Positions 1-64,000 of a stretch of DNA of 64,000 nucleotides are shown one piece after another. The translations under genes were made by a program, and so were the position numbers. The DNA comes from Neobacillus cucumis (GTDB taxonomy: Bacteria > Bacillota > Bacilli > Bacillales_B > DSM-18226), in the NCBI RefSeq assembly GCF_016107705.1, contig NZ_JAEHGC010000007.1, positions 62,001 to 126,000 on the forward strand, written 5' to 3'. How positions within the stretch are numbered: the stretch's first letter is position 1; the number at the start of each line of letters is the position of its first letter. The notes below the pieces were generated by a model. That model was not told where the DNA came from. It searched no databases and saw nothing but the letters and a program-made list of their open reading frames with translations.

Positions 1-947
1 TCAGCGTGCCCAAGGCAGGCCGCAACAAAATTCTCTGCTTGAGGGAGATCTGGCTTATCTTCTCCAGGAATCCAAACAGCTTGACTATTAAACAACATTC
101 CATATTTGGCATAGTTCAAACGAAGAGGAAAAACTTCTAAGCCGCCTTTGTCACCTGATAGACTGATATTTTCAACGATATCCTCTTTAATATTATTCGA
201 CCATGATGTTTCAAAAAGCATTGAAGCTCCGTTTGCAAATTTGATATAGGCAGAAACATGATCATCGACATTGAAGGTTTGATGATCAAAAGAACCCCAC
301 TCGTTTACCTGTCCAGCGGTTTTACTTAAAGCATTATATGCAGTCCCAGAAACCTCAATCGGTTCTACATCCCCCATTAACCAAAGTGCTAAATCAAGGA
401 GATGACAGCCATAATCGATTAAGCTGCCGCCCCCTTGTAATTCTTTATTGGTAAAAACCCCCCAGCCCGGCACTTTACGGCGGCGTAATGCCTGAACACG
501 TACCACAAGAGGATTGCCAATTTCACCTGCTTCGATGATTTTTTTAGCGGCTTGAGCCTCTTTCATAAAACGGTAATGATAGGCGACAGTTAAAACCTTT
601 CCTGATTTTTTTGCGGCCGATTCCATTTTCTGGCATTCTGCAACAGTCAGCGCCATTGGTTTTTCACATAGAACGTGCTTTCCAGCCTCGAGAGCTGCGA
701 TAGCAATTTCTGCATGGAACTTATTTGGTGTACAAATTACAATAGCATCAACATCGTCAAACATTTCTTGATAGGATGGATACACTTTAAAACTATTAAA
801 TTGCGAAGAAATCTGCTCGGCACGTGCATGAACAACATCATAGACTCCCTCAATCGTTGTCGTTTCACTTAATTGTAGGAATGTAGGGATATGGCGGGTG
901 ACCGCAATACCACCGGTACCGATAATCCCAATTCGTAGTTTACTCAT
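1..947 (-). CDS. Gfo/Idh/MocA family oxidoreductase (3' end cut by window edge)
   Basis: NAD(P)-dependent sugar or polyol dehydrogenase, presumably cytosolic. About 315 residues are visible and the C-terminus runs off the window. The Rossmann glycine motif GIIGTGGIA lies near residues 8-16, the family EKP signature at 95-97, and a D-x3-H pair (DYGCH) that fits the usual catalytic region further on. The ATG follows an AGGTG Shine-Dalgarno sequence. It is the last visible gene of the LacI-controlled sugar operon and a paralogue of the gene just upstream. Together with ThuA this suggests oxidation of an imported sugar, as ThuB does in rhizobia. The exact substrate cannot be read from the sequence. 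Confidence 0.9.
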   Translation of the reverse strand, partial: MSKLRIGIIGTGGIAVTRHIPTFLQLSETTTIEGVYDVVHARAEQISSQFNSFKVYPSYQEMFDDVDAIVICTPNKFHAEIAIAALEAGKHVLCEKPMALTVAECQKMESAAKKSGKVLTVAYHYRFMKEAQAAKKIIEAGEIGNPLVVRVQALRRRKVPGWGVFTNKELQGGGSLIDYGCHLLDLALWLMGDVEPIEVSGTAYNALSKTAGQVNEWGSFDHQTFNVDDHVSAYIKFANGASMLFETSWSNNIKEDIVENISLSGDKGGLEVFPLRLNYAKYGMLFNSQAVWIPGEDKPDLPQAENFVAACLGHA

Positions 948-957
948 CTAAGACACC

Positions 958-2004
958 TCATTTAGTCACGGACTTTGTGCCAAGCTTCACAATTTGTTTC
1001 GTTTCATCGGATTCAAGAGCTGCTAAAATGACCTGTAAGGATTTCATTCCCTCCTCACCCGTGATCACCGGCTCTGTATCATTTACTATACTGTTAACAA
1101 AATTCTCGATTACGTGTGAGCTTTTTTGACCACCTTCTTCATTTGAATGAATTTTCCCCAGTTCATATTTAACGGTTTCCCCATTCTTAAACTGAACAAT
1201 CAACGAGAAATTAGGATCCTCCTCCAACCTAAGAATCGCATTTTCTCCATAGATAATGGTTGAATTATCTTCCTTCGACACATAGGACCAGCTTGCCGCG
1301 AGTGTACCGACGATTCCCGATTCTGTTTTCAAAATACAAACCGCATTATCGTCAACATCACTATTCGTTTTTGCACTGGTTTCGACAAATGAGGCGACCT
1401 CAACGATTTCCTCGCCAAGTAAATAGCGGATTAAATCCGTTTTATGGACACCGAGGTCACCCATCGCACCAATAAATGCCTGTTCTTTTTTGAAAAACCA
1501 GCTGCGTGCTCCATCTGCACTCCATTTTTCCGGACCTGGATGGCCGAATGCCGTTCTAAAGCTGTAGATTTTTCCAACTTCCCCGTTCTCTATTAGTTTT
1601 CTGGCCTTTACATGTGAAGGAACAAAACGTTGATTATGAGCAATCATTAGTTTTTTTCCGTTAGACTTTGCTGCTTCAATCATTGCTAACGCTTCTGTTT
1701 GTGAGGTAGCCATTGGCTTTTCACAAAGAACATGTTTGCCTGCATTTAATGCAGCGATGGAAATCGGAGCATGTAAGTAATTAGGGGTGCAAACAGATAC
1801 AGCATCAATCTCCGCTTCTAAAAGCAATTCCTCAAAATTACTAAAAGCCTTCGCCCCAAATTGGCCAGCTATTTCTTCTGCTCTTTCCTTGACAATATCA
1901 CACACTGCAACAATCTGAACCTTTGAATTGGCACCATATTCCGGTAAATGACGGTGCCTGGCAATACTTCCGCAACCAATAACGGCAATTCTTAATTTAC
2001 TCAT
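958..2004 (-). CDS. Gfo/Idh/MocA family oxidoreductase
   Basis: A complete 348-residue dehydrogenase of the glucose-fructose oxidoreductase / inositol dehydrogenase / MocA superfamily. It has an N-terminal Rossmann fold (AVIGCGSIA near residues 7-15), the EKP motif at 95-97, and a D-x3-H catalytic-type pair (DLGVH). An AGGAGG ribosome binding site precedes the ATG. It sits 19 bp after the ThuA gene and 10 bp before a second oxidoreductase of the same family. The pair probably acts in sequence, or on two forms of a sugar taken up by the adjacent ABC transporter. ThuB-like 3-keto-disaccharide formation is a reasonable guess by context only. Confidence 0.92.
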   Translation of the reverse strand: MSKLRIAVIGCGSIARHRHLPEYGANSKVQIVAVCDIVKERAEEIAGQFGAKAFSNFEELLLEAEIDAVSVCTPNYLHAPISIAALNAGKHVLCEKPMATSQTEALAMIEAAKSNGKKLMIAHNQRFVPSHVKARKLIENGEVGKIYSFRTAFGHPGPEKWSADGARSWFFKKEQAFIGAMGDLGVHKTDLIRYLLGEEIVEVASFVETSAKTNSDVDDNAVCILKTESGIVGTLAASWSYVSKEDNSTIIYGENAILRLEEDPNFSLIVQFKNGETVKYELGKIHSNEEGGQKSSHVIENFVNSIVNDTEPVITGEEGMKSLQVILAALESDETKQIVKLGTKSVTK

Positions 2005-2023
2005 TTGCTTTCCTCCTCTTTCG

Positions 2024-2746
2024 TTATTTTACTGAAATCGTTTCTAATGGCTTGGCATTCCCATAAACAGGTCGATTTCGTTTCACCGGGTCTGCCCATT
2101 TCACCGCATTGGTGATCACTTTTTGAATTTCAGGATGATGGTAGGTTGGATAGGTTTCATGACCAGGTCGAAAATAAAAAATCCTGCCGTTCCCACGATG
2201 ATAGGTACAGCCGCTGCGGAATACCTCCCCGCCTTCGAACCAGCTGACGAAAACTAATTGATCTGGCGCGGGGATATCAAAATGCTCCCCATACATTTCT
2301 TCTTTTTCAAGTTCGATTGTTTCCCCTAGACCATCTACGATGGGATGGCTCGGGTCGACGACCCAGATTCGTTCCTTATCATCCGCTTCCCGCCACTTTA
2401 AATCACAGGAGGTACCCATTAATTTTTTGAAAATCTTCGAGAAATGCCCGGAATGGAGGATAATTAAGCCCATTCCATCCAAAACCCGTTGATGCACCTT
2501 TTCAACAATTTCATCTGATACTTCATGATGGGCAAGATGCCCCCACCAAACAAGGACATCCGTGCTACCTAGAACCACATCCGTTAACCCATGTTCCGGC
2601 TCATCCAATGTTGCGGTTTTTACATTAAAACCAGTACCAGTTAAGAATCCGGCAATTGCCCCATGAATCCCTTGTGGATAAATTTCCTTCACAACCGAAT
2701 TTTTTTGCTCATGGCGATTTTCATTCCAAACTGTCACATTCACCAT
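2024..2746 (-). CDS. ThuA domain-containing protein (trehalose utilisation family)
   Basis: ThuA-like protein with a class I glutamine-amidotransferase-like fold, found in disaccharide catabolic operons. The [11 protein letters not shown] segment and the [11 protein letters not shown] segment are typical. The longest reading frame starts at 2755, but that ATG touches the AGGAG sequence. The ATG at 2746 lies nine bases after it and is the better start, giving about 240 residues. In Sinorhizobium meliloti, ThuA and the oxidoreductase ThuB convert trehalose and related disaccharides to 3-keto derivatives. The two oxidoreductase genes downstream fit that scheme, but the substrate here is unproven. 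Confidence 0.88.
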
Positions 2747-2766
2747 TCTATTCATCTCCTAATCTA

Positions 2767-3594
2767 CTATTCTTTCACAGATCCACTCGTTAGCCCTGAA
2801 ACAATTCTCCTTTGGAAAACAAGGACCATGATGACGAGTGGAATGGTTACAATCACTGTTGCAGCGGCAATCTCACCCCATGGAATCGTAAACTGGCCTT
2901 GGAACATCGCAATTCCAATCGGCACAGTTTTATATTTTTCATCCGTATTGATGGTTAGCGCAAATAAAAACTCATTCCAGGCTGCGATAAAAACAAGGAT
3001 GGCGGTTGTAAAGATTCCTGGTACCGCGAGCGGCATGATCACTTTCCAAAAGGTTTGCATTAAGGAAGCACCGTCAATTTTAGCTGCCTCCTCCAGATCC
3101 AGCGGTATCTTTCTAAAAAAAGTCACCAGAATCCAAATGGAAAGTGGAAGTGTAAACGTCGTATACGGAATAATTAACCCTAAATAGGAGTTTGTAAGAC
3201 CAACGTTTTTTAAAAAAATATAGATTGGTGAAATGGTTGCAATTTGCGGAAACATGGATACGGACAAAACAATTCCAAGGATTACGGTTTTTCCTTTAAA
3301 CTGTAGCCTGGCAATCGCATAGGCGGCAAATGAAGCCACAATAATGGTATAAACGGTTGTAACGGTTGCAACAACGGTACTGTTCCATAAATAATGTAAA
3401 AATGGGTGCTTGGCAAAAACAGATATGTAATTCTCCAATGTCGGGTGTGTCGTGTATGGAGTAAATGCTTTGTCGCCAAATAACTCTGAAGGCGGTTTTA
3501 CGGAGCTGATCAGCATCCATAAAAACGGAAACATGACAACAAATACAAACCCAATTAGAAACACATAAAAGAATGGACTCGCTTTTTTCTCCAT
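2767..3594 (-). CDS. Carbohydrate ABC transporter permease, MalG type
   Basis: Inner-membrane permease of a CUT1-type sugar importer, 275 residues with six predicted membrane spans. The EAA loop that docks the ATPase is present (EEAAKIDGAS near residue 168). A GGGAGG ribosome binding site precedes the ATG. It follows the MalF-type gene in the operon and pairs with it. No ATPase gene lies in the visible operon, so a shared MsmX-like ATPase encoded elsewhere, as in other Bacillus sugar systems, is the likely energy source. Confidence 0.93.
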   Translation of the reverse strand: MEKKASPFFYVFLIGFVFVVMFPFLWMLISSVKPPSELFGDKAFTPYTTHPTLENYISVFAKHPFLHYLWNSTVVATVTTVYTIIVASFAAYAIARLQFKGKTVILGIVLSVSMFPQIATISPIYIFLKNVGLTNSYLGLIIPYTTFTLPLSIWILVTFFRKIPLDLEEAAKIDGASLMQTFWKVIMPLAVPGIFTTAILVFIAAWNEFLFALTINTDEKYKTVPIGIAMFQGQFTIPWGEIAAATVIVTIPLVIMVLVFQRRIVSGLTSGSVKE

Positions 3595-3638
3595 GTTAAA
3601 CTTCCTCCCTTAAATTTTGCTGTTCAAGTAAATCTCCC

Positions 3639-4979
3639 TTACCTGTCATTTAATAAATCCCTGCCTAAAAACTTGATATATATCATCGAAATAATTGCTA
3701 CGCAGATAAATACAATGACAGAGAGGGCTGAACCATGACCAAAATTCGTTTGAGAGAACATCACTTTATAAGCGAGAATCGAAATCGTTTCTGTAGAGTT
3801 AGCAGGCCCACCGCCGGTAAGAACATACACTAAGTCAAAAACACGGAAAGCATCGAGTGTTCTAAACAAAAGAGCAACAAGAATACTAGACTTTAAAAGC
3901 GGTAAGGTAATTTTGAAAAACTGCTTCCATCTTCCAGCCCCATCAATCGAAGCTGCTTCGTAGAGGGATGATGGAATCGTCTGCAAGCCAGCCAATAGCA
4001 GCAAGGCCATATAAGGAGTGGTCTTCCATACATCTGAAAAAATAACGGAAAACATCGCTCCTGAATCGGTTACAAGCAGCTTTTCCATTTTATCTACTAA
4101 CCCGAAGGTTTCAAAAAGTTTCGCAACGATACCATTCTGACCATCATATAAAAACTTCCACATGAGAGCAGATACGGCTGTAGGAATCGCCCATGGGATC
4201 AAAATACTAGCGCGAATGAGTCCTCTTCCAAAAAACGCTTTATTAATCAAAAGGGCAATGGCAAGTCCTAAGACTAATTCCACAAAAACAGAAATGACGG
4301 TAAAAGTAGTTGTATTTCCCATTGCCTTCCACATGCGTGGACTTGTTAGATCATCCTTATAATGTTTTAAGCCGATAAAATTCGGTTCAATGATTGCATC
4401 CCCATACCCTGAGGCTAAACCAAGGAGTTTTTTCTCTTGTGTGAAATTTACAGTTTTAGAGATTTTGAGTAACTCACTGCTGACGGATTTAGCTGTTTTA
4501 TTCAACTCTTCGGCCGTTTTCTGGTCAATCTCGGCTAAACTAAGCTCGCTAGGAACTTGTTCAAAATTCATGAGTTTATCATTTACAGTTTTATATTGCT
4601 TTTTGAGGTTTGAATCACTTTGGAGTTTTTGGTCTAGTTTTTGCAGGTTTTCTTTAATGGCTGTAAGTTTATCGGAAGCATTTCCTTTAATAATTTCAGT
4701 ATTAAGTGCCCCAATAAAAAATGGAAAGTTATTTAGGTATCGTTCAAGATCCACCTGATAACTTAAATGTACTTCTGATTTAGCAGGATTGTTTAATTTC
4801 AAATCAAACAAGCTGAAATAAAAGGATTGGATTACTGGCCAGATGGCGATTATAAAAATTAAAATCATAGCAGGTGCAACGAGATAATAGCCCGCTGTTT
4901 TTTCTGTAAACATGCCTTTACGTTTCTTTAGTGATGCAACTGATTTTATCGCTGGTTTATTTTGGGATTCAGGATTCAT
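3639..4979 (-). CDS. Carbohydrate ABC transporter permease, MalF type, with large extracellular insert
   Basis: A 446-residue permease, much longer than the usual 290-310 for Gram-positive CUT1 permeases. One membrane span near residues 30-58 is followed by about 140 hydrophilic residues rich in Lys, Leu and Asp/Glu, with coiled-coil character. Then comes the conserved FIGLKHY segment and the standard five-span core with its EAA loop (YEAASIDGAG). The insert sits where E. coli MalF carries its P2 domain, which contacts the binding protein, so a similar docking role is plausible but inferred. It lies between the binding-protein gene and the MalG partner. Confidence 0.92.
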   Translation of the reverse strand: MNPESQNKPAIKSVASLKKRKGMFTEKTAGYYLVAPAMILIFIIAIWPVIQSFYFSLFDLKLNNPAKSEVHLSYQVDLERYLNNFPFFIGALNTEIIKGNASDKLTAIKENLQKLDQKLQSDSNLKKQYKTVNDKLMNFEQVPSELSLAEIDQKTAEELNKTAKSVSSELLKISKTVNFTQEKKLLGLASGYGDAIIEPNFIGLKHYKDDLTSPRMWKAMGNTTTFTVISVFVELVLGLAIALLINKAFFGRGLIRASILIPWAIPTAVSALMWKFLYDGQNGIVAKLFETFGLVDKMEKLLVTDSGAMFSVIFSDVWKTTPYMALLLLAGLQTIPSSLYEAASIDGAGRWKQFFKITLPLLKSSILVALLFRTLDAFRVFDLVYVLTGGGPANSTETISILAYKVMFSQTNFGHGSALSVIVFICVAIISMIYIKFLGRDLLNDR

Positions 4980-5062
4980 TCTCAGGGATTATCCCTCCTT
5001 TGGCTTTTTGAGGAAAGGGATTAGCCTTCGCTTCTGAAGGCTAATCCTACTTCTAAAAAAAC

Positions 5063-6379
5063 TTATTGTCCCATCTTTTCCTTCATCTCTTTTTCCATAT
5101 TCTTCGCTGCTTGTTCGACCGTTTGCTCGCCGGCAATGGCTTTTGAAACATTGACTTGGATAATCTCAGAGATTTCAGGATAGTTTGGTGCAACCGGACG
5201 GGAAATCGCAGCACTTAAGCCATCAACAAACCCTTTATCTGCAAAAGTCGGGTTCGCTTTCAGAACTTCCGGATCTTGATAAAGCTTGGTGATTGTTGGG
5301 GCATGCCCTCCGTAAATTGCGTCAATCTTTTGTCCTTCTGCACCTGCCATAAACTTCAAGAATTCCCATGCTTCTTTCGGATGTTTGGAATACTTGTTAA
5401 TCCCAGCCATCCAGCCGCCTAATGCTGCTGCAGAGCCTTTATCACCTGCCGGAAGCGGCGCTACGCCAACTTTACCCGCAATTTTAGATTTTGTTTTATC
5501 GTTTGCACTGGCATATTCATATGGCCAGTTGCGTAAAAATACGGTTTGACCTTCGATAAAGGCTTGGTCAGACTCAATTTCAGTAAAAGTCGTTACGTTT
5601 CCAGGTACAGCATCTGATTTAGCAATCTCAACTAGTTTTTTTAAACCTTTAATGGCCTGAGGGCTATTTACGGCAACTTTACCGTCTTTATCAATGAAGG
5701 CACCGCCGTAAGCTCCAACAAATTCTACAGCATTACAAACAAGTCCCTCGTATTGCTTGGATTGAAAAACGTAACCAAATTTCGTGTTTCCTTGACCTTT
5801 TTTGGCCTTTGCTTGTTTCAATAAATCATCCCATGTTTTTGGGACTTCATTTGGTTTTACAAGATCTTTTCGATAGAATAATAGGCCAGCATCGACAAAT
5901 TTTGGCAATGCCCATTGCTTCCCATTAAACTGGGCAGCACCTAAAGCACCCTGATTGTATTCATTTAAATCAATTCCATCCTGCTGGATAAAGCGGTCGA
6001 GTGGAAGGACATATCCAGCCTGGGCGAATTCGGCAGGCCAAATAACGTCCATATCAATGACATCAATTTCAGAAGATTTTGCGTTAAAAGCCGTAATATA
6101 GGCATCATGTTGCTGACCGGTATCGGAAGGCATTTCCCGGAACTCTACATCAATATTAGGATGGGATGCTTCAAAGGCTTCCACCATTTTGGCTGTTCCC
6201 TGTGTAACATCCTTTCCACGAGCATAGATCAGTTTCACTTTTTGCTCTGAAGCCGGTTTATTTTTGTCATTAGCCGGCTTTTCTTTTGTGGTTGATGCGG
6301 AGTCTGAACTACAGGCAGCCAGTGCCAGTGATAATGTGGCAAATACAGCTAACAGTTTCGCTTTTTTCGACTTTTTCAT
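5063..6379 (-). CDS. Extracellular sugar-binding lipoprotein of ABC transporter
   Basis: A family 1 extracellular solute-binding protein of 438 residues. The signal peptide ends in a lipobox LAAC with the lipidated cysteine near residue 23. A Lys/Asn/Ser-rich linker follows, then a MalE-like fold (segments such as VIDMDVIWPAEFAQAG and GGWMAGINKYSKHPKEAWEF). It should capture the sugar outside the cell and deliver it to the MalF/MalG pair. The start has a GGGGG Shine-Dalgarno sequence, and a palindromic operator-like sequence lies just upstream, inside the end of the regulator gene. Confidence 0.95.
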   Translation of the reverse strand: MKKSKKAKLLAVFATLSLALAACSSDSASTTKEKPANDKNKPASEQKVKLIYARGKDVTQGTAKMVEAFEASHPNIDVEFREMPSDTGQQHDAYITAFNAKSSEIDVIDMDVIWPAEFAQAGYVLPLDRFIQQDGIDLNEYNQGALGAAQFNGKQWALPKFVDAGLLFYRKDLVKPNEVPKTWDDLLKQAKAKKGQGNTKFGYVFQSKQYEGLVCNAVEFVGAYGGAFIDKDGKVAVNSPQAIKGLKKLVEIAKSDAVPGNVTTFTEIESDQAFIEGQTVFLRNWPYEYASANDKTKSKIAGKVGVAPLPAGDKGSAAALGGWMAGINKYSKHPKEAWEFLKFMAGAEGQKIDAIYGGHAPTITKLYQDPEVLKANPTFADKGFVDGLSAAISRPVAPNYPEISEIIQVNVSKAIAGEQTVEQAAKNMEKEMKEKMGQ

Positions 6380-6389
6380 GTTTTTCCCC

Positions 6390-7403
6390 CTATTTTGAAA
6401 TCGATGTCAATTTTGACATGGTTGAATCTCTGATTACCAAATCAAAAGGTAATAGAATCTCTAGGTGGTTATCTTGATTTTTATGGGCAATGGCATCTAT
6501 CATCACATCCATTGCTGTTTTTCCCATCTCTTCAATGGGCTGTCGGATGGTTGTCAAAGCGGGTTCGACAACATTGGCAATGGGTTGATCATCAAAACCA
6601 ATTATTGCGATATCGTCCGGAACCTTTTTTCCAAGCGCCTTCGCTGCCATGATCATTCCCGCTGCTACTTGATCACTGCCAGTAAATACGGCTGTTGGCC
6701 TGTCCTTCATATTCATGATGGTTCTCAAGGTCCTTTTTCCATCCTCAATATCGTAAACATTGGAAAATACCCATTCTTGGTGGATCGGAAGACCATATTC
6801 CTCCAACGCTCTCCGATAACCCGCTTGGCGGTCCTTTCCAAGATTACTTTTATCACCGTTTGTACAAGCAATTCGTTCATGACCTTGCTCAATTAAATGC
6901 CGTGTCCCTATGTAACTTGCCTCTACTTGATCCATTCGGACTACCGGCACCTTTGTTTGTCTTTCATATTCATTACATAACACCATAGGACCAAGTTCTG
7001 CATATGGCTCAATTTTTTTCCATTCATTTTCGTACGAGGTTAAGATTAATCCATCCACCTGTTTTGTTCGTAATAACTCGAGAAAATCTAGTTCCTTCTG
7101 TTTGCTGTATCTCGTTTGGCAAATCAGTAACTGAAGATGATTCTGAGTTGCAACCATATCCATCGCTTCCAGCAGGTACGCAAAAAACGGGTTTGTCAGA
7201 ACTGGAACTAAAATGGCAATGGTATCTGTTTTTTGATTTCGCAGCCTCTGAGCAGTTGTGTTTGGGACATAATTTAATGCCTCCATTGCCTCACGAACCA
7301 ATCTCTTTTTATCCTCCGTTACATTTGGATGATTGTTGAGCACCCTTGAAACGGTCGCTCGTGAAAGCCCTGCTCTCTTTGCTACATCGGCAATTGTTGC
7401 CAA
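6390..7403 (-). CDS. LacI family transcriptional regulator
   Basis: A 337-residue repressor with the LacI/PurR-type helix-turn-helix at its N-terminus (TIADVAKRAGLSRATVSRVL) and a periplasmic-binding-like effector domain. The start codon is TTG behind a run of six Gs. It is the first gene of the sugar operon and is transcribed in the same direction. Two perfect TGAAATCGATTTCA palindromes lie upstream, and a third near-copy overlaps the gene's own last codons, so autoregulation plus control of the transport genes is likely. The effector is probably the sugar or a derivative. Confidence 0.94.
   Translation of the reverse strand: MATIADVAKRAGLSRATVSRVLNNHPNVTEDKKRLVREAMEALNYVPNTTAQRLRNQKTDTIAILVPVLTNPFFAYLLEAMDMVATQNHLQLLICQTRYSKQKELDFLELLRTKQVDGLILTSYENEWKKIEPYAELGPMVLCNEYERQTKVPVVRMDQVEASYIGTRHLIEQGHERIACTNGDKSNLGKDRQAGYRRALEEYGLPIHQEWVFSNVYDIEDGKRTLRTIMNMKDRPTAVFTGSDQVAAGMIMAAKALGKKVPDDIAIIGFDDQPIANVVEPALTTIRQPIEEMGKTAMDVMIDAIAHKNQDNHLEILLPFDLVIRDSTMSKLTSISK
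6396..6409. promoter_or_regulatory. LacI/cre-type operator inside the 3' end of lacI-like gene
   Basis: TGAAATCGATGTCA, one base off the perfect palindrome found twice upstream of the regulator. It encodes part of the last residues of the LacI-family protein (LTSISK) and lies 17-30 bases upstream of the binding-protein start. It could block a separate promoter or act as a roadblock for the transport genes. Confidence 0.6.
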
Positions 7404-7448
7404 ACAAATCCCCCCTTCTCCCCCCTTTATTCAAGTTGGTTTGAGCGT

Positions 7449-7462
7449 TGAAATCGATTTCA
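7449..7462. promoter_or_regulatory. LacI-type operator (also fits cre consensus)
   Basis: Perfect palindrome TGAAATCGATTTCA, 46 bases upstream of the regulator start. It matches both the general LacI-family operator pattern and the CcpA cre consensus WTGNAANCGNWWNCA, so either the local repressor or CcpA, or both, may bind. Confidence 0.75.
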
Positions 7463-7494
7463 ATCAATCGATACAACTCCACTTTAATCCATTT

Positions 7495-7508
7495 TGAAAT
7501 CGATTTCA
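7495..7508. promoter_or_regulatory. LacI-type operator (also fits cre consensus), second copy
   Basis: Second perfect TGAAATCGATTTCA palindrome, 46 bp centre to centre from the first. Paired sites upstream of the regulator point to autoregulation with cooperative binding. Confidence 0.75.
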
Positions 7509-7599
7509 ATATATTTTTCAGAAAAATTTATAAATTCATAATTATTTCGTAATACAAATTAATTCATTGATATCGGAAAATTACTTAGTGAAAAATTGA

Positions 7600-7651
7600 A
7601 CACAGTGCCTGGCACCAATGTGAATTTTTCACATGGTGCCAGGCACTGTGT
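7600..7651. repeat. Large inverted repeat (GTGCCTGGCACC-type), possible terminator
   Basis: An 18-bp perfect stem (7600-7617 with 7634-7651) of the form ACACAGTGCCTGGCACCA, extended by an inner ATGTGAA/TTCACAT stem with one bulged A. It lies right after the PHP gene stop on the minus strand and a short T-run follows, so it may terminate that operon. The core resembles two other GTGCCTG-containing sequences in the window, which suggests a dispersed repeat. Confidence 0.8.
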
Positions 7652-7653
7652 CA

Positions 7654-8652
7654 TCAGCCTAGTGGTTTCATTATTCTTTTCCCTTTTTCAAAAGTAGCTA
7701 TTTCTTTTATCCCTTTCTCCAAAAGTGTTTTTGTGTTCAAATCAATATAGGCACCGATATCATCTGGAAAATGCGAATCAGATGAGGTGGTAAAGCGAAC
7801 ACCTTTTTGAATTAATACATCTAAAAAGGTTCGACTAGGACACATTTCCTTAACAGGATAGCGATAATATAAACCGGCATTTATTTCTGTTGCTGTATCC
7901 GTTTCCACCAGAGCTTTGGCGATTTTTTCGTAATGACCCAATAGAAGGCTTTCCTCCGGACGATAATTGAACACCTTTAAGTTATCCAAATGAGCAACAA
8001 AGGAAAAAAGCTTACTGCGGATTGCCTTCTCTACTACATTGAAAAAATCCTCATAAAGGGCTTCCAAATGAAACTCAGAAAATCGCTGCTGCGTTTCTGG
8101 ATTGTCGAAGCCCCACCCATACAGATAATGAACGGAACCAATCACATAATCCCATTCGTTAGACCCAAGCAGTTCCTGCAGCCACTCCTCTCCCCCGGGA
8201 AAATAATCCGCTTCAATTCCTAAACGAAGAGTAATCCCTTCTGCTTCCCAGCGTTGTTTCGCATCCGCAATCGCCCGAACAAAATCCTCCATTGATTCTG
8301 TCATCACTTGGTCCAGCCATTTTCGCTGCATCTTTCCAAGGGCGGTTTCCCCTAAATCCAAATACTTTTCAAAATACGGCCTTGTTTCTTTAAAACGATA
8401 CAAGTGATCGACAATCCCTACTTCCCGCAATCCTTTTGTTTTCGCTTCTTTTAAATATAAATCAATCCAAGAGGAGTCATACGATCCCTTTTGGACACGC
8501 TCAGTTAAACGCGCCATACTTTGATGCAGCCACTCAATTGTGTGAACCTTCCCATCAATGGGGGAGAAATGATTCATGGCCCTATTTGTCCTGTCAAGCC
8601 AGCGAAATGAATAAGGCCCCTCTTCTAAATGCAAATGATAATCAACCTTCAT
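7654..8652 (-). CDS. PHP-domain hydrolase, histidinol-phosphatase-like
   Basis: Metal-dependent phosphoesterase of the PHP family, about 332 residues. The N-terminal HLH metal motif (DYHLHLEEG) is followed by further metal-ligand type segments such as GIVDHLYRF, GIEADYF, VIGSVHYLYGW, FVAHLDNLK and SDSHFPDD, as in HisJ-type enzymes. A longer frame starts with GTG at 8664, but the ATG at 8652 has the AAGGTGGGG Shine-Dalgarno sequence and overlaps the DeoR gene end by a few bases. It is the last gene of the second ABC operon. With the alkaline-phosphatase-like enzyme it may dephosphorylate the imported compound. Histidine synthesis is unlikely because no his genes are near. Confidence 0.85.
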   Translation of the reverse strand: MKVDYHLHLEEGPYSFRWLDRTNRAMNHFSPIDGKVHTIEWLHQSMARLTERVQKGSYDSSWIDLYLKEAKTKGLREVGIVDHLYRFKETRPYFEKYLDLGETALGKMQRKWLDQVMTESMEDFVRAIADAKQRWEAEGITLRLGIEADYFPGGEEWLQELLGSNEWDYVIGSVHYLYGWGFDNPETQQRFSEFHLEALYEDFFNVVEKAIRSKLFSFVAHLDNLKVFNYRPEESLLLGHYEKIAKALVETDTATEINAGLYYRYPVKEMCPSRTFLDVLIQKGVRFTTSSDSHFPDDIGAYIDLNTKTLLEKGIKEIATFEKGKRIMKPLG

Positions 8653-9445
8653 CCAAATCCCCACCTTCTACACGCACCCATTGTAACCTCTGATCCAATT
8701 TGTTTTGTTTCCATGCTGTGGGCATCTCTTTATCACAAATGATACAATCGACCGTTGATAACGAACAAATCTTATAAAAGGACTCGTGATCTACTTTTGA
8801 GGAATCTAGAAGAAGAAATACTTGATTGGCCCGTTCAATCATCGTTGATGAAACCAAACATTCTTCAAAATCAAAATCACTTACATCATCCATTGTAATG
8901 CCGCCACACGATAAAAATAATTTGTCAAATCGGAACCCCTTCAACATTTTACAAGTCATAGCTCCGACAATTGATTTTTGGGTTGGATTGGTAATACCGC
9001 CAAGAACAATAATTTTCCCATCAAATTCTTGGTTCTCTAAACGGGTATTTAACTCTTCTGCCGCTGCCAAGGAATTCGTCACAATTGTTACGTCTTTCAC
9101 ACCAGAAATCGCTTTTGCAAGATGAATCGTGGTGGTACCGACATCAATCATTATCGTGTCCCCATCTTCGATGAACTCGGCGGCTTTTCTGCCAATTGCC
9201 TCTTTCGCACCCGTTTTAACCTTCATTTTTTTTGCAAAGTGAGGTTCCTGATTGTTTTGATGATATTTTATTGCTCCACCGTGTACCCTTTTTAATTTCT
9301 TCTCTTTTTCCAATGTATCTAAATCTCGTCGAATGGTCTCAGGAGCAACTCCCAATTTCTCTGCAAGCGAGGCTACAAGAACCTTTTTTTCACGGTCCAG
9401 CTGCTCCAAAATGTATTGCTGCCGTTCATTTAACACTACGCTCAT
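8642..9445 (-). CDS. DeoR/GlpR family transcriptional regulator
   Basis: A 267-residue repressor with an N-terminal DeoR helix-turn-helix (VASLAEKLGVAPETIRRDLD) and a C-terminal DeoRC sensor domain with the IGRKAAEFIEDGDTIMIDVG segment. Such proteins usually sense phosphorylated sugars or related metabolites. Its ATG overlaps the stop of the ABC ATPase gene (ATGA), so it is translated with the transporter. Tandem direct repeats upstream of the first operon gene are candidate binding sites. Confidence 0.92.
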   Translation of the reverse strand: MSVVLNERQQYILEQLDREKKVLVASLAEKLGVAPETIRRDLDTLEKEKKLKRVHGGAIKYHQNNQEPHFAKKMKVKTGAKEAIGRKAAEFIEDGDTIMIDVGTTTIHLAKAISGVKDVTIVTNSLAAAEELNTRLENQEFDGKIIVLGGITNPTQKSIVGAMTCKMLKGFRFDKLFLSCGGITMDDVSDFDFEECLVSSTMIERANQVFLLLDSSKVDHESFYKICSLSTVDCIICDKEMPTAWKQNKLDQRLQWVRVEGGDLDEG

Positions 9446-10446
9446 GATAATGGAATCACATCCTTCCGATGAAGATAGAGTTTTTGGAATTGATTTCTTT
9501 GCAGACTCGCATCATTTTTGTGTAAATGATCCGCCGTAACCGTTACTCCATTGGCATCAAGTTCGTAACGTGTTATATTTCCGAGCATCATGGCAGCTTT
9601 AATTTCACCTGAAATTTCATAGGCCTCGTGCAAAGGGTTTGTACTGAATGCTTCCGGTCTAATCGCATACAAATTATTTGAAAAAGTCTCCATATTCCCA
9701 AATAATTTTGATAATTGCTCACCTGTTAGAACATTGTAATTTCCAATAAATCTTGCAACAAATTCGTTTGCCGGGCGGGTATAAATTTCATGCGGAGTAC
9801 CGCTTTGAGCAATGACTCCATTATTTAAAATATAAATATAGTCACTTACTGCCATCGCTTCTTCCTGGTCATGGGTGACAAGAACAGTAGTCATATTAAG
9901 CTCCTGCTGAATCGTCCGCAGCTGTTTTTGTAAATTTTTCCGAATTTGTGCATCAAGGGCACTGAGAGGCTCATCGAGCAACAAAACTTTCGGTTCGGTC
10001 ACAAGGGAACGTGCGAGTGCCACCCGCTGCTGCTGTCCCCCTGACAACTCACGCGGATAGGATGCTTCCTTTCCACCCAATTCTACTAATTCAACAATAC
10101 GTGCCACTTTCCTTGTAATCGTCTGCTGATCAAGCTTCTTCATTTTTAAGCCAAATTCGATATTCTCTTGAACTGTCATATTAGGAAACAATGCATACGA
10201 TTGAAAAACCATCCCCACTTGCCGGTCTTTAGGTTTTGCATTTGTCACATTCTTACGGTCAATATAAATCAACCCTTCTTCAGGCGTTAACAGACCGGCA
10301 ATCGAGCGTAATAGTGTACTTTTTCCGCAGCCGCTCGGACCTAGCAAGGTAACGAATTCCCCCTCATTAATCGAAAGGTTGATCGAATGTAACACAGTTT
10401 CTTGATGAAACGATTTTTTTAGATTTTCGATCGTTACAAAACTCAT
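9442..10446 (-). CDS. ABC transporter ATP-binding protein (PotA/FbpC type)
   Basis: A 334-residue ATPase with Walker A (GPSGCGKST), Q-loop (FQSYALFP), ABC signature (LSGGQQQRVALAR), Walker B (LLLDEP) and H-loop (VTHDQEEAM). A C-terminal TOBE-type region follows. The type is typical of importers for polyamines, iron, thiamine or 2-aminoethylphosphonate. It follows the two permease genes and overlaps the DeoR gene by four bases. AAGGAG precedes the ATG. Confidence 0.95.
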   Translation of the reverse strand: MSFVTIENLKKSFHQETVLHSINLSINEGEFVTLLGPSGCGKSTLLRSIAGLLTPEEGLIYIDRKNVTNAKPKDRQVGMVFQSYALFPNMTVQENIEFGLKMKKLDQQTITRKVARIVELVELGGKEASYPRELSGGQQQRVALARSLVTEPKVLLLDEPLSALDAQIRKNLQKQLRTIQQELNMTTVLVTHDQEEAMAVSDYIYILNNGVIAQSGTPHEIYTRPANEFVARFIGNYNVLTGEQLSKLFGNMETFSNNLYAIRPEAFSTNPLHEAYEISGEIKAAMMLGNITRYELDANGVTVTADHLHKNDASLQRNQFQKLYLHRKDVIPLS

Positions 10447-10448
10447 AT

Positions 10449-11228
10449 TTAGACAGTCTCCTTTTTGGTACGAGTCGCTTTCACCATAATCGCAGAAAGA
10501 ATACTAATTAACACAAAGTAACAAACGACTATAGCACTTGCGATATGCCCGCTTTGGTTTAATTTTTGATATAAATAGACTTGAACTGTTTCGAAGCTGC
10601 CTCCCACTAATAGATTCACCAGGACGAATTCCCCGAACAGGATGGAAAACGAAAGCAAAGCGGATACAAGTATTCCCGACATGATGTTTGGTACAATTAC
10701 TTTCAAAAATGCCGTTAAACGGCTTGCACCCAGCATTTCTGCTGCTTCCATTAAAGATTCGGCGTGAATGTTTCGCAAGGAATTCCGCGTCCCCTGATAC
10801 ATATAAGGAAGAATCCCTACAAAATAGGCCCCCATGGTCACAACTACCATCGAAATACCGCTATTTGAGTAAGCGCGGATTAAACCTACCGCCAAAATAA
10901 TTCCCGGCATGGCATAGGTCATTACAATCAGTGACTGAATTAATTTTTCTAATTTTGGCGCATAAAGAACAATCGAAAATATCGCGGGAACCATAATCAC
11001 TAGTGTAATAATCGTTGAACCTAAAGATATGATCAGGGACCGGCCTAACGAGCTTAAAAAACGAACATCGCCAAATAGATCGAGATACCATTTAAAGGTC
11101 ATTCCTTCAGGAAGAATTGTTTTGTGCCAGGAAGTAGCAAATGAATATAGAAATGTTCCCAATAACGGGACCAATAAATACAGGAGGACGATTGTAATTG
11201 TAATATAATGATAGAATGGTTTTTTCAT
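10449..11228 (-). CDS. ABC transporter permease (second subunit)
   Basis: Inner-membrane permease with six predicted spans and an EAA-type loop (LMEAAEMLGASRLTAF). A longer frame starts at 11261, but the ATG at 11228 overlaps the preceding stop as ATGA and follows GGAGGG, so it is the likely start, giving about 259 residues. It belongs to the PotC/PhnV-like group and pairs with the permease encoded just upstream. Confidence 0.92.
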   Translation of the reverse strand: MKKPFYHYITITIVLLYLLVPLLGTFLYSFATSWHKTILPEGMTFKWYLDLFGDVRFLSSLGRSLIISLGSTIITLVIMVPAIFSIVLYAPKLEKLIQSLIVMTYAMPGIILAVGLIRAYSNSGISMVVVTMGAYFVGILPYMYQGTRNSLRNIHAESLMEAAEMLGASRLTAFLKVIVPNIMSGILVSALLSFSILFGEFVLVNLLVGGSFETVQVYLYQKLNQSGHIASAIVVCYFVLISILSAIMVKATRTKKETV

Positions 11229-12070
11229 GATAAATCCCTCCGAATTTTTCGGGTTAACCATTCATTAATTAGCAAGGCAATCACTAAGGTAACTCCTAAA
11301 ATACAGGCAACGGCACTTCCCAGCTCAGGTTTAGCAAAAATATCACCGGTCGTTAGAGCACCAATCCTGATGGTAACGAGATTATACGTACTTCCAGCCA
11401 GGGCATACGCTGAAGCATAGGCGCCCATGGCATTTGCAAATAGAATACTAAAAGTTCCGGCGATACTTGGGCTGATAATTGGAACCCCGATTTTCAGCCA
11501 AAATTGTGCAGGCGAGGCGCCCAGCAGGAAGGCAGCTTCCTTCCACTGTGCCTGAATTCCTTGATAGATGGGATAAAGCATCATAACCGCTAGTGGCAAC
11601 TGGAAATAAACATAAATGAGGACCATTCCCGACCAAGAATATAAATTAAAGTGACTCAGCATGTCCCAGCCAAAATATTTAAATAGCAAGGTAAATAATC
11701 CACTGTTTCCTAATAAAACAATAAATGCAAATGCGAGCGGAATCCCCGCAAAATTTGCAGTCATATTGGCAAAAACTAAAATACGATCCTGGATACTTTT
11801 AGAAAAAAGAGTGATCGAATAGGTTGCGAACACGGCTAAAATAATGGCTATTAGACTTGAAAAAAGTGATATTAAAATACTATTTTTAAAGGCTTGATGA
11901 TAATAAACATTTTTAATCATTTCTTTATATTGATCAAAGGTAAAACCTGTTCCCCCATTCCCCTGAAGGCTGCTTAAAATCATAAAAAATAGCGGAACAA
12001 ATAAAAAGAGAAGAATGATAAGAAAAAAAGGAATGATACTGGCAATTAGCATGCCATTAACACGTTTCAA
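11225..12070 (-). CDS. ABC transporter permease (first subunit)
   Basis: A 281-residue PotB/PhnU-like permease with six predicted membrane spans and an EAA-type loop (WKEAAFLLGASPAQFW). The start codon is TTG behind AAAGGAG. It lies between the alkaline-phosphatase-like gene and the second permease. With the lipoprotein binding protein and the ATPase it forms a complete importer, unlike the first sugar operon, which lacks an ATPase. Confidence 0.92.
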   Translation of the reverse strand: MKRVNGMLIASIIPFFLIILLFLFVPLFFMILSSLQGNGGTGFTFDQYKEMIKNVYYHQAFKNSILISLFSSLIAIILAVFATYSITLFSKSIQDRILVFANMTANFAGIPLAFAFIVLLGNSGLFTLLFKYFGWDMLSHFNLYSWSGMVLIYVYFQLPLAVMMLYPIYQGIQAQWKEAAFLLGASPAQFWLKIGVPIISPSIAGTFSILFANAMGAYASAYALAGSTYNLVTIRIGALTTGDIFAKPELGSAVACILGVTLVIALLINEWLTRKIRRDLS

Positions 12071-12143
12071 TCGGAAAACTCCTTTCTAAAAACCGCAAGC
12101 ACGGTGGTTTTAAGGGAACCCATTTTTACGAAGAAACGCCTTC

Positions 12144-12977
12144 TTACAAAGAAGGCGCCCCTTTTTGGATTGGTATGGATAGCTTTTGCATCGCCGCAGA
12201 TGGTTGAATCGACAACAATTCACATGCTAAAGGGGCAATTTGCAATTGTGGTATTTCCTCTTCATATATTCCAGCTTTTACTCTTTGACTAACAATAAAC
12301 AAAGGAACATCACGATCGGCCACTGTCGTTCCCCCATGCTGGCCATCATCATTCATCCCATGATCGGCAGTAACAATGATTTGGTAGCCGGCCTCCAGCC
12401 AATTTGGCAGGACACTTGCTAGAATCATATCAACGGCAATCGCCCGATTTCGATACTGCGCAGAATCTGCCGTATATTTATGGCCATCATCATCAATATT
12501 CATCGAATGAACATAGAGGAAATCTGGTCCATATGATTGAAGAAGATAATTAGCATCGGCAAATAAATGCGAATCAGGATAATGGTCCTCCCAGTAGAAA
12601 ATTCCTCTTTCAATCGGTTTCTGGCCATCTAATTGAATCCGATCAGTACCTGGATTAAAAGGAGCTGAATTATAAAGTTCACTTACCCAATAATAAGATG
12701 CCGTTGCATTTTTCAGTCCATTTTTCTTTGTTAAGTGGAATAAACTTTCTTCATGTGACAACCTGACTGTTTGATTGGTGGTAATTCCATTTTTAACGAC
12801 AGGAGTCCCGGTTAGTAACACCTCATATAACGGGCGTGATAGACTCGGTAACTCCGACTTCACCTTAAACCGTGAAGCGTTTCCTTTTTCTATCAGATGA
12901 TGCATATAGCCCATCTGGCTGCTAGCAGTATCATAGCGTAACCCATCCAACATGATAAAAATAAGCTTATTTGACAT
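12144..12977 (-). CDS. Alkaline phosphatase superfamily protein (phosphodiesterase/NPP-like)
   Basis: About 277 residues of the alkaline phosphatase / nucleotide pyrophosphatase superfamily. Two-metal-site features can be seen: LDG near the N-terminus, a serine nucleophile candidate in ELPSLSRPLY followed by LLTG, then DDDGH, ADHGM and QHGG. The nucleophile is Ser where many NPPs have Thr. No signal peptide is seen, so it acts in the cytosol on an imported compound. The ATG at 12977 follows AGGTG and overlaps the end of the binding-protein gene. Phosphonoacetate hydrolase belongs to this superfamily, so a phosphonate or phosphodiester substrate is possible. Confidence 0.85.
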   Translation of the reverse strand: MSNKLIFIMLDGLRYDTASSQMGYMHHLIEKGNASRFKVKSELPSLSRPLYEVLLTGTPVVKNGITTNQTVRLSHEESLFHLTKKNGLKNATASYYWVSELYNSAPFNPGTDRIQLDGQKPIERGIFYWEDHYPDSHLFADANYLLQSYGPDFLYVHSMNIDDDGHKYTADSAQYRNRAIAVDMILASVLPNWLEAGYQIIVTADHGMNDDGQHGGTTVADRDVPLFIVSQRVKAGIYEEEIPQLQIAPLACELLSIQPSAAMQKLSIPIQKGAPSL

Positions 12978-14067
12978 TAACAAGCACCTGACTTTGCCAT
13001 AAATCTAATAATTGTTGAACTGTTTGTTCCCACGCCTTCATATCTTTTACCGGCCTTACATTTTTGTACATTTCATCCGGTAGCAGCTTTGCCTTGGCAT
13101 CCTCCGGAAGTTTTACATTTTGACGAATTGGTCGTGCGTAGCCTCGTGCTAGATTTGACTGCCCTGCATCTGAGAAAATATATTCTCTAGCAAGTTTGGC
13201 GGCATTAGGATGTTTGGCATATTTATTAATAACAGAAGCATAACCTGACATCACGGATGTTTCTTCTGGAATGACCACATCAAAACGATTCGGATCAATT
13301 TGGTCACGGTATCCAAGACCATTAAAGTCCCAAACTAAAGCAACGTCGACCTCTCCTTTTTCTAACGCGGTTAACTTAGGATCCGTTGTGACTAAGCGGC
13401 CCTTTTTAGCTAAATCTTTAAAGAAATCTACACCCGGCTGGATGTTTTTTTCATCTCCACCATTAGCAAAAGCAGCAGCCAATACGGCAAATTGGGCCTG
13501 GCTTGCTTTCAACACATCTCCAACCGTTACTTTATAATCGCCATCCACTAAATCCTTCCAGGATTTTGGTGGGTTTTTGACGTTTGTTTTATCTGTAATG
13601 AAAGCAATGGTACCCGTATAGCCCACCATCCAGTGTCCCTCATCATCTTTAGCCCAATCTGGGACATCATTCCAATAAGAGGTTTTGTATGGAAGCGTCA
13701 AGCCCTTTTCTTTTGCAAGCGGACCGAAGTTAATCCCTACATCACCAATATCAGCGGTCGCATTATCCTTTTCTGATTCAAATTTTGCAAGTTCCTCTGC
13801 GCTCGACATATCGGTATCGGTGTGGTTAATTTTGTATTTCGATTTTAAATCGTCCCAAGTTTGTTTCCAGTTTGCCCATGCATCTGGCATTCCAACTGAA
13901 TTTACTTCTCCTTCTTTTTGTGCCTTTTTCGTAATCTCCTCAATGGAAAGATTCTTGCTGCTGTCATCCTTTTTTGTCCCCGATGATGATGAACTAGAAC
14001 ATCCTGCAATAAGTGAAACGGATAGTAATCCAACCGCAGCCATCTTAAACAGTGACCTTTTCCCCAT
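12967..14067 (-). CDS. Extracellular solute-binding lipoprotein of ABC transporter
   Basis: Iron/polyamine/phosphonate-type binding protein (PotD/FbpA-like fold) of about 366 residues. The signal peptide ends in the lipobox LIAGC followed by a run of Ser. The fold segments TGTIAFITDKTNVKNPPKSW and VALVWDFNGLGYRD are typical. ATG at 14067 with a GGGGGG Shine-Dalgarno is preferred over a TTG six bases upstream. It is the first gene of the operon that continues with the phosphatase-like enzyme, two permeases, ATPase, DeoR regulator and PHP hydrolase. Confidence 0.93.
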   Translation of the reverse strand: MGKRSLFKMAAVGLLSVSLIAGCSSSSSSGTKKDDSSKNLSIEEITKKAQKEGEVNSVGMPDAWANWKQTWDDLKSKYKINHTDTDMSSAEELAKFESEKDNATADIGDVGINFGPLAKEKGLTLPYKTSYWNDVPDWAKDDEGHWMVGYTGTIAFITDKTNVKNPPKSWKDLVDGDYKVTVGDVLKASQAQFAVLAAAFANGGDEKNIQPGVDFFKDLAKKGRLVTTDPKLTALEKGEVDVALVWDFNGLGYRDQIDPNRFDVVIPEETSVMSGYASVINKYAKHPNAAKLAREYIFSDAGQSNLARGYARPIRQNVKLPEDAKAKLLPDEMYKNVRPVKDMKAWEQTVQQLLDLWQSQVLVNVK

Positions 14068-14124
14068 AATCAATCCCCCCTCATGTTTTTCTATGCCTTT
14101 TTGGTTTTGTTTTGCACTTTAAAT

Positions 14125-14160
14125 CGTACCGAAACAAAGTAAAGCCGATATGAAACAAAC
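14125..14160. promoter_or_regulatory. Tandem direct repeats, candidate DeoR operator
   Basis: Two copies of CG-N4-GAAACAAA on the plus strand (14125-14138 and 14146-14159) with a 21-bp period, two helical turns. They lie about 60-95 bases upstream of the binding-protein start. DeoR-family regulators often bind tandem direct repeats, so this is a reasonable operator for the operon's own DeoR protein. Confidence 0.45.
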
Positions 14161-14264
14161 ATGAATATTTTGTAATACTTTATTAAGAGATTGCAAAGAA
14201 TATTCAAACTCTTAAAAATAAAATAACCAAATCAAGAATGAATGAGCTTAAGAAAGGGGAAAAA

Positions 14265-14288
14265 GGCTCAGGAGAAAATACCTGAGCC
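14265..14288 (-). terminator. Rho-independent terminator of amino acid permease gene
   Basis: Stem GGCTCAGG / CCTGAGCC with an eight-base loop, followed on the minus strand by TTTTT. It lies just after the stop of the permease gene. Confidence 0.85.
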
Positions 14289-14311
14289 ATTAACATTTAT
14301 ACGAGTAGGAT

Positions 14312-15730
14312 TTATGTTTTAATTGTCTTAGAGGTAGAAATGTCGCTGTCATCGATTTCAGCAGCATCGCCTTTTTTGCCGCGAATGAAGAAATAAGATG
14401 CTACTACGAGTACAGCAATAAGTAAGGTTAACAGTACTTGTGAACGCATGGAGTCAATAAAGACCATTGCGACTAAAATGACGATAATCCCTGCGATGGT
14501 CACATAGGTTAAATAAGGGAATAACCACATTTTTACCTTAAGAAGCTCAGGATTCTCGCGCTGGACTTTACGTCGCATTTTTAAATGGGAAACAGCAATT
14601 ACAAGGTAAACTAATAGGGCTATTCCCCCTGAAGCATTTACTAGAAAGAGGAAGACTTTATCAGGTGAAAAATAATTGAAGATGACACCAATGTAAGCAA
14701 AAACTGTTCCAAAAAGCACTGCATTTGCCGGAACACCTTTTTTACTAAGCTTTAAGAACGCTTTTGGTGCATCCCCTGTTTTCGCCATTCCATACAACAT
14801 CCGTGAATTGGTATAAAGGCCTGAATTTAAACAGGAAAGGACTGCCGTTAAGACAACAAAATTCATTATTTGTGCTGCCGCAGGAATTCCAACATGCTCA
14901 AGGACGGCAACGAATGGACTTTTTAAAAGATTAGCAGAATTCCAAGGAAGCAAGGTAACAACAACTGCAATCGATCCGATATAAAAGATAAGAATCCGCC
15001 AAATAACACTATTTGTGGCAATTCGAACGGCTTTTGCAGGTTCTGCTGATTCCCCTGCGGCAACAGCAACAATCTCGGTACCCATAAACGAGAAAATGAC
15101 CACCGTAATTCCAAGAAGAATGGAACTGATCCCGTGCGGCATAAATCCACCTAAGCCAGTTAAGTTAGAAGCCCCTGGAGCTGTCACGCCGGGCATAAGA
15201 CCAGATATAACCGCGAGACCAACGATTAGAAACAAAGTGATGGTTGCAACTTTGATGAAAGAAAACCAATATTCAAATTCACCAAAAGATTTTACAGAGT
15301 AAACATTGGTGAGGGTTAATAAAATCGTTAAAACTAAGCTTAATAACCAGGCTGGGATATTGGGGAACCAGTACTGTATATTGGCTGCTCCTGCTGTTGC
15401 TTCGATCGCAATTACGATCACCCAGAAGAACCAATAAAGCCAACCTATGGTATATCCGGCCCATGGGCCGATTGCTTCACGTGCATATGTAGAAAAAGAT
15501 CCACTTGTCGGATTAACAGTAGCCATTTCCCCAAGCATCCTCATGATGAAAATGACAAGCAGCCCGGCTAGTCCGTAAGAGATAATCGAACCAGGGCCAG
15601 CAGAGTGGATAACGGCACCACTTCCCATAAAAAGGCCAGCACCGATTACTCCCCCGATGGAAATCATCGTAATATGGCGAATTTTTAACTCTTTTTTCAA
15701 ATTCTCTTGGTTTTGACTCAAATTCAACAC
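14312..15730 (-). CDS. Amino acid permease (APC superfamily, AAT family)
   Basis: A 472-residue, 12-span permease with the family segment IRHITMISIGGVIGAGLF near residues 18-35 and GEMATVNPTSGSFSTYAREA further on. Such proteins import neutral or basic amino acids, or GABA, by proton symport. The start is GTG at 15730 or a nearby TTG (15727 or 15721), and the AAAGGGTG ribosome binding site fits the inner ones. It is monocistronic, with its own terminator. An inverted repeat about 110-150 bases upstream may regulate it. Confidence 0.93.
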   Translation of the reverse strand: MLNLSQNQENLKKELKIRHITMISIGGVIGAGLFMGSGAVIHSAGPGSIISYGLAGLLVIFIMRMLGEMATVNPTSGSFSTYAREAIGPWAGYTIGWLYWFFWVIVIAIEATAGAANIQYWFPNIPAWLLSLVLTILLTLTNVYSVKSFGEFEYWFSFIKVATITLFLIVGLAVISGLMPGVTAPGASNLTGLGGFMPHGISSILLGITVVIFSFMGTEIVAVAAGESAEPAKAVRIATNSVIWRILIFYIGSIAVVVTLLPWNSANLLKSPFVAVLEHVGIPAAAQIMNFVVLTAVLSCLNSGLYTNSRMLYGMAKTGDAPKAFLKLSKKGVPANAVLFGTVFAYIGVIFNYFSPDKVFLFLVNASGGIALLVYLVIAVSHLKMRRKVQRENPELLKVKMWLFPYLTYVTIAGIIVILVAMVFIDSMRSQVLLTLLIAVLVVASYFFIRGKKGDAAEIDDSDISTSKTIKT

Positions 15731-16035
15731 ACCCTTTGTCCGAAATTTAAAACTTTTATGTTTCCTTTATTTCGACAAATATAAATCGGGAAGTATCACC
15801 TACTTTCTACTACAATATTATTTTACCAACGGTGGAATCATTTGGAATGCGACAAATATCCCAACATTCCAAATTGTTATTCTTTTTAAATATTATATCC
15901 AAGTGAGAAAGCGCATTCATTAGACAAAATGTAAAATAATTCTGCAGGAAGATATGACAAAATGGAAAAAGGGCATCAATGTCTGATGCCCTTTTGTTTG
16001 TAATTTATTATTAATTGAATAGTATTTACTATTAA
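15731..16035. other. Intergenic region upstream of amino acid permease
   Basis: No gene is visible. The region holds a 10-bp inverted repeat ATTTGGAATG / CATTCCAAAT (15840-15849 and 15865-15874), a cre-like sequence AGAAAGCGCATTCA (15906-15919) with one mismatch, and the terminator of the DinB gene near 15968-15994. Confidence 0.6.
15968..15994 (-). terminator. Rho-independent terminator of DinB gene
   Basis: Stem AAAGGGCATCA / TGATGCCCTTT with a five-base loop. The minus strand reads into a T-rich tract. Confidence 0.85.
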
Positions 16036-16509
16036 TCATTTGTTAACCATTCTAAGGAAAAAGATTAAATCGGTAGAAACACTATTATGTCCGAGTTGAT
16101 GGAGCACTGCTGAGGCATTCCCGCGATGGTAGGTCCCATGATTGCCGAGGTGTTCAATGATTTCGTAAAGCTCATTTTGAAAAATTTCGCCTTTTGAATT
16201 TTGATACGAAATTTTTCCTTCTATTATATACAGTTGGTTGAATTGTTGATGAAGTTGATCAAATGCTTGAATGGCCATGGACGGAATATCAAATTTTATC
16301 GCTTCTAAAACGGGTGTTTTTTCACCGGAAATTCGTTTCAGCCACATAGAATCAACAGAATAAATATGGTTAAAAATGGCTGCAAGTGACGGAAAAATGC
16401 TGTTAACTTCTTTAATAAAAACCTCCTCATCTAATTGATTAATATGTTCTAATAGTGTACGGTTGGCCCAGTGGTGGTATTGAAGTTTTGTTTCCATTGA
16501 TAATAACAT
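16036..16509 (-). CDS. DinB family protein
   Basis: A 157-residue four-helix-bundle protein of the DinB/YfiT superfamily, which includes metal-dependent thiol transferases. The three-histidine metal pattern can be seen: HI in AIFNHIYSVDSMW and the pair in HLGNHGTYHRG. The substrate is unknown. It stands alone between the amino acid permease and the LrgAB-like genes and has its own terminator. Confidence 0.88.
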   Translation of the reverse strand: MLLSMETKLQYHHWANRTLLEHINQLDEEVFIKEVNSIFPSLAAIFNHIYSVDSMWLKRISGEKTPVLEAIKFDIPSMAIQAFDQLHQQFNQLYIIEGKISYQNSKGEIFQNELYEIIEHLGNHGTYHRGNASAVLHQLGHNSVSTDLIFFLRMVNK

Positions 16510-16578
16510 CGTTTCCTCTCCTTCATCAGGAAATAGACTAACCTAATTGTATATGGGAAATCATGGTTTATGCAATCT

Positions 16579-17271
16579 TTAAAGATATAGCATTATAAGA
16601 AGAGGTGTTAATAGTGACATCACCACACCTGCAATGATCATCGCAATACTTCCCATCGCACCCTCAAATTCCCCCCACTCAAAGGCACGGTTGGCTCCTA
16701 TTGCCTGTGCTGATGTCCCTAATGCTAGTCCTTTTGCAACACCACTTTTGATCCTTACGTGTTTTAAAAGGAGTGGACCGATGATCAGTGAAAAAATGGC
16801 TGAGGTGAAAACAAAAAGGACTGTTAGTGATGGAATTCCTCCAAGTGAGTTGGAAATCGACAGGGCAATAGGAGCGGTAACTGATTTGGGTAGTAAGGAA
16901 ACCATGATTTTTTGGTTTAAATGGAGTGCTTTTGTTAAAAGTACAATTGAAGCAACGCCCAATACCGTTCCAGGAAACACAGCCGAAAGAATAACCGGTA
17001 GATATTTTTTTATGAGAAGAATCTGCTTATATAAAGGTACGGCAAGAGAAACAGTGGCTGTTCCTAATAGCAGTGAAAAAATCCCCGTCCCGGAAGTATA
17101 AATCTTCATATTCATGTGAAGCAAAGACAATACACTAATAATAAAAACTGTCACTGTATATAATGGATTTAGCCAAGGCTTACTAAATTTTTGAAAAACA
17201 CGTACACCTACAATGTAACTTAGTAACGTGATCCCAGTACATATGAATAAACTTTCAATCCATTTTTCCAC
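16579..17271 (-). CDS. LrgB family membrane protein
   Basis: A 230-residue LrgB/CidB-type membrane protein with about seven spans. The signature ALGTSAQAIGANRAFEWGE is present. LrgB-like proteins act with LrgA/CidA partners in holin-like export, murein hydrolase control, or pyruvate uptake in some Bacillus homologues (PftAB). It overlaps the LrgA-like gene by 17 bases, so the two are translated together. Confidence 0.92.
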   Translation of the reverse strand: MEKWIESLFICTGITLLSYIVGVRVFQKFSKPWLNPLYTVTVFIISVLSLLHMNMKIYTSGTGIFSLLLGTATVSLAVPLYKQILLIKKYLPVILSAVFPGTVLGVASIVLLTKALHLNQKIMVSLLPKSVTAPIALSISNSLGGIPSLTVLFVFTSAIFSLIIGPLLLKHVRIKSGVAKGLALGTSAQAIGANRAFEWGEFEGAMGSIAMIIAGVVMSLLTPLLIMLYL

Positions 17272-17635
17272 CTTGTTTCCTCCTTTTTGTTCTTGTTTCT
17301 ATGGTTTCTGCAATAACTGCAGTTGCAAGCAGGACAACCAAACTGCTTATTGCCAGAACCACGGCAAGCTTTGCTCCCTCCAATTGGAAAATCCCAATAC
17401 TTTTCCATATGCCGACAGTAAATGGAATAAATAGCAGTGTAATGTGCTTAATATGCAATTGGGCAATTGCTTCTACCCACTTGAGTTCACAAACTTTAAA
17501 GTTCAGGGCAAGAAATAAAAGAAATAATCCCGCAACGCTTCCTGGTATTGGAAGTTGCAACCATGATACAATACCATTCCCAATTGAATAGAACAGTAAT
17601 AGTGTGAAGAATTGAACAAAATAACGAATCATCAA
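17255..17635 (-). CDS. CidA/LrgA family holin-like protein
   Basis: A 126-residue protein with four predicted membrane spans and the CidA/LrgA segment LPIPGSVAGLFLLFLAL. The start is TTG at 17635 or the ATG immediately after it, both behind AAAGGAGG. It partners with the overlapping LrgB-like gene. No LytTR or LysR regulator is adjacent, so its control is unclear. Confidence 0.9.
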   Translation of the reverse strand: MMIRYFVQFFTLLLFYSIGNGIVSWLQLPIPGSVAGLFLLFLALNFKVCELKWVEAIAQLHIKHITLLFIPFTVGIWKSIGIFQLEGAKLAVVLAISSLVVLLATAVIAETIETRTKRRKQGGKMD

Positions 17636-17791
17636 CCTAATACCTCCTTTAAGCTACATGATTAAATCCGTTTAATTTGATTTAAGTATGCCATATCGGA
17701 GGATGTGAATCTTAAATTATGGAAGCTTTCATAACATGGAAATTTCATTTCTGAGCAAAAGTATGTAAGATAACCTTATTAAAATAATAAA

Positions 17792-17810
17792 AAGGCGCAA
17801 TATGCGCCTT
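17792..17810 (-). terminator. Rho-independent terminator of CxxH/CxxC gene
   Basis: Stem AAGGCGCA / TGCGCCTT with a short loop, followed by a T-rich tract on the minus strand. It closes the run of genes that starts upstream at the diiron-protein gene. Confidence 0.85.
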
Positions 17811-17825
17811 GTTTTCTTTTATGAA

Positions 17826-18002
17826 TCATTTTACAAGTTCCTTCTGATTTTTTTGAAGACGGAATGGTTTATGCGCAAAATACGCCTTTGCAATAGCACG
17901 GTTATCACAAGCCGAGCATTTTATTTGATATGATGCTTTACTAATATGGGGAGTATCCATTAATGCAATAATTTCCTTCATATGACTGTTACATACCCAC
18001 AT
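17826..18002 (-). CDS. CxxH/CxxC protein, BA_5709 family
   Basis: A small protein of about 58 residues with a CxxH motif (CNSH) near the N-terminus and a CxxC motif (CSAC) near the middle, as in the BA_5709 family of Bacillaceae. It probably binds zinc; the function is unknown. A TTG start at 18017 would add five residues, but the ATG at 18002 follows GGTGATC and matches the usual family start better. It lies downstream of the ferredoxin gene. Confidence 0.8.
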   Translation of the reverse strand: MWVCNSHMKEIIALMDTPHISKASYQIKCSACDNRAIAKAYFAHKPFRLQKNQKELVK

Positions 18003-18062
18003 AAGATCACCCGCCAATCCTCATGATATTAATCTACTAGAATACAAATTTTAGAGTAATAG

Positions 18063-18410
18063 CTAAACCGAAGTTACTTCTTTTTGAAGTTTATCTGGCT
18101 TTCTTTTAATTACCTGCTTTGTCACCTCTTCATCCCAGGATAGGGAGACATCTCCGTTGGTTACAAAGGTTTGGCACCCAAGGCGGTAGCCTTTTTCAAG
18201 CCATTCTTCACCTAATTTTCTTTTTTCTTGAATTTTTACTTTATCCAGGTATTCTGCTCCTTCAATCGCTTTAAAAACACATGTTCCGCAAATTCCTCCG
18301 CCGCAACGGTTTGGAAGTTCTCCGTCATAGCGAAGAGACATTCTTAAAATATTCGAATTTTCCGGCACCTCTAATTGTTTATCATTGTTAACAAAATGAA
18401 TTTTCGGCAT
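18063..18410 (-). CDS. [2Fe-2S] ferredoxin (plant/adrenodoxin type)
   Basis: A 115-residue ferredoxin. The cluster cysteines are at 36, 41 and 44 (C-x4-C-x2-C in CGGGICGTC) with the fourth at 79. It should pass electrons to an oxygenase or redox enzyme in the cytosol. It follows the GntR gene in the same run as the diiron-type protein, and a second ferredoxin gene stands at the other end of that run. The two share the fold but not a close sequence, so they are not recent duplicates. Confidence 0.92.
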   Translation of the reverse strand: MPKIHFVNNDKQLEVPENSNILRMSLRYDGELPNRCGGGICGTCVFKAIEGAEYLDKVKIQEKRKLGEEWLEKGYRLGCQTFVTNGDVSLSWDEEVTKQVIKRKPDKLQKEVTSV

Positions 18411-18448
18411 CTCCCAAGTCCTCCCTTTTTTATCTTCTTATTAGTAAA

Positions 18449-19153
18449 TCATTTAGAGGGGATTTCCATTTTCCTTTTATTTAGCTTCTCTTTCCGGTTC
18501 TGTATATAGGTGATATACGCTTTTTTTGAGTTTTCGATATGAATTCTCATAAAATACTCTGCTAATTCTGTTTCTTGATTACGTAATGCTTTCATGATTT
18601 CAATATGTTCCCTTAGAGAATCTTTACGTCTCCCTGGTGTTTCGTATCCCATATTGGCAGCCATATGAATAAAATCAATCAAACTGGAAAGAATTTCAAA
18701 CAATTTTGGGCTTTTCGATGCTTTGTTGATAAGGCGATTCATTTGAATATGTTCAAGATTATAATTTTCTTCCGCTCCTGCTTCGAGTTCCATCAGTTCT
18801 TGGATTTTTTGATCAAGTTCTACTTTGGTATCCTCATCCATTTTTTCTGCGGCTAATTTGACAGCGAGAACTTCTAAAGAAGAAAGAATCGTAAACACTT
18901 CGATAACTTCATTTTCTGAAATATTGGAAACGACTACCCCTTTTCTGGGTACGGTTTTTACAAATCCTTGAGATTCCAAACGAAACAGAGCCTCTCGGAT
19001 TGGGGTGCGGCTAATATTCAGTTTCCCAGCGAGTTCTCTTTCAATCAACCGATCACCGGCTTTATATTCACCTTCAAGAATCATTTCTTTTAAGTATAAA
19101 TATGCATGTTCTCGTACTGATAAAAGATTGTTTTCCTCCCATCTAATATCCAT
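18449..19153 (-). CDS. GntR family regulator with FCD domain (first paralogue)
   Basis: A 234-residue GntR/FadR-type regulator. The winged helix-turn-helix (ERELAGKLNISRTPIREALF) is followed by an all-helical FCD ligand-binding domain. Its DNA-binding region is almost the same as that of the second GntR protein at 30950-31627, so both probably read the same GTATAC boxes. It is embedded in the run after the ChrA pair. No box was found directly upstream of it, so it is probably expressed from the upstream promoters of the regulon. Confidence 0.93.
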   Translation of the reverse strand: MDIRWEENNLLSVREHAYLYLKEMILEGEYKAGDRLIERELAGKLNISRTPIREALFRLESQGFVKTVPRKGVVVSNISENEVIEVFTILSSLEVLAVKLAAEKMDEDTKVELDQKIQELMELEAGAEENYNLEHIQMNRLINKASKSPKLFEILSSLIDFIHMAANMGYETPGRRKDSLREHIEIMKALRNQETELAEYFMRIHIENSKKAYITYIQNRKEKLNKRKMEIPSK

Positions 19154-19199
19154 TCATCACACCCGCTTATTTCTAAGTATTTTCATTCTCTTTTATCCA

Positions 19200-19730
19200 T
19201 TATGATAAAAATACCCCGCCATAGATCAGCGCTCCAAGAATCAGTAATGATGGATGGAGCTTAATTTTAATTAAGGCGAAATAGCTCACTACAGCTAACA
19301 AAACTAAATGAAAAACCCCGCTTTTTTCAAAAGCCGTTAAGAAAAATTGATAAGCCATTACACCTAGCAAGATAGCGATAATGGGCTGTACAGACTTGGT
19401 CATAAGCTTGACTCTTGCGTTATCTTTAAATAAATTTACAAATTTAAACAAGATTATTACAGCTATAGCAGAGGGAAGGATTGTAGCTGCCAGCCCAATA
19501 ATTGCGCCAATCGGACCACCCACTTGATAGCCGATAAACCCGCCAATTTTGGTTGCAATTGGACCAGGCAGGGCATTCGCAATCGCTAATATATTCCCAA
19601 ATTCGGATGCTGACATCCAATGATAATGATTAACGACTTCATTTTGGTATAATGGAATTGTAGCAGGACCGCCCCCATAGCCCAGTAAATTCGAAATTAA
19701 AAATGCCCAAAAAATATGCAAATAGATCAT
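19200..19730 (-). CDS. Chromate transporter family protein (ChrA half, second of pair)
   Basis: A 176-residue half-size ChrA protein with about five to six spans and the signature GYGGGPATIPLYQNEVV. Half-size ChrA proteins occur as gene pairs that act as a heterodimer. Chromate efflux is the tested activity of the family, but here the genes sit inside a catabolic-looking cluster, so another anion may be the substrate. Its ATG overlaps the preceding stop (ATGA), so the two are translationally coupled. Confidence 0.9.
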   Translation of the reverse strand: MIYLHIFWAFLISNLLGYGGGPATIPLYQNEVVNHYHWMSASEFGNILAIANALPGPIATKIGGFIGYQVGGPIGAIIGLAATILPSAIAVIILFKFVNLFKDNARVKLMTKSVQPIIAILLGVMAYQFFLTAFEKSGVFHLVLLAVVSYFALIKIKLHPSLLILGALIYGGVFLS

Positions 19731-20323
19731 GAACTTTTTTCCTTTCTTTTAACAACAACTTCGGCCTGTTTGGCGGCAGCTTTTTCTTTACGGTCTGCAA
19801 TAATAAAGGCAGTAATTAGAAAAATAGCAATTAAGATTCCTGGATGTAATCCTAGGAACTGGACTACGATTAATGATAGGACAGATAGGCTTACCATTTT
19901 CGATAAACCAAGTCCTTTTCGACCATTTTGGAAAAACCGGTAAGCCATTTCCGCGAGCATAAATCCAATTACAGGCGTAACCCCTTGCACCATTCCACTC
20001 ACAATCGGGGAATTCCGAAACGAATAAAGTGCAGTTAATAAGGCTAACATTGCAATGATTGATGGCAGGATATGAGCAAGAATGGCCACGGTTGCTCCTA
20101 ATGTACCCTTCACTTTAAATCCAATATAGGCCGCCATTTTTGTCGCAATTGGCCCTGGCAATGTATTGGCCATCGCCAAAATCTCGGAAAATTCTTCTTC
20201 AGATGTCCAATGATATTTTTTGACCGCTTCATATTCAATCAACGGAATTGTAGAGGGCCCGCCCCCGTAGCCTGTTACACCAGTGCGGGCAAACCCAATC
20301 GCTAAATCAACATACGGTTTCAC
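19727..20323 (-). CDS. Chromate transporter family protein (ChrA half, first of pair)
   Basis: Half-size ChrA protein with the signature GYGGGPSTIPLIEYEAV. The longest frame begins at 20401 and would add 26 residues that do not look like the family. A GTG at 20323 follows AAAGGGG at good distance and starts directly before the family region, so I prefer it (about 198 residues). It is followed with a four-base overlap by its partner. Confidence 0.85.
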   Translation of the reverse strand: MKPYVDLAIGFARTGVTGYGGGPSTIPLIEYEAVKKYHWTSEEEFSEILAMANTLPGPIATKMAAYIGFKVKGTLGATVAILAHILPSIIAMLALLTALYSFRNSPIVSGMVQGVTPVIGFMLAEMAYRFFQNGRKGLGLSKMVSLSVLSLIVVQFLGLHPGILIAIFLITAFIIADRKEKAAAKQAEVVVKRKEKSS

Positions 20324-20431
20324 ATGTGTATCCCCTTTCTTCAACCAAACATCTATTTCTTTGATAACAATCCCTTCCGGTTGAATGAACATGGGCCTCA
20401 TTCTGTCTAAGCTTTTAATTGAATGAGCTCA

Positions 20432-20911
20432 CTATTTTTTAATATCTGCTGTAGTAATGACTTCAAGTCCATCTTTTTCTACATAGTTTTGTAATGCTTG
20501 AAGTGCTGCCGTTCCAACTGCTGTATCTTGTTCACCATTTCCACCGCTTACCCCAATGCCGCCAATTACTTCACCGTTAACCACAATCGGGAATCCACCT
20601 ACAAAAATCGCAAATTTCCCCGGAATAATTTGGTTAATACCAAATGCCTCATTTCCCGGAAGTGCAGGACCATTTGGTTCTTTATTAAATAGGTGAGTAG
20701 ATCGTTTATGCCCTGCTGCAGTATAGGCTTTGGCAATGGAAATTTCGGGACCAGTGATTCGAGCTCCATTCATCCGCTCTAATGCAATGAGATTTCCTCC
20801 GTCATCCACAACAGCAATCGTCTCAAGAACATTGATTTCTTCTGATTTTTTCTTAGCCGCCTCAATCATTAATTTTGCTTCTTCTAATTCTAATTTTAAT
20901 GCTGTTTTCAT
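20432..20911 (-). CDS. GlcG/HbpS family (DUF336) heme-binding-type protein
   Basis: A 159-residue protein of the GlcG/HbpS family, with segments such as VVDDGGNLIALERMNGA and GGFPIVVNGEVIGGIGVSGG. Family members bind heme or small molecules and often sit in catabolic operons beside dehydrogenases, but their biochemical role is poorly defined. AAGGAG precedes the ATG. It lies between the aldehyde dehydrogenase and ChrA genes of the putative GntR regulon. Confidence 0.9.
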   Translation of the reverse strand: MKTALKLELEEAKLMIEAAKKKSEEINVLETIAVVDDGGNLIALERMNGARITGPEISIAKAYTAAGHKRSTHLFNKEPNGPALPGNEAFGINQIIPGKFAIFVGGFPIVVNGEVIGGIGVSGGNGEQDTAVGTAALQALQNYVEKDGLEVITTADIKK

Positions 20912-20934
20912 TTTATGTTCTCCTTTTCATTTTT

Positions 20935-22398
20935 TTAATAACCGATATATACCGTTTTCAATTGTGTAAAGAATTCAAGACCCACTCTTCCAGATTCACG
21001 GAATGTTGAAGTGCTTGATTTTTTCAAACCACCAAAAGGCGCATTCATTAAATTACCAGTCGTCGTCCGATTTACTTTTACCGTTCCGGCTTGAATATCT
21101 TTGGTAAATTGGTTGGCAATCTTCAGATTATTGGTCACGATGGAAGCAGATAATCCGTACTCAACATCATTGGCAACAGCAATGGCCTCTTCATATGTAT
21201 CCACTTCAATAATGGCCACGACAGGTCCAAAGATTTCTTCTTTAGCAATTCGATGGTTTGGCTTTACATTTGTAAAAATGGCTGGTCTTACAAAGTAGCC
21301 TTTTTCGTAATCGCCTGTTGTTAATGCCTCACCGCCATAAACCAATTCGGCACCATCTTCTTTACCAAACTCGATATACTTTAAAACATTTTTCATTTGT
21401 TTTTCGTTTGCAAGTGGTCCTATTTTTACACCTGCTTCAAAACCATTTCCGATTTTTAGGGCACTGGTCTTTTCGACAAGCTTTTGAATATAATCCTCTA
21501 TTACTTCCTTCATTACAATGACCCTGCTCGTTCCGGTACAAGCCTGCCCTGTTAGAGAGAAACCACCATTAACGGTCAGGGTTGCAGCTAAATCAAGGTT
21601 AGCATCATCCATGACAATTAATGGGTTTTTCCCACCAAGTTCCATCTGCGTTCGTGTTGTAATAGCAGCTTTACGATGAATGTCTTCACCGGCTGCAGTT
21701 GAGCCTGTAAACGTGACAGCCCTTACGGACGGATGGGTTACCAATCGGTCACCAATGTCACTTGCCTTGCCCGTTACGAAATTAATAACACCTTTTGGTA
21801 TGCCTGCTTCGTAAAGTGCTTCAACAAGGCGTACGGCAATGAGTGGTGTATCAGAAGAAGGCTTAAAAACCACCGTATTACCTGTGATTAAAGCGGGAGC
21901 GATTTTTCGGGCAGGAATCGATAGAGGAAAGTTCCAAGGAGTTATGACGCTCACCACTCCAAGCGGTTCTCTTTCCGTGGATACCTTCATATTTGGATCA
22001 TCGTTTGGAAATGTTTCACCTGTAAAACTTTGCCCCTCAACAGCATAGTATCGGAGTGTTTGAGCAGAGCGTAACACTTCATTCTTAGCATCAGTAACAT
22101 GTTTACCTTCTTCACGGGTTAACTCTTCAGCTAACTGATCAGCTTTTTGCTCTAGAATACTTGCTGCTTGATTTAAAATGGCAGCTCGTTTGGATGGCGC
22201 TGTTTTAGCCCAACCTGTGAATGCTTTTTGGGCAGCTTCAATGGCTAAATTTACGTCATCTTCATTGGAAGCCTGGAAAACCCCGACTACTTCTTCTTTA
22301 TTGGCAGGATTTAAACTATTAAACGTTTTTTTGCTTACCGATTCCTGCCAAATCCCATCTATATAGTTATTAAATGTTTTCACTTTTGTAGTTATCAC
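20935..22398 (-). CDS. Aldehyde dehydrogenase (NAD(P)+)
   Basis: An ALDH superfamily enzyme of about 487 residues that oxidises an aldehyde to an acid. The oxyanion/cofactor segment VITPWNFPLSIP, the general base in MELGGKNP and the catalytic Cys in GQACTGTSR are present. The ATG of the longest frame lies upstream of AAAGGTGATC, which is itself a Shine-Dalgarno sequence, so the GTG at 22398 is the likely start. It resembles semialdehyde dehydrogenases of the YcbD/2,5-dioxovalerate type. In the cluster it may oxidise the aldehyde product of the diiron-type protein upstream (inference). Confidence 0.93.
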   Translation of the reverse strand: MITTKVKTFNNYIDGIWQESVSKKTFNSLNPANKEEVVGVFQASNEDDVNLAIEAAQKAFTGWAKTAPSKRAAILNQAASILEQKADQLAEELTREEGKHVTDAKNEVLRSAQTLRYYAVEGQSFTGETFPNDDPNMKVSTEREPLGVVSVITPWNFPLSIPARKIAPALITGNTVVFKPSSDTPLIAVRLVEALYEAGIPKGVINFVTGKASDIGDRLVTHPSVRAVTFTGSTAAGEDIHRKAAITTRTQMELGGKNPLIVMDDANLDLAATLTVNGGFSLTGQACTGTSRVIVMKEVIEDYIQKLVEKTSALKIGNGFEAGVKIGPLANEKQMKNVLKYIEFGKEDGAELVYGGEALTTGDYEKGYFVRPAIFTNVKPNHRIAKEEIFGPVVAIIEVDTYEEAIAVANDVEYGLSASIVTNNLKIANQFTKDIQAGTVKVNRTTTGNLMNAPFGGLKKSSTSTFRESGRVGLEFFTQLKTVYIGY

Positions 22399-22445
22399 TA
22401 CGATCACCTTTTTCATTTATTTAATTAAAACTTTCTAATAAAAGC

Positions 22446-22488
22446 GGCCGTCAATTAAACCTTTAACTACAAGATTATTCTGACGGCC
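22446..22488 (-). promoter_or_regulatory. GC-rich hairpin between diiron-protein and ALDH genes
   Basis: Eight-base arms GGCCGTCA / TGACGGCC separated by 27 bases, followed on the minus strand by GCTTTT. It may be a partial terminator or processing site that lowers expression of the downstream genes. Confidence 0.4.
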
Positions 22489-22534
22489 CACAATTAGGAA
22501 GAAAATTACTTATTTATATTTTCATATACAGATA

Positions 22535-23266
22535 TTATTTTGTTTCTACTAAAGCACCTAGGTCTTGTTCTAAATATTCCTTCCATAATCCATCCATGTA
22601 CATGCGGCGCATTTTTGCTCCAGTCCTTACAATTTCTAGGCAGCGCTGTTGTAATTCTGGTGTGTCTGCGTGGTCAAGGACAATTTTATAACCGCGCTCA
22701 CCATGAATTTCATCTGAAACAATGTGTAGATCGAAGAATTCAATTTCTTCATCTGTAAAGTTGTATTGCTCACGTAAAGCCGGAGTTTGTTTTCGGTAAA
22801 TATCTGGAACTTGCGACTCAAGTCCAACTACTAATGCAGCAGTGGCAACAACGAAATTCTCACGTGCTGCAACCGCGAAACACCAGCTCTGTAATCCTAA
22901 TGTAGTTGGAGCCATATTTTCAGGATTCATTACACGTTCACGAGTCGTTCCACATGCCTCAGCAAAACGAATAAGGAGATCTGTGTGGCGGTCAGCTGCG
23001 ATTTCTTCTTCATACATATTTTGTAAGGTGAAATCTTTTGCAGCTTCGAATTTTGGATCGGTTGGAGTATTGTGATAAATATACGCTAAGTAATCAGCGA
23101 ATGGGCCAACGTAGTGATAATGGTTTTCTGCCCATCTAGCAAAGTGTTTTCTTTCCAATTTACCTTCAGCCCAAGCTAAAGTGAACGGAGCCTTTTGGCT
23201 ATGATTTCCTTTAATTGCTTCCTCTAATTCCTTGCGAAACTCATCTTTTGATAATAATTCTGCCAT
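22535..23266 (-). CDS. Heme-oxygenase-like diiron protein (PqqC/TenA/CADD-like)
   Basis: A 243-residue all-helical protein of the iron-containing redox enzyme (HDO) family. The pattern E87-x6-H94, E150 and H181-x3-D185-x2-H188 matches the diiron ligand set known from CADD and related enzymes such as UndA and BesC. PqqC itself lacks such metal ligands. HDO enzymes use O2 to cleave or oxidise C-C or N bonds in amino and fatty acids. Two ferredoxin genes nearby could supply electrons and an aldehyde dehydrogenase follows. AAGGAGG precedes the ATG. A pair of GTATAC boxes 73 bp apart lies upstream. The substrate is unknown. Confidence 0.85.
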   Translation of the reverse strand: MAELLSKDEFRKELEEAIKGNHSQKAPFTLAWAEGKLERKHFARWAENHYHYVGPFADYLAYIYHNTPTDPKFEAAKDFTLQNMYEEEIAADRHTDLLIRFAEACGTTRERVMNPENMAPTTLGLQSWCFAVAARENFVVATAALVVGLESQVPDIYRKQTPALREQYNFTDEEIEFFDLHIVSDEIHGERGYKIVLDHADTPELQQRCLEIVRTGAKMRRMYMDGLWKEYLEQDLGALVETK

Positions 23267-23323
23267 TTTAAATCTCCTCCTTAGTTTTTATGTAGATTTT
23301 CAATGCTGCTATTGGCATTTGAT

Positions 23324-23340
23324 ATTTTGTATACCAAAAT
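23324..23340. promoter_or_regulatory. GTATAC box, proximal site of diiron-protein gene
   Basis: ATTTTGTATACCAAAAT, close to a perfect dyad, about 65 bases upstream of the diiron-protein start. Candidate GntR/FCD operator. Confidence 0.7.
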
Positions 23341-23397
23341 TCGATAAAAAAATAAATTTTACTAGTTTTTTACCGTTTCCACTGTGGTAATAGTGTA

Positions 23398-23410
23398 TTT
23401 GGTATACCTT
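23398..23410. promoter_or_regulatory. GTATAC box, distal site of diiron-protein gene
   Basis: TTTGGTATACCTT. Its centre is exactly 73 bp from that of the proximal box. Confidence 0.65.
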
Positions 23411-23502
23411 GATTTAATAGTAACCGATAAACGACTACTTGTAAACACAATTTTTAGAATTTTTTAAAGATTAGTATAAAATAATATTTTGCCTTATCTC
23501 TA

Positions 23503-24273
23503 TTAAGAATGGACATCCACATGGATGTTTAATAATTTAAAGAGCTCTCCTGAAAGATTATCCAGGGACTCCTCTACGATCTCACGGCCTATTGCAAAAC
23601 TGGCTTTTGTTGCATCCCCAATACATCCATTTTTGGTCATTTCCTCATAACGATAAAACCCTTGTATTGCTTGGCCAGGTCTTAGCTGCTTCCATCTGCC
23701 TTCTTCCTGTATATCTCCTTTTTCTAGTTGTTCAAGACGCACCATATCTGGCGCTAAATATAATGCTTCCGATACTTCACGTTCACAGCTGTGACCAAAT
23801 AATCTTGAACCAATATTGTTTTGAATGGAGTTTTTTGCAGATGCAGTGGTTTTTGCATAGTAAACTTCTACATCTAGTTCATTCGTTATGGTTAGTGATG
23901 CAACATTAAGTGTAGATTGGTTTCCTCCATGTGAATTTAATAATAAGAACTTGTTAATTCCATGATGCTTCAAAGAGGAGATCATATCTTTTAAAATCGC
24001 AATGAGTGTGGATGGCTTCAGTGAAATGGTTCCGGGAAAATTCATATGATGTTCCGAAACACCCATATTCACCGTTGGCGTAACCACCGCATAAGGAAAC
24101 ATCCTCTCACCAAGCCGCTTTGCCATCTTTTCAGCTAAAACAGCATCACAGCTTTCCACCATATGGGGTCCATGCTGTTCATGGGCACCGACAGGAATTA
24201 TTGCAACTTGAACACTTTTTAATGCTTCTTCAACCTCTTTCCATGTCATCCTGGTTAAATCATAACACTCCAT
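23503..24273 (-). CDS. Creatininase family amidohydrolase
   Basis: A 256-residue creatininase-superfamily enzyme. The metal motif PVGAHEQHGPH provides E32 and H34, D43 lies in the following segment, and NSHGGN gives a later His. The family hydrolyses cyclic or linear C-N bonds: creatinine, the F420 precursor (ArfB) and the mycofactocin peptide (MftE) are known cases. AAGGAG precedes the ATG. It has its own GTATAC box and lies between a ferredoxin gene and the diiron-protein gene. A ring- or amide-opening step on a nitrogen compound is plausible (inference). Confidence 0.9.
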   Translation of the reverse strand: MECYDLTRMTWKEVEEALKSVQVAIIPVGAHEQHGPHMVESCDAVLAEKMAKRLGERMFPYAVVTPTVNMGVSEHHMNFPGTISLKPSTLIAILKDMISSLKHHGINKFLLLNSHGGNQSTLNVASLTITNELDVEVYYAKTTASAKNSIQNNIGSRLFGHSCEREVSEALYLAPDMVRLEQLEKGDIQEEGRWKQLRPGQAIQGFYRYEEMTKNGCIGDATKASFAIGREIVEESLDNLSGELFKLLNIHVDVHS

Positions 24274-24300
24274 CTCAACTCTCCTTTGAGCATTAATGTA

Positions 24301-24313
24301 TTTTGTATACCAT
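24301..24313. promoter_or_regulatory. GTATAC box upstream of creatininase-family gene
   Basis: TTTTGTATACCAT, about 34 bases upstream of the creatininase-family start. Candidate GntR/FCD operator. Confidence 0.65.
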
Positions 24314-24340
24314 TTAATTAACTAAAAAAATAACCATCAA

Positions 24341-24670
24341 TTAATTTTGAATAGCTGATTGTTTTTTAGGAGCCTGGACTGAAATATTTTCTTGAGAAAT
24401 TTCAATATCCCGCTGGATCGTTAATTGGCAAGTTAAACGGTACCCCTCGTTCACTTTATCTCCAAGCATTTTTACTTCTTTCCAATTCGGCGGTGCTAAA
24501 TCTTCTGCCCCGTTAATCACCTGACATGTACACTTTGTACAACGCCCCATTCCACAGCCATATTTTAACTTTGGTAAAAGACGTGTTGCTGCTAAAACGA
24601 CCAAGTTTGCATTATCTTTCACTTCTTGCTCTACTGTAGTTCCATCAACATGCAAGATAACTTTCGGCAT
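24341..24670 (-). CDS. [2Fe-2S] ferredoxin
   Basis: A 109-residue plant-type ferredoxin with cluster cysteines at 39, 44, 47 and 81 (CGMGRCTKC and later CQ). AAAGGGG precedes the ATG. It is the first gene on the minus strand of the divergent promoter region that also serves the 111-residue protein. Electron donor to the diiron-type protein is the natural guess. No ferredoxin reductase gene is visible in the window. Confidence 0.92.
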   Translation of the reverse strand: MPKVILHVDGTTVEQEVKDNANLVVLAATRLLPKLKYGCGMGRCTKCTCQVINGAEDLAPPNWKEVKMLGDKVNEGYRLTCQLTIQRDIEISQENISVQAPKKQSAIQN

Positions 24671-25002
24671 AAAATTGCCCCTTTCTGTTTTTTCTAAAAA
24701 TTTTGATACTTTTCTGAAGTATACAACCTTTCTAATAGATAAGTAAACTAAAAAATTTTCTTTTTTGGTCGTTTCAAAGTCTCTTTATCTGTGTTTTCCT
24801 CTATAAATCTATCTTCCTGACTCTTTTTACGAATTAATTATTTAAATATTTAGAATATACAGTTGAATAATTTAACTCTATGGTATAAAATACAAACTAA
24901 GTAATTTTGGTATACAATGTTCCGAGGAGGTGTTTGGACTTTTAACTACTCTCCAATATGTAAGCGTTTGAAATATGTTGATTCATTTAAAGGAGTGAAA
25001 AA
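24671..25002. other. Divergent regulatory region (ferredoxin / 111-residue protein)
   Basis: No gene is seen. It holds one GTATAC box (24905-24918), weaker TATAC-like sequences near 24855 and 24883, and a cre-like sequence TGTAAGCGTTTGAA (24959-24972) close to the plus-strand gene. Confidence 0.6.
24905..24918. promoter_or_regulatory. GTATAC box in divergent ferredoxin / orphan gene region
   Basis: TTTTGGTATACAAT, about 90 bases before the plus-strand start. Candidate GntR/FCD operator that may serve both directions. Confidence 0.65.
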
Positions 25003-25338
25003 ATGGGAAAATATATTGTATTAACGAATAAAGATACCTTTCAAACAAGTCTCGAGAACGATGGGCTAGAACCTGTAGAAACCTACCATTTCTATTTCTT
25101 TGATAAATTAAAGGCAAAGTATACGATTGCAAAAGTATTAGATGAAAAAATTAAGATTAAGTTATTCGAAGAATTTGAAGGAAAAGAATATGTAAACCAT
25201 ATTGGTGTAAAGTTTTTTGAAAGGTTTGAAACAATTGAAGCAGCACGCGAGGAATTAAACGAGATCGTAAAAGCCTCCGGTAACAGTGTGGATTCTGTAA
25301 ACTCTAAACTTGTAAAATCAAGTGAAGTTGCAGTATAG
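25003..25338 (+). CDS. Hypothetical protein, 111 residues
   Basis: I do not recognise this protein. It is soluble, mixed alpha/beta in appearance and rich in Lys, Glu, Phe and Tyr (for example YHFYFFDKLKAKYTIAKVL), with a C-terminal helix and a Ser/Val-rich tail. A strong AAAGGAGTG precedes the ATG and a clean terminator follows, so it is a real single-gene unit. It is divergent from the ferredoxin gene across a GTATAC box and so probably belongs to the same regulon. A small subunit or chaperone of the redox system is possible but is only inferred from position. Confidence 0.8.
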   Translation: MGKYIVLTNKDTFQTSLENDGLEPVETYHFYFFDKLKAKYTIAKVLDEKIKIKLFEEFEGKEYVNHIGVKFFERFETIEAAREELNEIVKASGNSVDSVNSKLVKSSEVAV

Positions 25339-25359
25339 ACATTTTATAAAGGCTTACAG

Positions 25360-25390
25360 CCGGAGAGATGGCAACGTCTCTCCGGTTTTT
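25360..25390 (+). terminator. Rho-independent terminator of 111-residue gene
   Basis: Stem CCGGAGAGA / TCTCTCCGG followed by TTTTT. Confidence 0.9.
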
Positions 25391-25417
25391 GCATTATATG
25401 ATACAAACGCAAAAAAA

Positions 25418-25444
25418 CCGCCACTGCTGCTATGTGACGGTTCA
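25418..25444 (-). terminator. Rho-independent terminator of small-protein gene
   Basis: Hairpin with arms CCGCCAC / GTGACGG (one G-U pair), followed by a run of T on the minus strand. Confidence 0.7.
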
Positions 25445-25456
25445 CCAATAAAAATT

Positions 25457-25543
25457 TTAAAACTTAAGTGTTTTTCTCAATGATGCTAATTTTCTCTCGG
25501 CTTTTTCAGCCGCTTTCTTGGAATTAAATAAAAAATTTAGCAT
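25457..25543 (-). CDS. Putative 28-residue small protein
   Basis: A very short reading frame encoding a basic, amphipathic peptide that begins MLNFLFNSKKAAEKAE and ends in RKTLKF. AGGGGG lies seven bases before the ATG. Downstream on the minus strand is a hairpin with arms CCGTCAC / GTGGCGG (25420-25442) followed by seven Ts, which looks like its own terminator. A GTATAC box stands about 78 bases upstream of the start, close to the distance seen for the diiron-protein gene. The signals on both sides support a real small gene in the regulon. The function is unknown. Confidence 0.55.
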   Translation of the reverse strand: MLNFLFNSKKAAEKAERKLASLRKTLKF

Positions 25544-25613
25544 GTTAGTTCCCCCTGTTTTGTAGGTTATTTGTTAGTTTTATTTTATATTGGAAATTAA
25601 ATAAACTCAAGAG

Positions 25614-25627
25614 TTTTGTATACCAAA
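25614..25627. promoter_or_regulatory. GTATAC box between small-protein and permease genes (site 1)
   Basis: TTTTGTATACCAAA, about 78 bases upstream of the 28-residue frame. Confidence 0.7.
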
Positions 25628-25685
25628 TACCAAAAATTTAAGTAATTATGGCGGATTTGTGACTTAATCTTTATGGAATTCGAAG

Positions 25686-25699
25686 ATTTGGTATACAAT
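25686..25699. promoter_or_regulatory. GTATAC box between small-protein and permease genes (site 2)
   Basis: ATTTGGTATACAAT, about 70 bases upstream of the permease start. Its centre is exactly 73 bp from site 1, the same spacing as at the diiron-protein gene. Confidence 0.7.
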
Positions 25700-25762
25700 C
25701 AATATCTTTTTTAGGTACTCATTTATCGAATTATTACATTTCCTTATAGATAGGGTGTTGGT

Positions 25763-27145
25763 ATGCTCAGATATCTGCTTTTCTTTGTGATCGTCTTGTA
25801 CTTAATTTCAGTGCTTCAGCCCCACTTGCATATTGGATTTCTTTTATCCAGCTTGTGCCTTGTTATTGTATTCTGCACGTTTTTTCAAGCCAAACGTTTT
25901 GTGCAAATATTAGGTAGTACGTTTTTAATCCTTGGTGTATTTTTACTTGCTTCGAACGGAGCCCATTGGAAGCAATATATCCTTTCCTTCGGTCCAATGC
26001 TGGATTTGCTCACGATGTTTACCCTTATTCCGATTTTAGGAATTCCGATCAAAATTGGCGGATACAGCGGGGGGATACAAACCATTATTCAAAAAAGTGT
26101 AAAGAGTTCTGGACAATTATATATGATTACTTCGGGGATTTCTTACTTTTTCAGTATTTTTATGAATCTTGCAACATTGCCAATGACTTATTTCTCGATC
26201 AGACCTGCACTCGGACTGTATACGGTGAATAACAAAGAGCGGTTCATGAGCAGGGCAATTACAAGGGGCTTTGCGATGCCATTAATTTGGGCACCGGTTA
26301 CACCGATTGTCGGAATTGTAATTACGATGACGGGAGTTACTTGGGTATCCATACTTCCTTATGTTATACCATTAAGTATTATCGGAATGGGACTTGATTG
26401 GTTCATAGGTGCACGAAAATCTAAAAGAATGCTTCAAACTCAAAATAATGTGACAGTGAATGAATTAGCAGTAACGGTTGAATCCGGTCATATCAATCGT
26501 TCTGGAAGAGTCTTTCAAATTTTATTGGCCATCATCATTTTCAATGTCGTGATTTCGCTAGTTGAAACTAGGTTTCCTTATCCGTTTTTGATTCTTATTT
26601 CTTTATTGGTTATCCCATTTGCCCTTACATGGTCTTTATTTTTGAAGCAAGGAAAAGAGTTTGGTGTTCAATTGCTAAATCATTTCCAATCTTTTTCCGT
26701 TAGTATGAAAGATCAATTCTTTATATTTTTATCAACTGGATTTTTCATCTCTGCCATCAATGTATCGCACACAAATGAGCTGCTATATGGCTGGGTCATG
26801 AAATTTATTCACCTAGCTGGTGTTGAAGTTTTCTTGATTTTGCTTCCCTTTGTTCCTTTAGCGATGGCTTTTCTAGGGTTGCACCCGGCTGTCTCGCTTG
26901 CTTTAATGATTGAAGGGTTAAATCCACAAGCAATGGGGATTTCACCTCACATCTTAACCGTTGCGATGTTAGCGGGGGCTGTTTCTTCCTTTTTAGTTGG
27001 TCCATATAATGCAACTTTAGGACTGATGTCCAATATCGTAAAGGAAAGCTCTTATAAAGTATCAAATTGGAATCTTTCCTTCGCAGCCCTTTACATTGGA
27101 ATTGTGATGGCGTATTTGTTCTTACTTGAATTATTGCTGAATTAA
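25763..27145 (+). CDS. Uncharacterised permease, about 12 membrane spans
   Basis: A 460-residue integral membrane protein with about twelve spans and a central hydrophilic loop near residues 210-245. Segments such as LGLHPAVSLALMIEGLNPQ and AGAVSSFLVGPYNATLGLMS are reminiscent of ion-transporter (IT) superfamily carriers for organic acids, but I cannot name a family. AGGGTG precedes the ATG. Two GTATAC boxes lie upstream, so it is probably the importer of the substrate of the GntR regulon (inference). Confidence 0.8.
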   Translation: MLRYLLFFVIVLYLISVLQPHLHIGFLLSSLCLVIVFCTFFQAKRFVQILGSTFLILGVFLLASNGAHWKQYILSFGPMLDLLTMFTLIPILGIPIKIGGYSGGIQTIIQKSVKSSGQLYMITSGISYFFSIFMNLATLPMTYFSIRPALGLYTVNNKERFMSRAITRGFAMPLIWAPVTPIVGIVITMTGVTWVSILPYVIPLSIIGMGLDWFIGARKSKRMLQTQNNVTVNELAVTVESGHINRSGRVFQILLAIIIFNVVISLVETRFPYPFLILISLLVIPFALTWSLFLKQGKEFGVQLLNHFQSFSVSMKDQFFIFLSTGFFISAINVSHTNELLYGWVMKFIHLAGVEVFLILLPFVPLAMAFLGLHPAVSLALMIEGLNPQAMGISPHILTVAMLAGAVSSFLVGPYNATLGLMSNIVKESSYKVSNWNLSFAALYIGIVMAYLFLLELLLN

Positions 27146-27151
27146 ATAAAG

Positions 27152-27184
27152 AAAAGGTGCCAATCTGCTAGATTGACACTTTTT
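27152..27184. terminator. Bidirectional rho-independent terminator
   Basis: Hairpin GTGCCAATCT / AGATTGACAC with one mismatch, flanked by A-rich and T-rich tracts on both sides. It serves the converging permease and dehydrogenase genes. Confidence 0.8.
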
Positions 27185-27188
27185 CTTT

Positions 27189-27884
27189 TTAAAGCTCTTT
27201 CTTAGGTTTCTGTTTAATTTCTTTGACGATTTCCTGTGCGAAATGTCCTAAACTACCCTCACAATATCCCCTAATTACTTCAGGGGTAATAGAAATTAGA
27301 GCTCTTTTAACATATTCAGTGGAGTATCCCCTATTTTCAAACTCCCTCTCTAATTCTACCGCCGTTTTGACAGCATAATAGGTTGCTAATTTGTTGATCT
27401 CGGTCAAATGGCTTTCCTTCTCTATTTTTACCTGCCCAAGGCGTTGATAGAGTTCCTCAACGGGCTTCTGCAGAGTATTTTCAGTAATGAATAAACCATT
27501 GCCGTGCTCCATTAAATCCTTCCAGTGCCCCATAAACTTAACCCCAGCAATGTTTAATGCAGGATACTTTGCTTTTATTTCTTTCGTATCTAAGGACGTT
27601 GCCATATTAATGATCGTGACAGTAGGAAGTAAATTACCTTTATGCTTTAAATTTGTAATAAATGGAATAATAGTCGCTGCTGGTAAAGCTAAAATTAACA
27701 CATCTAATTCCTTTAATTCTTGTTCTATTACTATATACCCGTTTGGAAACTGCTCCACAAACTGTTCAGCCTTAGTTTTTAAAGGATGGTACACCCCGAT
27801 CTTCATATTCATTTTATTCCAATGCGTCATCATCGCGGTCCCTAATTTACCAAGTCCTACAAGCCCCACTTTAACTTGTTCCAT
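27189..27884 (-). CDS. NAD(P)-binding dehydrogenase, 6-phosphogluconate-dehydrogenase-like / ProC-like
   Basis: About 231 residues. The N-terminus has a clear Rossmann motif (VGLVGLGKLGTAMM), then ALPAAT, as in pyrroline-5-carboxylate reductase or 6PGDH-like enzymes. A helical C-terminal domain follows. The ATG at 27884 lies after GGGGGATC, so the earlier ATG at 27899 is unlikely. The true reaction is unknown. It is encoded between two permeases of the regulon and may reduce an imine or ketone intermediate. No GTATAC box is directly upstream. Confidence 0.8.
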   Translation of the reverse strand: MEQVKVGLVGLGKLGTAMMTHWNKMNMKIGVYHPLKTKAEQFVEQFPNGYIVIEQELKELDVLILALPAATIIPFITNLKHKGNLLPTVTIINMATSLDTKEIKAKYPALNIAGVKFMGHWKDLMEHGNGLFITENTLQKPVEELYQRLGQVKIEKESHLTEINKLATYYAVKTAVELEREFENRGYSTEYVKRALISITPEVIRGYCEGSLGHFAQEIVKEIKQKPKKEL

Positions 27885-27917
27885 CGATCGATCCCCCATT
27901 TCAAACCATAATGAAAA

Positions 27918-27957
27918 AAAGGAGTTCCCAAAGGTTATAGCAGCTTTGGAAAACCCC
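27918..27957 (-). terminator. Terminator of second permease gene
   Basis: Imperfect hairpin GGGGTTTTCCAAAG / CTTTGGGAACTCC followed on the minus strand by a run of seven Ts. Confidence 0.65.
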
Positions 27958-28014
27958 TAATTCTAAAATTATATTTTCTACTTTACTAAGAAATTCGCAA
28001 ACTTGAACACACTT

Positions 28015-29463
28015 TTACCAAATAAACACGGCTAGTATCGTTGCAAGCAGAAGCCCGGAAACGACTGGGACGAAGTTTTTCCTGGCCAATTCCAACGGAG
28101 AAACTTGCAAGAACCCGGCTACAGCTACAAGAGATGACCAGGCAATCAACGTTCCACCACCGCTCCAGACCGAACCCATTTGTCCAATCGCCGCCATAAC
28201 AGCAGGATCAATGTGACTTCCAGGCGCAATGGCTCCAGACAACGCACCCGTTAACGGTAGCCCTGCAAACCCTGAACCATCCAATCCCGTAATGATACCA
28301 ACAATTAATATACTGATTGCTGCAAAAAATGGACTATGTGGGATATAATTTTGCCCTGCTTGGATTAAATCAAATAGAAAGGCAGGCTTTGCTGCGGTAT
28401 CACCTAATGATAGGATAGCACCCGAAAAATCCCCGCTTCCCATGAAAAAGTATCCAGCAATTGGAATTACCGGTGCCATTGCCTTAAAGGCAAAAACAAA
28501 TCCTTCAGTGATATGTTCGCTAATTTTATCAAGGGCATGAATTCGGTTGAAGGCAATGGTCGCTAGCACTAATAGAATAGTCGCAACTCCACCAATAAAC
28601 GCTGCTCCGTCGCCCCCTTCAAATCCTGAACCGCCGCCAATTTTAGTTTGGAACATAAAAATCATAACACCGAGCATTGCCAAAGGAACAATAATAGCAA
28701 ATAATCTTCCCCATGTTTCTTTTCTTTTGATAAGGTCTGGACTTTCTTCTGCCGTAGCAGCAAGCTCATTGGCCACATCAAAGAAAGCTTTTTCTTCATT
28801 ATTTAAGCTATTTGCTGACCCGGATCTTTTCGTAATTGCTTTTCGAGATCTCACATAGACAATGGCTAAGGAGGTTATCCCTGTAATAAGAGAAAGAATG
28901 AATGCCTTATCTGAAACTGCGGATTTATCAATTCCCGCTGCTTTCGCACTAAGCATTGGTGCTACTTGCATAATATAATCTGAAGAAAGCGCCATACCTT
29001 GTCCAGCAATGACAATGACCATTGCGGATGTCATGACAGGCAACCCTGCACTCACGGCTGCTGGAACCAATAATGCACAAATTAATGGAACTGCGGGTGT
29101 TGGCCAGAAAAAGAGAGAAATTACATAAGTAGTGACCATTAAAACGATAAAAGAGATATGTCCGTTTACCATTATTTTTTGAATTGGTACTACCATCCTT
29201 TTATCCGCTCCAAGATCCTTCAACGAATTAAGAAGACCAATCATGATGGAAATAATCAGGAAAATACTGAATAGCTCCTTTGCGGCAACTAGATTTGCAT
29301 TAAAGACCGCTTGAAACCCTGCAATAAGACTCCCTTTATATACTGCTGCGACTAAAAAGGTCCCAATAATAAGAGGTAAAACAACACCTTTTCTAAATAG
29401 CATAATCACAATGACAGCTGCAGTTACAACTAGATAAACCCAGTGAGCTAATGTTAATTCCAT
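28015..29463 (-). CDS. Uncharacterised permease, ion-transporter-superfamily-like
   Basis: A 482-residue membrane protein with about 12 spans and a hydrophilic loop near residues 215-255. Features such as FFWPTPAVPLICALLVPAAV and GLDGSGFAGLPLTGALSGA suggest an IT-superfamily carrier for organic anions. No family name can be given with confidence. It starts at the long divergent region that also drives the aspartate-dehydrogenase-like gene and carries GTATAC-type boxes. It is a second candidate transporter for the regulon. Confidence 0.8.
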   Translation of the reverse strand: MELTLAHWVYLVVTAAVIVIMLFRKGVVLPLIIGTFLVAAVYKGSLIAGFQAVFNANLVAAKELFSIFLIISIMIGLLNSLKDLGADKRMVVPIQKIMVNGHISFIVLMVTTYVISLFFWPTPAVPLICALLVPAAVSAGLPVMTSAMVIVIAGQGMALSSDYIMQVAPMLSAKAAGIDKSAVSDKAFILSLITGITSLAIVYVRSRKAITKRSGSANSLNNEEKAFFDVANELAATAEESPDLIKRKETWGRLFAIIVPLAMLGVMIFMFQTKIGGGSGFEGGDGAAFIGGVATILLVLATIAFNRIHALDKISEHITEGFVFAFKAMAPVIPIAGYFFMGSGDFSGAILSLGDTAAKPAFLFDLIQAGQNYIPHSPFFAAISILIVGIITGLDGSGFAGLPLTGALSGAIAPGSHIDPAVMAAIGQMGSVWSGGGTLIAWSSLVAVAGFLQVSPLELARKNFVPVVSGLLLATILAVFIW

Positions 29464-29675
29464 ATCTTTCCTCCGTTGCTTTATAAGATATTAATCGAAT
29501 TAATCTTGCAAGGTTTTCATAGCATTTGGCTTTTAAGCGAAGAAATATAGATTTTCAATCAAAAGAATGTTCAATCAAATTTTCTTTGCTTAACTTAACT
29601 ATTCAGTTTTGTACATGGCAGTAAAAAATGTTATCTTGAAATTCTAATGGGTTTTTTGCACTTTGTGGATTGTGG

Positions 29676-29687
29676 ATTGTATACCAT
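29676..29687. promoter_or_regulatory. GTATAC box in permease / AspDH-like region
   Basis: ATTGTATACCAT, a half-degenerate copy of the regulon box about 213 bases upstream of the permease start. Confidence 0.5.
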
Positions 29688-30008
29688 GATGTTAAAAAAA
29701 TAATAATGAAAAGCCAATTTTTTTGTGATCATTCCTTACATGCTTGGTTTATTACAATAAGTCAATTAAACTCGCTTATTGTAAGCCCTTTCAATTATAC
29801 AACGGAGACTAATCCAAATTTTCCTACTTTATGTACCCTCCTTTCACATTTTCACTATATAGAGCTTGCAAACTATATAGAATGAATTTAATATACCATT
29901 AAAAGAGGTTAAATAGCAAATTATTTCGAAAATTTAGATGTTTTTTTATTTTCATAATTATCTCTTGCTTTTAAAAGGCTAATTCGATAAAATGAAACAA
30001 AGCTTTTA

Positions 30009-30023
30009 GGTATACGGTATACC
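30009..30023. promoter_or_regulatory. Doubled GTATAC box upstream of AspDH-like gene
   Basis: GGTATACGGTATACC, in which two GTATAC cores stand 7 bp apart in tandem. It lies about 50 bases before the start of the AspDH-like gene. Confidence 0.65.
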
Positions 30024-30071
30024 ATAAATAGAATCAAAAAAATTTAATAAAGTTATTGAGGTGATAAAAAG

Positions 30072-30878
30072 ATGCTTAAAGCTGGGATCATCGGTTATGG
30101 TACTCTTGGCAAAGCGATTAGTGATTTAATCGTTTCCAATCAAGCAGGCGAAGTTGATGTCAAATCGATTCTTGTTAGAAGGAAGCTTGGTTTAAACGAA
30201 TCTATTCCGCAAAATTGCGTGGTCACGACCGACGAAAATCTGTTTTTTAATCAAGATTTGGATATTATTATTGAAGCGGCGGGTCATAAAGCGCTACAGC
30301 TTTACGGGGAAAAGGCCCTTTCCACTGGGAGTAATTTGATCGTCCTCTCTGTCGGAGCTTTCGCAGATCATGAATTTTATGAAACACTAAAAGCTACTGC
30401 AAAAAAATGTAATAAGCAAATTATCCTTCCTTCTGCCGCCATTGCTGGCTTAGACCGAATAGCTGCTGGGGTATTGGGGGATATAGAAGAAATAAGCCTT
30501 ATCACGAGGAAACAGCCAAAAAGCTGGTATGGAACGATTGCTGAGGAAAAAGTAGATTTAGAGACAATCTCTGAGCCTTATTGTATATATGAAGGTAATG
30601 CTAGGAATGCTGCAAAATTATTCCCTGAAAACGTGAATGTATCTGCCGCATTAAGTATTGCTGGGGTTGGTTTCGAAAAAACAAAAGTTCAAGTATTTGT
30701 CGACCCAACCATTCAGGCAAATTTCCACACCATATTAGCAAGGGGCTTTTTTGGTCAGGTTGAAATAAAAGTACAAAATACGCCTTTTAAACAAAATCCT
30801 AAATCTAGTCCAATTGTAGCAATGAGTGTAGCAAAAGTGTTAAGAAACCTAACAGAATCCGTTATGGTTGGCCTTTAA
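30072..30878 (+). CDS. L-aspartate dehydrogenase family protein
   Basis: A 268-residue NAD(P)-dependent enzyme of the aspartate dehydrogenase family (EC 1.4.1.21 type). It has the Rossmann motif IIGYGTLGKAI and the family segments PSAAIAGLDRIAA, EGNARNAAKLFPENVNVSAA and FHTILARGFFGQVEI. These enzymes interconvert aspartate and iminosuccinate/oxaloacetate. In several bacteria relatives act in catabolic routes rather than NAD synthesis, and no nadA or nadC gene is nearby here. It probably handles an amino or imino acid formed in the GntR regulon (inference). Confidence 0.88.
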   Translation: MLKAGIIGYGTLGKAISDLIVSNQAGEVDVKSILVRRKLGLNESIPQNCVVTTDENLFFNQDLDIIIEAAGHKALQLYGEKALSTGSNLIVLSVGAFADHEFYETLKATAKKCNKQIILPSAAIAGLDRIAAGVLGDIEEISLITRKQPKSWYGTIAEEKVDLETISEPYCIYEGNARNAAKLFPENVNVSAALSIAGVGFEKTKVQVFVDPTIQANFHTILARGFFGQVEIKVQNTPFKQNPKSSPIVAMSVAKVLRNLTESVMVGL

Positions 30879-30905
30879 TCTATCCAGTAGGATCCTATAA
30901 AAAAA

Positions 30906-30946
30906 GTTGTCCAAAAGTCTTTCTTATCCTGGACTTTTTGGACAAC
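30906..30946. terminator. Bidirectional terminator between AspDH-like and GntR genes
   Basis: Hairpin GTTGTCCAAAAGTC / GACTTTTTGGACAAC with flanking A- and T-rich tracts. Confidence 0.8.
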
Positions 30947-30949
30947 CTT

Positions 30950-31627
30950 TTACCCTTTCCTTTTTTCCTTGCTTTGATTAACCGCTTCTATATACGCCTT
31001 TTTTGAATTTTCTATATGGATTTTTGTCAAATATTCAGTCATTTCGCTCTCTTGATTCATAATCGCTTCCATAATTTTAACATGTTCTTCCATCGATTGT
31101 ACGGCCCTTCCTGGATTTTTATAACCAATTTTGGCGAAAGCACGAATATAATCAGATAAACCGCTCAGTATTTCTTGAAGTTTAGAATTTTTAGCAGCAC
31201 TATATAAGAGTTGATTGTATTCCCCATGTAAATCAGAAAAAGCCTCTTCATTGTCTAAGCACTCTTCTACCTTTTTTATATAGGAAGAGATTTTGCTTTT
31301 TATTTCTTCGTCTAACTTTTGAACAGCCAATTTTGCTGCTAAAACTTCAAGAGAAGAAAGAATCGTAAAAACTTCAATAATTTCCTTCTCAGAAATGTCT
31401 GCAACAATTACCCCTTTTCTCGGTACAGTTTTTACAAACCCTTGTGACTCCAATCGAAATAAAGCTTCACGAATAGGCGTTCTACTGATATTTAATCTGT
31501 CAGCTAGCTCCCTTTCCACCAGCCGATCACCGGTTTTAAATTCACCTTCTAAAATGAGGTCTTTTATGTGTAAATAGACCCTTTCTCTTAAGGATATTAA
31601 ATCTTCCGCCGCCCAATTAGTACTCAT
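30950..31627 (-). CDS. GntR family regulator with FCD domain (second paralogue)
   Basis: A GntR/FadR-type regulator of about 225 residues. Its helix-turn-helix (ERELADRLNISRTPIREALF) and the following segment through EVFTILSSLEVLA nearly match the first paralogue. The longest frame starts at 31696, but the ATG at 31627 follows GGAGGAG, and a GTATAC box (31647-31660) lies between the two positions, so the shorter start is right. The box just upstream points to autoregulation. The FCD domain probably binds a carboxylate effector, often with a metal ion. Confidence 0.93.
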   Translation of the reverse strand: MSTNWAAEDLISLRERVYLHIKDLILEGEFKTGDRLVERELADRLNISRTPIREALFRLESQGFVKTVPRKGVIVADISEKEIIEVFTILSSLEVLAAKLAVQKLDEEIKSKISSYIKKVEECLDNEEAFSDLHGEYNQLLYSAAKNSKLQEILSGLSDYIRAFAKIGYKNPGRAVQSMEEHVKIMEAIMNQESEMTEYLTKIHIENSKKAYIEAVNQSKEKRKG

Positions 31628-31646
31628 TAGATCTCCTCCCTTCAAC

Positions 31647-31660
31647 TTTTTGTATACATT
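31647..31660. promoter_or_regulatory. GTATAC box upstream of second GntR gene
   Basis: TTTTTGTATACATT, about 20 bases upstream of the ATG. It probably overlaps the promoter or the transcript start, as expected for autorepression. Confidence 0.65.
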
Positions 31661-31777
31661 AAACCAATTATACTGTACCAGATTAAAAAACATCAAATGA
31701 TATGGTTCAAATTACCACTAAAATATTTGAATTTTCCATTTACAAATAATTGTAATTATGCAGTTAATCCTCGTAAT

Positions 31778-32353
31778 CTAATAATCTTCGATAGCGCGAG
31801 AAATAATTCTGGTTACGATATCTGCCAGCTTCATTACCGTATTTAATCTTGTGTTGTTCAAGGTCTCCATTGGTTTATAGGGATCAAGATAATTGACAAA
31901 GGCCTTCAGGTGATAGTCACCAACACTTGGCAATCCTTTATTAAGTGCTTTTCCAGGAAAAATAGCCCCTTCTTTCAAAACAATTAATCCAATTTGACTT
32001 TCTTCCCCTAAGGCAGCATCAATTGCTACAATAAACGGTTCCTTATGTGTTTGTTTAAGTTCTTTCAGAATCTTCTTAAAATTAAGTGCGTGAACTGGTT
32101 CTTCTATTGTACCATATACAGGAAAAGGGATCCCTCTATCCTTTAACATTGTTCCCACCATTGGACCAAAAGAGTCCCCTGTGGAACGATCGGATCCTAT
32201 ACATAAAAAAATGATTTCATTATTCGTACTTTCCAGAACTTGTTTTAATCTATTTGCAACTTTCTCAATTTCTCTTTCCTCAGTCGTTTCTTGTACGGAA
32301 AGTAAATCTGGCCTTTCCAATTTTTCTAAGGACTTTTTCTTAAAAGGCCACAT
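31778..32353 (-). CDS. yyaC: YyaC family sporulation protein (GPR-like, DUF1256)
   Basis: A 191-residue protein of the YyaC/DUF1256 family, related to the germination protease GPR. The segments LCIGSDRSTGDSFGPMVG, VAIDAALGEE and NKGLPSVGDYHLKAF are diagnostic. In Bacillus it is made during sporulation; its peptidase activity is not established. The ATG at 32353 is preferred over a GTG one codon earlier. Its presence supports a spore former. Confidence 0.88.
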   Translation of the reverse strand: MWPFKKKSLEKLERPDLLSVQETTEEREIEKVANRLKQVLESTNNEIIFLCIGSDRSTGDSFGPMVGTMLKDRGIPFPVYGTIEEPVHALNFKKILKELKQTHKEPFIVAIDAALGEESQIGLIVLKEGAIFPGKALNKGLPSVGDYHLKAFVNYLDPYKPMETLNNTRLNTVMKLADIVTRIISRAIEDY

Positions 32354-32510
32354 CACCTTTTACTCCCCCTGCCGGTGTTTTATTTGCTGACCTTCTTTGG
32401 CACTTTTCATTGCCCATTTCTTTTATTTTATTATAGATAGTGTAAACATCACCATATAATTATTTAGAATTTTAATTTGCACGCAAAAAAGTTCGTAAAA
32501 TTGTAACAAA

Positions 32511-32538
32511 AAAGCTGCCCAATGATTTTGGACAGCTT
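32511..32538 (-). terminator. Terminator of NCS1 permease gene
   Basis: Hairpin with arms AGCTGCCC / GGACAGCT (one G-U pair), followed by a run of six Ts on the minus strand. Confidence 0.8.
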
Positions 32539-32555
32539 CCTTTCATTCAATGACA

Positions 32556-34091
32556 CTAATACAAATCCACATTTGGGTTACTGCCATCAACCGAGTCTGA
32601 GATTTGGCCGGGAACAGCAGTTTTGAAGCTTGTAATTTTTTCGTACTCGCCTTTTTGTAGAACGCTTTTATCACCTTTCATTAAATAGGTGTAGGCAAGG
32701 ATGGAGATCAATAATCCAAATGTCCAGGCATTATCCCATAAGAAGCGAAGTCCTGGAATCAAGAGGCCAAGAACAGGGATTGCAACCCCAATGATAAGCG
32801 CATATACACCATTTTTATTAAAGCCGCCTGTATAACTGTAGCGGCCGTTAACATCATACAACTCGTGGAGAGCCATTTGCCGTTTACGGACAAGCCAGTA
32901 ATCCGCGATGGCAATTCCATCAATTGGGCCGAGTAAGGCACCGTATGTTCCCAGCCAGCCGAAAATATAGTTTCCAAAGTTCTCCATGATATACCATGGC
33001 TGAATTAAGATGGCGAATAAACCGGTAACAAGTGCTCCGATTCCAAACGTAATCCGCCTTGGATTTAAATTCTCAATCGCACGGGCAGGCGCAACCACGT
33101 TTGCTCCAACATTAATGGTTAAAGAAGAAAGAACAATGACTAAAGTACCGAGAAAAATAACAAAAGGCGGGAATTTCGCAAGCAAGGCTACCGGATCCCA
33201 AAGGGCCTGCCCGAAAATGACTACTGTTGCAGAGGTTACAGCAATTCCAATAAAAGAAAAAATGGTCATAGTAAGTGGAAGTGAAAAGCTTTGTGCGACC
33301 ATTTGCGATTTTTGACTTTTAGCATAACGGCAGAAATCTGGGATATTTAAGGCAAGAGTAGCCCAGAAAGCAATTACCCCAGTAACGGCGGGAAAAAATA
33401 CTTTTAAAAATTCACCAGTGGTTTGGAATTTAGATGGAGTCGATAAAATAGGCCCCCAACCTCCGGAATTGGTGAATGCCCAGATTAGGAGAATAATTGC
33501 AGATACCCCAACGACAGGAGTCGCAATCAAACTTAAATACTTCATGGCTTGTGGACCTTTATAGGCAACAGCTACGTTTAAGATCCAAAAAAGTGCAAAA
33601 ACAATTGCTGTATGTCCTGGGAAGCTCCAGAAAGAGAAAGAAGCGGATAACAATGTATCAATGGCACCTGTTCCAATCCAGGTGTTAATACCGAACCAGC
33701 CTGCTGCAACAAGTGCTCTTGCTAAAGCCGGGATGTGTGCACCCTTTGAGCCAAACCAAAGTCGTGCAAAAACTGGGTACGGAATACCGAATTTTGTCCC
33801 AGCATGCGAGTTCAATAAAATAGGAATAAGGACAATAACGTTTCCAATAAAGATGGTTCCAATTGCCTGCCACCAGTTCATTCCTAATGAGATCATCCCG
33901 CTTGCCATTGTATAAGCTGGGATACATAAACACATTCCAATCCAAAGAGTTGCAAAATTTAGACCTTTCCAAGAATGTTCCTTCATAGTGGTCGGACGGA
34001 GATCGTCATTCCACATCTCACTATTGCTTAAGCTGTCCGCCGCTTCTTGTGTCAAAATGACAATGCCATTTTGCTCAATTTGCGTTTTCAA
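32556..34091 (-). CDS. NCS1 family nucleobase/allantoin/hydantoin permease
   Basis: A 511-residue permease with 12 spans. The N-terminal NDDLRPT motif and the first-span region TLWIGMCLCIPAYTMASG are typical of NCS1 carriers such as Mhp1 and PucI. The substrate is probably allantoin, hydantoin, a purine or pyrimidine; this cannot be settled by reading. It is a single-gene unit with its own terminator. A near-cre sequence lies about 190 bases upstream. Confidence 0.92.
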   Translation of the reverse strand: MKTQIEQNGIVILTQEAADSLSNSEMWNDDLRPTTMKEHSWKGLNFATLWIGMCLCIPAYTMASGMISLGMNWWQAIGTIFIGNVIVLIPILLNSHAGTKFGIPYPVFARLWFGSKGAHIPALARALVAAGWFGINTWIGTGAIDTLLSASFSFWSFPGHTAIVFALFWILNVAVAYKGPQAMKYLSLIATPVVGVSAIILLIWAFTNSGGWGPILSTPSKFQTTGEFLKVFFPAVTGVIAFWATLALNIPDFCRYAKSQKSQMVAQSFSLPLTMTIFSFIGIAVTSATVVIFGQALWDPVALLAKFPPFVIFLGTLVIVLSSLTINVGANVVAPARAIENLNPRRITFGIGALVTGLFAILIQPWYIMENFGNYIFGWLGTYGALLGPIDGIAIADYWLVRKRQMALHELYDVNGRYSYTGGFNKNGVYALIIGVAIPVLGLLIPGLRFLWDNAWTFGLLISILAYTYLMKGDKSVLQKGEYEKITSFKTAVPGQISDSVDGSNPNVDLY

Positions 34092-34622
34092 TAAAATTCC
34101 CCCTTGTTTGGTTTTTCAAAGAACTTTCCGAGTAAAACCAATGCTGTGCATTCGCTAGAGAATATTTATGATCACCATGATAATATTGCCGTTTCTCTAA
34201 TGATAAATGTGAATATTCCGACTTCCTGTTTTGTGATTTTTTACCAATAAACTTTTATTACCTTTTGGTTTTTTTAAGAATGTAAGCGCTTTAAAATAAT
34301 GTCACAACTTCATTCATCGCATCACCCTCCAATCAATCTAAAAATCGTCCCAAATACATAAGAGGCCGGATTTGGAACAAATCACAACTACCTAACTTAT
34401 ATTATATAGCACCAAATTAGGCTGTCATTGGACAAAAGGTTAAATAATTTAGACCGTATTTTTTATGTTTTGTAAAAAACCGGTCAATGATAAACTATCA
34501 TTATCGTAACATTTCTAATCCTCTATTCAATGAGAACCTGTCCTCAATTTCCAACAAAAAACTACATTGCATCGAAAAGAGTACTGCGCCTGAACACAGT
34601 ACTCTTTTCAATGCAAACTTAA
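34092..34622. other. Intergenic region upstream of NCS1 permease
   Basis: No gene is seen. It contains a cre-like sequence TGTAAGCGCTTTAA (34281-34294) with one mismatch and, near the aminotransferase end, a long hairpin (34568-34615). Confidence 0.6.
34568..34615. terminator. Long hairpin after aminotransferase gene, likely terminator
   Basis: Inner stem GAAAAGAGTACTG / CAGTACTCTTTTC with an outer TGCAT / ATGCA stem. It has no long T-run beyond the stem, so termination is likely but not certain. Confidence 0.6.
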
Positions 34623-35822
34623 TTAATTTGTTTTCGCGGCAACTGGAACTGACGTTAACACATCCACCAGTCGTTCCATTCCAAGCTTAATTTTTTCGGG
34701 AGTAGAATGGCTATAGTTTACTCGGAAGGTATTGTGCTTTGGCTCGTTGACATAGAACGGCGCCCCCGGAACAAATGCAACTCCCTTTTTAACGGCTTCG
34801 CCAAGCAAGGCAGTTGTGTTTAACTCCTCATTTCCTTCTACCCACATGAACATTCCACCTTTTGGCTCTTTACATGTGAACAATCCTGACCCTACTTTAT
34901 CAAAATATTCCTTCATCAATTTCATCCGCTCATAATAAACACTTCTAATTAAAGCAATATGTGAATCAAGGTTAAAATCGCGCAATAAATAATAGAGTGC
35001 CTGTTGGTCGAGTGAGCTTGAATGTAAATCATTCATTTGCTTAGCTTGTGTCATCAGCTTAATTACTTCCGCTGGTCCGGTTACCCAGCCAGTTCTTAAC
35101 GCAGGGACAACAGACTTCGAAAAAGTACTGGTATACAAAACAATCCTTTTTTCTATATCTAAAGCAGCCACCGGCTGATAGACCTCGTCTTGATGGAATT
35201 GAATGTCCCCATATGGATCATCTTCAAGAATCAGAACATTCTTTTCGGAGCAAAGATTGAATAGCTCCTCACGTCGTTCCTGACTCCATACTTTTCCGTC
35301 TGGGTTAGCAAAGGTTGGGATGGTATAGACAAATTTCGGTTGGAAATTTTCGATTTTTTCTTTTAAATCTTCCGTGATCATTCCCTGATCATCACTCTTT
35401 ACAGCCACCACATTCGCACCGTACGATCTAAAGACCTGTAATGCTGCTAGATATGTAGGATCCTCTGTGAGGACAACATCTCCCGGTGCAAGCATAATTC
35501 GTGAAAACAAGTCGATTACTTGCTGTGATCCAGTTGTAAGCAGAATGTTATCAGGATGTGACAAAATTCCTCTCTTTTCCATTTTCGCTTGAACCGCTTC
35601 TCGAAGGGGAATAAATCCTTCTGTTAGTCCATATTGCAAAGAAGATTTCCCTGAAGCAAATACTTTCTCATAGGCAATTTGAACCTGTTCGATTGGAAAA
35701 ATGTCTTCTGCTGGCAGACCCCCTGCGAAAGAAATAACATGCCCTTGCTGTGTAACCTTTAAGATGTCCCTTACGGCAGATGATTCATAGTTTTTAGTTT
35801 GGGGTGCAAATGGATAATTCAT
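34623..35822 (-). CDS. PLP-dependent aminotransferase, class I/II (LysN/AraT-like)
   Basis: A 399-residue fold-type I aminotransferase of the 2-aminoadipate / aromatic aminotransferase group. It shows ISFAGGLPAEDIFP, the TGSQQVIDL segment, the NPDG segment, and the PLP lysine in TSTFSKSVVPALRTGWV. AAAGGAAG precedes the ATG. It is divergent from the XRE-cupin regulator across a 48-bp palindrome, so it is probably the regulator's main target. The amino donor and acceptor are unknown. Confidence 0.92.
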   Translation of the reverse strand: MNYPFAPQTKNYESSAVRDILKVTQQGHVISFAGGLPAEDIFPIEQVQIAYEKVFASGKSSLQYGLTEGFIPLREAVQAKMEKRGILSHPDNILLTTGSQQVIDLFSRIMLAPGDVVLTEDPTYLAALQVFRSYGANVVAVKSDDQGMITEDLKEKIENFQPKFVYTIPTFANPDGKVWSQERREELFNLCSEKNVLILEDDPYGDIQFHQDEVYQPVAALDIEKRIVLYTSTFSKSVVPALRTGWVTGPAEVIKLMTQAKQMNDLHSSSLDQQALYYLLRDFNLDSHIALIRSVYYERMKLMKEYFDKVGSGLFTCKEPKGGMFMWVEGNEELNTTALLGEAVKKGVAFVPGAPFYVNEPKHNTFRVNYSHSTPEKIKLGMERLVDVLTSVPVAAKTN

Positions 35823-35912
35823 ATAAGGTCGCTTCCTTTTATTTATATTAGATTCTTTCTTTTGATGTAAAAAAATATAATATATTAGATTTATAGTATA
35901 TTATAAGATAAT

Positions 35913-35960
35913 AAAATTAATTTTGCAAAATATTTAGAAATATTTTGCAAAATTAATTTT
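35913..35960. promoter_or_regulatory. 48-bp perfect palindrome in divergent promoter region
   Basis: Two 23-base arms (35913-35935 and 35938-35960) around a central AG. Each arm contains its own small dyad TTTTGCAAAA, and these two dyads are 22 bp apart, about two helical turns. It probably binds the XRE-cupin regulator and controls both divergent genes. Confidence 0.75.
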
Positions 35961-36050
35961 GTTTCTATTTTATAGCACTAAAGCATTGTCGAAATATGTT
36001 ATAATATATTTATAAAGTAATTTACTGTATCCAACAAAAGGGGTTATATC

Positions 36051-36623
36051 ATGGATAAGGATATCTTAACGGCTCAAATAGGCCAGCGGTTGCGGTACTT
36101 CCGGCAGCAACGGAAATTAACTTTGGACGAGCTGGCTGACTTGACTGGAGTTAGTAAACCAATGCTTGGTCAAATTGAGCGTGGAGCCTCTAACCCAACT
36201 GTTTCGATTCTTTGGAAAATTGCTGCAGGCCTGCAAATTCCTTTCGCATCCTTCTTAGCAATGAATCCTTCTGTTAAAATGATTCGGCTGGCTGAACAGC
36301 CTTTTTTCAAAGAGGATAATGACTTATATGAGGTTTATAATACATTTGCATCACCAGGTATACCAATTGAAAGTTACCGTGTCCGTCTACATCCAGACTG
36401 TAGACACTTTACCGAACCGAACGGGATTGGTGCCATTAAATCGATTACAGTCCATTCCGGGACCTTCACTATTACTATTGGTGATGAAGATCATTATTCA
36501 TTGGATCAAGGAGACTCCGTCTCTTTTTCAACCGATGTATATCAGATTTTTGAAAATAGAGAAAAAGAAATTTGTGAAATTAGCGTGGTCATTTACTATT
36601 CCAGTCCAAACATCCAACTTTAA
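36051..36623 (+). CDS. XRE family regulator with C-terminal cupin domain
   Basis: A 190-residue regulator. The N-terminal HTH (LTLDELADLTGVSKPMLGQI) is followed by a cupin domain near residues 110-185. Such proteins often sense amino acids or related small molecules. AAAGGGG precedes the ATG and a TATAAT -10 lies near 36000. It is divergent from the aminotransferase gene and followed closely by a gene of unknown function. Confidence 0.92.
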   Translation: MDKDILTAQIGQRLRYFRQQRKLTLDELADLTGVSKPMLGQIERGASNPTVSILWKIAAGLQIPFASFLAMNPSVKMIRLAEQPFFKEDNDLYEVYNTFASPGIPIESYRVRLHPDCRHFTEPNGIGAIKSITVHSGTFTITIGDEDHYSLDQGDSVSFSTDVYQIFENREKEICEISVVIYYSSPNIQL

Positions 36624-36645
36624 TTATTAGGAGATGCAGATTTTT

Positions 36646-37065
36646 ATGAATAATTCAATTGAAACTGTTTATATATTGGAAAACCCTGAAAAGAAGATAA
36701 CAAGATTTGCTACCGGCAGTCAAATTAGATATGAGGATGTCATTAAAGAAGTATATGGAGTGGCATCTATCCAAGACCTTCCTATGATGATCCAGTTTAA
36801 TAAAGGTTTTCATGATAGTATTTGCGAAAAGTATGGGATAAATGAGAGTAAAATTTCGATTAACAGACTAATCCGTGTAGCCTCAAAAGACGAACTCCTT
36901 CTGTTGAAAACACAATTGGTTGAAAAATCTCGGGAGGAAATAAAGAGTTACTCAGAAGAAGTAGTTTCAATTCCATGTCCGTTTAATCCCACCATTCGTT
37001 TACAGGAAGGCATTTTCGAATGGAATGACTGCGATTTTTCTTATGATTTAAAAACAAGTGCATAA
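36646..37065 (+). CDS. Hypothetical protein, about 139 residues
   Basis: I do not recognise this protein. It is soluble and mixed in structure. A hydrophilic middle part is followed by a Cys-containing C-terminal segment (IPCPFNPTIRL) and an acidic end. The longest frame starts at 36634, directly after AGGAG and so too close to it; the ATG at 36646 is the better start. It follows the XRE-cupin gene by about 20 bp, so the two are probably co-transcribed. Its role is unknown. Confidence 0.7.
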   Translation: MNNSIETVYILENPEKKITRFATGSQIRYEDVIKEVYGVASIQDLPMMIQFNKGFHDSICEKYGINESKISINRLIRVASKDELLLLKTQLVEKSREEIKSYSEEVVSIPCPFNPTIRLQEGIFEWNDCDFSYDLKTSA

Positions 37066-37076
37066 AATAACCGATG

Positions 37077-37111
37077 AAAAAGGGTGACTCAGTGAGGAGT
37101 CACCCTTTTTC
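37077..37111. terminator. Bidirectional rho-independent terminator
   Basis: Stem AGGGTGACTC / GAGTCACCCT with A- and T-tracts on the outer sides. It ends the XRE-cupin unit and the converging MFS gene. Confidence 0.9.
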
Positions 37112-37116
37112 TCATT

Positions 37117-38646
37117 CTAATTTTCCGCTAATTTTGTTCTAACTTTTTTACCAGATGAGTTCCCTCCAATGGGTTCTTCTGCTTGTTTTGCCCGCTTGAT
37201 AAAGAGGGCAAGAACGAGTGCCAATCCAGCAATAAAAGTAGCGATAAGGAAGGAATAGTTGATTCCATTTAACATCGCCTTCATCATTACCTGCTGCTTC
37301 ATTTCAGCAAGTGCTGCCGGAGTTGGCTTCGCTGTAAGATGCTTCATCGCTTCAGCACCAATTTCTTTGGCCTGTGATGCTGTGCGGTTTGTCATAATCG
37401 TTACAAGTAATGCCGTCCCAATGGCTCCTGCTACTTGATTTAATGTATTATTCATTGCTGTTCCATGCGGATAAAGTGATTTCGGTAATTGGTTCAAACC
37501 ATTGGTCGAAACGGGCATCATCACCATAGAAATCCCTAGACTTCGAATGGAATATAAAAGAATGAGGTGTGTATAGGTTGTATGCAACGTTAATTGGCTA
37601 AATCCATAAGTGGTAACTGTAACAATACTTAATCCAATGATGGCTAAGATTCGTCCACCGATCTTATCAAATAATTTCCCAGTTATCGGTGACATGATCG
37701 ACATTAGAAGTGCCCCTGGCAGTAGTAATAGCCCGGCATCCATCGGAGAAATTCCCCTCAAGGTTTGAACATAAATTGGAAGAAGCAGCATCCCTGAAAA
37801 TAATGCCATATACAAAACCATTGAAATAGCCGATGATAGCGAAAACATTGGGTACTGATAAACCCTGAAATTCAGCATTGGTCGTTCTTGCTTTAATTGA
37901 CGGATGATAAAAACAGTTAATGAAATAACCCCAACAATAATCGTTCCATAAACCTCAGGGCTATCCCAGCCCTTTTTTCCTGCTGAGCTAAACCCATAAA
38001 GAATTCCACCAAAACCCAGGCTTGATAGAAGAAGTGCAATAAAATCCAAGCGCATATCCATTTTCTCTTTTTTATCCTTAAGCATGAAAAAGCCAATCAA
38101 AAGAACGATAATGGCAATGGGTGTAACAAAATGAAAAAGCATTCTCCAATCATAATGTTCAATAATCCAACCGGATAGCGTAGGACCAATTGCCGGGGCA
38201 AACATTAAAATTAACCCGAATACCCCCATCGCTGTTCCCCTTTTTTCCACTGGGAAGCTTACGAGCATAACATTCATTAATAATGGCATTAAGATGGCCG
38301 AGCCAGAAGCTTGTATCATACGGCCAGCTAGTAACATAATAAAAACATGTGCAAATCCAGAAAGAATTGTCCCAACGGTGAATAGCCCCATAGCGACTAA
38401 GAATAATCTGCGAACCGTATATTTTTGGATTAAGTAGGCAGTGGTTGGAATTAATATCCCGTTTACGAGCATAAACCCTGTAGTTAACCACTGTACGGTC
38501 GACGGCTCTACCTCTAAATCCTTCATGATGGATGGAAGAGCAATATTTAATAACGTATTATTTAAAAAAGCAATAAAGGCCCCAACCATCAATATTGCGA
38601 TGACCCCATACGGTGGGCGTACGGCCTTATTTATCGAATGATCCAA
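37117..38646 (-). CDS. MFS transporter, DHA2 family (EmrB/QacA-type drug efflux)
   Basis: A DHA2 drug:proton antiporter with 14 predicted spans and about 509 residues. It has the family segments ALPSIMKDLEVEPSTVQWL, the motif-C region GPTLSGWIIEHYDWRM and LPKSLYPHGTAMNNTLNQ. The longest frame begins at 38688, but a TTG at 38646 lies eight bases after AAGGGGG and is the likely start. The promoter contains two TATAC-N5-GTATA dyads. No TetR or MarR regulator is adjacent. Confidence 0.92.
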   Translation of the reverse strand: MDHSINKAVRPPYGVIAILMVGAFIAFLNNTLLNIALPSIMKDLEVEPSTVQWLTTGFMLVNGILIPTTAYLIQKYTVRRLFLVAMGLFTVGTILSGFAHVFIMLLAGRMIQASGSAILMPLLMNVMLVSFPVEKRGTAMGVFGLILMFAPAIGPTLSGWIIEHYDWRMLFHFVTPIAIIVLLIGFFMLKDKKEKMDMRLDFIALLLSSLGFGGILYGFSSAGKKGWDSPEVYGTIIVGVISLTVFIIRQLKQERPMLNFRVYQYPMFSLSSAISMVLYMALFSGMLLLPIYVQTLRGISPMDAGLLLLPGALLMSIMSPITGKLFDKIGGRILAIIGLSIVTVTTYGFSQLTLHTTYTHLILLYSIRSLGISMVMMPVSTNGLNQLPKSLYPHGTAMNNTLNQVAGAIGTALLVTIMTNRTASQAKEIGAEAMKHLTAKPTPAALAEMKQQVMMKAMLNGINYSFLIATFIAGLALVLALFIKRAKQAEEPIGGNSSGKKVRTKLAEN

Positions 38647-38713
38647 ATTTGTATCCCCCTTAGTTGTTCTGTATATATTTTCCTGCACCCCTTATTGCGC
38701 ATAAAAAACATCA

Positions 38714-38728
38714 TATACCATCAGTATA
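38714..38728. promoter_or_regulatory. TATAC-N5-GTATA operator within the MFS promoter
   Basis: TATACCATCAGTATA. It lies in the spacer between a -35-like TTGCAA and a -10-like TATGAT (spacing 17) on the minus strand, so a bound repressor would block the promoter. Confidence 0.6.
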
Positions 38729-38801
38729 AAAATTGCAACCAAAAAAATTCAGGATACAAATGGGATTTACCAATACAAAAAAATCATTCAATTTAGATTT
38801 T

Positions 38802-38816
38802 TATACAGTCAGTATA
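38802..38816. promoter_or_regulatory. TATAC-N5-GTATA operator, upstream copy
   Basis: TATACAGTCAGTATA, 88 bp upstream of the promoter copy. It shares the TCAGTATA half with the other copy. Confidence 0.55.
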
Positions 38817-38821
38817 ATTCG

Positions 38822-38860
38822 ACAGAATTCGGGTGGTGCCTGTCACCACCCGAATTCTGT
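38822..38860. repeat. Perfect inverted repeat with GGTGCCTGTCACC core
   Basis: 17-base arms (38822-38838 and 38844-38860) around CCTGT. Part of the GTGCCTG-containing repeat set seen at 7600 and 41269. Confidence 0.8.
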
Positions 38861-38870
38861 GAAACCAAAA

Positions 38871-38907
38871 AAGCCTGCCCTCTTTATTTATTAGAGGAAG
38901 CAGGCTT
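38871..38907 (-). terminator. Terminator of Gly/Asp-rich protein gene
   Basis: Hairpin AAGCCTGC...GCAGGCTT with an inner CCTCT / AGAGG stem, followed by six Ts on the minus strand. Confidence 0.85.
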
Positions 38908-38930
38908 ATATTTGGAACTTTTTTTAATTT

Positions 38931-39437
38931 TCAAACCCAATTGTCGTCGCCGTTATCCCAGTCACTAAAGTCATTATCATTGTTGCCTTGTTGGTTATCC
39001 TGGTCATTATAGTCAACGTTATTAGGGCCATCGCCATTTCGATCTCCATCCCAATCACCATTATCGTCATGGCGCCCTAATTGTTCTTGTAGTTGATCAA
39101 TTTCATGTTCTTGGAGAATATTTTGGTCCGTTAATTCTCTCATAATTTCATGATCCTCTAGATTCTGCAAGGAATGGTATTGATCGAAGCCGATTCGTCC
39201 CTGCTCAAACAGATAGGTTAGCAAGGCTCCGGCTGCCACTCCTCCTGCAATTCCTCCGAATCCTCCAAAGCCTCGGCCAGGCGAAGAATCATAGTAGTTC
39301 CTTGGACCATTATAGCCTCTTTGGTCATATTGATCCCTTCTTGGCTCGTAAATTGGCGGGCGATTCCTTCGGGTTAGCGGGCGAATAATAAGAAAATAGA
39401 TTAACACGATAATAATGACAATGCCGATAAAGGACAT
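38931..39437 (-). CDS. Hypothetical membrane-anchored protein with Gly-rich and acidic regions
   Basis: A 168-residue protein with one N-terminal span (SFIGIVIIIVLIYFLI), a basic and Tyr/Arg/Gly-rich stretch, a Gly/Ala hydrophobic segment (residues 60-78) and a C-terminal tail very rich in Asp, Asn and Gly. I do not recognise a family. GAAGGAAGG precedes the ATG and a clear terminator follows. It may sit in the membrane with its tail in the cytosol or outside; this cannot be told. Confidence 0.8.
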   Translation of the reverse strand: MSFIGIVIIIVLIYFLIIRPLTRRNRPPIYEPRRDQYDQRGYNGPRNYYDSSPGRGFGGFGGIAGGVAAGALLTYLFEQGRIGFDQYHSLQNLEDHEIMRELTDQNILQEHEIDQLQEQLGRHDDNGDWDGDRNGDGPNNVDYNDQDNQQGNNDNDFSDWDNGDDNWV

Positions 39438-39548
39438 ATTCTTTTTCCTTCCTTCTTTTAATACGCATAGATATGATGCAGTAGTTAAAAAAGATTTCTA
39501 TAGTCAGTCATTTTATTATGTGCAAACAAATACGAATCCTATCCTTTT

Positions 39549-39842
39549 CTAAAACTCGAAATCAACTGCAATCAAATCCTCCAAGCCAATTTCTTTTAAA
39601 AAAGTAAAGACTTCCTGATGTTTTGGATGGGGACCATAATTCTCTAAAGAATCACGATGATCAAAGCGGACCGTCAAACCTACTTCATACCCTTTATTCC
39701 GCTCCGAAAAATTATAGCCCTGCCGGATATCAATAATTCCCGGAATCTCATCTTTTAGCGCTAATGTCATGCGGATGGCATCATCTTTTTGTTCACTTGT
39801 TGTCAAATCTGAGAATTTTAGTAATACGATGTGTTCAACCAT
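39549..39842 (-). CDS. Dabb family (stress-responsive alpha/beta barrel) protein
   Basis: A 97-residue Dabb-domain protein that begins MVEHIVLLKFSD with the DIRQGYNFSERNKGYEVGL core. The family forms dimeric alpha/beta barrels and includes stress proteins and some enzymes. It follows the flavin monooxygenase gene by 11 bp, so the two may act together, for example on an aromatic product. Confidence 0.88.
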   Translation of the reverse strand: MVEHIVLLKFSDLTTSEQKDDAIRMTLALKDEIPGIIDIRQGYNFSERNKGYEVGLTVRFDHRDSLENYGPHPKHQEVFTFLKEIGLEDLIAVDFEF

Positions 39843-39853
39843 GGTTCCCGCTC

Positions 39854-41104
39854 CTATTTTGTATTTAAAGTTTCCTTGTCAAACCCTGCGATTTGCTTAT
39901 ATCGATTGGCTATATTCTCGAGTTCCTGTTGAGAAATCACATCATGTAAATGCTCAAATCCATTTGGTGCTCGTTCTTTTACAATTTGCATGACGACTTC
40001 CGGACCATTTTTCCGATTACTTAAAACAATATTCGCAGTTGGAACTAACCGTACTGTTTCATAACCTTTTAGGGCGAGCTCAATATCGGACTGTTCCATT
40101 AGAGCTTGTCCTAATGCATCGGCATCCAAAATGGCTTGAGAAGCACCGTTTGAACCAATCGGGTACATCGGATGGGCTGCATCCCCTAGGAGCGTCACTC
40201 TTCCGAATGTCCATTGCGGCAGTGGGTCGCGATCAACCATTGGAAATTCGTAAACGGCATCTGTTTGCTCGATTAGCTTTGGTACATTTAACCAGCCAAA
40301 ATCCCATGAAGCAAATGCAGGGGCAAATATATCTTTATCAATTTTCTTGTTCCAATCAGCACGTGACGGTAAATCCCCGCCAACCGTAAGTTCAGCAATC
40401 CAGTTCACTAAAGAACTTCCTTTATCCGCTGTTTTAGGACAAACAGGATACGCAACAAATTTCTGATCCTGATAACCTGCCATAATCATCGTTTTACCCG
40501 TTAGAAATGGGGTAAATTCAGATATTCCCCTCCATAATATCCGACCACTGAATTTCGGTAATCCTTCATTTGGATAAAAATGTTTTCGAACAACGGAATG
40601 TATGCCATCAGCCGCAATCATCATATCTGCACGATAAGAGCCAAGTGACTCTCCTGTTTTTCGATTGACAAAATGAGCAACCACTTCATCACCCACTGTT
40701 TCAAACGAAGAAAGATGGTGCCCGGTGATCACGGCCTCCTCGCCTAGTTGCTCCTTCACTGCTTCTAATAAAAGCATTTGCAAGCGCCCGCGGTGAATCG
40801 AATATTGCGGCCAGCGATATCCCGCATCGATCCCTCTTGCTTCCTCCCAAATTTTCTGGCCAAATTGATTCACATAAATGAGTTCAGCCGTTGGCAAGCC
40901 TATTTTATTTAATTGATCCGTTAATCCTAATTCAGTAAGGACACGGACTGCATGTGGCAAGAGGTTGATTCCTACTCCTAAAGCCTGAATGCTCTCAACA
41001 CTTTCAAACACACGCACTGACGCGTTTGTGCGATGAAGTTTAAGGGCAGTAACAAGCCCGCCAATACCCCCGCCAACGATAATTGCTGTTTTTTTTCTAG
41101 CCAT
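39854..41104 (-). CDS. FAD-dependent monooxygenase (salicylate/3-hydroxybenzoate hydroxylase-like)
   Basis: A 416-residue single-component flavoprotein hydroxylase. The FAD-binding GxGxxG motif (IIVGGGIGGLVTALKLH), a DG-type motif (IAADGIHSVVR) and the GDAAHPMYP motif are present. It hydroxylates an aromatic or heteroaromatic ring with NAD(P)H and O2. The substrate is unknown. It is followed by the Dabb gene in the same unit. Confidence 0.9.
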   Translation of the reverse strand: MARKKTAIIVGGGIGGLVTALKLHRTNASVRVFESVESIQALGVGINLLPHAVRVLTELGLTDQLNKIGLPTAELIYVNQFGQKIWEEARGIDAGYRWPQYSIHRGRLQMLLLEAVKEQLGEEAVITGHHLSSFETVGDEVVAHFVNRKTGESLGSYRADMMIAADGIHSVVRKHFYPNEGLPKFSGRILWRGISEFTPFLTGKTMIMAGYQDQKFVAYPVCPKTADKGSSLVNWIAELTVGGDLPSRADWNKKIDKDIFAPAFASWDFGWLNVPKLIEQTDAVYEFPMVDRDPLPQWTFGRVTLLGDAAHPMYPIGSNGASQAILDADALGQALMEQSDIELALKGYETVRLVPTANIVLSNRKNGPEVVMQIVKERAPNGFEHLHDVISQQELENIANRYKQIAGFDKETLNTK

Positions 41105-41200
41105 CTGAATCCCTCACAGACACTTTAAATTATTCTTAATTATTGCACAATATATAAATTTATCAACAGAAAAGCATTAATTGCTCAGGGGTATAGTAAA

Positions 41201-41231
41201 AAACTACGGAGTAAAACAAACTCCGTAGTTT
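41201..41231. terminator. Bidirectional rho-independent terminator after ftsZ paralogue
   Basis: Stem AAACTACGGAG / CTCCGTAGTTT with A- and T-tracts on both sides. Confidence 0.9.
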
Positions 41232-41268
41232 TTTATATTTTCGACACCTTTCAACAAAAATCAAGTGA

Positions 41269-41280
41269 TGACAGGCACCT
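41269..41280. repeat. Fragment of GTGCCTGTCA-type repeat
   Basis: TGACAGGCACCT, the reverse complement of the core of the inverted repeat at 38822. It lies directly after the ftsZ stop. Confidence 0.5.
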
Positions 41281-41282
41281 CG

Positions 41283-42506
41283 TTATCGATTCCTGTTATT
41301 CCGATTTCGTAAAAACGCTGGAATATCTAGTGTATCTTCAGATTGTTGACTTTCTCGGTTATGTCCATATCCTGTTTCTTCTTTCTGCTGCCGATTCCTA
41401 TTCCGAGCAGGAGCCTCTTCTTCATATTTTCGAGTGTAATCTTGAACCCGGTCTTCACGGATTACATGTTCACGTCTGTGCTGCGTTGGAGCAGGCCGAT
41501 GGGAATGGACTTCTCTCGATTGATTAGAAGCTGGATTTGACGGCGCCGCTTCTTTATCATCAAAGCCTGTTGCAATCACGGTAATCATGATTTCATCCTT
41601 AAGATGTTCATTAATAATAGAACCAAAAATCATATTCAATTCCTGGTCTGCCGCAGAAGCAACGATATCAGCAGCCTCTTGTACCTCATATAAACTTAAA
41701 TCAGTGCCTCCGGTAATATTCATTAAAATCCCCTGAGCACCATCAATTGAGGTTTCTAATAACGGGCTCGAAATCGCCTTTTTGGCAGCTTCAACTGCAC
41801 GGCCATCTCCCTTAGCCACACCAATTCCCATCAGAGCTGTTCCCTGGTTGGTCATAATCGTTTTTACGTCAGCAAAGTCTAGGTTGATAAGCCCCGGAAC
41901 GGCAATGAGATCCGAAATACCTTGAACCCCTTGGCGAAGGACATTATCCGCTTCACGGAATGCCTGTACCATCGGTGTTTTTTTATCAACAATCTGTAAT
42001 AAGCGATCGTTTGGAACAATAATCAGGGTATCCACCGCTTCCCTCATCTGTTCAATCCCGCTTGCTGCATTTTTTGCTCGTTTATGGCCTTCAAATCCGA
42101 ATGGGCGAGTGACTACACCAATTGTCAGGGCGCCCAACCGATGGGCGATTTGCGCAATCGCCGGTGCGGCACCTGTTCCAGTTCCGCCGCCCATTCCACA
42201 GGTAACGAACACCATGTCCGCTCCTTTTAAAACCTCTTCAAGCTGCTGACGGCTTTCTTCAACAGCTTTTCTGCCTACCTCTGGATTCGCTCCTGCACCA
42301 AGTCCTCTTGTTAAAGAGCCCCCAATTTGCATTTTAATTTCCGCTTTTGAGAGTTTAAGAGCTTGTGCATCTGTATTGACTGCAATAAATTCAACACCTT
42401 GAACTCCATCTTCAATCATTCGGTTAACAGCGTTATTACCGCCTCCGCCGACACCAATTACTTTAATTCTTGCTACCTGATCTATATTTAAATCGAAATC
42501 CCACAT
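41283..42506 (-). CDS. FtsZ-family cell division GTPase (likely second copy)
   Basis: A 407-residue FtsZ. The GTP-binding loops ([17 protein letters not shown], tubulin signature [12 protein letters not shown]) and the T7 loop region ([10 protein letters not shown]) are conserved. The Gln/Arg/Glu-rich linker ends in the canonical C-terminal peptide ([11 protein letters not shown]). Divergences include VTCGMGG where B. subtilis has VTAGMGG, and the N-terminus [10 protein letters not shown]. It lies alone, without ftsA, sbp or spoIIG genes, so it is probably an extra copy. AGGAGG precedes the ATG. It may assist or modulate division or sporulation septation. Confidence 0.92.
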
Positions 42507-42689
42507 GTTTGTTCCTCCTATTGAACCACTCTAGTAATGAAAATGGCATGTATCTATTTTCAAGAGTATTTTATATGTATTTTATAGTTATCTAATATTT
42601 TATCAAGATAATGTGATTTTTTATATAGTCCTGTGGTCACTCAAAAACGGTAGGTATTCCTCACCTATTACGACTAGCATAGACCAAGA

Positions 42690-43169
42690 CTAATTTTTTT
42701 CTGTTTTTCGGACTCCTTTAATCCCTTGTTGGTCAAGTAAGGCAGTAATCTGTCGAAGATGGGATGAGTCCTCTACAATCATATAATCTGGTTGAAATGG
42801 CTTCTTTTTAATATCAAAAGTCAATTTAAAGCCGTTGTCGACACGGGAATGATAACCATACAACTCATGCCAACGAACTATTTGTTCGGTTTCATAATGA
42901 TGAATTTGGCTTGCCGAATAGTATTTTCCATTTAGAATAATCCCATTTGGCAGGATATACAGATTGCCTTGATGACGAACAAGACTAATAATTAAATAGA
43001 ACAAATAGGCCAAAGTGAAAAATGAAGAACCTAGGAATTCAGTTGTAATCACTATTGCTAATATTACCACTAAAGTCAAAAGGGCAAACACAGTTCCCCA
43101 TTTAACATACTGATACGACCTCGTATGTTTCGTAAGTGGGGTCATCTCTTTCCATTCAACCGGTACCAA
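42690..43169 (-). CDS. Hypothetical membrane protein, N-terminus uncertain
   Basis: At least 159 residues with two spans near residues 25-65 and a C-terminal PH-like soluble domain. The nearest ordinary start is TTG at 43169 with only a weak ribosome binding site. The open frame continues 47 codons further upstream without a stop, encoding another hydrophobic span (NFVFTVIFLPSVIYLI) and a charged stretch. An AAGGGG Shine-Dalgarno sequence stands nine bases before an ATT codon at 43310. The true gene probably starts there with a rare ATT or ATA codon, giving about 206 residues. The function is unknown. Confidence 0.7.
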   Translation of the reverse strand: MVPVEWKEMTPLTKHTRSYQYVKWGTVFALLTLVVILAIVITTEFLGSSFFTLAYLFYLIISLVRHQGNLYILPNGIILNGKYYSASQIHHYETEQIVRWHELYGYHSRVDNGFKLTFDIKKKPFQPDYMIVEDSSHLRQITALLDQQGIKGVRKTEKN

Positions 43170-43310
43170 AAGACTAGCAAACTCACTCTCTTTTAACGGA
43201 TAAAGGGCATCTTGTGAAATTTCAGCAGCTTTCTTTAAATTTAACCGATACCGGATTAAATAAATGACACTAGGTAGAAAAATAACGGTAAATACAAAAT
43301 TAGTTATAAT

Positions 43311-43655
43311 TCTTAATTTCCCCTTATCCTTTAAAAATTATTTCCTTTGAATATTTTACCATAAATATTCATTCTTTTATGAATAAAATTGTGAAAGAGT
43401 TACAATTCTATTATCTCAATTTTCTAATTAATATACAATCCATTCTAGTGGATTTTTCAAAAACTTGTAGGATACAAACAAAATTAGATATGATAGAAAT
43501 AGTTCCTTTTATCTAGTAAAGCATGAAAGTCTTCGATATACGATAAAATTAAAGCTTTCCTGTTTATTTTTCTGAGGGTGATAACGGACTGAAAAGAAGT
43601 AGTGTTCAAGAGCCTTTTAGGCTACGGACAAGTTTTCAAAATGGGGGAATTTTTT
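43311..43655. other. Intergenic region with EamA promoter
   Basis: No gene is seen. A likely promoter for the EamA gene has TTGTAG (43465-43470) and TATGAT (43489-43494), spacing 18. Confidence 0.5.
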
Positions 43656-44555
43656 ATGAAAAAAGGAGTTTTACTTCTTGTACTTGCTACAATCCTTTGG
43701 GGCGGCAACTATATTTGCGGTCGCTACTTAGCACCTGCCCTACCAGCAACACTACTGAATACGATTCGCTGGGCAATTTCTACGATCATTCTTTGGGGGC
43801 TATTAGCATTAAATAAAAAGGAATTTCCTATTTTTTCAAAATGGAAAGAGTTATTGATGCTTGGTTTTTTTGGTATTTTTGCATTTTCAACGTTAAATTA
43901 TTTAGGATTACGTTCTCTTAGTGCTTCCTATGCAGGAATGATTTCAGCTGGGATTCCAATCGCTATCTTGTTATTTACACCGCTTTTTTTAAAAGAAAAA
44001 ATTAAAGCAAAATCCTGGTTAGGTGCTCTCGTTTCCATTATTGGCGTTATTCTTTTAGTACAAGGGAAACATGCTGGGGCAACGTACGCATCCATTATTG
44101 GTATTGTTGAAATTCTTCTATCGTGTTTGGCTTGGGGGATCTACACAGTTCTTGGTAAAAAGTATGGAAATAAAATCGACCCATTGACAATGACCGCAGG
44201 AGCATCCTTTTACGGTACTATTCTTAGTGCCATTAGTTGTATCGGTACAGTCCATCCTGACATGATTCATATGAATACCACTGCATGGCTTGCTGTGGCA
44301 TATGTAAGTACACTAGCATCTGTTTTAGCCTTCTTTGCTTGGAATGCAGGGGTAAAAATTGTCGGTCCTGCTCTTTCTGCACCATTTATCAACCTGCTTC
44401 CGGTTTGGACCGTTGTTTTTGGTGTCCTGCTTTTAGATGAGCGCTTCTCCATATTAACACTTGCAGGAGGGATCATTACGATTATCGGAGCCATATTGGC
44501 AACATATAGGCAACCAGTCAAGAAGAATTTAAAAAATCATGCCAAAGCGTCATAA
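43656..44555 (+). CDS. EamA/DMT family transporter
   Basis: A drug/metabolite transporter of about 299 residues with ten predicted spans in two EamA repeats (first part LATILWGGNYICGRYL, second part LSCLAWGIYTVLGKKYG). The longest frame starts at 43602, but the ATG at 43656 follows GGGGGAA and begins directly with the first span. It probably exports an amino acid or metabolite; the substrate is unknown. Confidence 0.92.
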   Translation: MKKGVLLLVLATILWGGNYICGRYLAPALPATLLNTIRWAISTIILWGLLALNKKEFPIFSKWKELLMLGFFGIFAFSTLNYLGLRSLSASYAGMISAGIPIAILLFTPLFLKEKIKAKSWLGALVSIIGVILLVQGKHAGATYASIIGIVEILLSCLAWGIYTVLGKKYGNKIDPLTMTAGASFYGTILSAISCIGTVHPDMIHMNTTAWLAVAYVSTLASVLAFFAWNAGVKIVGPALSAPFINLLPVWTVVFGVLLLDERFSILTLAGGIITIIGAILATYRQPVKKNLKNHAKAS

Positions 44556-44677
44556 TGAGTTTTCAAGTATATCAAAAAAATGACTGCCATTCACACGACT
44601 ACTTATGCTTAAAATGGGGAATAATGGTTTTTGTGAATCCTTGTATAAGAGAACTGAAAAACTAGGAGAAATATTAG

Positions 44678-45172
44678 ATGATTGGGAATACAAAACATGT
44701 TTCATTATATAAAAATCGTAATTTATGGTCGGGAATAATGTTTGGTGTAGGGCTGGTCGCTTTTTTGGATGAGGCTGTTTTTCATCAACTCTTGCATTGG
44801 CATCATTTTTATGACAAATCCACAACCGCTGTTGGTTTGGTATCAGATGGAATTTTTCATGCATTCAGCTGGTTTGCTACTGTAGGGGCACTGTATATGG
44901 TGGCAGACCTTCGCCGCAGAAAGGCTTTTATTTTTAAAAGGTGGCTTGGCAGCGTATTACTAGGGGCAGGTGTTTTCAATTTTTATGATGGCACCGTTCA
45001 GCACAAATTGATGAGATTGCATCAGATTCGTTATGATGTGGATATCCTCCCCTATGACATGGCATGGAATATCATTGCCATTTGCTTACTAATGATCGGT
45101 ATTGCCCTTCTTGTTCAAAGTGGAAGGGAATCTAATCAGGCGGGGGTAAATCAAAAAAATGCACTTGAATAG
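44678..45172 (+). CDS. DUF2243 family membrane protein
   Basis: A 164-residue membrane protein with four predicted spans, rich in His (FLDEAVFHQLLHWHHFYD, FNFYDGTVQHKLMRLHQI), as in the DUF2243 family. The histidines may bind a metal. It overlaps the CtaG-like gene by 14 bases, so the two are translated together. They may act in metal delivery or cytochrome oxidase assembly (inference). Confidence 0.88.
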   Translation: MIGNTKHVSLYKNRNLWSGIMFGVGLVAFLDEAVFHQLLHWHHFYDKSTTAVGLVSDGIFHAFSWFATVGALYMVADLRRRKAFIFKRWLGSVLLGAGVFNFYDGTVQHKLMRLHQIRYDVDILPYDMAWNIIAICLLMIGIALLVQSGRESNQAGVNQKNALE

Positions 45173-45959
45173 CCATAAATTTGAAAGCAAATTCCCCTTC
45201 CTGGAGGATCCACTTTTACTTTTAATCTTGTCCCTTATCTTGGGGCTATTTTTTTATATCGTATTTTTTGGTTATAGACAACGTAACCTTTCATATCCAC
45301 TCTACCGATCCATTTTTTTGTCTTTGGGGATTTGTTGTATAATTGCCGCCACCTTCGGACCACTAGCCTCTCAGGCACATACAGATTTTACTGCCCATAT
45401 GCTTGTTCATTTACTGCTTGGAATGCTCGCACCGCTCCTAGTGGTTCTCGCTAGCCCAATAACGTTACTCTTACGGACTCTTAAGGTGGAAGCCGCCCGT
45501 TCCCTAACAAAAATTTTAAGATGGAAGCTTTTTGCAATTTTAAGCAACCCAATCATTGCTTCAATACTCAACATCGGAGGGCTTTGGATTCTCTATACAA
45601 GCACCCTTTATTCCGCTATGAGGCATAGTATTCTTATTCATGTGCTAGTTCATATCCATGTGTTCCTTGCTGGATATCTTTTTACTGCAGCCATTATTTA
45701 TATGGATCCTACACCGCACCGAAAAAGTTACCTTTACCGTGCAATGGTTTTAGTTATCACAATAGCCGGACATGATATCCTTGCAAAATATATTTACACT
45801 CACCCTCCTGCTAATGTTCCCGTTAGACAGGCCGAAACGGGCGGAATGCTGATGTATTACGGCGGGGATATTATTGACCTTATTTTAATAACCATCTTTT
45901 GTTTTCAATGGTTCAAAGCAGCCCGGCCCCGAGCCAATATGAATACGGACTTTGGTTAA
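45159..45959 (+). CDS. Cytochrome c oxidase assembly protein, caa3_CtaG family
   Basis: A 266-residue protein with about seven spans. Its conserved His positions (HMLVHLLLGMLAPLL, LIHVLVHIHVFLAGYLF) match the COG3336/caa3_CtaG family, thought to help CuA-site assembly of caa3 oxidase in Bacillus. No oxidase subunit gene is near. It is coupled to the DUF2243 gene. Confidence 0.9.
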   Translation: MHLNSHKFESKFPFLEDPLLLLILSLILGLFFYIVFFGYRQRNLSYPLYRSIFLSLGICCIIAATFGPLASQAHTDFTAHMLVHLLLGMLAPLLVVLASPITLLLRTLKVEAARSLTKILRWKLFAILSNPIIASILNIGGLWILYTSTLYSAMRHSILIHVLVHIHVFLAGYLFTAAIIYMDPTPHRKSYLYRAMVLVITIAGHDILAKYIYTHPPANVPVRQAETGGMLMYYGGDIIDLILITIFCFQWFKAARPRANMNTDFG

Positions 45960-45965
45960 TTTTGA

Positions 45966-45988
45966 AAAGCCGCAGCACCTGCGGCTTT
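45966..45988. terminator. Bidirectional rho-independent terminator
   Basis: Stem AAAGCCGCAG / CTGCGGCTTT with a CAC loop and T-tail. Confidence 0.9.
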
Positions 45989-46017
45989 TTGTATTCAAGC
46001 ATTTTCAATAAATCAAA

Positions 46018-46752
46018 TTAAGACAACAACGGAATCCTGCCCCGATACCTCTCTACCAAGCGATGGTTGTGGTCATCTGCCCCATCGATATTACCGCTTA
46101 GGAATACTGGTGGTTCGAATCCATTATCCGCCATCATTTTAATCGCCTCTGCAAAAATCGCATTTAAAATAACCGCCCCCACCACCGTGGAAGTTGAGCC
46201 GAAAGGAACTGCTACTTTTTCATAGGTAAGAGCGGCATCACCTTTTGTGGAGTGGTTATCAATCACTAGATCAACAGAATTGAAGAGGTGTTTTCCACTC
46301 TTATGTTTAGAAGGCTGACTTTTCGAATATTCCAATGAAGTAAGTCCAATCACAAAAGCTCCCATTTTCTTTGCTTCTTGTGCCACGTCAACTGGTACAG
46401 GATTGCGTCCGGATGTCGATAAAACAAAGAAAACGTCTTCCGGAAGGATTTCTTGGTCTTTTATAAATTCCAGAGCATAATCGTTTTGTCGTTCTAACTG
46501 TGAGGATCTTAATGCCCCCTCGTGAAGCATCAAAGGTTCCACAAGTATCGGTTTAATGGGAACAAGTCCTCCGGCGCGGTAAAAAACCTCTTCTGCTAAA
46601 ATATGTGAATGGCCGCAGCCAAACAGTTGGACAATCCCTCCGTTTTGAATTGCTTCTGCAACCTTTTCCGCTGCCTTCTTAAGCTTTTCCATTTCATACT
46701 TTTCCACTAGTTGAATCTTTTCTTTTGCTTTTTTAAAATATTGGTTTAACAC
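46018..46752 (-). CDS. SIS domain protein (UPF0309-like phosphosugar binding)
   Basis: A 244-residue single-SIS protein. The phosphosugar-binding segments LFGCGHSHILAEEVFYRAGG and VLSTSGRNPVPVDVA are typical. The start is GTG behind AGGGGG. It probably binds or isomerises an amino-sugar phosphate. It follows the Sir2 gene at 13 bp, so both may be co-expressed; a functional link is unclear. Confidence 0.88.
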   Translation of the reverse strand: MLNQYFKKAKEKIQLVEKYEMEKLKKAAEKVAEAIQNGGIVQLFGCGHSHILAEEVFYRAGGLVPIKPILVEPLMLHEGALRSSQLERQNDYALEFIKDQEILPEDVFFVLSTSGRNPVPVDVAQEAKKMGAFVIGLTSLEYSKSQPSKHKSGKHLFNSVDLVIDNHSTKGDAALTYEKVAVPFGSTSTVVGAVILNAIFAEAIKMMADNGFEPPVFLSGNIDGADDHNHRLVERYRGRIPLLS

Positions 46753-46765
46753 TATTTACTGCCCC

Positions 46766-47539
46766 CTAATTTCCAATCATTACATCTATTTTTGACAATG
46801 TTTTCCCAATAGAATCCCGAATGACATGTGTATCTTGAGCAAAATCAAAAGGGGTATCGCCTTGATTTACAATCAACAGGGGAATACCAGGTCTTCTATA
46901 TTGCGGAAAGGTAGAAAACGGTGTTACTTTCAAGCTTGTACCTAATACCAAAATGCAATCTGATTGAGAGATGAGGTTCAAGATCGTATTAAAACCATCC
47001 ACCGAAAACCATTCCCCGGAATCACCGAACAAAACAACATCTGGTTTAATATAACGATTCTTCTTATTTTTCGTTTCACAATGATCACAAACATAAAACT
47101 CATCCATTGTTTCGAGCCTGCGGACCATCTGTTCAGTCAGATAGCTTTTTCCACAATTTAAACATGAAGCCGTTTTCATCGTTCCGTGAAACTCTATGAT
47201 CCTTTTACTTCCTGCTTTTTGATGCAGCCCATCAATATTTTGCGTTATAATTTGTGAAACTTTTCCTTCCTTTTCCCATTTCGTAAGAATTTCATGCCCT
47301 TTATTTGGGGCAGCATTAGGATGGTAAAGATTCTCCATTGCAAATTGATAAAATTCCTTCGGATGCTTATAAAAATAATCGAGTGAAAGTATGTATTCAG
47401 GTGCCAGTTTGTAAATTCCAGATCTTGAGCGAAAATCCTTTATCCCCGATTCTGTACTAATACCCGCACCTGTGAGCACAACAATATTATTAGCATCCCT
47501 TAAAACGCCGGTGCAGGTTTGAATAGTATGTTTCTCCAT
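46766..47539 (-). CDS. Sir2 family NAD-dependent protein deacylase
   Basis: A 257-residue sirtuin. The NAD motif LTGAGISTESGIKDFRS, the QNIDGLH catalytic motif and a C-x2-C ... C-x2-C zinc module (CLNC, CDHC) are present. It removes acyl groups from lysines, using NAD+. In Bacillus, SrtN acts on acetyl-CoA synthetase, but this copy has no acs neighbour. AGGAGG precedes the ATG. Confidence 0.93.
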   Translation of the reverse strand: MEKHTIQTCTGVLRDANNIVVLTGAGISTESGIKDFRSRSGIYKLAPEYILSLDYFYKHPKEFYQFAMENLYHPNAAPNKGHEILTKWEKEGKVSQIITQNIDGLHQKAGSKRIIEFHGTMKTASCLNCGKSYLTEQMVRRLETMDEFYVCDHCETKNKKNRYIKPDVVLFGDSGEWFSVDGFNTILNLISQSDCILVLGTSLKVTPFSTFPQYRRPGIPLLIVNQGDTPFDFAQDTHVIRDSIGKTLSKIDVMIGN

Positions 47540-47624
47540 TTATAACCTCCTAAAATTGTATTTTACTAAATACTTCCTAAAGGCATCAAGCAGCCATTCT
47601 TTCCCCAGCATACCAATTAAAAAA

Positions 47625-47648
47625 GAACACACTGTATTCAATGTGTTC
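47625..47648 (-). terminator. Terminator of second DinB gene
   Basis: Stem GAACACA / TGTGTTC followed by a run of T on the minus strand. Confidence 0.8.
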
Positions 47649-47661
47649 GTAAGTGTACCAT

Positions 47662-48165
47662 TTATAGTGCAGGAGCTTCCATCCCCATCAGGCTCCACTC
47701 TTCCCGAGCTGGTCCATAAACACCAGGAACCTTCAAGCCAGCTTGGCGCATAAGGACTGTAAGCTGCCCACGGTGATGGATAATATGCTTGATAAGGAGT
47801 GAAAGTGTAACTGCTTTGGGCATATCCATACCAAATACATTTACCATTTCCGTTAAGGATGGGTCTGTCCACTGCTCTTTTACCGCGTTGCTTGTATCAG
47901 CTGTAACCTTTCGAAAACGATCAGCAATTACTTTTGCAGAAGTCGGCACGGTCGTAGCGTTTTCCACAGCAGCAACCTGAATTCCAAATTCATTAAGCAT
48001 TTCAGGAGTACTTGTTACAATATGCCAGGCAATTCTGCCTAATGTACGATCTTCTTGCGATACCGCTTGTTGAAGGGAGCTATCAGTTAATGCATCCAAG
48101 ACCTTTTGAGTGGATTCCATTTCCTGGTTCCATTCCCCGATAAATTCATTAATAGAAGTATACAT
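47662..48165 (-). CDS. DinB family protein
   Basis: A 167-residue DinB/YfiT-type four-helix protein with His positions that fit a metal site (RIAWHIVTS, IKHIIHHRGQL). The substrate is unknown. It is distant from the first DinB protein in the window. GGAGG precedes the ATG and it has its own terminator. Confidence 0.88.
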   Translation of the reverse strand: MYTSINEFIGEWNQEMESTQKVLDALTDSSLQQAVSQEDRTLGRIAWHIVTSTPEMLNEFGIQVAAVENATTVPTSAKVIADRFRKVTADTSNAVKEQWTDPSLTEMVNVFGMDMPKAVTLSLLIKHIIHHRGQLTVLMRQAGLKVPGVYGPAREEWSLMGMEAPAL

Positions 48166-48342
48166 TTTTACATTCCTCCGTTTAATCTCTTACACCAAAA
48201 TATGGCGATTTAAAGTATAGCATTAGCGCACCAATTTACAAAATTTACATTTAAATTTTTTCCTCTTCTGGAAAGATTGAATGAAATATTCTACTGAGGG
48301 TATATTACAATCAAAAAATGAAAATAGGAGGTGCTTGGGGCA

Positions 48343-48483
48343 ATGATCGAATTACCAAAAAGCCTCTATTGTGAACATTGTAAAAAAGAGACAGAACACA
48401 AAGTGAGAGAAGATGCATTAGAGATTGAATATACTTGCAAAGAATGTAACAATCAACAGGAGATTGTTAAATCGTTTTTCTAA
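48343..48483 (+). CDS. Small zinc-ribbon-type protein, 46 residues
   Basis: A short gene with a strong AGGAGGTG ribosome binding site about ten bases before the ATG. The protein carries two CxxC motifs (CEHC and CKEC) separated by 25 residues, as in a zinc ribbon or Zn-finger knuckle. A bidirectional terminator follows at once. No family name is offered. The signals on both sides make it a convincing gene. Confidence 0.7.
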   Translation: MIELPKSLYCEHCKKETEHKVREDALEIEYTCKECNNQQEIVKSFF

Positions 48484-48494
48484 AGAATCAAAAA

Positions 48495-48533
48495 AAGTGC
48501 CAGCATCCTTCCATAAAAAGATTACTGGCACTT
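48495..48533. terminator. Bidirectional terminator between small zinc-ribbon and PAS-GGDEF-EAL genes
   Basis: Arms AAGTGCCAG / CTGGCACTT around a 21-base loop with A- and T-rich flanks. Confidence 0.75.
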
Positions 48534-48540
48534 ATTCTTT

Positions 48541-51024
48541 TTAAATCCCCTCGACCAACATTTTTTCAAATGCCCCAATTGTCGTTGGCTTACTAAACAG
48601 ATATCCCTGAACTTGGTTGCAGCGGTGATCATGTAAAAACTTTAATTCCGCTTCCGTTTCAACCCCTTCTGCAATCACATCCATTTTTAAAATTCGGGCC
48701 AAATGGATCATAGCAGAAGTAATCCCGGCATTTTCGGATTGAGAAGAAATATTATGAATAAATGAGCGGTCTATCTTAATTCCATCTAATTTAAAGGATT
48801 TCAAATAAGAAAACGAAGAATATCCTGTTCCAAAATCATCAATATAAATCTTAATCCCCAATTTCTTTAAATCCTGAATCGTTTGCACAACATCTGCTTC
48901 ATTTCGCATTAATGAATTTTCCGTAATTTCTATCTCAAGGAATTCGCCGTCTACCCCGTACTCTTCCAATGTCTCCCTTACACTTTTCGCAAAATCCTTT
49001 TGCAAAAAGCGCTGGGCACTGATATTAATACTGATGGGAATAAGCGGAATTCCTGCTTCTTTCCATTGCACCAAAAGTTCACAAACCCTCTTTTTTATCC
49101 ATTTGCCCATTGGGATAATCAAGCCTGTCTCTTCTGCCAATGGGATAAAATCAGATGGCGGAATTAACCCCAATCTTGGGTGATTCCAGCGGATTAAAGC
49201 CTCTGCACTTGTTATTTTTCTTGTTCTTGAATCAACCCTTGGCTGCAAATGGACTATAAATTCATGGTTCAGCAATGCTTTTCGAAGATCCCGTTCAAGA
49301 AAAAAAGACTGATAACTCATTTTATCCATAACTGCAGAATAAATCTGAAAATTGTTTCTCCCTTGATCTTTAGCTTTGTAAAGAGCAATGTCAGCATGTT
49401 TCATTAAATCTATGACATTATCACCGGCCGTTGGATAAATACTAATTCCAATACTGGCTGTCATAAAAAGCTCGTATCCTTCAATAAAAAAAGGATCTTT
49501 CAAACAGGTTAGAATATTCGTAGCAACATTGGCGGCCTCTTCATCCATATCAATCGAAGGACAAAGAACCATAAATTCATCCCCGCCCATTCTGGCAATA
49601 TAATTGTCATCGCCAATTTGAATGTTTAACCGCCGGGAGATCTGCTCTAATAACTGGTCGCCAATCATATGCCCTAATGTATCATTAACATTTTTAAAGC
49701 GATCCAAATCATTATACATAACCGCAAGCTTTTGTTTAGAACTTTGAGAATAAGTAATCACATTTTTTAGCTTTTCTTCAAACCCTCTCCGATTAAGGAG
49801 CTCAGTTAACTCATCATGGGTCGCTAAAAATGCGTTTAATTCCTGTATTTTTTTTTGCTCCGTTATATCCTTCCCAATCGAATAGATCCCGGTAATCTTC
49901 TGATCGACAATAATTGGAAGATAGGTTACATTTAGAAAAATTTGATGTCCATTCTGGTGATAGACAGCCATTTCAAAATTCTGTGGCTCTCCTTTAAGGG
50001 CTTTTTCAAAGCATGAGCGATGAATAGATAGATATTCTTTTACAATCAGTTCCGCGCCTGATTTCTTTTTAAAATTCTCTATAGAATACCCTAATACCCT
50101 TTCCGTCGCAGGATTTATGGTAACAATCTTTGCTTTTGTATCAAAGGTGAACACCGCATCTTGGCTGTGCTGAAATAGGGATTGATAGAGCAGTCTATTT
50201 TCCTGAAGCTGTTTTTGTGTATTTCTCAACTCAGTAATATCATAAACTGTCCCGACAAGTTCAACGACCTTGTCTCCCTGTTTAATCGGCGTAACATCGA
50301 CGTATACTAATCTACCGAATAAGTCGATTTCATACTGGACGCTTTGTCCGGTAAAAGCCTTTTGATAGTGTAATAGTTTAATGCTGGCAATATCTTTTGG
50401 AAAAACTTCATATGGACTTTTATTATGATGTGATTCAGTATTAAAGCCCATACTTTGAAGAAGTTTTCCCTCGGCCAATGTATAAACAATATTCCCGTCT
50501 GCATCCCTTTTCATTTTAAAAATACCATTCTCAAGAGTATTTACGGTTTGATTAAAATCATCCTTAAGGGACTTCTGAAATTCAGCTTCCATCTGCTTTT
50601 GCTCAGTAATATCAACGCGAAAAGAAATATACCGATACGGTTTCCCCTTTTCATTCAGAATGGGAACAATGGTGGTATGGACCCAATATAGTTTTCCATC
50701 CTTTGTTCGATTTTGAATTTCGCCTTTCCAGACTTCTCCAGAACCGATTGTTTTCCACATTTCGCGAAAAAACTCTTTTGAATGATATCCAGAATTAATC
50801 ATTCGATGATCTTGCCCAATTAATTCTTCTCTGGTGTACTTAGAAAGTTCACAAAATTTTTTATTCACAACCTGGATAATGCCCCGCTGGTCAGTTATGG
50901 CAAGAATAGAAGATTCATCTAGTGCATATTTAAGTTCCGAGAGTTCGCGATTCAAAGCAATGATATCCTGGTAGTTATCTATTAGAGTGAATAAAGGATT
51001 TTCCTGCTGATATAAAGTTTCCAT
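48541..51024 (-). CDS. PAS-GGDEF-EAL cyclic-di-GMP protein
   Basis: About 827 residues. Three PAS/PAC sensor regions (near residues 30-150, 160-270 and 275-395) are followed by a GGDEF domain with an intact GGDEF motif and an EAL domain with intact AEALIRW and DDFGTGYSS motifs. Both diguanylate cyclase and phosphodiesterase activity are therefore possible. No membrane span is seen, so it is cytosolic. The longest frame starts at 51072, but the ATG at 51024 follows AAGGAG and is preferred. Confidence 0.93.
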   Translation of the reverse strand: METLYQQENPLFTLIDNYQDIIALNRELSELKYALDESSILAITDQRGIIQVVNKKFCELSKYTREELIGQDHRMINSGYHSKEFFREMWKTIGSGEVWKGEIQNRTKDGKLYWVHTTIVPILNEKGKPYRYISFRVDITEQKQMEAEFQKSLKDDFNQTVNTLENGIFKMKRDADGNIVYTLAEGKLLQSMGFNTESHHNKSPYEVFPKDIASIKLLHYQKAFTGQSVQYEIDLFGRLVYVDVTPIKQGDKVVELVGTVYDITELRNTQKQLQENRLLYQSLFQHSQDAVFTFDTKAKIVTINPATERVLGYSIENFKKKSGAELIVKEYLSIHRSCFEKALKGEPQNFEMAVYHQNGHQIFLNVTYLPIIVDQKITGIYSIGKDITEQKKIQELNAFLATHDELTELLNRRGFEEKLKNVITYSQSSKQKLAVMYNDLDRFKNVNDTLGHMIGDQLLEQISRRLNIQIGDDNYIARMGGDEFMVLCPSIDMDEEAANVATNILTCLKDPFFIEGYELFMTASIGISIYPTAGDNVIDLMKHADIALYKAKDQGRNNFQIYSAVMDKMSYQSFFLERDLRKALLNHEFIVHLQPRVDSRTRKITSAEALIRWNHPRLGLIPPSDFIPLAEETGLIIPMGKWIKKRVCELLVQWKEAGIPLIPISINISAQRFLQKDFAKSVRETLEEYGVDGEFLEIEITENSLMRNEADVVQTIQDLKKLGIKIYIDDFGTGYSSFSYLKSFKLDGIKIDRSFIHNISSQSENAGITSAMIHLARILKMDVIAEGVETEAELKFLHDHRCNQVQGYLFSKPTTIGAFEKMLVEGI

Positions 51025-51194
51025 ATTGGGTTTCTCCTTAATCCCATTAGTATAAATATTATATATGGTCACTTCACGAAAATCGACAAAATTTTTATCG
51101 GCGTCGGTTCTATAATAATCCGCCCAGTATGTATGGACTTTAAGACTCTTTATTTAAAATCTGTTATAATCTTAACTGATAAGGATGTGATGAT

Positions 51195-51599
51195 TTGAAA
51201 GAAACTATTCAATTATTAGCGGACATTGTCAATAATCTTCATGATTTTATACAAATATATGTAAGTAGCTCGTTAAATCTTCAATTAACGGATAAGGACC
51301 TGCATTTCTGGATCATGGGCATGATCGGAATCGTTGTTTTTCTTTTCGTGCTGGTCATCTCAAAAATTATTGTAAAAATGCCTTTTGGAATTACGATTCT
51401 ATCTTTCTTATATACGACAACTTTTATGTTTGTATTAGTATTCGCAATCGAAATTCAACAGGCATTGACTAATCGAGGAAATATGGAATTTGAAGATGCG
51501 ATCGTAGGGCTTTTAGGTTTTTTCGCGTTTTTCCTAGTATTTGTTGTGATTGCATTTGTGTTATTTATGGCTAGAAGACTATTAAAATCCTTATTTTAA
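51195..51599 (+). CDS. Conserved hypothetical membrane protein, 134 residues
   Basis: A small membrane protein with three predicted spans (near residues 38-58, 64-84, 100-128). The start is TTG behind AAGGATGTGATG. I do not recognise a named family. It is divergent from the cyclic-di-GMP gene and followed by a clear terminator. Confidence 0.8.
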   Translation: MKETIQLLADIVNNLHDFIQIYVSSSLNLQLTDKDLHFWIMGMIGIVVFLFVLVISKIIVKMPFGITILSFLYTTTFMFVLVFAIEIQQALTNRGNMEFEDAIVGLLGFFAFFLVFVVIAFVLFMARRLLKSLF

Positions 51600-51615
51600 A
51601 AATAGAATTCATAAA

Positions 51616-51639
51616 AAAATCCCCACTTTTGGGGATTTT
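51616..51639. terminator. Bidirectional rho-independent terminator
   Basis: Stem AAATCCCC / GGGGATTT with flanking A- and T-tracts. It serves the membrane-protein gene and the converging Spo0E-like gene. Confidence 0.9.
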
Positions 51640-51683
51640 ATTATACTATCAATACATTCTAAATAGATAAACTCCCCAGTCAA

Positions 51684-51848
51684 TTAGGCCGACCGTACTT
51701 TCTGTCTGCGGAATTGCAAATTTAATAGTCGGTCAAGTTTTTTACTTAGTAGAATCGTTTCTGACGAGGATAATCCTTTGGTCATTCCGACGGTTATCAT
51801 TGTATTTCGTACCATTTCGATTTGGTAAATTAAGTCATCATTTGTCAT
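51684..51848 (-). CDS. Spo0E family aspartyl-phosphate phosphatase
   Basis: A 54-residue protein with the Spo0E signature: IEMVRNTM, then GLSSSETILLSKKLDRLLN. Family members dephosphorylate Spo0A~P and delay sporulation. AAGGAG lies about ten bases before the ATG. A terminator stands about 45 bases downstream on the minus strand. It fits a spore-forming host. Confidence 0.88.
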   Translation of the reverse strand: MTNDDLIYQIEMVRNTMITVGMTKGLSSSETILLSKKLDRLLNLQFRRQKVRSA

Positions 51849-52163
51849 ATCTAGTAACTCCTTCTATTTCCAACTACAAGATTAAGTTTACCAATTGAAA
51901 ACGCATTCAGAGAAACAGTATTTATCATCAAATATCGACATAATCCGTTAACCACCTATTCCATGCCACATTTTTCCATAACTTTCTCAAATGAAAATGA
52001 TCGAACATCCTTTCAATATTCAACAAAAACAGTTCTTTTCCCACAAAAACGACTCAGTAAACGTTTGAAAAATGATTGACATCCTCTGGCATTGATTTTA
52101 TCGTTATCTATGTTCTACTTTTTATTTCTCGTATTAAACTTACTAAAATTTCTGGTGATGTTC
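51849..52163. other. Intergenic region upstream of anion permease
   Basis: No gene is seen. The region is AT-rich. The permease frame can extend into it up to 52092, but that part has no ribosome binding site. Confidence 0.4.
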
Positions 52164-53306
52164 ATGAAGGAATATGTTTTAACGCAAAATGCCAAAAATA
52201 CCTGGCTGAAATTTGCCTTTTTAAAAAAAGACCTGGTATTCACAATCTCCCTTATCTTAGCAATGGTGAGCTGCTTTATTCATCCGCCAAGACTGGAGTA
52301 TATCAATTTCAAAGTGTTAGTTAGCTTATTTAACCTGATGCTAGCGATTAAGGCCTTTGAAGAACTAAAAATATTAGACAAATTCGCAATTGGGATTTTG
52401 AATAAATGCAAATCTAGTAAACAGGTTTCTGCAATTCTAATATTATTATGCTTTTTTATCTCAATGTTCGTAACAAACGATGTGGCACTCATCACGTTTG
52501 TCCCATTAAGCCTTACCATCAGTAAAAAGGCAAATATTAACATAATGGAGACCATTATCCTTCAAACCATTGCGGCGAATATCGGCAGCAGTTTAACACC
52601 GATGGGAAATCCGCAAAATTTATTTATATTCTCCCATTATGGAATAAGTCCGGCTCAATTTTTTACAACAATCCTTTTGTTGGCCATCTTAGGAGGAAGT
52701 TCGCTCTATTTTTCCATTTACCGACTTAAGGGCAAAAAACTTAATGTCGACTTAGAACCTATTCCAATGAAAAATCGAAAAAAAGCAGCGGTTTGGGGAA
52801 TTGTATTTTGTATCATTATTGTTTCCATTTTTGAAGGAATGAGTTACCAGCTTGCTGCGATTATTACTTTACTTACAGCCTGTGTTTTAGATTTTAAATT
52901 ATTAGGAAAAATTGATTATCTTCTACTGATCACATTTATCTGTTTTTTTATTTTTATCGGAAATATCTCAAATATCGAAGTACTCCGGGATTTTGCTAAT
53001 GAAAGCTTAAAAAACTCCACTTCTGTCTATTTTAGTTCAATTTTAGCCAGCCAATTGATCAGCAATGTCCCTGCTTCCATCCTTTTATCAAACTTTACGA
53101 TGGATTGGCAGTCCTTATTATTAGGAGTCAATATTGGCGGTCTTGGTACCATCATTGCTTCACTCGCAAGTGTGATTTCTTATAAGCTATATATTCAATC
53201 AAACCCTGATAAGAGCAAAAGGTATTTAATCAAATTCAGCCTTTATAACTTTTCGTTCTTATTTTTCTTATCTTTGATACAGTTTTTAATCCTAAAAATA
53301 TTTTAA
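52164..53306 (+). CDS. SLC13/ArsB-type anion permease
   Basis: A membrane protein of about 380 residues with ten to twelve spans, of the CitM/ArsB/NhaD-like ion-transporter group. The segments FVTNDVALITFVPL and ANIGSSLTPMGNPQNLF match the conserved turn of that group. The substrate may be a di-/tricarboxylate, arsenite or sodium ion; it cannot be told. The longest frame starts at 52092, but a start near 52164 after GGTGATG is more consistent with the first span. Confidence 0.85.
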   Translation: MKEYVLTQNAKNTWLKFAFLKKDLVFTISLILAMVSCFIHPPRLEYINFKVLVSLFNLMLAIKAFEELKILDKFAIGILNKCKSSKQVSAILILLCFFISMFVTNDVALITFVPLSLTISKKANINIMETIILQTIAANIGSSLTPMGNPQNLFIFSHYGISPAQFFTTILLLAILGGSSLYFSIYRLKGKKLNVDLEPIPMKNRKKAAVWGIVFCIIIVSIFEGMSYQLAAIITLLTACVLDFKLLGKIDYLLLITFICFFIFIGNISNIEVLRDFANESLKNSTSVYFSSILASQLISNVPASILLSNFTMDWQSLLLGVNIGGLGTIIASLASVISYKLYIQSNPDKSKRYLIKFSLYNFSFLFFLSLIQFLILKIF

Positions 53307-53364
53307 TACCTGTTGGAAATATCCCATGTGAATTATAGAATATTAGAAAAAGAGGGAGATTAAT

Positions 53365-54036
53365 ATGGCAAATTCGACAAAAACGGTTGTTGAAAAACTG
53401 AACCTTAATAAATATTCAAATAAATTAATCCTTCAAAAGCCCGATGATTTGAAGGATTTTGATGAATTGGAATTTGATTCTTCAATTCAAAAGGATAAAT
53501 ATGATTTAATCATTACCTTTGTATTTGGATTAGAGGAATTTGCAGAACAACTTCAATCAGTAATTAAGCAAAATTTACTTGAAGAAAATGGTTACTTATT
53601 TTTTGCCTATCCTAAAAAGAACAATCCGAAGTATGATGAATACATTGACCGTGATCGTTTAATTCAGGCGCTTCCTTCCGATGAAGAAGGATATGTTTTG
53701 GGAAGCAACATTAAGTTTGCAAGAATGGTTAGCTTAAATGATGTTTTTACCGTTGTGGGTTTAAAATCAGCACCTAAAAAAGCTTCCAGTACGAAAAACA
53801 GTCAATGCGTGGATGATTACATCGTTCATGTCGAAGATCTAAAGCAATATTTGAGCAAAAGTAGGGATTTGCTTGAAAAATATAACCAATTAACCTTTGG
53901 CTATCAAAAAGATTGGGCCCGTTATGTTTACAGTGCAAAAAGGAAAGAAACCCAGGAAAAACGGCTACTGGAAATGGAGACGGTATTGGGCGAAGGATTT
54001 AAATCAATGGAATTGTATCGGCAAAGTAAAAAATAA
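53365..54036 (+). CDS. YdeI/OmpD-associated family protein with N-terminal DUF3052-like region
   Basis: A 223-residue cytosolic protein. The N-terminal part (residues 15-120) resembles DUF3052-type proteins. The C-terminal part with LTFGYQKDWARYVYSAKRKE and ETQEKRLLEMETVL is typical of the YdeI/OmdA family, linked to bacteriocin or peptide protection. GAGGGAG precedes the ATG. The joint architecture seems unusual, and the function is unknown. Confidence 0.75.
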   Translation: MANSTKTVVEKLNLNKYSNKLILQKPDDLKDFDELEFDSSIQKDKYDLIITFVFGLEEFAEQLQSVIKQNLLEENGYLFFAYPKKNNPKYDEYIDRDRLIQALPSDEEGYVLGSNIKFARMVSLNDVFTVVGLKSAPKKASSTKNSQCVDDYIVHVEDLKQYLSKSRDLLEKYNQLTFGYQKDWARYVYSAKRKETQEKRLLEMETVLGEGFKSMELYRQSKK

Positions 54037-54046
54037 ATTTTCAGAG

Positions 54047-54078
54047 ATAGGGTCACGATTTTCTTATCGTGACCCTAT
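54047..54078 (+). terminator. Rho-independent terminator of YdeI-like gene
   Basis: Stem ATAGGGTCACGAT / ATCGTGACCCTAT followed by TTTT. Confidence 0.9.
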
Positions 54079-54148
54079 TTTTAGTATTTGCTTTTGATGA
54101 GATTGTTTTTTGGTTTACATAATATTATTATGCCTTACCAAACGAAAT

Positions 54149-55339
54149 TTAAATGACATCTTCAAATTCTCTTGCAATTCTTTCAAATGCTTCCTTTATT
54201 AGCGGTCTTGGTGACGGGATGCAAATCCTTTGAAAGGCAAGTCCTTCTTCACCAAACATTTTACCATCTTCGAGAATAACATTTGCTTTATTATAAATCC
54301 GTTCATGAACCTGTTCTGGTGTTAGGTCATATCCACTGAAGTCCATCCACATAATATAGGTTCCTTCTGGGATTTTTACCTTTACTTTCGGCATTTTTTC
54401 TGCTAAAAACTTCACAACCCAATCCATTGTCCCATCAATATATTCTTTTAGCTGTTCTAACCAATCTTCCCCTTCAGTATAAACAGCGATAAGTGCAGAA
54501 ACGGTAAACGGTGAGGGCAGATGCATCCCCATCACATTATTCATCGTTTTTCTAAGCTCCGGATTTGAAATGATTACATTGGTACAATGAAGCCCTGCTA
54601 CATTAAAGGTTTTATTAATCGCAGTAAAAGTAATAATATGGTCCACATTTTCAACTGCTTTAGCAATTGGAATAAACGTTTGATTGCACCGGACAAGGTC
54701 CCCGTGAATCTCATCAGCGACAATCAGAACATTATGTCTTTCACAAATATCGGCTAATTTTTGTAATTCTTCCTGATTAAAAATTCTTCCTGTTGGATTA
54801 TGCGGGTTGCACAAAATGAACATCTTCGTCTTTTCTTGTTTCGCTTTCTCTTCAAAATCTTCAAAATCAATTTGATAATATCCGTCCGCATCCGGTTTTA
54901 ACGCATTATTCAGTACCTCTCGATGGTTAGCTTCAATCGCTGCTGTAAATGGAGGGTAAACCGGGCGTTGGATGATAATCCCATCTTCCGGATTTGTAAA
55001 AGCTCTTACGGCAATATTCAAAGCATGGACTGTTCCCGGACTGTAGATAATTTCTTCCTTTTGAATGTCCCAATCATGGCGCTTTTTAAACCAATGCTGG
55101 ATAGCCGCAAAATACTCTTCCGGAAAAATGGAGTATCCAAAAATTCGGTGATCAACTGTTTTATGTAAGGCATCAAGCAAGGGCTGAGGTACAGGCAAAT
55201 CCATGTCAGCTGTAAACAAAGGAATCGTCTCTTCATCATATCTGGATGTAAGACCAATCCCTTTAATTAGCTTTTCCCCATCCCATTTTAACGAATAGGT
55301 GCCGCGGCGATTCACTACCTCATCGAAGTTGTATTTCAT
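54149..55339 (-). CDS. PLP-dependent C-S lyase/aminotransferase, PatB/MalY type
   Basis: About 396 residues of PLP fold type I. The N-terminal MKYNFDEVVNRRGTYSLKWD segment, NPHNPTGRIF, and the PLP lysine in TAINKTFNVAGLH mark the MalY/PatB cystathionine beta-lyase group. The ATG at 55339 follows AAGGAG; the longest frame at 55348 adds three residues without a better signal. It probably cleaves cystathionine or cysteine conjugates. Confidence 0.9.
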   Translation of the reverse strand: MKYNFDEVVNRRGTYSLKWDGEKLIKGIGLTSRYDEETIPLFTADMDLPVPQPLLDALHKTVDHRIFGYSIFPEEYFAAIQHWFKKRHDWDIQKEEIIYSPGTVHALNIAVRAFTNPEDGIIIQRPVYPPFTAAIEANHREVLNNALKPDADGYYQIDFEDFEEKAKQEKTKMFILCNPHNPTGRIFNQEELQKLADICERHNVLIVADEIHGDLVRCNQTFIPIAKAVENVDHIITFTAINKTFNVAGLHCTNVIISNPELRKTMNNVMGMHLPSPFTVSALIAVYTEGEDWLEQLKEYIDGTMDWVVKFLAEKMPKVKVKIPEGTYIMWMDFSGYDLTPEQVHERIYNKANVILEDGKMFGEEGLAFQRICIPSPRPLIKEAFERIAREFEDVI

Positions 55340-55464
55340 GAACAACACTCCTTTTTAAAAAAAGCAATATAAACAAACAAATTTTGGTAAATATTCCATT
55401 TTTGATATAGAGCCAATTATACTACATATTTTAAACCGAAAGAAATTACTTTTCTAGCAATAAA

Positions 55465-55484
55465 GGTCCTCATTTCTGAGGACC
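55465..55484 (-). terminator. Possible terminator of feoAB operon
   Basis: Stem GGTCCTCA / TGAGGACC with a four-base loop; the T-run is short. Confidence 0.55.
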
Positions 55485-55501
55485 CTCTCTTAAAGTTCAA
55501 A

Positions 55502-56878
55502 TTATATAACCCAGCCAAACCATTTTACAGACTGAGTGATGACAAGTGGGACAAGAATGGCAATGACAGTAGGAATAAGGAATGCCATGAAAGTCCACTT
55601 TTTACTTTTGGTTTCCTTATAGATATTGAGTAATGTTGTACCACAAGGATAATGCAATAATGAAAATAGCATCATATTTAATGCTGTCAACCAAGTCCAG
55701 CCGTGCTCAATAAGAATGGCTTTTAGATCAACAAGACTATCAACTTCAGTCAAAGAACCTGTTGATAAATATCCCATTAAAAGGATTGGCAGGACAATTT
55801 CATTCGCCGGCAACCCCAAGATAAAAGCCATCATAATGTATCCGTCTAAGCCAAGTAATTTTCCAAATGGGTCCAAAAACTGAACGGCATACATTAAAAT
55901 ACTTGTATCACCAATATAGAGATTTGCAAATACCCAGGTTAAAATAGCTGCTGGTGCTGCAACTTTCACTGCTCTCATTAAGACGGACCAGGATTTTGTC
56001 AAGGAAGAGCGAATGACCGTATCCAGGATTTTGGGTTTCCGGTATGGCGGCAGTTCTAGCGTATAATGAGTCGGGACGCCTTTAAGGGCTGTTTTGGAAA
56101 GTATCCATGAAACGAAGAAGGTAACAAGGACTCCAAATAAGACAATCCCGACAAGAGACGCAGTCGAAACAAATAATTTCATTCCGCCGGTAAATCCCGC
56201 AGCCATAAATAACGAAGAAAAGACAATCAGGGTGCCCCAACGTCCATTACAAGGGACAAAATTATTAGTCAGAATTGCCAGCATCCGTTCACGAGGTGAT
56301 TCTATAATTCTAGTCGAAATAACAGCAGCCGCATTACAGCCAAACCCCATTGCCATCGTTAGTGACTGCTTCCCGTGGGCACCGACTTTTTTAAACAAGC
56401 GATCCATATTAAAAGCAACCCGGGGAAGATATCCGTAGTTTTCTAAAAGGGCAAAGGTTGGAAAAAAGATTGCCATTGGCGGCAGCATGACAGCAATGAC
56501 CCAGGTTGTTCCCCGATATAAACCAAGGACCAACATCCCATGAAGCCAATCGGGTGCGTTTAAAAAGGTAAATGCACCTGTTATATACTGCTCTAACCAT
56601 CCAAAAAAGTCAGCTATTAAGGAAGAAGGGATGTTGGCTCCAGCGATGGTGATATAGAAGACCGTTCCCAACATAATTAACATAATTGGAAATCCCAAAA
56701 TGGGCGATGTAAAAATCGCATCTAGTTTTTCTGTCCGAGTATCCCTCTTTGATTTTGTATAGGAGACACCCGTCTTGCAAAGTTGATGACTCCGATCGTA
56801 CAAATTCTGTACAATTTCATCTCTTAAACTCGCTGTCGACATTTTTTGAGCTTCATTGTAAAGCTGTTCGATATTCAT
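55502..56878 (-). CDS. feoB: FeoB membrane (transport) domain, encoded as a separate gene
   Basis: A 458-residue protein corresponding to the C-terminal membrane part of FeoB, with two Gate domains and a FeoB_C region (GYLPRVAFNMDRLFKKVGAHG, GFGCNAAAVISTR, NNFVPCNGR). In most bacteria it is fused to the G domain. Here it overlaps the G-domain gene by 26 bases and has its own strong GGGGGG ribosome binding site. The two proteins should assemble into the ferrous-iron importer. Confidence 0.92.
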   Translation of the reverse strand: MNIEQLYNEAQKMSTASLRDEIVQNLYDRSHQLCKTGVSYTKSKRDTRTEKLDAIFTSPILGFPIMLIMLGTVFYITIAGANIPSSLIADFFGWLEQYITGAFTFLNAPDWLHGMLVLGLYRGTTWVIAVMLPPMAIFFPTFALLENYGYLPRVAFNMDRLFKKVGAHGKQSLTMAMGFGCNAAAVISTRIIESPRERMLAILTNNFVPCNGRWGTLIVFSSLFMAAGFTGGMKLFVSTASLVGIVLFGVLVTFFVSWILSKTALKGVPTHYTLELPPYRKPKILDTVIRSSLTKSWSVLMRAVKVAAPAAILTWVFANLYIGDTSILMYAVQFLDPFGKLLGLDGYIMMAFILGLPANEIVLPILLMGYLSTGSLTEVDSLVDLKAILIEHGWTWLTALNMMLFSLLHYPCGTTLLNIYKETKSKKWTFMAFLIPTVIAILVPLVITQSVKWFGWVI

Positions 56879-57572
56879 TTACGTCCCCCCCTTTAAGGCT
56901 CAGGTAATTATTAATTTCACCTAGTAAAGACTCATCACCATCCAATAAACGGAGGGAAACCCAGCGGGAAGATATATGATCACCGACAATCTCACGAACT
57001 TTCGGTTCGATTTTTTCAATCTTTTCTTCGATCTCCTGTGGATATTTCACTGGAATAGGATGGCAAGCTATTTCCCCAGTAACAATCCGATGAATGGTAT
57101 CAAGAAGCATGGGAAACCCTTTTTTGTTTCTTGCAGAAATTTTGAGGACCGGAACCCCAAGCCGATTTGTAAGCAGATATTCGTTAATGCGGATTCCTTG
57201 TTCTTCCGCTACATCGATTAAATTAATACAAATGACTACATTCTTTGTCATTTCCAAAACCTGCAGGGCAAGATTAAAATTCCGTTCCAAGGATGTGGCA
57301 TCGAGGACAACGAGTGTTACATCTGGTTTTTCAAATACAATGTAGTTTCGTGCCACCTCTTCATCCTTGGAATTTGAAAAAAGGGAATAGGTTCCTGGGA
57401 GATCAATCAATTGAAATTGAGTATCTTTAAATGCAATGCTTCCCTTTGCAAGTGCAACCGTTTTTCCGGCCCAATTACCCGTATGCTGCTTTAAACCAGT
57501 TAAAGCGTTAAACAATGTACTTTTACCTGTGTTGGGATTTCCCGCTAAAGCAATCCGATATTCACTTCTCAT
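56853..57572 (-). CDS. feoB: FeoB G-protein domain, encoded as a separate gene
   Basis: A 239-residue GTPase corresponding to the N-terminal part of FeoB. G1 (GNPNTGKST), G3 (DLPGTYS) and G4 (NLID) motifs are present, then a helical GDI-like part. GGGGAG precedes the ATG. It overlaps both FeoA at its start and the membrane-domain gene at its end, so the three genes form one coupled operon for Fe2+ uptake. Confidence 0.92.
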   Translation of the reverse strand: MRSEYRIALAGNPNTGKSTLFNALTGLKQHTGNWAGKTVALAKGSIAFKDTQFQLIDLPGTYSLFSNSKDEEVARNYIVFEKPDVTLVVLDATSLERNFNLALQVLEMTKNVVICINLIDVAEEQGIRINEYLLTNRLGVPVLKISARNKKGFPMLLDTIHRIVTGEIACHPIPVKYPQEIEEKIEKIEPKVREIVGDHISSRWVSLRLLDGDESLLGEINNYLSLKGGDVNEYRTALQ

Positions 57573-57816
57573 CGTTCACCAGCTCCCCTTCAATTTTTGA
57601 ACTCTCCTCTTTTCTTAATGCAATGGTTGTTTGACTTACACGAAAAGCGATAGGGTCTCCCAATGGGCTTTTCCGCACTACCTCAACTAATGCATCTTTT
57701 ACAAAGCCTAAATCTAATAATCTTCTTCTCATTACACCTTCCAGTTGAATCGAAGTAATTTTAATAATATCTCCTTTTTTTCCATCCTCAAGTTTAATAA
57801 CATTAGTTGTCTCCAT
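57562..57816 (-). CDS. feoA: FeoA family ferrous iron transport protein
   Basis: An 84-residue SH3-like protein with the FeoA pattern MRRRLLDLGFVKDALVEVV and SPLGDPIAFRV. It supports FeoB-driven Fe2+ uptake. It is the first gene of the feo operon, with AAGGAG before the ATG. I saw no convincing Fur box in the upstream 130 bases. Confidence 0.92.
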   Translation of the reverse strand: METTNVIKLEDGKKGDIIKITSIQLEGVMRRRLLDLGFVKDALVEVVRKSPLGDPIAFRVSQTTIALRKEESSKIEGELVNDEK

Positions 57817-57918
57817 TATTTTTTCACACTCCTTAAAGTTTTTACCGAGTGCAACTTTTTACTAATTATATGTTGTGGTTATAAATTTGTCACCTAATTT
57901 GGCAAAGAAATTTAAAAA

Positions 57919-57947
57919 AGCACGTTCGCCTAACTGGCCAACGTGCT
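57919..57947 (-). terminator. Terminator of DadA-like gene
   Basis: Stem AGCACGTT / AACGTGCT with a 13-base loop, followed by TTTTT on the minus strand. Confidence 0.8.
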
Positions 57948-57950
57948 CTT

Positions 57951-59069
57951 CTACAAAATTGCATTTTTAACACTATAGTTATTTAAATCAATCTCTGTTT
58001 CCTGTCCTGTGACTAATTTAGCGAGTTCTGCTCCGAGATATGGGCCGCTAGTTAAACCAGATGAACCTAACCCATTTGCAACATAAATTCCATTCCAATC
58101 AGGCAAAGGACCTGCTACCGGTAAAAACCCTGGAGTAAAAGGGCGGAAACCAACTCTTGTTTCTAGCACGGTACTGTCTGCTAATCCCGGTGCTGATTCT
58201 AAGGCTTGACTTAAGATTTCATTGATTCCTCCCGCAGTAACTCGGGTATCAAACCCTTTATCATTTTCGTGCGTGGAACCCACGACCACACGTCCATTTT
58301 CAAAAGAAAGGATGTATTGGGTGTGTGGCGGCATGACAACCGGCCATGAACTTGTATCCGTTTTAGGTAGCTGTAAATGAATGATTTGTGCTTTTTGTGG
58401 TTTTACGGAAAACTCAAGGCCTAAAGGCTGCAAAAGTTCTTTCGCCCATGCTCCTGAAGTAACAATTACTTGGTCAGCAAGTAAACTTTTTTCTTCCATG
58501 ATAATCCCAATTACCCGGTTTTCTTTTAGGAGGATTGATGCATCCCCTTTTAAAAAAGTCGCTCCATTCTTAATCGCTGTACGTGTTAGTGCATCACGAA
58601 GTGCTCGTCCATTAACACGTGCTCCTCCGCTAACATAAACAGAACCGAATTCCTCTGATAAAGGTGGAAAAAGTTTTTTTGTTTCTGCTGGTGACAGAAT
58701 CTTGATTTCACCGATTTCCGGGGCATCTTCTCTCCGTTTTCGTGCCCGTTCTGCCATCTGTTCGAGTTTATTTGGATCGTTGTGTAAACTTAAAGCTCCC
58801 ACCCGTTTATATCCGGTTTCTGTTTCACCGTCGGCTTCTAATTTTGCGATTAATTCGGGATAGTAACGGGCGCCGCCTTTTGCTAATTGATACCATATTT
58901 TGTTCCTCCGCTGTGATAGCCATGGACAAACTATTCCGGCTGCCGCATCTGTTGCTTGGCCAGGATCTTCCCGGTCAACCATAGTAACTTGTGCACCTAG
59001 TTTAGTCAGGTGGTAGGCGGCAGAAGCTCCAAGGATCCCTGTTCCGATTATAATAATTTTTTGCATCAT
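57951..59069 (-). CDS. FAD-dependent oxidoreductase (DadA / glycine oxidase-like)
   Basis: A DAO-family flavoprotein of about 372 residues. It has the FAD-binding motif IIIGTGILGASAAYHL at the N-terminus and the ANGLGSSGLTSGPYLGAELAKL segment near the C-terminus. The longest frame starts at 59168, but an ATG at 59069 (or 59066) follows AAAGGTG and begins at the fold. It probably oxidises a D-amino acid or glycine. The D-amino-acid-type genes further upstream on the same strand support that (inference). Confidence 0.88.
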   Translation of the reverse strand: MMQKIIIIGTGILGASAAYHLTKLGAQVTMVDREDPGQATDAAAGIVCPWLSQRRNKIWYQLAKGGARYYPELIAKLEADGETETGYKRVGALSLHNDPNKLEQMAERARKRREDAPEIGEIKILSPAETKKLFPPLSEEFGSVYVSGGARVNGRALRDALTRTAIKNGATFLKGDASILLKENRVIGIIMEEKSLLADQVIVTSGAWAKELLQPLGLEFSVKPQKAQIIHLQLPKTDTSSWPVVMPPHTQYILSFENGRVVVGSTHENDKGFDTRVTAGGINEILSQALESAPGLADSTVLETRVGFRPFTPGFLPVAGPLPDWNGIYVANGLGSSGLTSGPYLGAELAKLVTGQETEIDLNNYSVKNAIL

Positions 59070-59162
59070 GACACCTTTTCTTTCAATATAAATTACAAAT
59101 TTATCCATTTGCATATCCCATTCAATACGAATCAGGATTTCTATATAGGTTACATTATATAC

Positions 59163-59180
59163 GAGCAATTCTAATTGCTC
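59163..59180. repeat. Perfect 18-bp palindrome in SASP leader
   Basis: GAGCAATT-CT-AATTGCTC, about 27 bases before the spore-protein start. It may form a hairpin in the leader mRNA or bind a regulator. Confidence 0.6.
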
Positions 59181-59206
59181 AAAAACTTCGGCGGGAGTGA
59201 TGAATC

Positions 59207-59401
59207 ATGGCTAGAAACAAACTTTTGGTTCCTGGTGCAGGCAATGTTCTGGATCAAATGAAGGAGGAAATCGCCAACGAGTTTGGAGTTCAACTTGGTG
59301 CTGATACGACCGCGCGAGCAAACGGTTCAGTGGGAGGTGAAATGACAAAGCGTCTCGTTGCATACGCTGAACAAACCTTACGAAATCAACAAGGTCAATA
59401 A
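59207..59401 (+). CDS. Small acid-soluble spore protein, alpha/beta type
   Basis: A 64-residue alpha/beta-type SASP. The GPR-cleavage region [20 protein letters not shown] and the DNA-binding segment GGEMTKRLV are diagnostic. It coats DNA in the forespore and is degraded at germination. GGGAGTGATG precedes the ATG. A GAATC element and CATTATA about 18 bases later are weakly like a sigma-G promoter. Confidence 0.95.
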
Positions 59402-59416
59402 CCTTTGATTTCAAAA

Positions 59417-59441
59417 AGGCTGTCCCAAATTTGGGGCAGCC
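59417..59441. terminator. Rho-independent terminator between SASP and GNAT genes
   Basis: Stem GGCTGTCCC / GGGGCAGCC with one G-U pair, preceded by A-rich sequence that gives a T-tract on the minus strand. Confidence 0.75.
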
Positions 59442-59453
59442 TCCACAAAGGGG

Positions 59454-60263
59454 TTATAATTTTTTCAAAACATAGTAACACAAATCCGGGTCAGACTTTG
59501 TTCTTAACAAATCGATTGTAGTCCAGCCATTTTTAAAATAATGAATAAATACCTCACGGGTTTTCATTCTCCATGCTATCGCAAGCTCAGGATTCTTTTT
59601 CTTCAGTGTTTGAAAATTACTCGGTACCGGAACAAAAAGGAAGCCTTCCGCTGTATCCCGCTCCAGATCCGTTTCAGTCGGGTTCAAGTTTTCTTCTGAA
59701 TCACGGTCCACCTTGAGTAACAAACGGCCCTCTACTTCATACTCGCTTGGCCTTTCAACCAAATCCTCCATAACCCACCATTCAACCGTAAAGCGGTCGG
59801 ACGGCATGCCCTGATTTAAATCGTCCTGCATTTCCCCATAACAATTCTTTACATAAGTTGAACATCTTGCTCCAAGCTTATGAAGATTCAAATAGCCATT
59901 GACTGTTTCAAGAGGATCATATGTCCATGTAACTAAATCATATCCCATTTTTAAAGACTCTTTCTTTTGGGCAAGCTTTAGTTTTTCGCCAATCCCCAGT
60001 TTACGGTATTCGGGATGAATTCCTAGTGTATGAGAACAGAGATAAATCTTATTATTTTTAAAGCCTGGAAAACTATATTGAAAACCAATCAGTACGTCTT
60101 CCAAAAAAGCGCCCAATGCCATGCCGCCATTTTTAATGGCCGTAATGGTTTGACTGCTTGGGATGGACTCATATTCACTCCAAATCAGCGATTCCAACCT
60201 TCTCAACTCTTCCAGCTCATCGATTGTTTCAAGAGTACGAATTACGATGTTTTTTTCGCTCAT
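59454..60263 (-). CDS. GNAT family N-acyltransferase (COG3375-like)
   Basis: A 269-residue GNAT enzyme. The N-terminal acetyltransferase core includes the acyl-CoA loop (HTLGIHPEYRKLGIGEKLKLA), and a longer C-terminal half is typical of COG3375 proteins. These enzymes are often encoded beside enolase-superfamily N-acylamino-acid racemases and M20 hydrolases. Some succinylate D-amino acids. It is the last gene of the run that starts with the enolase-type gene. Confidence 0.88.
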   Translation of the reverse strand: MSEKNIVIRTLETIDELEELRRLESLIWSEYESIPSSQTITAIKNGGMALGAFLEDVLIGFQYSFPGFKNNKIYLCSHTLGIHPEYRKLGIGEKLKLAQKKESLKMGYDLVTWTYDPLETVNGYLNLHKLGARCSTYVKNCYGEMQDDLNQGMPSDRFTVEWWVMEDLVERPSEYEVEGRLLLKVDRDSEENLNPTETDLERDTAEGFLFVPVPSNFQTLKKKNPELAIAWRMKTREVFIHYFKNGWTTIDLLRTKSDPDLCYYVLKKL

Positions 60264-60301
60264 CCAACATACCTCCTTCTTTTAAATTGTGCTAAAAATG
60301 A

Positions 60302-61780
60302 TTATACATCTTCATGCTCGAAATCCATATCTTTCAATGTGACAACCTTTGTTTTTTTAATATATTTATAGCCTAACCAAGCCGCTAAAAAGATTGGAAT
60401 CCCCAAATAGGTAACAAGCAAGCCATTCCAGTCAATTTTATCTCCTAAAAATGCCTTATAGTCTTGTCCAAGGATTGCCACCATACATAAAGCCAATGTC
60501 AGGATAGGACCAACGGGAAACCACTTTGCTTTATATGGTAATTCGTTTAAATCTCTTCCTTGAGCCACATAGCCTTTACGGAAACGGTAATGGCTGACAG
60601 CGATCCCAATCCAGGCAAGAAATCCTGATAAGCTGCAGGCATTCAACAGCCAGAAAAAGACCTTTCCATCACCAAAGATCGATGATAAAAATGCAAGCAT
60701 CCCGACAGCTGTTGTTACATAAAGTGCGTTGGCGGGAATTCCGCGTGAATTTACCTTTGTTAAAAATTTTGGAGCATTTCCTTCTTTCGCCATTGTCCAT
60801 AAAAGCCGTGAGCCGGCATACATTTGAGAATTAGCGGTGGAGAGTACAGCCGTTAGGACAACTGCATTCATTACAGAAGCTGCAAAAGCCAGCCCTGCTC
60901 GTTCAAAAACTAATGTAAACGGACTTTCTGAAACATTATCAGAGTTTAATAGTCTTGGATCATTATAAGGTACAAGGAATCCAATGATAATAATGGAAAA
61001 GATAAAAAATAGCAAGATTCTCCAAAAAATCTGGCGAATGGCTTTGGGCATATTTTCTCTAGGATTTTCACTTTCCCCGGCAGAAAAACCGACCATTTCT
61101 GTCCCTTGAAACGAAAAACCAACAATCATGAAAACGCTAATAATAGAAGAAAATCCTCCCTTAAAAGGAGCTTCTCCCGTAGTAAGATTTTTAAATCCGA
61201 CAGAATGCCCTCCCATTATCCCAAAGATCATCAGGACACCAATGGCCAAAAAAAGAATGATCGTTGCTACCTTAATAATCGAAAACCAATATTCCGCTTC
61301 CCCATAGCCTCTTACAGATAAAAAGTTCAATAAAAAAATTAAAGTAAGGGAAGGAACGCTCCAAAAAATGGACGGAACATCTGGCAGCCAAAATTTCATG
61401 ATTAAACCCGCTGCTGATAATTCAAGTGCGATAATCATGGCTGAATAATACCAGTAATTCCAGCCCTGAGCAAAACCAAAGGCAGGATCGACAAACTTGG
61501 ATGAATAAGTGCTAAAGGTCCCGGAAATCGGCAAAAGCGTGGCCATTTCACCTAAACTTGTCATTAGAAAAAACATCATTATACCACTTAGGATATAAGC
61601 AAAAATAGCTCCCCCCGGGCCCGCTTGAGAGATTGTGGAGCCGCTTGCAAGAAATAATCCTGTCCCGATCGTACCACCGATGGCAATCATGGTGAGATGC
61701 CTTGCCTGGAGATTCCTTTTTAGATGGTGGTGTTCGGAAAAATTCTTTTCTTTTTCGGTTTGTAATGCAGTATTACCCAT
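60302..61780 (-). CDS. Amino acid permease (APC superfamily, AAT family)
   Basis: A 492-residue permease with 12 spans and the family segment ARHLTMIAIGGTIGTGLFLA near residues 27-46. GAGGTG precedes the ATG. It lies between the M20 hydrolase and the acyltransferase genes and so probably imports the amino acid that the pathway processes. Confidence 0.93.
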   Translation of the reverse strand: MGNTALQTEKEKNFSEHHHLKRNLQARHLTMIAIGGTIGTGLFLASGSTISQAGPGGAIFAYILSGIMMFFLMTSLGEMATLLPISGTFSTYSSKFVDPAFGFAQGWNYWYYSAMIIALELSAAGLIMKFWLPDVPSIFWSVPSLTLIFLLNFLSVRGYGEAEYWFSIIKVATIILFLAIGVLMIFGIMGGHSVGFKNLTTGEAPFKGGFSSIISVFMIVGFSFQGTEMVGFSAGESENPRENMPKAIRQIFWRILLFFIFSIIIIGFLVPYNDPRLLNSDNVSESPFTLVFERAGLAFAASVMNAVVLTAVLSTANSQMYAGSRLLWTMAKEGNAPKFLTKVNSRGIPANALYVTTAVGMLAFLSSIFGDGKVFFWLLNACSLSGFLAWIGIAVSHYRFRKGYVAQGRDLNELPYKAKWFPVGPILTLALCMVAILGQDYKAFLGDKIDWNGLLVTYLGIPIFLAAWLGYKYIKKTKVVTLKDMDFEHEDV

Positions 61781-61812
61781 ATATGCACCTCTTTTCTCAA
61801 TGATAAAACTAA

Positions 61813-62937
61813 TTAATATTGTTCAAAAGTCGCAAGAACAGTTCGTGTTAAAATTTCAATTCCATTCAAAAGTGCATTTCGATTAAACGACATATATGGG
61901 TGATGCAATCCAGGTGCTAAATCACAGCCTAAACCCAGCATCGCCGCTTTCAAATCCGGGCGCTCCTTTGTGTAAAAATGAAAATCCTCCGCACCAGGTG
62001 TGATGACTGCAGGTATAACATTTTCAGCACCAATGGATTCTGCAATCGCCTTCGCCATAATTTTCTGCGCCTCAGGATTTACCACTGCAGCATAAACCTT
62101 TTCTTTATGTTCAAATTCAATCTTCACCTCAAAAAGTGAGGCAACTTGCTGTAAAATATGGTCAACTTTTTGAACTAGCATATCCATCGTTTCATTTTTT
62201 TGCGCCCGTAAATCTAAATGAAATTGGGCAGATCCTGGAATGACATTCGTGTTATCTCCCCCTGCACTGACTTGAGTCATTTTTACAGAGAAGGATTCAA
62301 ATGGGTTCAAACGGATCCCTTTTAATTGCTCGACGATTGCGGAAACCACTTCTATGGCATTCACCCCTAAATCAGGGCGAGCACCATGCGCATCAAAGCC
62401 AATAATTTTAGCGGAAACGGTTTCAGCGGCCCCGTGAATAATACCCGGTGATGCCGTCCCCATCGAAAGTTCCTGAATAGGCCGTAAATGAACACCATAC
62501 AAAAAGTCAATATCATCGATTACTTGTTTTTCAATCATTTTTAAGGCGCCATCCCCCACTTCCTCTGCCGGTTGAAAAATTAATTTTAGCCGTCCCGGCA
62601 GTTCTAATTGCATTTCTTTTAAAAGAAGCAGCGTACCTAACACCATCGTCATATGCGCATCATGGCCACAGGAGTGATTGGCTTGAAATCTCCCATTCAC
62701 TTCCTGCCATAATGAATCCATATCCGCGCGAACCCCAACCGTTAGGGGACCATTTCCTAGTTCCCCTATTACTCCTGTATGGTCCGGAAACGTTCTAACC
62801 TCCCACCCATTGCTCTTTAAAAAATTTGCTATGAAGCTCGTGGTGTTAACTTCTTTCCAGCTGACCTCCGGATTTTGATGTAAATGCTCAAATAGTTCAA
62901 AAATGATTGGGCTCAATTTTTCTAATGTTTTTTTCAT
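61813..62937 (-). CDS. M20 family amidohydrolase (N-acyl-amino-acid deacylase-like)
   Basis: A 374-residue M20D metallohydrolase. The motifs GVRADMDSL, HSCGHDAHM and QPAEEVGDGA, and the C-terminal PGAEDFHFY segment are intact. It removes an acyl group from an N-acyl amino acid. Next to the enolase-superfamily gene and the GNAT gene, an L-specific desuccinylase role is likely (inference). GAGGG precedes the ATG. Confidence 0.9.
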   Translation of the reverse strand: MKKTLEKLSPIIFELFEHLHQNPEVSWKEVNTTSFIANFLKSNGWEVRTFPDHTGVIGELGNGPLTVGVRADMDSLWQEVNGRFQANHSCGHDAHMTMVLGTLLLLKEMQLELPGRLKLIFQPAEEVGDGALKMIEKQVIDDIDFLYGVHLRPIQELSMGTASPGIIHGAAETVSAKIIGFDAHGARPDLGVNAIEVVSAIVEQLKGIRLNPFESFSVKMTQVSAGGDNTNVIPGSAQFHLDLRAQKNETMDMLVQKVDHILQQVASLFEVKIEFEHKEKVYAAVVNPEAQKIMAKAIAESIGAENVIPAVITPGAEDFHFYTKERPDLKAAMLGLGCDLAPGLHHPYMSFNRNALLNGIEILTRTVLATFEQY

Positions 62938-62950
62938 CTGTATTCCCTCA

Positions 62951-64000
62951 TTACTTGGATTGAACCGTTTCTTTTTTAATCGTTAATTCTTGAAGCGTTT
63001 CCTCATTCACTTCAACACCTAAACCAGGTTTTTCGCTTAGTACCACAAAAGGAATTTGATATTCAAGGTCACCAATATCTTTACTGAATAACAACGGCCC
63101 GGTTAATTCTGTGCTGGTGATATTTTTTCTGGCCATTGCAGTATGATATCCAGCAGCAGAGCCAATCGAGGATTCAACCATGGATCCGACTTGGCAGGAA
63201 AGACCTGCATATTCAGCTGTTTTAGCCATATGAATCGCAGGATAAATCCCCGCTGATTTCATTAATTTAATATTGATTTTGTCAGCGGCATTTTTCTTGA
63301 TAATTTCATTTAGGTCGGAACCGTCATGAACACTTTCATCCGCCATAATCGGAATCACCGTTTTCTTTCGAAGCTCTGCAAGTCCGTCAATATCTCCCAT
63401 CTTGATCGGTTGTTCCAGCCAGGAAATTCTGAGCGGTTCTAGTAATGGAAGTGCCTGGGCTGCAGTCGAATAATCCTTCCAGCCTTGGTTAACATCGACT
63501 CGAATCGGCACCCCATAGCCAACTGCCTCTCGAACGGCTTTTACTCGTTCTAAATCTTTAAAAAGATCAAATCCAACCTTTAGTTTCAAGGAACTGTATC
63601 CGAGAGCAAGCGCCTGTTTTGCCTTCTCAGCCATCACTTCCGGTTCTTCAATACTTAATACCTTTGCAAAGGTAAGTTCATTATGAAATTTTCCGCCAAT
63701 TAAATCGTAGACTGGCTTGTCCGCATATTTACCCATCAGGTCATAGCACGCGATATCAATCGCAGCCTTTGCTGCCGGGTTGCCATGAATTCGGCTATCC
63801 ATAATATGGTGAATTTTTTCAATTTCAAAAGGACTTTCACCCATGATAAAAGGCAGTAACTGATGTTTTAAAATTTCAATTCCGCTAAAAAATGATTCCC
63901 CTGTTACATGTTCATCCGGAACGCCTTCTCCAAATCCGACAAGACCATCTTCCGTTTCGAGTTTTACAATAATCGATGGCATATAATCATAGGTCTCGTA
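62951..64000 (-). CDS. Enolase superfamily protein (dipeptide epimerase / N-acylamino acid racemase-like), 5' end cut
   Basis: About 350 residues visible; the N-terminus runs off the window. MLE-subgroup features are the KxK pair in SSLKLKVG, metal ligands in RVDVNQGW, LEQP and ADES, and a lysine in INIKLMKSAGI. The KLMK and MVESSIG segments look more like dipeptide epimerases than like characterised NSARs. The neighbouring M20 and GNAT genes are those of the N-succinylamino-acid racemase pathway. So it may be either an L-Ala-D/L-Glu epimerase relative or a racemase of N-acyl amino acids. Confidence 0.88.
   Translation of the reverse strand, partial: YETYDYMPSIIVKLETEDGLVGFGEGVPDEHVTGESFFSGIEILKHQLLPFIMGESPFEIEKIHHIMDSRIHGNPAAKAAIDIACYDLMGKYADKPVYDLIGGKFHNELTFAKVLSIEEPEVMAEKAKQALALGYSSLKLKVGFDLFKDLERVKAVREAVGYGVPIRVDVNQGWKDYSTAAQALPLLEPLRISWLEQPIKMGDIDGLAELRKKTVIPIMADESVHDGSDLNEIIKKNAADKINIKLMKSAGIYPAIHMAKTAEYAGLSCQVGSMVESSIGSAAGYHTAMARKNITSTELTGPLLFSKDIGDLEYQIPFVVLSEKPGLGVEVNEETLQELTIKKETVQSK

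Follow-up and report, generated by a model that had tools for sequence, protein, structure and literature searches.

The window, i.e. the whole 64,000-nucleotide stretch of Neobacillus cucumis DNA that was analysed, carries on its minus strand a gene for a heme-oxygenase-like diiron oxygenase (PF14518; 22535..23266) with all six metal-ligand positions, followed downstream by an aldehyde dehydrogenase gene (ALDH; 20935..22416). The same strand encodes an HbpS-like protein (PF03928; 20432..20911), two small membrane proteins resembling chromate transporter halves (19200..20401; named by eye, without a profile search), the 115-residue ferredoxin-2 (18063..18410), a creatininase-family amidohydrolase (PF02633; 23503..24273), the 2Fe-2S ferredoxin-1 (PF00111; 24341..24670), an NAD-binding dehydrogenase-like protein (27189..27899) and permease-2 (28015..29463). 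A 111-residue protein with no assigned family (25003..25338), permease-1, also without a Pfam family (25763..27145), and an aspartate-dehydrogenase-like (AspDH-like) protein (PF01958; 30072..30878) are encoded on the plus strand. Sequence and family searches gave no name for the 111-residue protein or for permease-2; a fold search returned nothing significant for the former, whose gene adjoins ferredoxin genes in Cupriavidus too, and led to a transporter superfamily for the latter, the predicted fold being like that of TRAP-M / DASS / ArsB transporters. The mini-ORF on the minus strand (25457..25543), matched by pattern in 30 relatives, is predicted to be the gene of a conserved 28-residue protein. 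Searching plasmids with 7 kb of window DNA gave no match, and no paper on this gene set was present among the literature matches listed, most subscription journals lying beyond the coverage of that search.

The oxygenase residues E87, H94, E150, H181, D185 and H188 align with the metal-ligand positions of CADD (three His, three Glu/Asp). CADD-type 4-aminobenzoate synthases are the nearest solved relatives of the oxygenase and have the same six metal-ligand positions, but they have a self-sacrificed tyrosine, Tyr27, cleaved from the protein; the residue aligned with it in the oxygenase is Thr29, and the oxygenase gene stands among catabolic-looking genes. Since the oxygenase has this threonine and scored 93.9 bits against TIGR04305, below the cut-off of 200, it was rejected as a self-sacrificing 4-aminobenzoate synthase. 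In the available part of a review of the oxygenase family, 'catabol' occurs once, for heme (PMC13108848).

Two putative regulators of the GntR family are also encoded on the minus strand. GntR-2 (30950..31627) has a winged helix and an FCD domain (PF00392, 1e-19; PF07729, 4.4e-18) and matches structure 6z74 (Atu1419) in sequence; its start is likelier to be the ATG at 31627, which has a GGAGG site, than the TTG at 31696. GntR-1 (18449..19153) is its paralogue, and the two align along the whole length with identical recognition helices, the identity being 77% in the winged-helix domains and 51% in the FCD parts. As regards metal-binding histidines of the FCD domain, three conserved ones have been described for relatives (PMC7797058); a histidine of the Burkholderiales proteins (FH) aligns with Asn in both window paralogues, and two later histidines are kept. 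A close GntR/FCD protein was found in all 18 genomes with the oxygenase and in 2 of the 42 without it. A full-length GntR was present in 79 of 80 loci, the exception (L077) being a 10-kb contig.

On re-scanning the window, we located every GTATAC box where the first-pass annotation had placed it; none is assigned a strand. The oxygenase gene is preceded by box 1, TTTTGTATACCAAA (23325..23338), centred 65 bp 5' of the start codon, and by box 2 (23398..23411), 73 bp from box 1. The box of the creatininase-like gene (24301..24314) is centred 34 bp 5' of the start codon, and another, between ferredoxin-1 and the 111-residue gene (24906..24919), is 90 bp 5' of the latter; a weak box 51 bp 5' of ferredoxin-1 (24715..24728) is an addition to the earlier list. 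The divergent mini-ORF / permease-1 pair has two boxes (25614..25627 and 25687..25700), again 73 bp apart. The weaker copy reported for the permease / AspDH-like region is indeed present at 29675..29688, 218 bp 5' of permease-2. Upstream of the AspDH-like gene lies a double core, GTATACGGTATAC (30006..30026), in which two cores, at 30006 and 30013, overlap; this arrangement is unusual. The GntR-2 box (31648..31661) lies directly 3' of a promoter-like pair, TTGATG-18-TATAAT, and 5' of GGAGG. Boxes in the window overlap promoter-like pairs or come after them.

Boxes were scored as matches to the 14-mer WTTKGTATACMAAW, out of 14 positions. Over the whole window there was no enrichment, either at up to three mismatches (36 matches against 29 expected, reached in 16 of 100 shuffles) or for bare GTATAC (18 against about 21), and the test was therefore made on intergenic DNA. 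The 2,170 intergenic bases between 22.4 and 31.8 kb hold 11 copies of the core, as compared to a mean of 0.30 and a maximum of 3 in 1,000 shuffles. At a score of at least 12/14 there were 6 intergenic matches against 0.70 in shuffles (maximum 5), and at 11/14 or better there were 14 against 5.5 (P 0.001); at 10/14 or better these bases were not enriched (27 against 28.6). It is the clustering of boxes in promoters that makes the signal. The first reading of the DNA had not found the core in intergenic regions outside 23-31.7 kb, and all five outside copies (3161, 35131, 36358, 48158 and 50302) do lie within ORFs. Twelve places in the window score at least 12. Six are boxes of the cluster; among the other six (724, 7729, 35127, 40568, 44682 and 54109), only 35127 has the exact core, inside an ORF, and 724 and 54109 are outside any listed ORF.

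Conservation was assessed in Bacillales by looking for a box with at least 12/14 matches 5' of each orthologue, the motif read backwards serving as control. The oxygenase gene had a box in 71 of 71 loci (control 15), the creatininase-like gene in 59 of 71 (control 1), the 111-residue gene in 65 of 69 (control 3), permease-1 in 60 of 68 (control 8) and ferredoxin-1 in 45 of 70 (control 1). A good box preceded the AspDH-like gene in 36 of 52 loci (control 3) and permease-2 in 21 of 70, and was found in just 3 of 32 relatives for the NAD-binding dehydrogenase-like gene. Boxes were nearly or wholly absent before ALDH (4 of 71) and HbpS (0 of 71; control 0 for both), genes that probably sit inside the oxygenase operon. 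With a threshold of 11/14 the control, too, gave high counts (oxygenase 71 against 56 of 71; AspDH-like gene 49 against 29 of 52), which leaves the stricter threshold as the only informative one. The regulon proved somewhat larger than the at least eight transcription units first proposed: the ferredoxin-2 gene, overlooked earlier, has a box in 60 of 70 cases but none in the window. The proposed autoregulation of GntR-2 is weakly conserved, as are the self-boxes of both regulators (a good box before GntR-2 in 6 of 37 and before GntR-1 in 11 of 62; control 0).

The strict box occurred at 44 places in nine related genomes, 23 of them in the cluster and 21 elsewhere, as compared to 28 for the reversed control. 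Outside the cluster it is at background level, and the boxes are restricted to the cluster. A degenerate form, TWKGTATACMWA, occurred at 2 places in the four genomes behind loci L113, L115, L117 and L120, none of them in the cluster (control 4); since the flanks differ in these genomes, the core alone was counted at loci. In the Burkholderiales loci, from DNA of 60-68% G+C, the core is kept before the oxygenase gene (12 of 12), permease-2 (12 of 12) and GntR (10 of 12), and precedes ferredoxin in 3 of 12, ALDH in 3 of 12 and HbpS in 0 of 12. Placement of the box before the same genes is kept from Bacillus relatives to Cupriavidus.

FadR-subfamily sites follow a palindromic TKGT/ACMA pattern in which 2 or 3 bases separate GT from AC (PMC4494728), and the boxes near these genes, TTKGTATACMAA, fit it; a GntR protein is their inferred binder. 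Position conservation, co-occurrence and the published family motif together indicate a local, probably catabolic regulon of a known kind, and they lend good support to the first proposal, a GTATAC regulon served by FCD-type GntR proteins. We consider it likely that the boxes act as operators in a local repressor regulon. A dimer of an FCD-type GntR protein would read the palindrome at the core promoters of the oxygenase, hydrolase, ferredoxin, transporter and dehydrogenase genes, seated on these promoters or immediately behind them, and would block RNA polymerase; release would follow when the FCD domain binds an organic-anion nutrient or a breakdown intermediate of that nutrient. Such regulators might instead activate from upstream boxes and repress at proximal ones only, as could be suggested by the box pairs, whose distal copy lies at around -140; we find this improbable, as repression fits the position of the proximal oxygenase box and of the GntR-2 box, both at promoter-like pairs or immediately behind them, and most relatives that have been described act as repressors.

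The alternative that GTATAC serves not as an operator but as a conserved promoter element of the extended -10 type (TGGTATACA) is hardly probable. TATACA within the box is a fair -10 hexamer, TG stands ahead of it in several promoters, and the window oxygenase box has TTTATT 17 bp upstream; yet no TTGACA-like hexamer 17 bp upstream was among the best offsets in relatives, the box-to-start distance varies, the strict box is rare in genomes, extra copies lie upstream, and both palindrome arms recur; the column conservation is biased, the sites having been chosen with the motif. A reader outside the GntR family is likewise very improbable. In favour of that reading is an XRE-type regulator gene at 36051 in the window, but the motif is of the GntR/FadR type, and a close relative of the XRE protein was found in 2 of 60 related genomes; the 10-kb loci stop short of that gene and carry no information on it. 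With only one of these two (G001) among the 18 genomes with the oxygenase, all of which have GntR, the XRE gene was dropped as a candidate.

Whether one GntR protein alone reads the boxes, the other having a different target or merely modulating, bears on the earlier description of the regulators as twins, and we hold it to be a less favoured though serious possibility. Four of the 18 oxygenase genomes have a single copy, and in two genomes (G024 and, at a contig edge, G008) a stop interrupts the best GntR-2 match while a second copy is intact. The 71 Bacillales loci, whose limited length makes these counts lower bounds on copies, gave both paralogues in 30, GntR-1 alone in 32, GntR-2 alone in 8 (in one, L115, the GntR branches outside both groups) and neither in 1. 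Nevertheless, the same boxes accompany each type alone, and the recognition helices are identical, which makes it plausible that both proteins read the boxes. With the same DNA-reading surface and a diverged sensor half, the paralogues would probably share operators and answer different ligands. A point against the operator model is that no box variant told the two paralogues apart.

The pairing of operators, with a spacing of 73 bp in the window, may allow cooperative binding or looping. The helical phase of box spacing was strong on raw and collapsed values, one permease-1 spacing class (~97-101 bp) being out of phase; on the tree it was weak, with 15 of 29 large spacing changes falling close to multiples of 10.5 bp (chance ~0.34), so looping stays a suggestion. 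More tentatively, two paralogous sensors with one DNA-reading surface could integrate two metabolites on shared, phased looping operators and control an undescribed diiron-oxygenase aerobic pathway, which would also involve two ferredoxins, the 111-residue protein as an orphan partner and, opposite the permease, a microprotein of 28 residues; regulator and operator would have remained together with the oxygenase across Bacillota and Burkholderiales. The boxes provide an operator map, open to testing, for an oxygenase cluster that is widespread. Whatever relieves them is probably the substrate or an intermediate, and a screen with a reporter could thereby reveal the pathway. The two paralogues would be a natural example of a pair of sensors acting on a single set of operators, and each can be examined by itself, as there are genomes with only one of them.

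The motif and regulators are of a known kind, the published FadR-subfamily type. One of the closest likenesses is to Atu1419 of Agrobacterium fabrum (VanR group, FCD, PF07729), which acts in the vanillate branch of hydroxycinnamate degradation. According to the available text of PMC7797058, this FCD-type GntR protein binds ATGTATACAT, with a GTATAC core, at sites over -10 boxes, several of them in one catabolic cluster and some paired, 109 or 190 bp apart. However, its pathway and inducer are other ones, its palindrome is shorter with other flanks, and in its cluster a single regulator of this kind stands next to one of MarR type, unlike the two GntR paralogues of the window. UxuR, HypR, MdcY, PrpR, HpxS and GntR, FadR-subfamily members with 2-base spacing, use the same TKGT-2-ACMA palindrome but belong to other pathways, and the main-text parts of PMC4494728 that were available make no mention of the window gene set. 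E. coli NanR, likewise a repressor of the FCD-type GntR kind, has GGTATA elements, and several of its dimers sit on one operator (PMC8012715), although its elements are direct repeats (PMC4494728), in contrast to the palindromic boxes of the window.

The GTATAC boxes of the cluster, 14-bp palindromes, are very probably genuine operators, and of an already known type. All boxes named in the first-pass annotation were present in the window where it had put them, and an additional weak copy was found at 24715. GTATAC is not frequent over the whole window (18 observed against about 21 expected), and a scan of the whole window for the box with 3 mismatches permitted gave no excess. Restricting the count to the intergenic DNA of 22.4-31.8 kb (2,170 bases) gave 11 GTATAC copies, whereas 1,000 dinucleotide shuffles averaged 0.30 and never exceeded 3; 14-mers matching at 12/14 positions or more numbered 6 versus 0.70, and at 10/14 the excess was absent from this DNA. 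The remaining 7 copies of the window all lie within ORFs, 5 of them outside the cluster region, confirming the earlier statement that the core is absent from other intergenic DNA.

The oxygenase protein was scanned against genome contigs and the best 80 of 449 candidate loci were taken; going by record titles, 71 are of Bacillales type, including L047 with the title Chryseobacterium, and 9 are Burkholderiales. Their gene order was established by tblastn. In the 71 Bacillales-type loci, a good box was counted when at least 12/14 positions matched within 250 bp upstream of a gene, rows were dropped if the upstream stretch was short or gene coverage fell below 70%, and the motif read backwards served as control (its counts in brackets). 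Good boxes were present upstream of the oxygenase gene in 71/71 cases (15), the creatininase-like gene in 59/71 (1), the 111-residue gene in 65/69 (3), permease-1 in 60/68 (8), ferredoxin-1 in 45/70 (1), the AspDH-like gene in 36/52 (3) and permease-2 in 21/70 (0). Lower counts were obtained for GntR-1 (11/62; 0), GntR-2 (6/37; 0), the gene after GntR-2 (4/26; 1), the first ChrA-like gene (7/65; 1), the NAD-binding protein gene (3/32; 0), ALDH (4/71; 0) and HbpS (0/71; 0). The 11/14 threshold carried little information because the reversed control was also high there (56/71 for the oxygenase gene). A count at another threshold gave 598 boxes in the 71 loci, 48 inside mapped genes and 74 not assigned, many of the latter upstream of the second ferredoxin gene. 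This ferredoxin-2 (2Fe-2S) gene (18063-18410, minus strand), directly after GntR-1, had a good box in 60/70 cases (reversed control 7); the window is among the ten without, and its copy may be co-transcribed.

The proximal box centre lies 34-130 bp upstream of the oxygenase gene (at most 86 in 53/55 non-redundant cases), 31-117 bp upstream of the creatininase-like gene and 32-182 bp upstream of the 111-residue gene. Conservation of individual box columns is biased, the sites having been picked by the motif. The GntR-2 box is downstream of a TTGATG-18-TATAAT pair, a promoter predicted, like all promoters here, by consensus. Paired boxes 73 bp apart are present upstream of the oxygenase gene and likewise upstream of permease-1 in the window; in relatives, spacings for these two genes cluster near 62, 73, 84 and 107 bp, and a permease-1 class near 97-101 bp is out of phase. 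With spacings collapsed by relatedness, a jitter test gave P <0.001 for each of three genes, but phase was preserved in only 15/29 large spacing changes on the tree (chance about 0.34). Because this tree test is weak despite the jitter result, DNA looping between paired boxes is offered as a suggestion.

Genome scans argue for a confined regulon. The nearest genome, G001, had 14 matches to WTKGTATACMAW (reversed control 8), 6 of them at most 6.4 kb from the cluster and the remaining 8 overlapping ORFs 70 or more codons long. Across nine further genomes 44 places matched TTKGTATACMAA, of which 23 were no more than about 5.5 kb from the oxygenase gene, the cluster share ranging from 1/4 (G052) to 2/2 (G012 and G053). 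Strict matches elsewhere numbered 21 versus 28 for the reversed control, and no wider regulon was apparent in the nine genomes at this stringency. Fifteen of these 21 were covered by a locus and were examined; 10 fell within an ORF of 100 codons or more and 5 did not.

It is likely, from sequence comparison, that both GntR paralogues, GntR-1 (18449..19153, minus strand) and GntR-2 (30950..31627, minus strand), read the boxes. They have the recognition helix in common, and agree at 77% in the winged-helix domain and 51% in the FCD part. A tree of 111 GntR sequences placed GntR-1 (62) and GntR-2 (37) in two modestly supported groups (0.76 and 0.61), and the remaining sequences branched outside both. 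Two copies were found at 31 loci including the window and one at 49, single-copy loci partly reflecting early locus ends. The oxygenase is present at 87-99% identity in 18/60 related genomes; in 7 others the sole homologues are about 25% identical. All 18 have a close GntR (E at most 1e-40; at most 49 preliminary candidates were scored in some genomes), with two copies in 14 and one in 4, and so do G003 and G009. G003 (L157) retains GntR-2 with its box, adjoining aminotransferase and NCS1-type genes, and the cluster is absent; G009 (L158) has GntR-2 without a close oxygenase, adjoining a 128-residue AspDH-like ORF. In both, the cluster looks to have been lost or absent. A GntR-2 frame with one internal stop was seen in two genomes (G008:C50:113-778 and G024:C34:392203-392871), both keeping a second copy. 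That another regulator reads the boxes is very improbable: the window's XRE regulator, encoded 13 kb away, is present in 2/60 genomes and in 1/18 with the oxygenase, and so rare a co-occurrence lowers its odds.

The pairing of core and GntR extends to Burkholderiales (12 loci: 9 from the oxygenase scan and 3 taken from 6 suitable records of plasmids or megaplasmids). In these loci (60-68% G+C) GTATAC occurs 72 times versus 23.4 expected from base composition alone, which ignores A+T-rich promoters. Within 220 bp upstream it was found for the oxygenase in 12/12, permease-2 in 12/12, GntR in 10/12, ferredoxin in 3/12, ALDH in 3/12 and HbpS in 0/12, several of the loci being mutually closely related. 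The GntR is only about 30% identical to that of the window and the box flanks differ as well, so core and regulator, judged by position, have been retained jointly while details drifted. The cluster may instead have been transferred as a whole from one phylum to another.

In the oxygenase, the six metal-ligand positions of heme-oxygenase-like diiron enzymes are all present. Its gene is accompanied by those for an aldehyde dehydrogenase, an HbpS-like protein, two ferredoxins, the 111-residue protein and a permease. The 111-residue protein (25003-25338, plus strand) belongs to no known family and adjoins ferredoxin genes even in Cupriavidus; a fold search with its AlphaFold2 model (mean pLDDT 82) gave no significant match. 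Permease-1 (25763-27145, plus strand) has no Pfam family, and permease-2 (28015-29463, minus strand) neither Pfam family nor NCBIfam name. The permease-2 model is similar in fold to transporters of the TRAP-M, DASS and ArsB types (12 matches with E no higher than 0.001 and TM-scores of roughly 0.4-0.6), a resemblance suggestive of an organic anion. The Caballeronia neighbourhood also has a ferredoxin reductase, an ornithine-cyclodeaminase-family protein and an alpha/beta hydrolase. A RidA-like gene (at least 48% identity) is nearby in 15 Bacillales loci, boxed in 2/15. Flavoprotein reductase genes within the cluster of some relatives (L110:12925-13911, L154:12860-13861) encode candidate electron donors for the ferredoxins. 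Opposite permease-1 lies a 28-residue mini-ORF, MLNFLFNSKKAAEKAERKLASLRKTLKF (25457-25543, minus strand), preceded by a strong ribosome-binding site and present in 30/80 relatives by a search pattern built from the first examples. Its codon pattern is that of a genuine small protein gene: differences concentrate at codon position 3 (1,980/1,096/4,121 at positions 1/2/3, summed over non-independent pairs of 28 equal-length members). The interest of the system lies in an uncharacterised oxygenase pathway, a GntR paralogue pair and a microprotein.

Sequence matches of GntR-2 include structures of Atu1419 and other VanR-group entries. Atu1419, which is one of the VanR-group FCD proteins, is reported to be tetrameric, with target ATGTATACAT and DNA looping observed between sites 190 bp apart (PMC7797058). 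For the FadR subfamily, PMC4494728 gives the consensus TKGT/ACMA with 2 or 3 bases between and reports half-sites 7-12 bases from the centre, which the TACCAAA-like half-sites that often follow the oxygenase box resemble.
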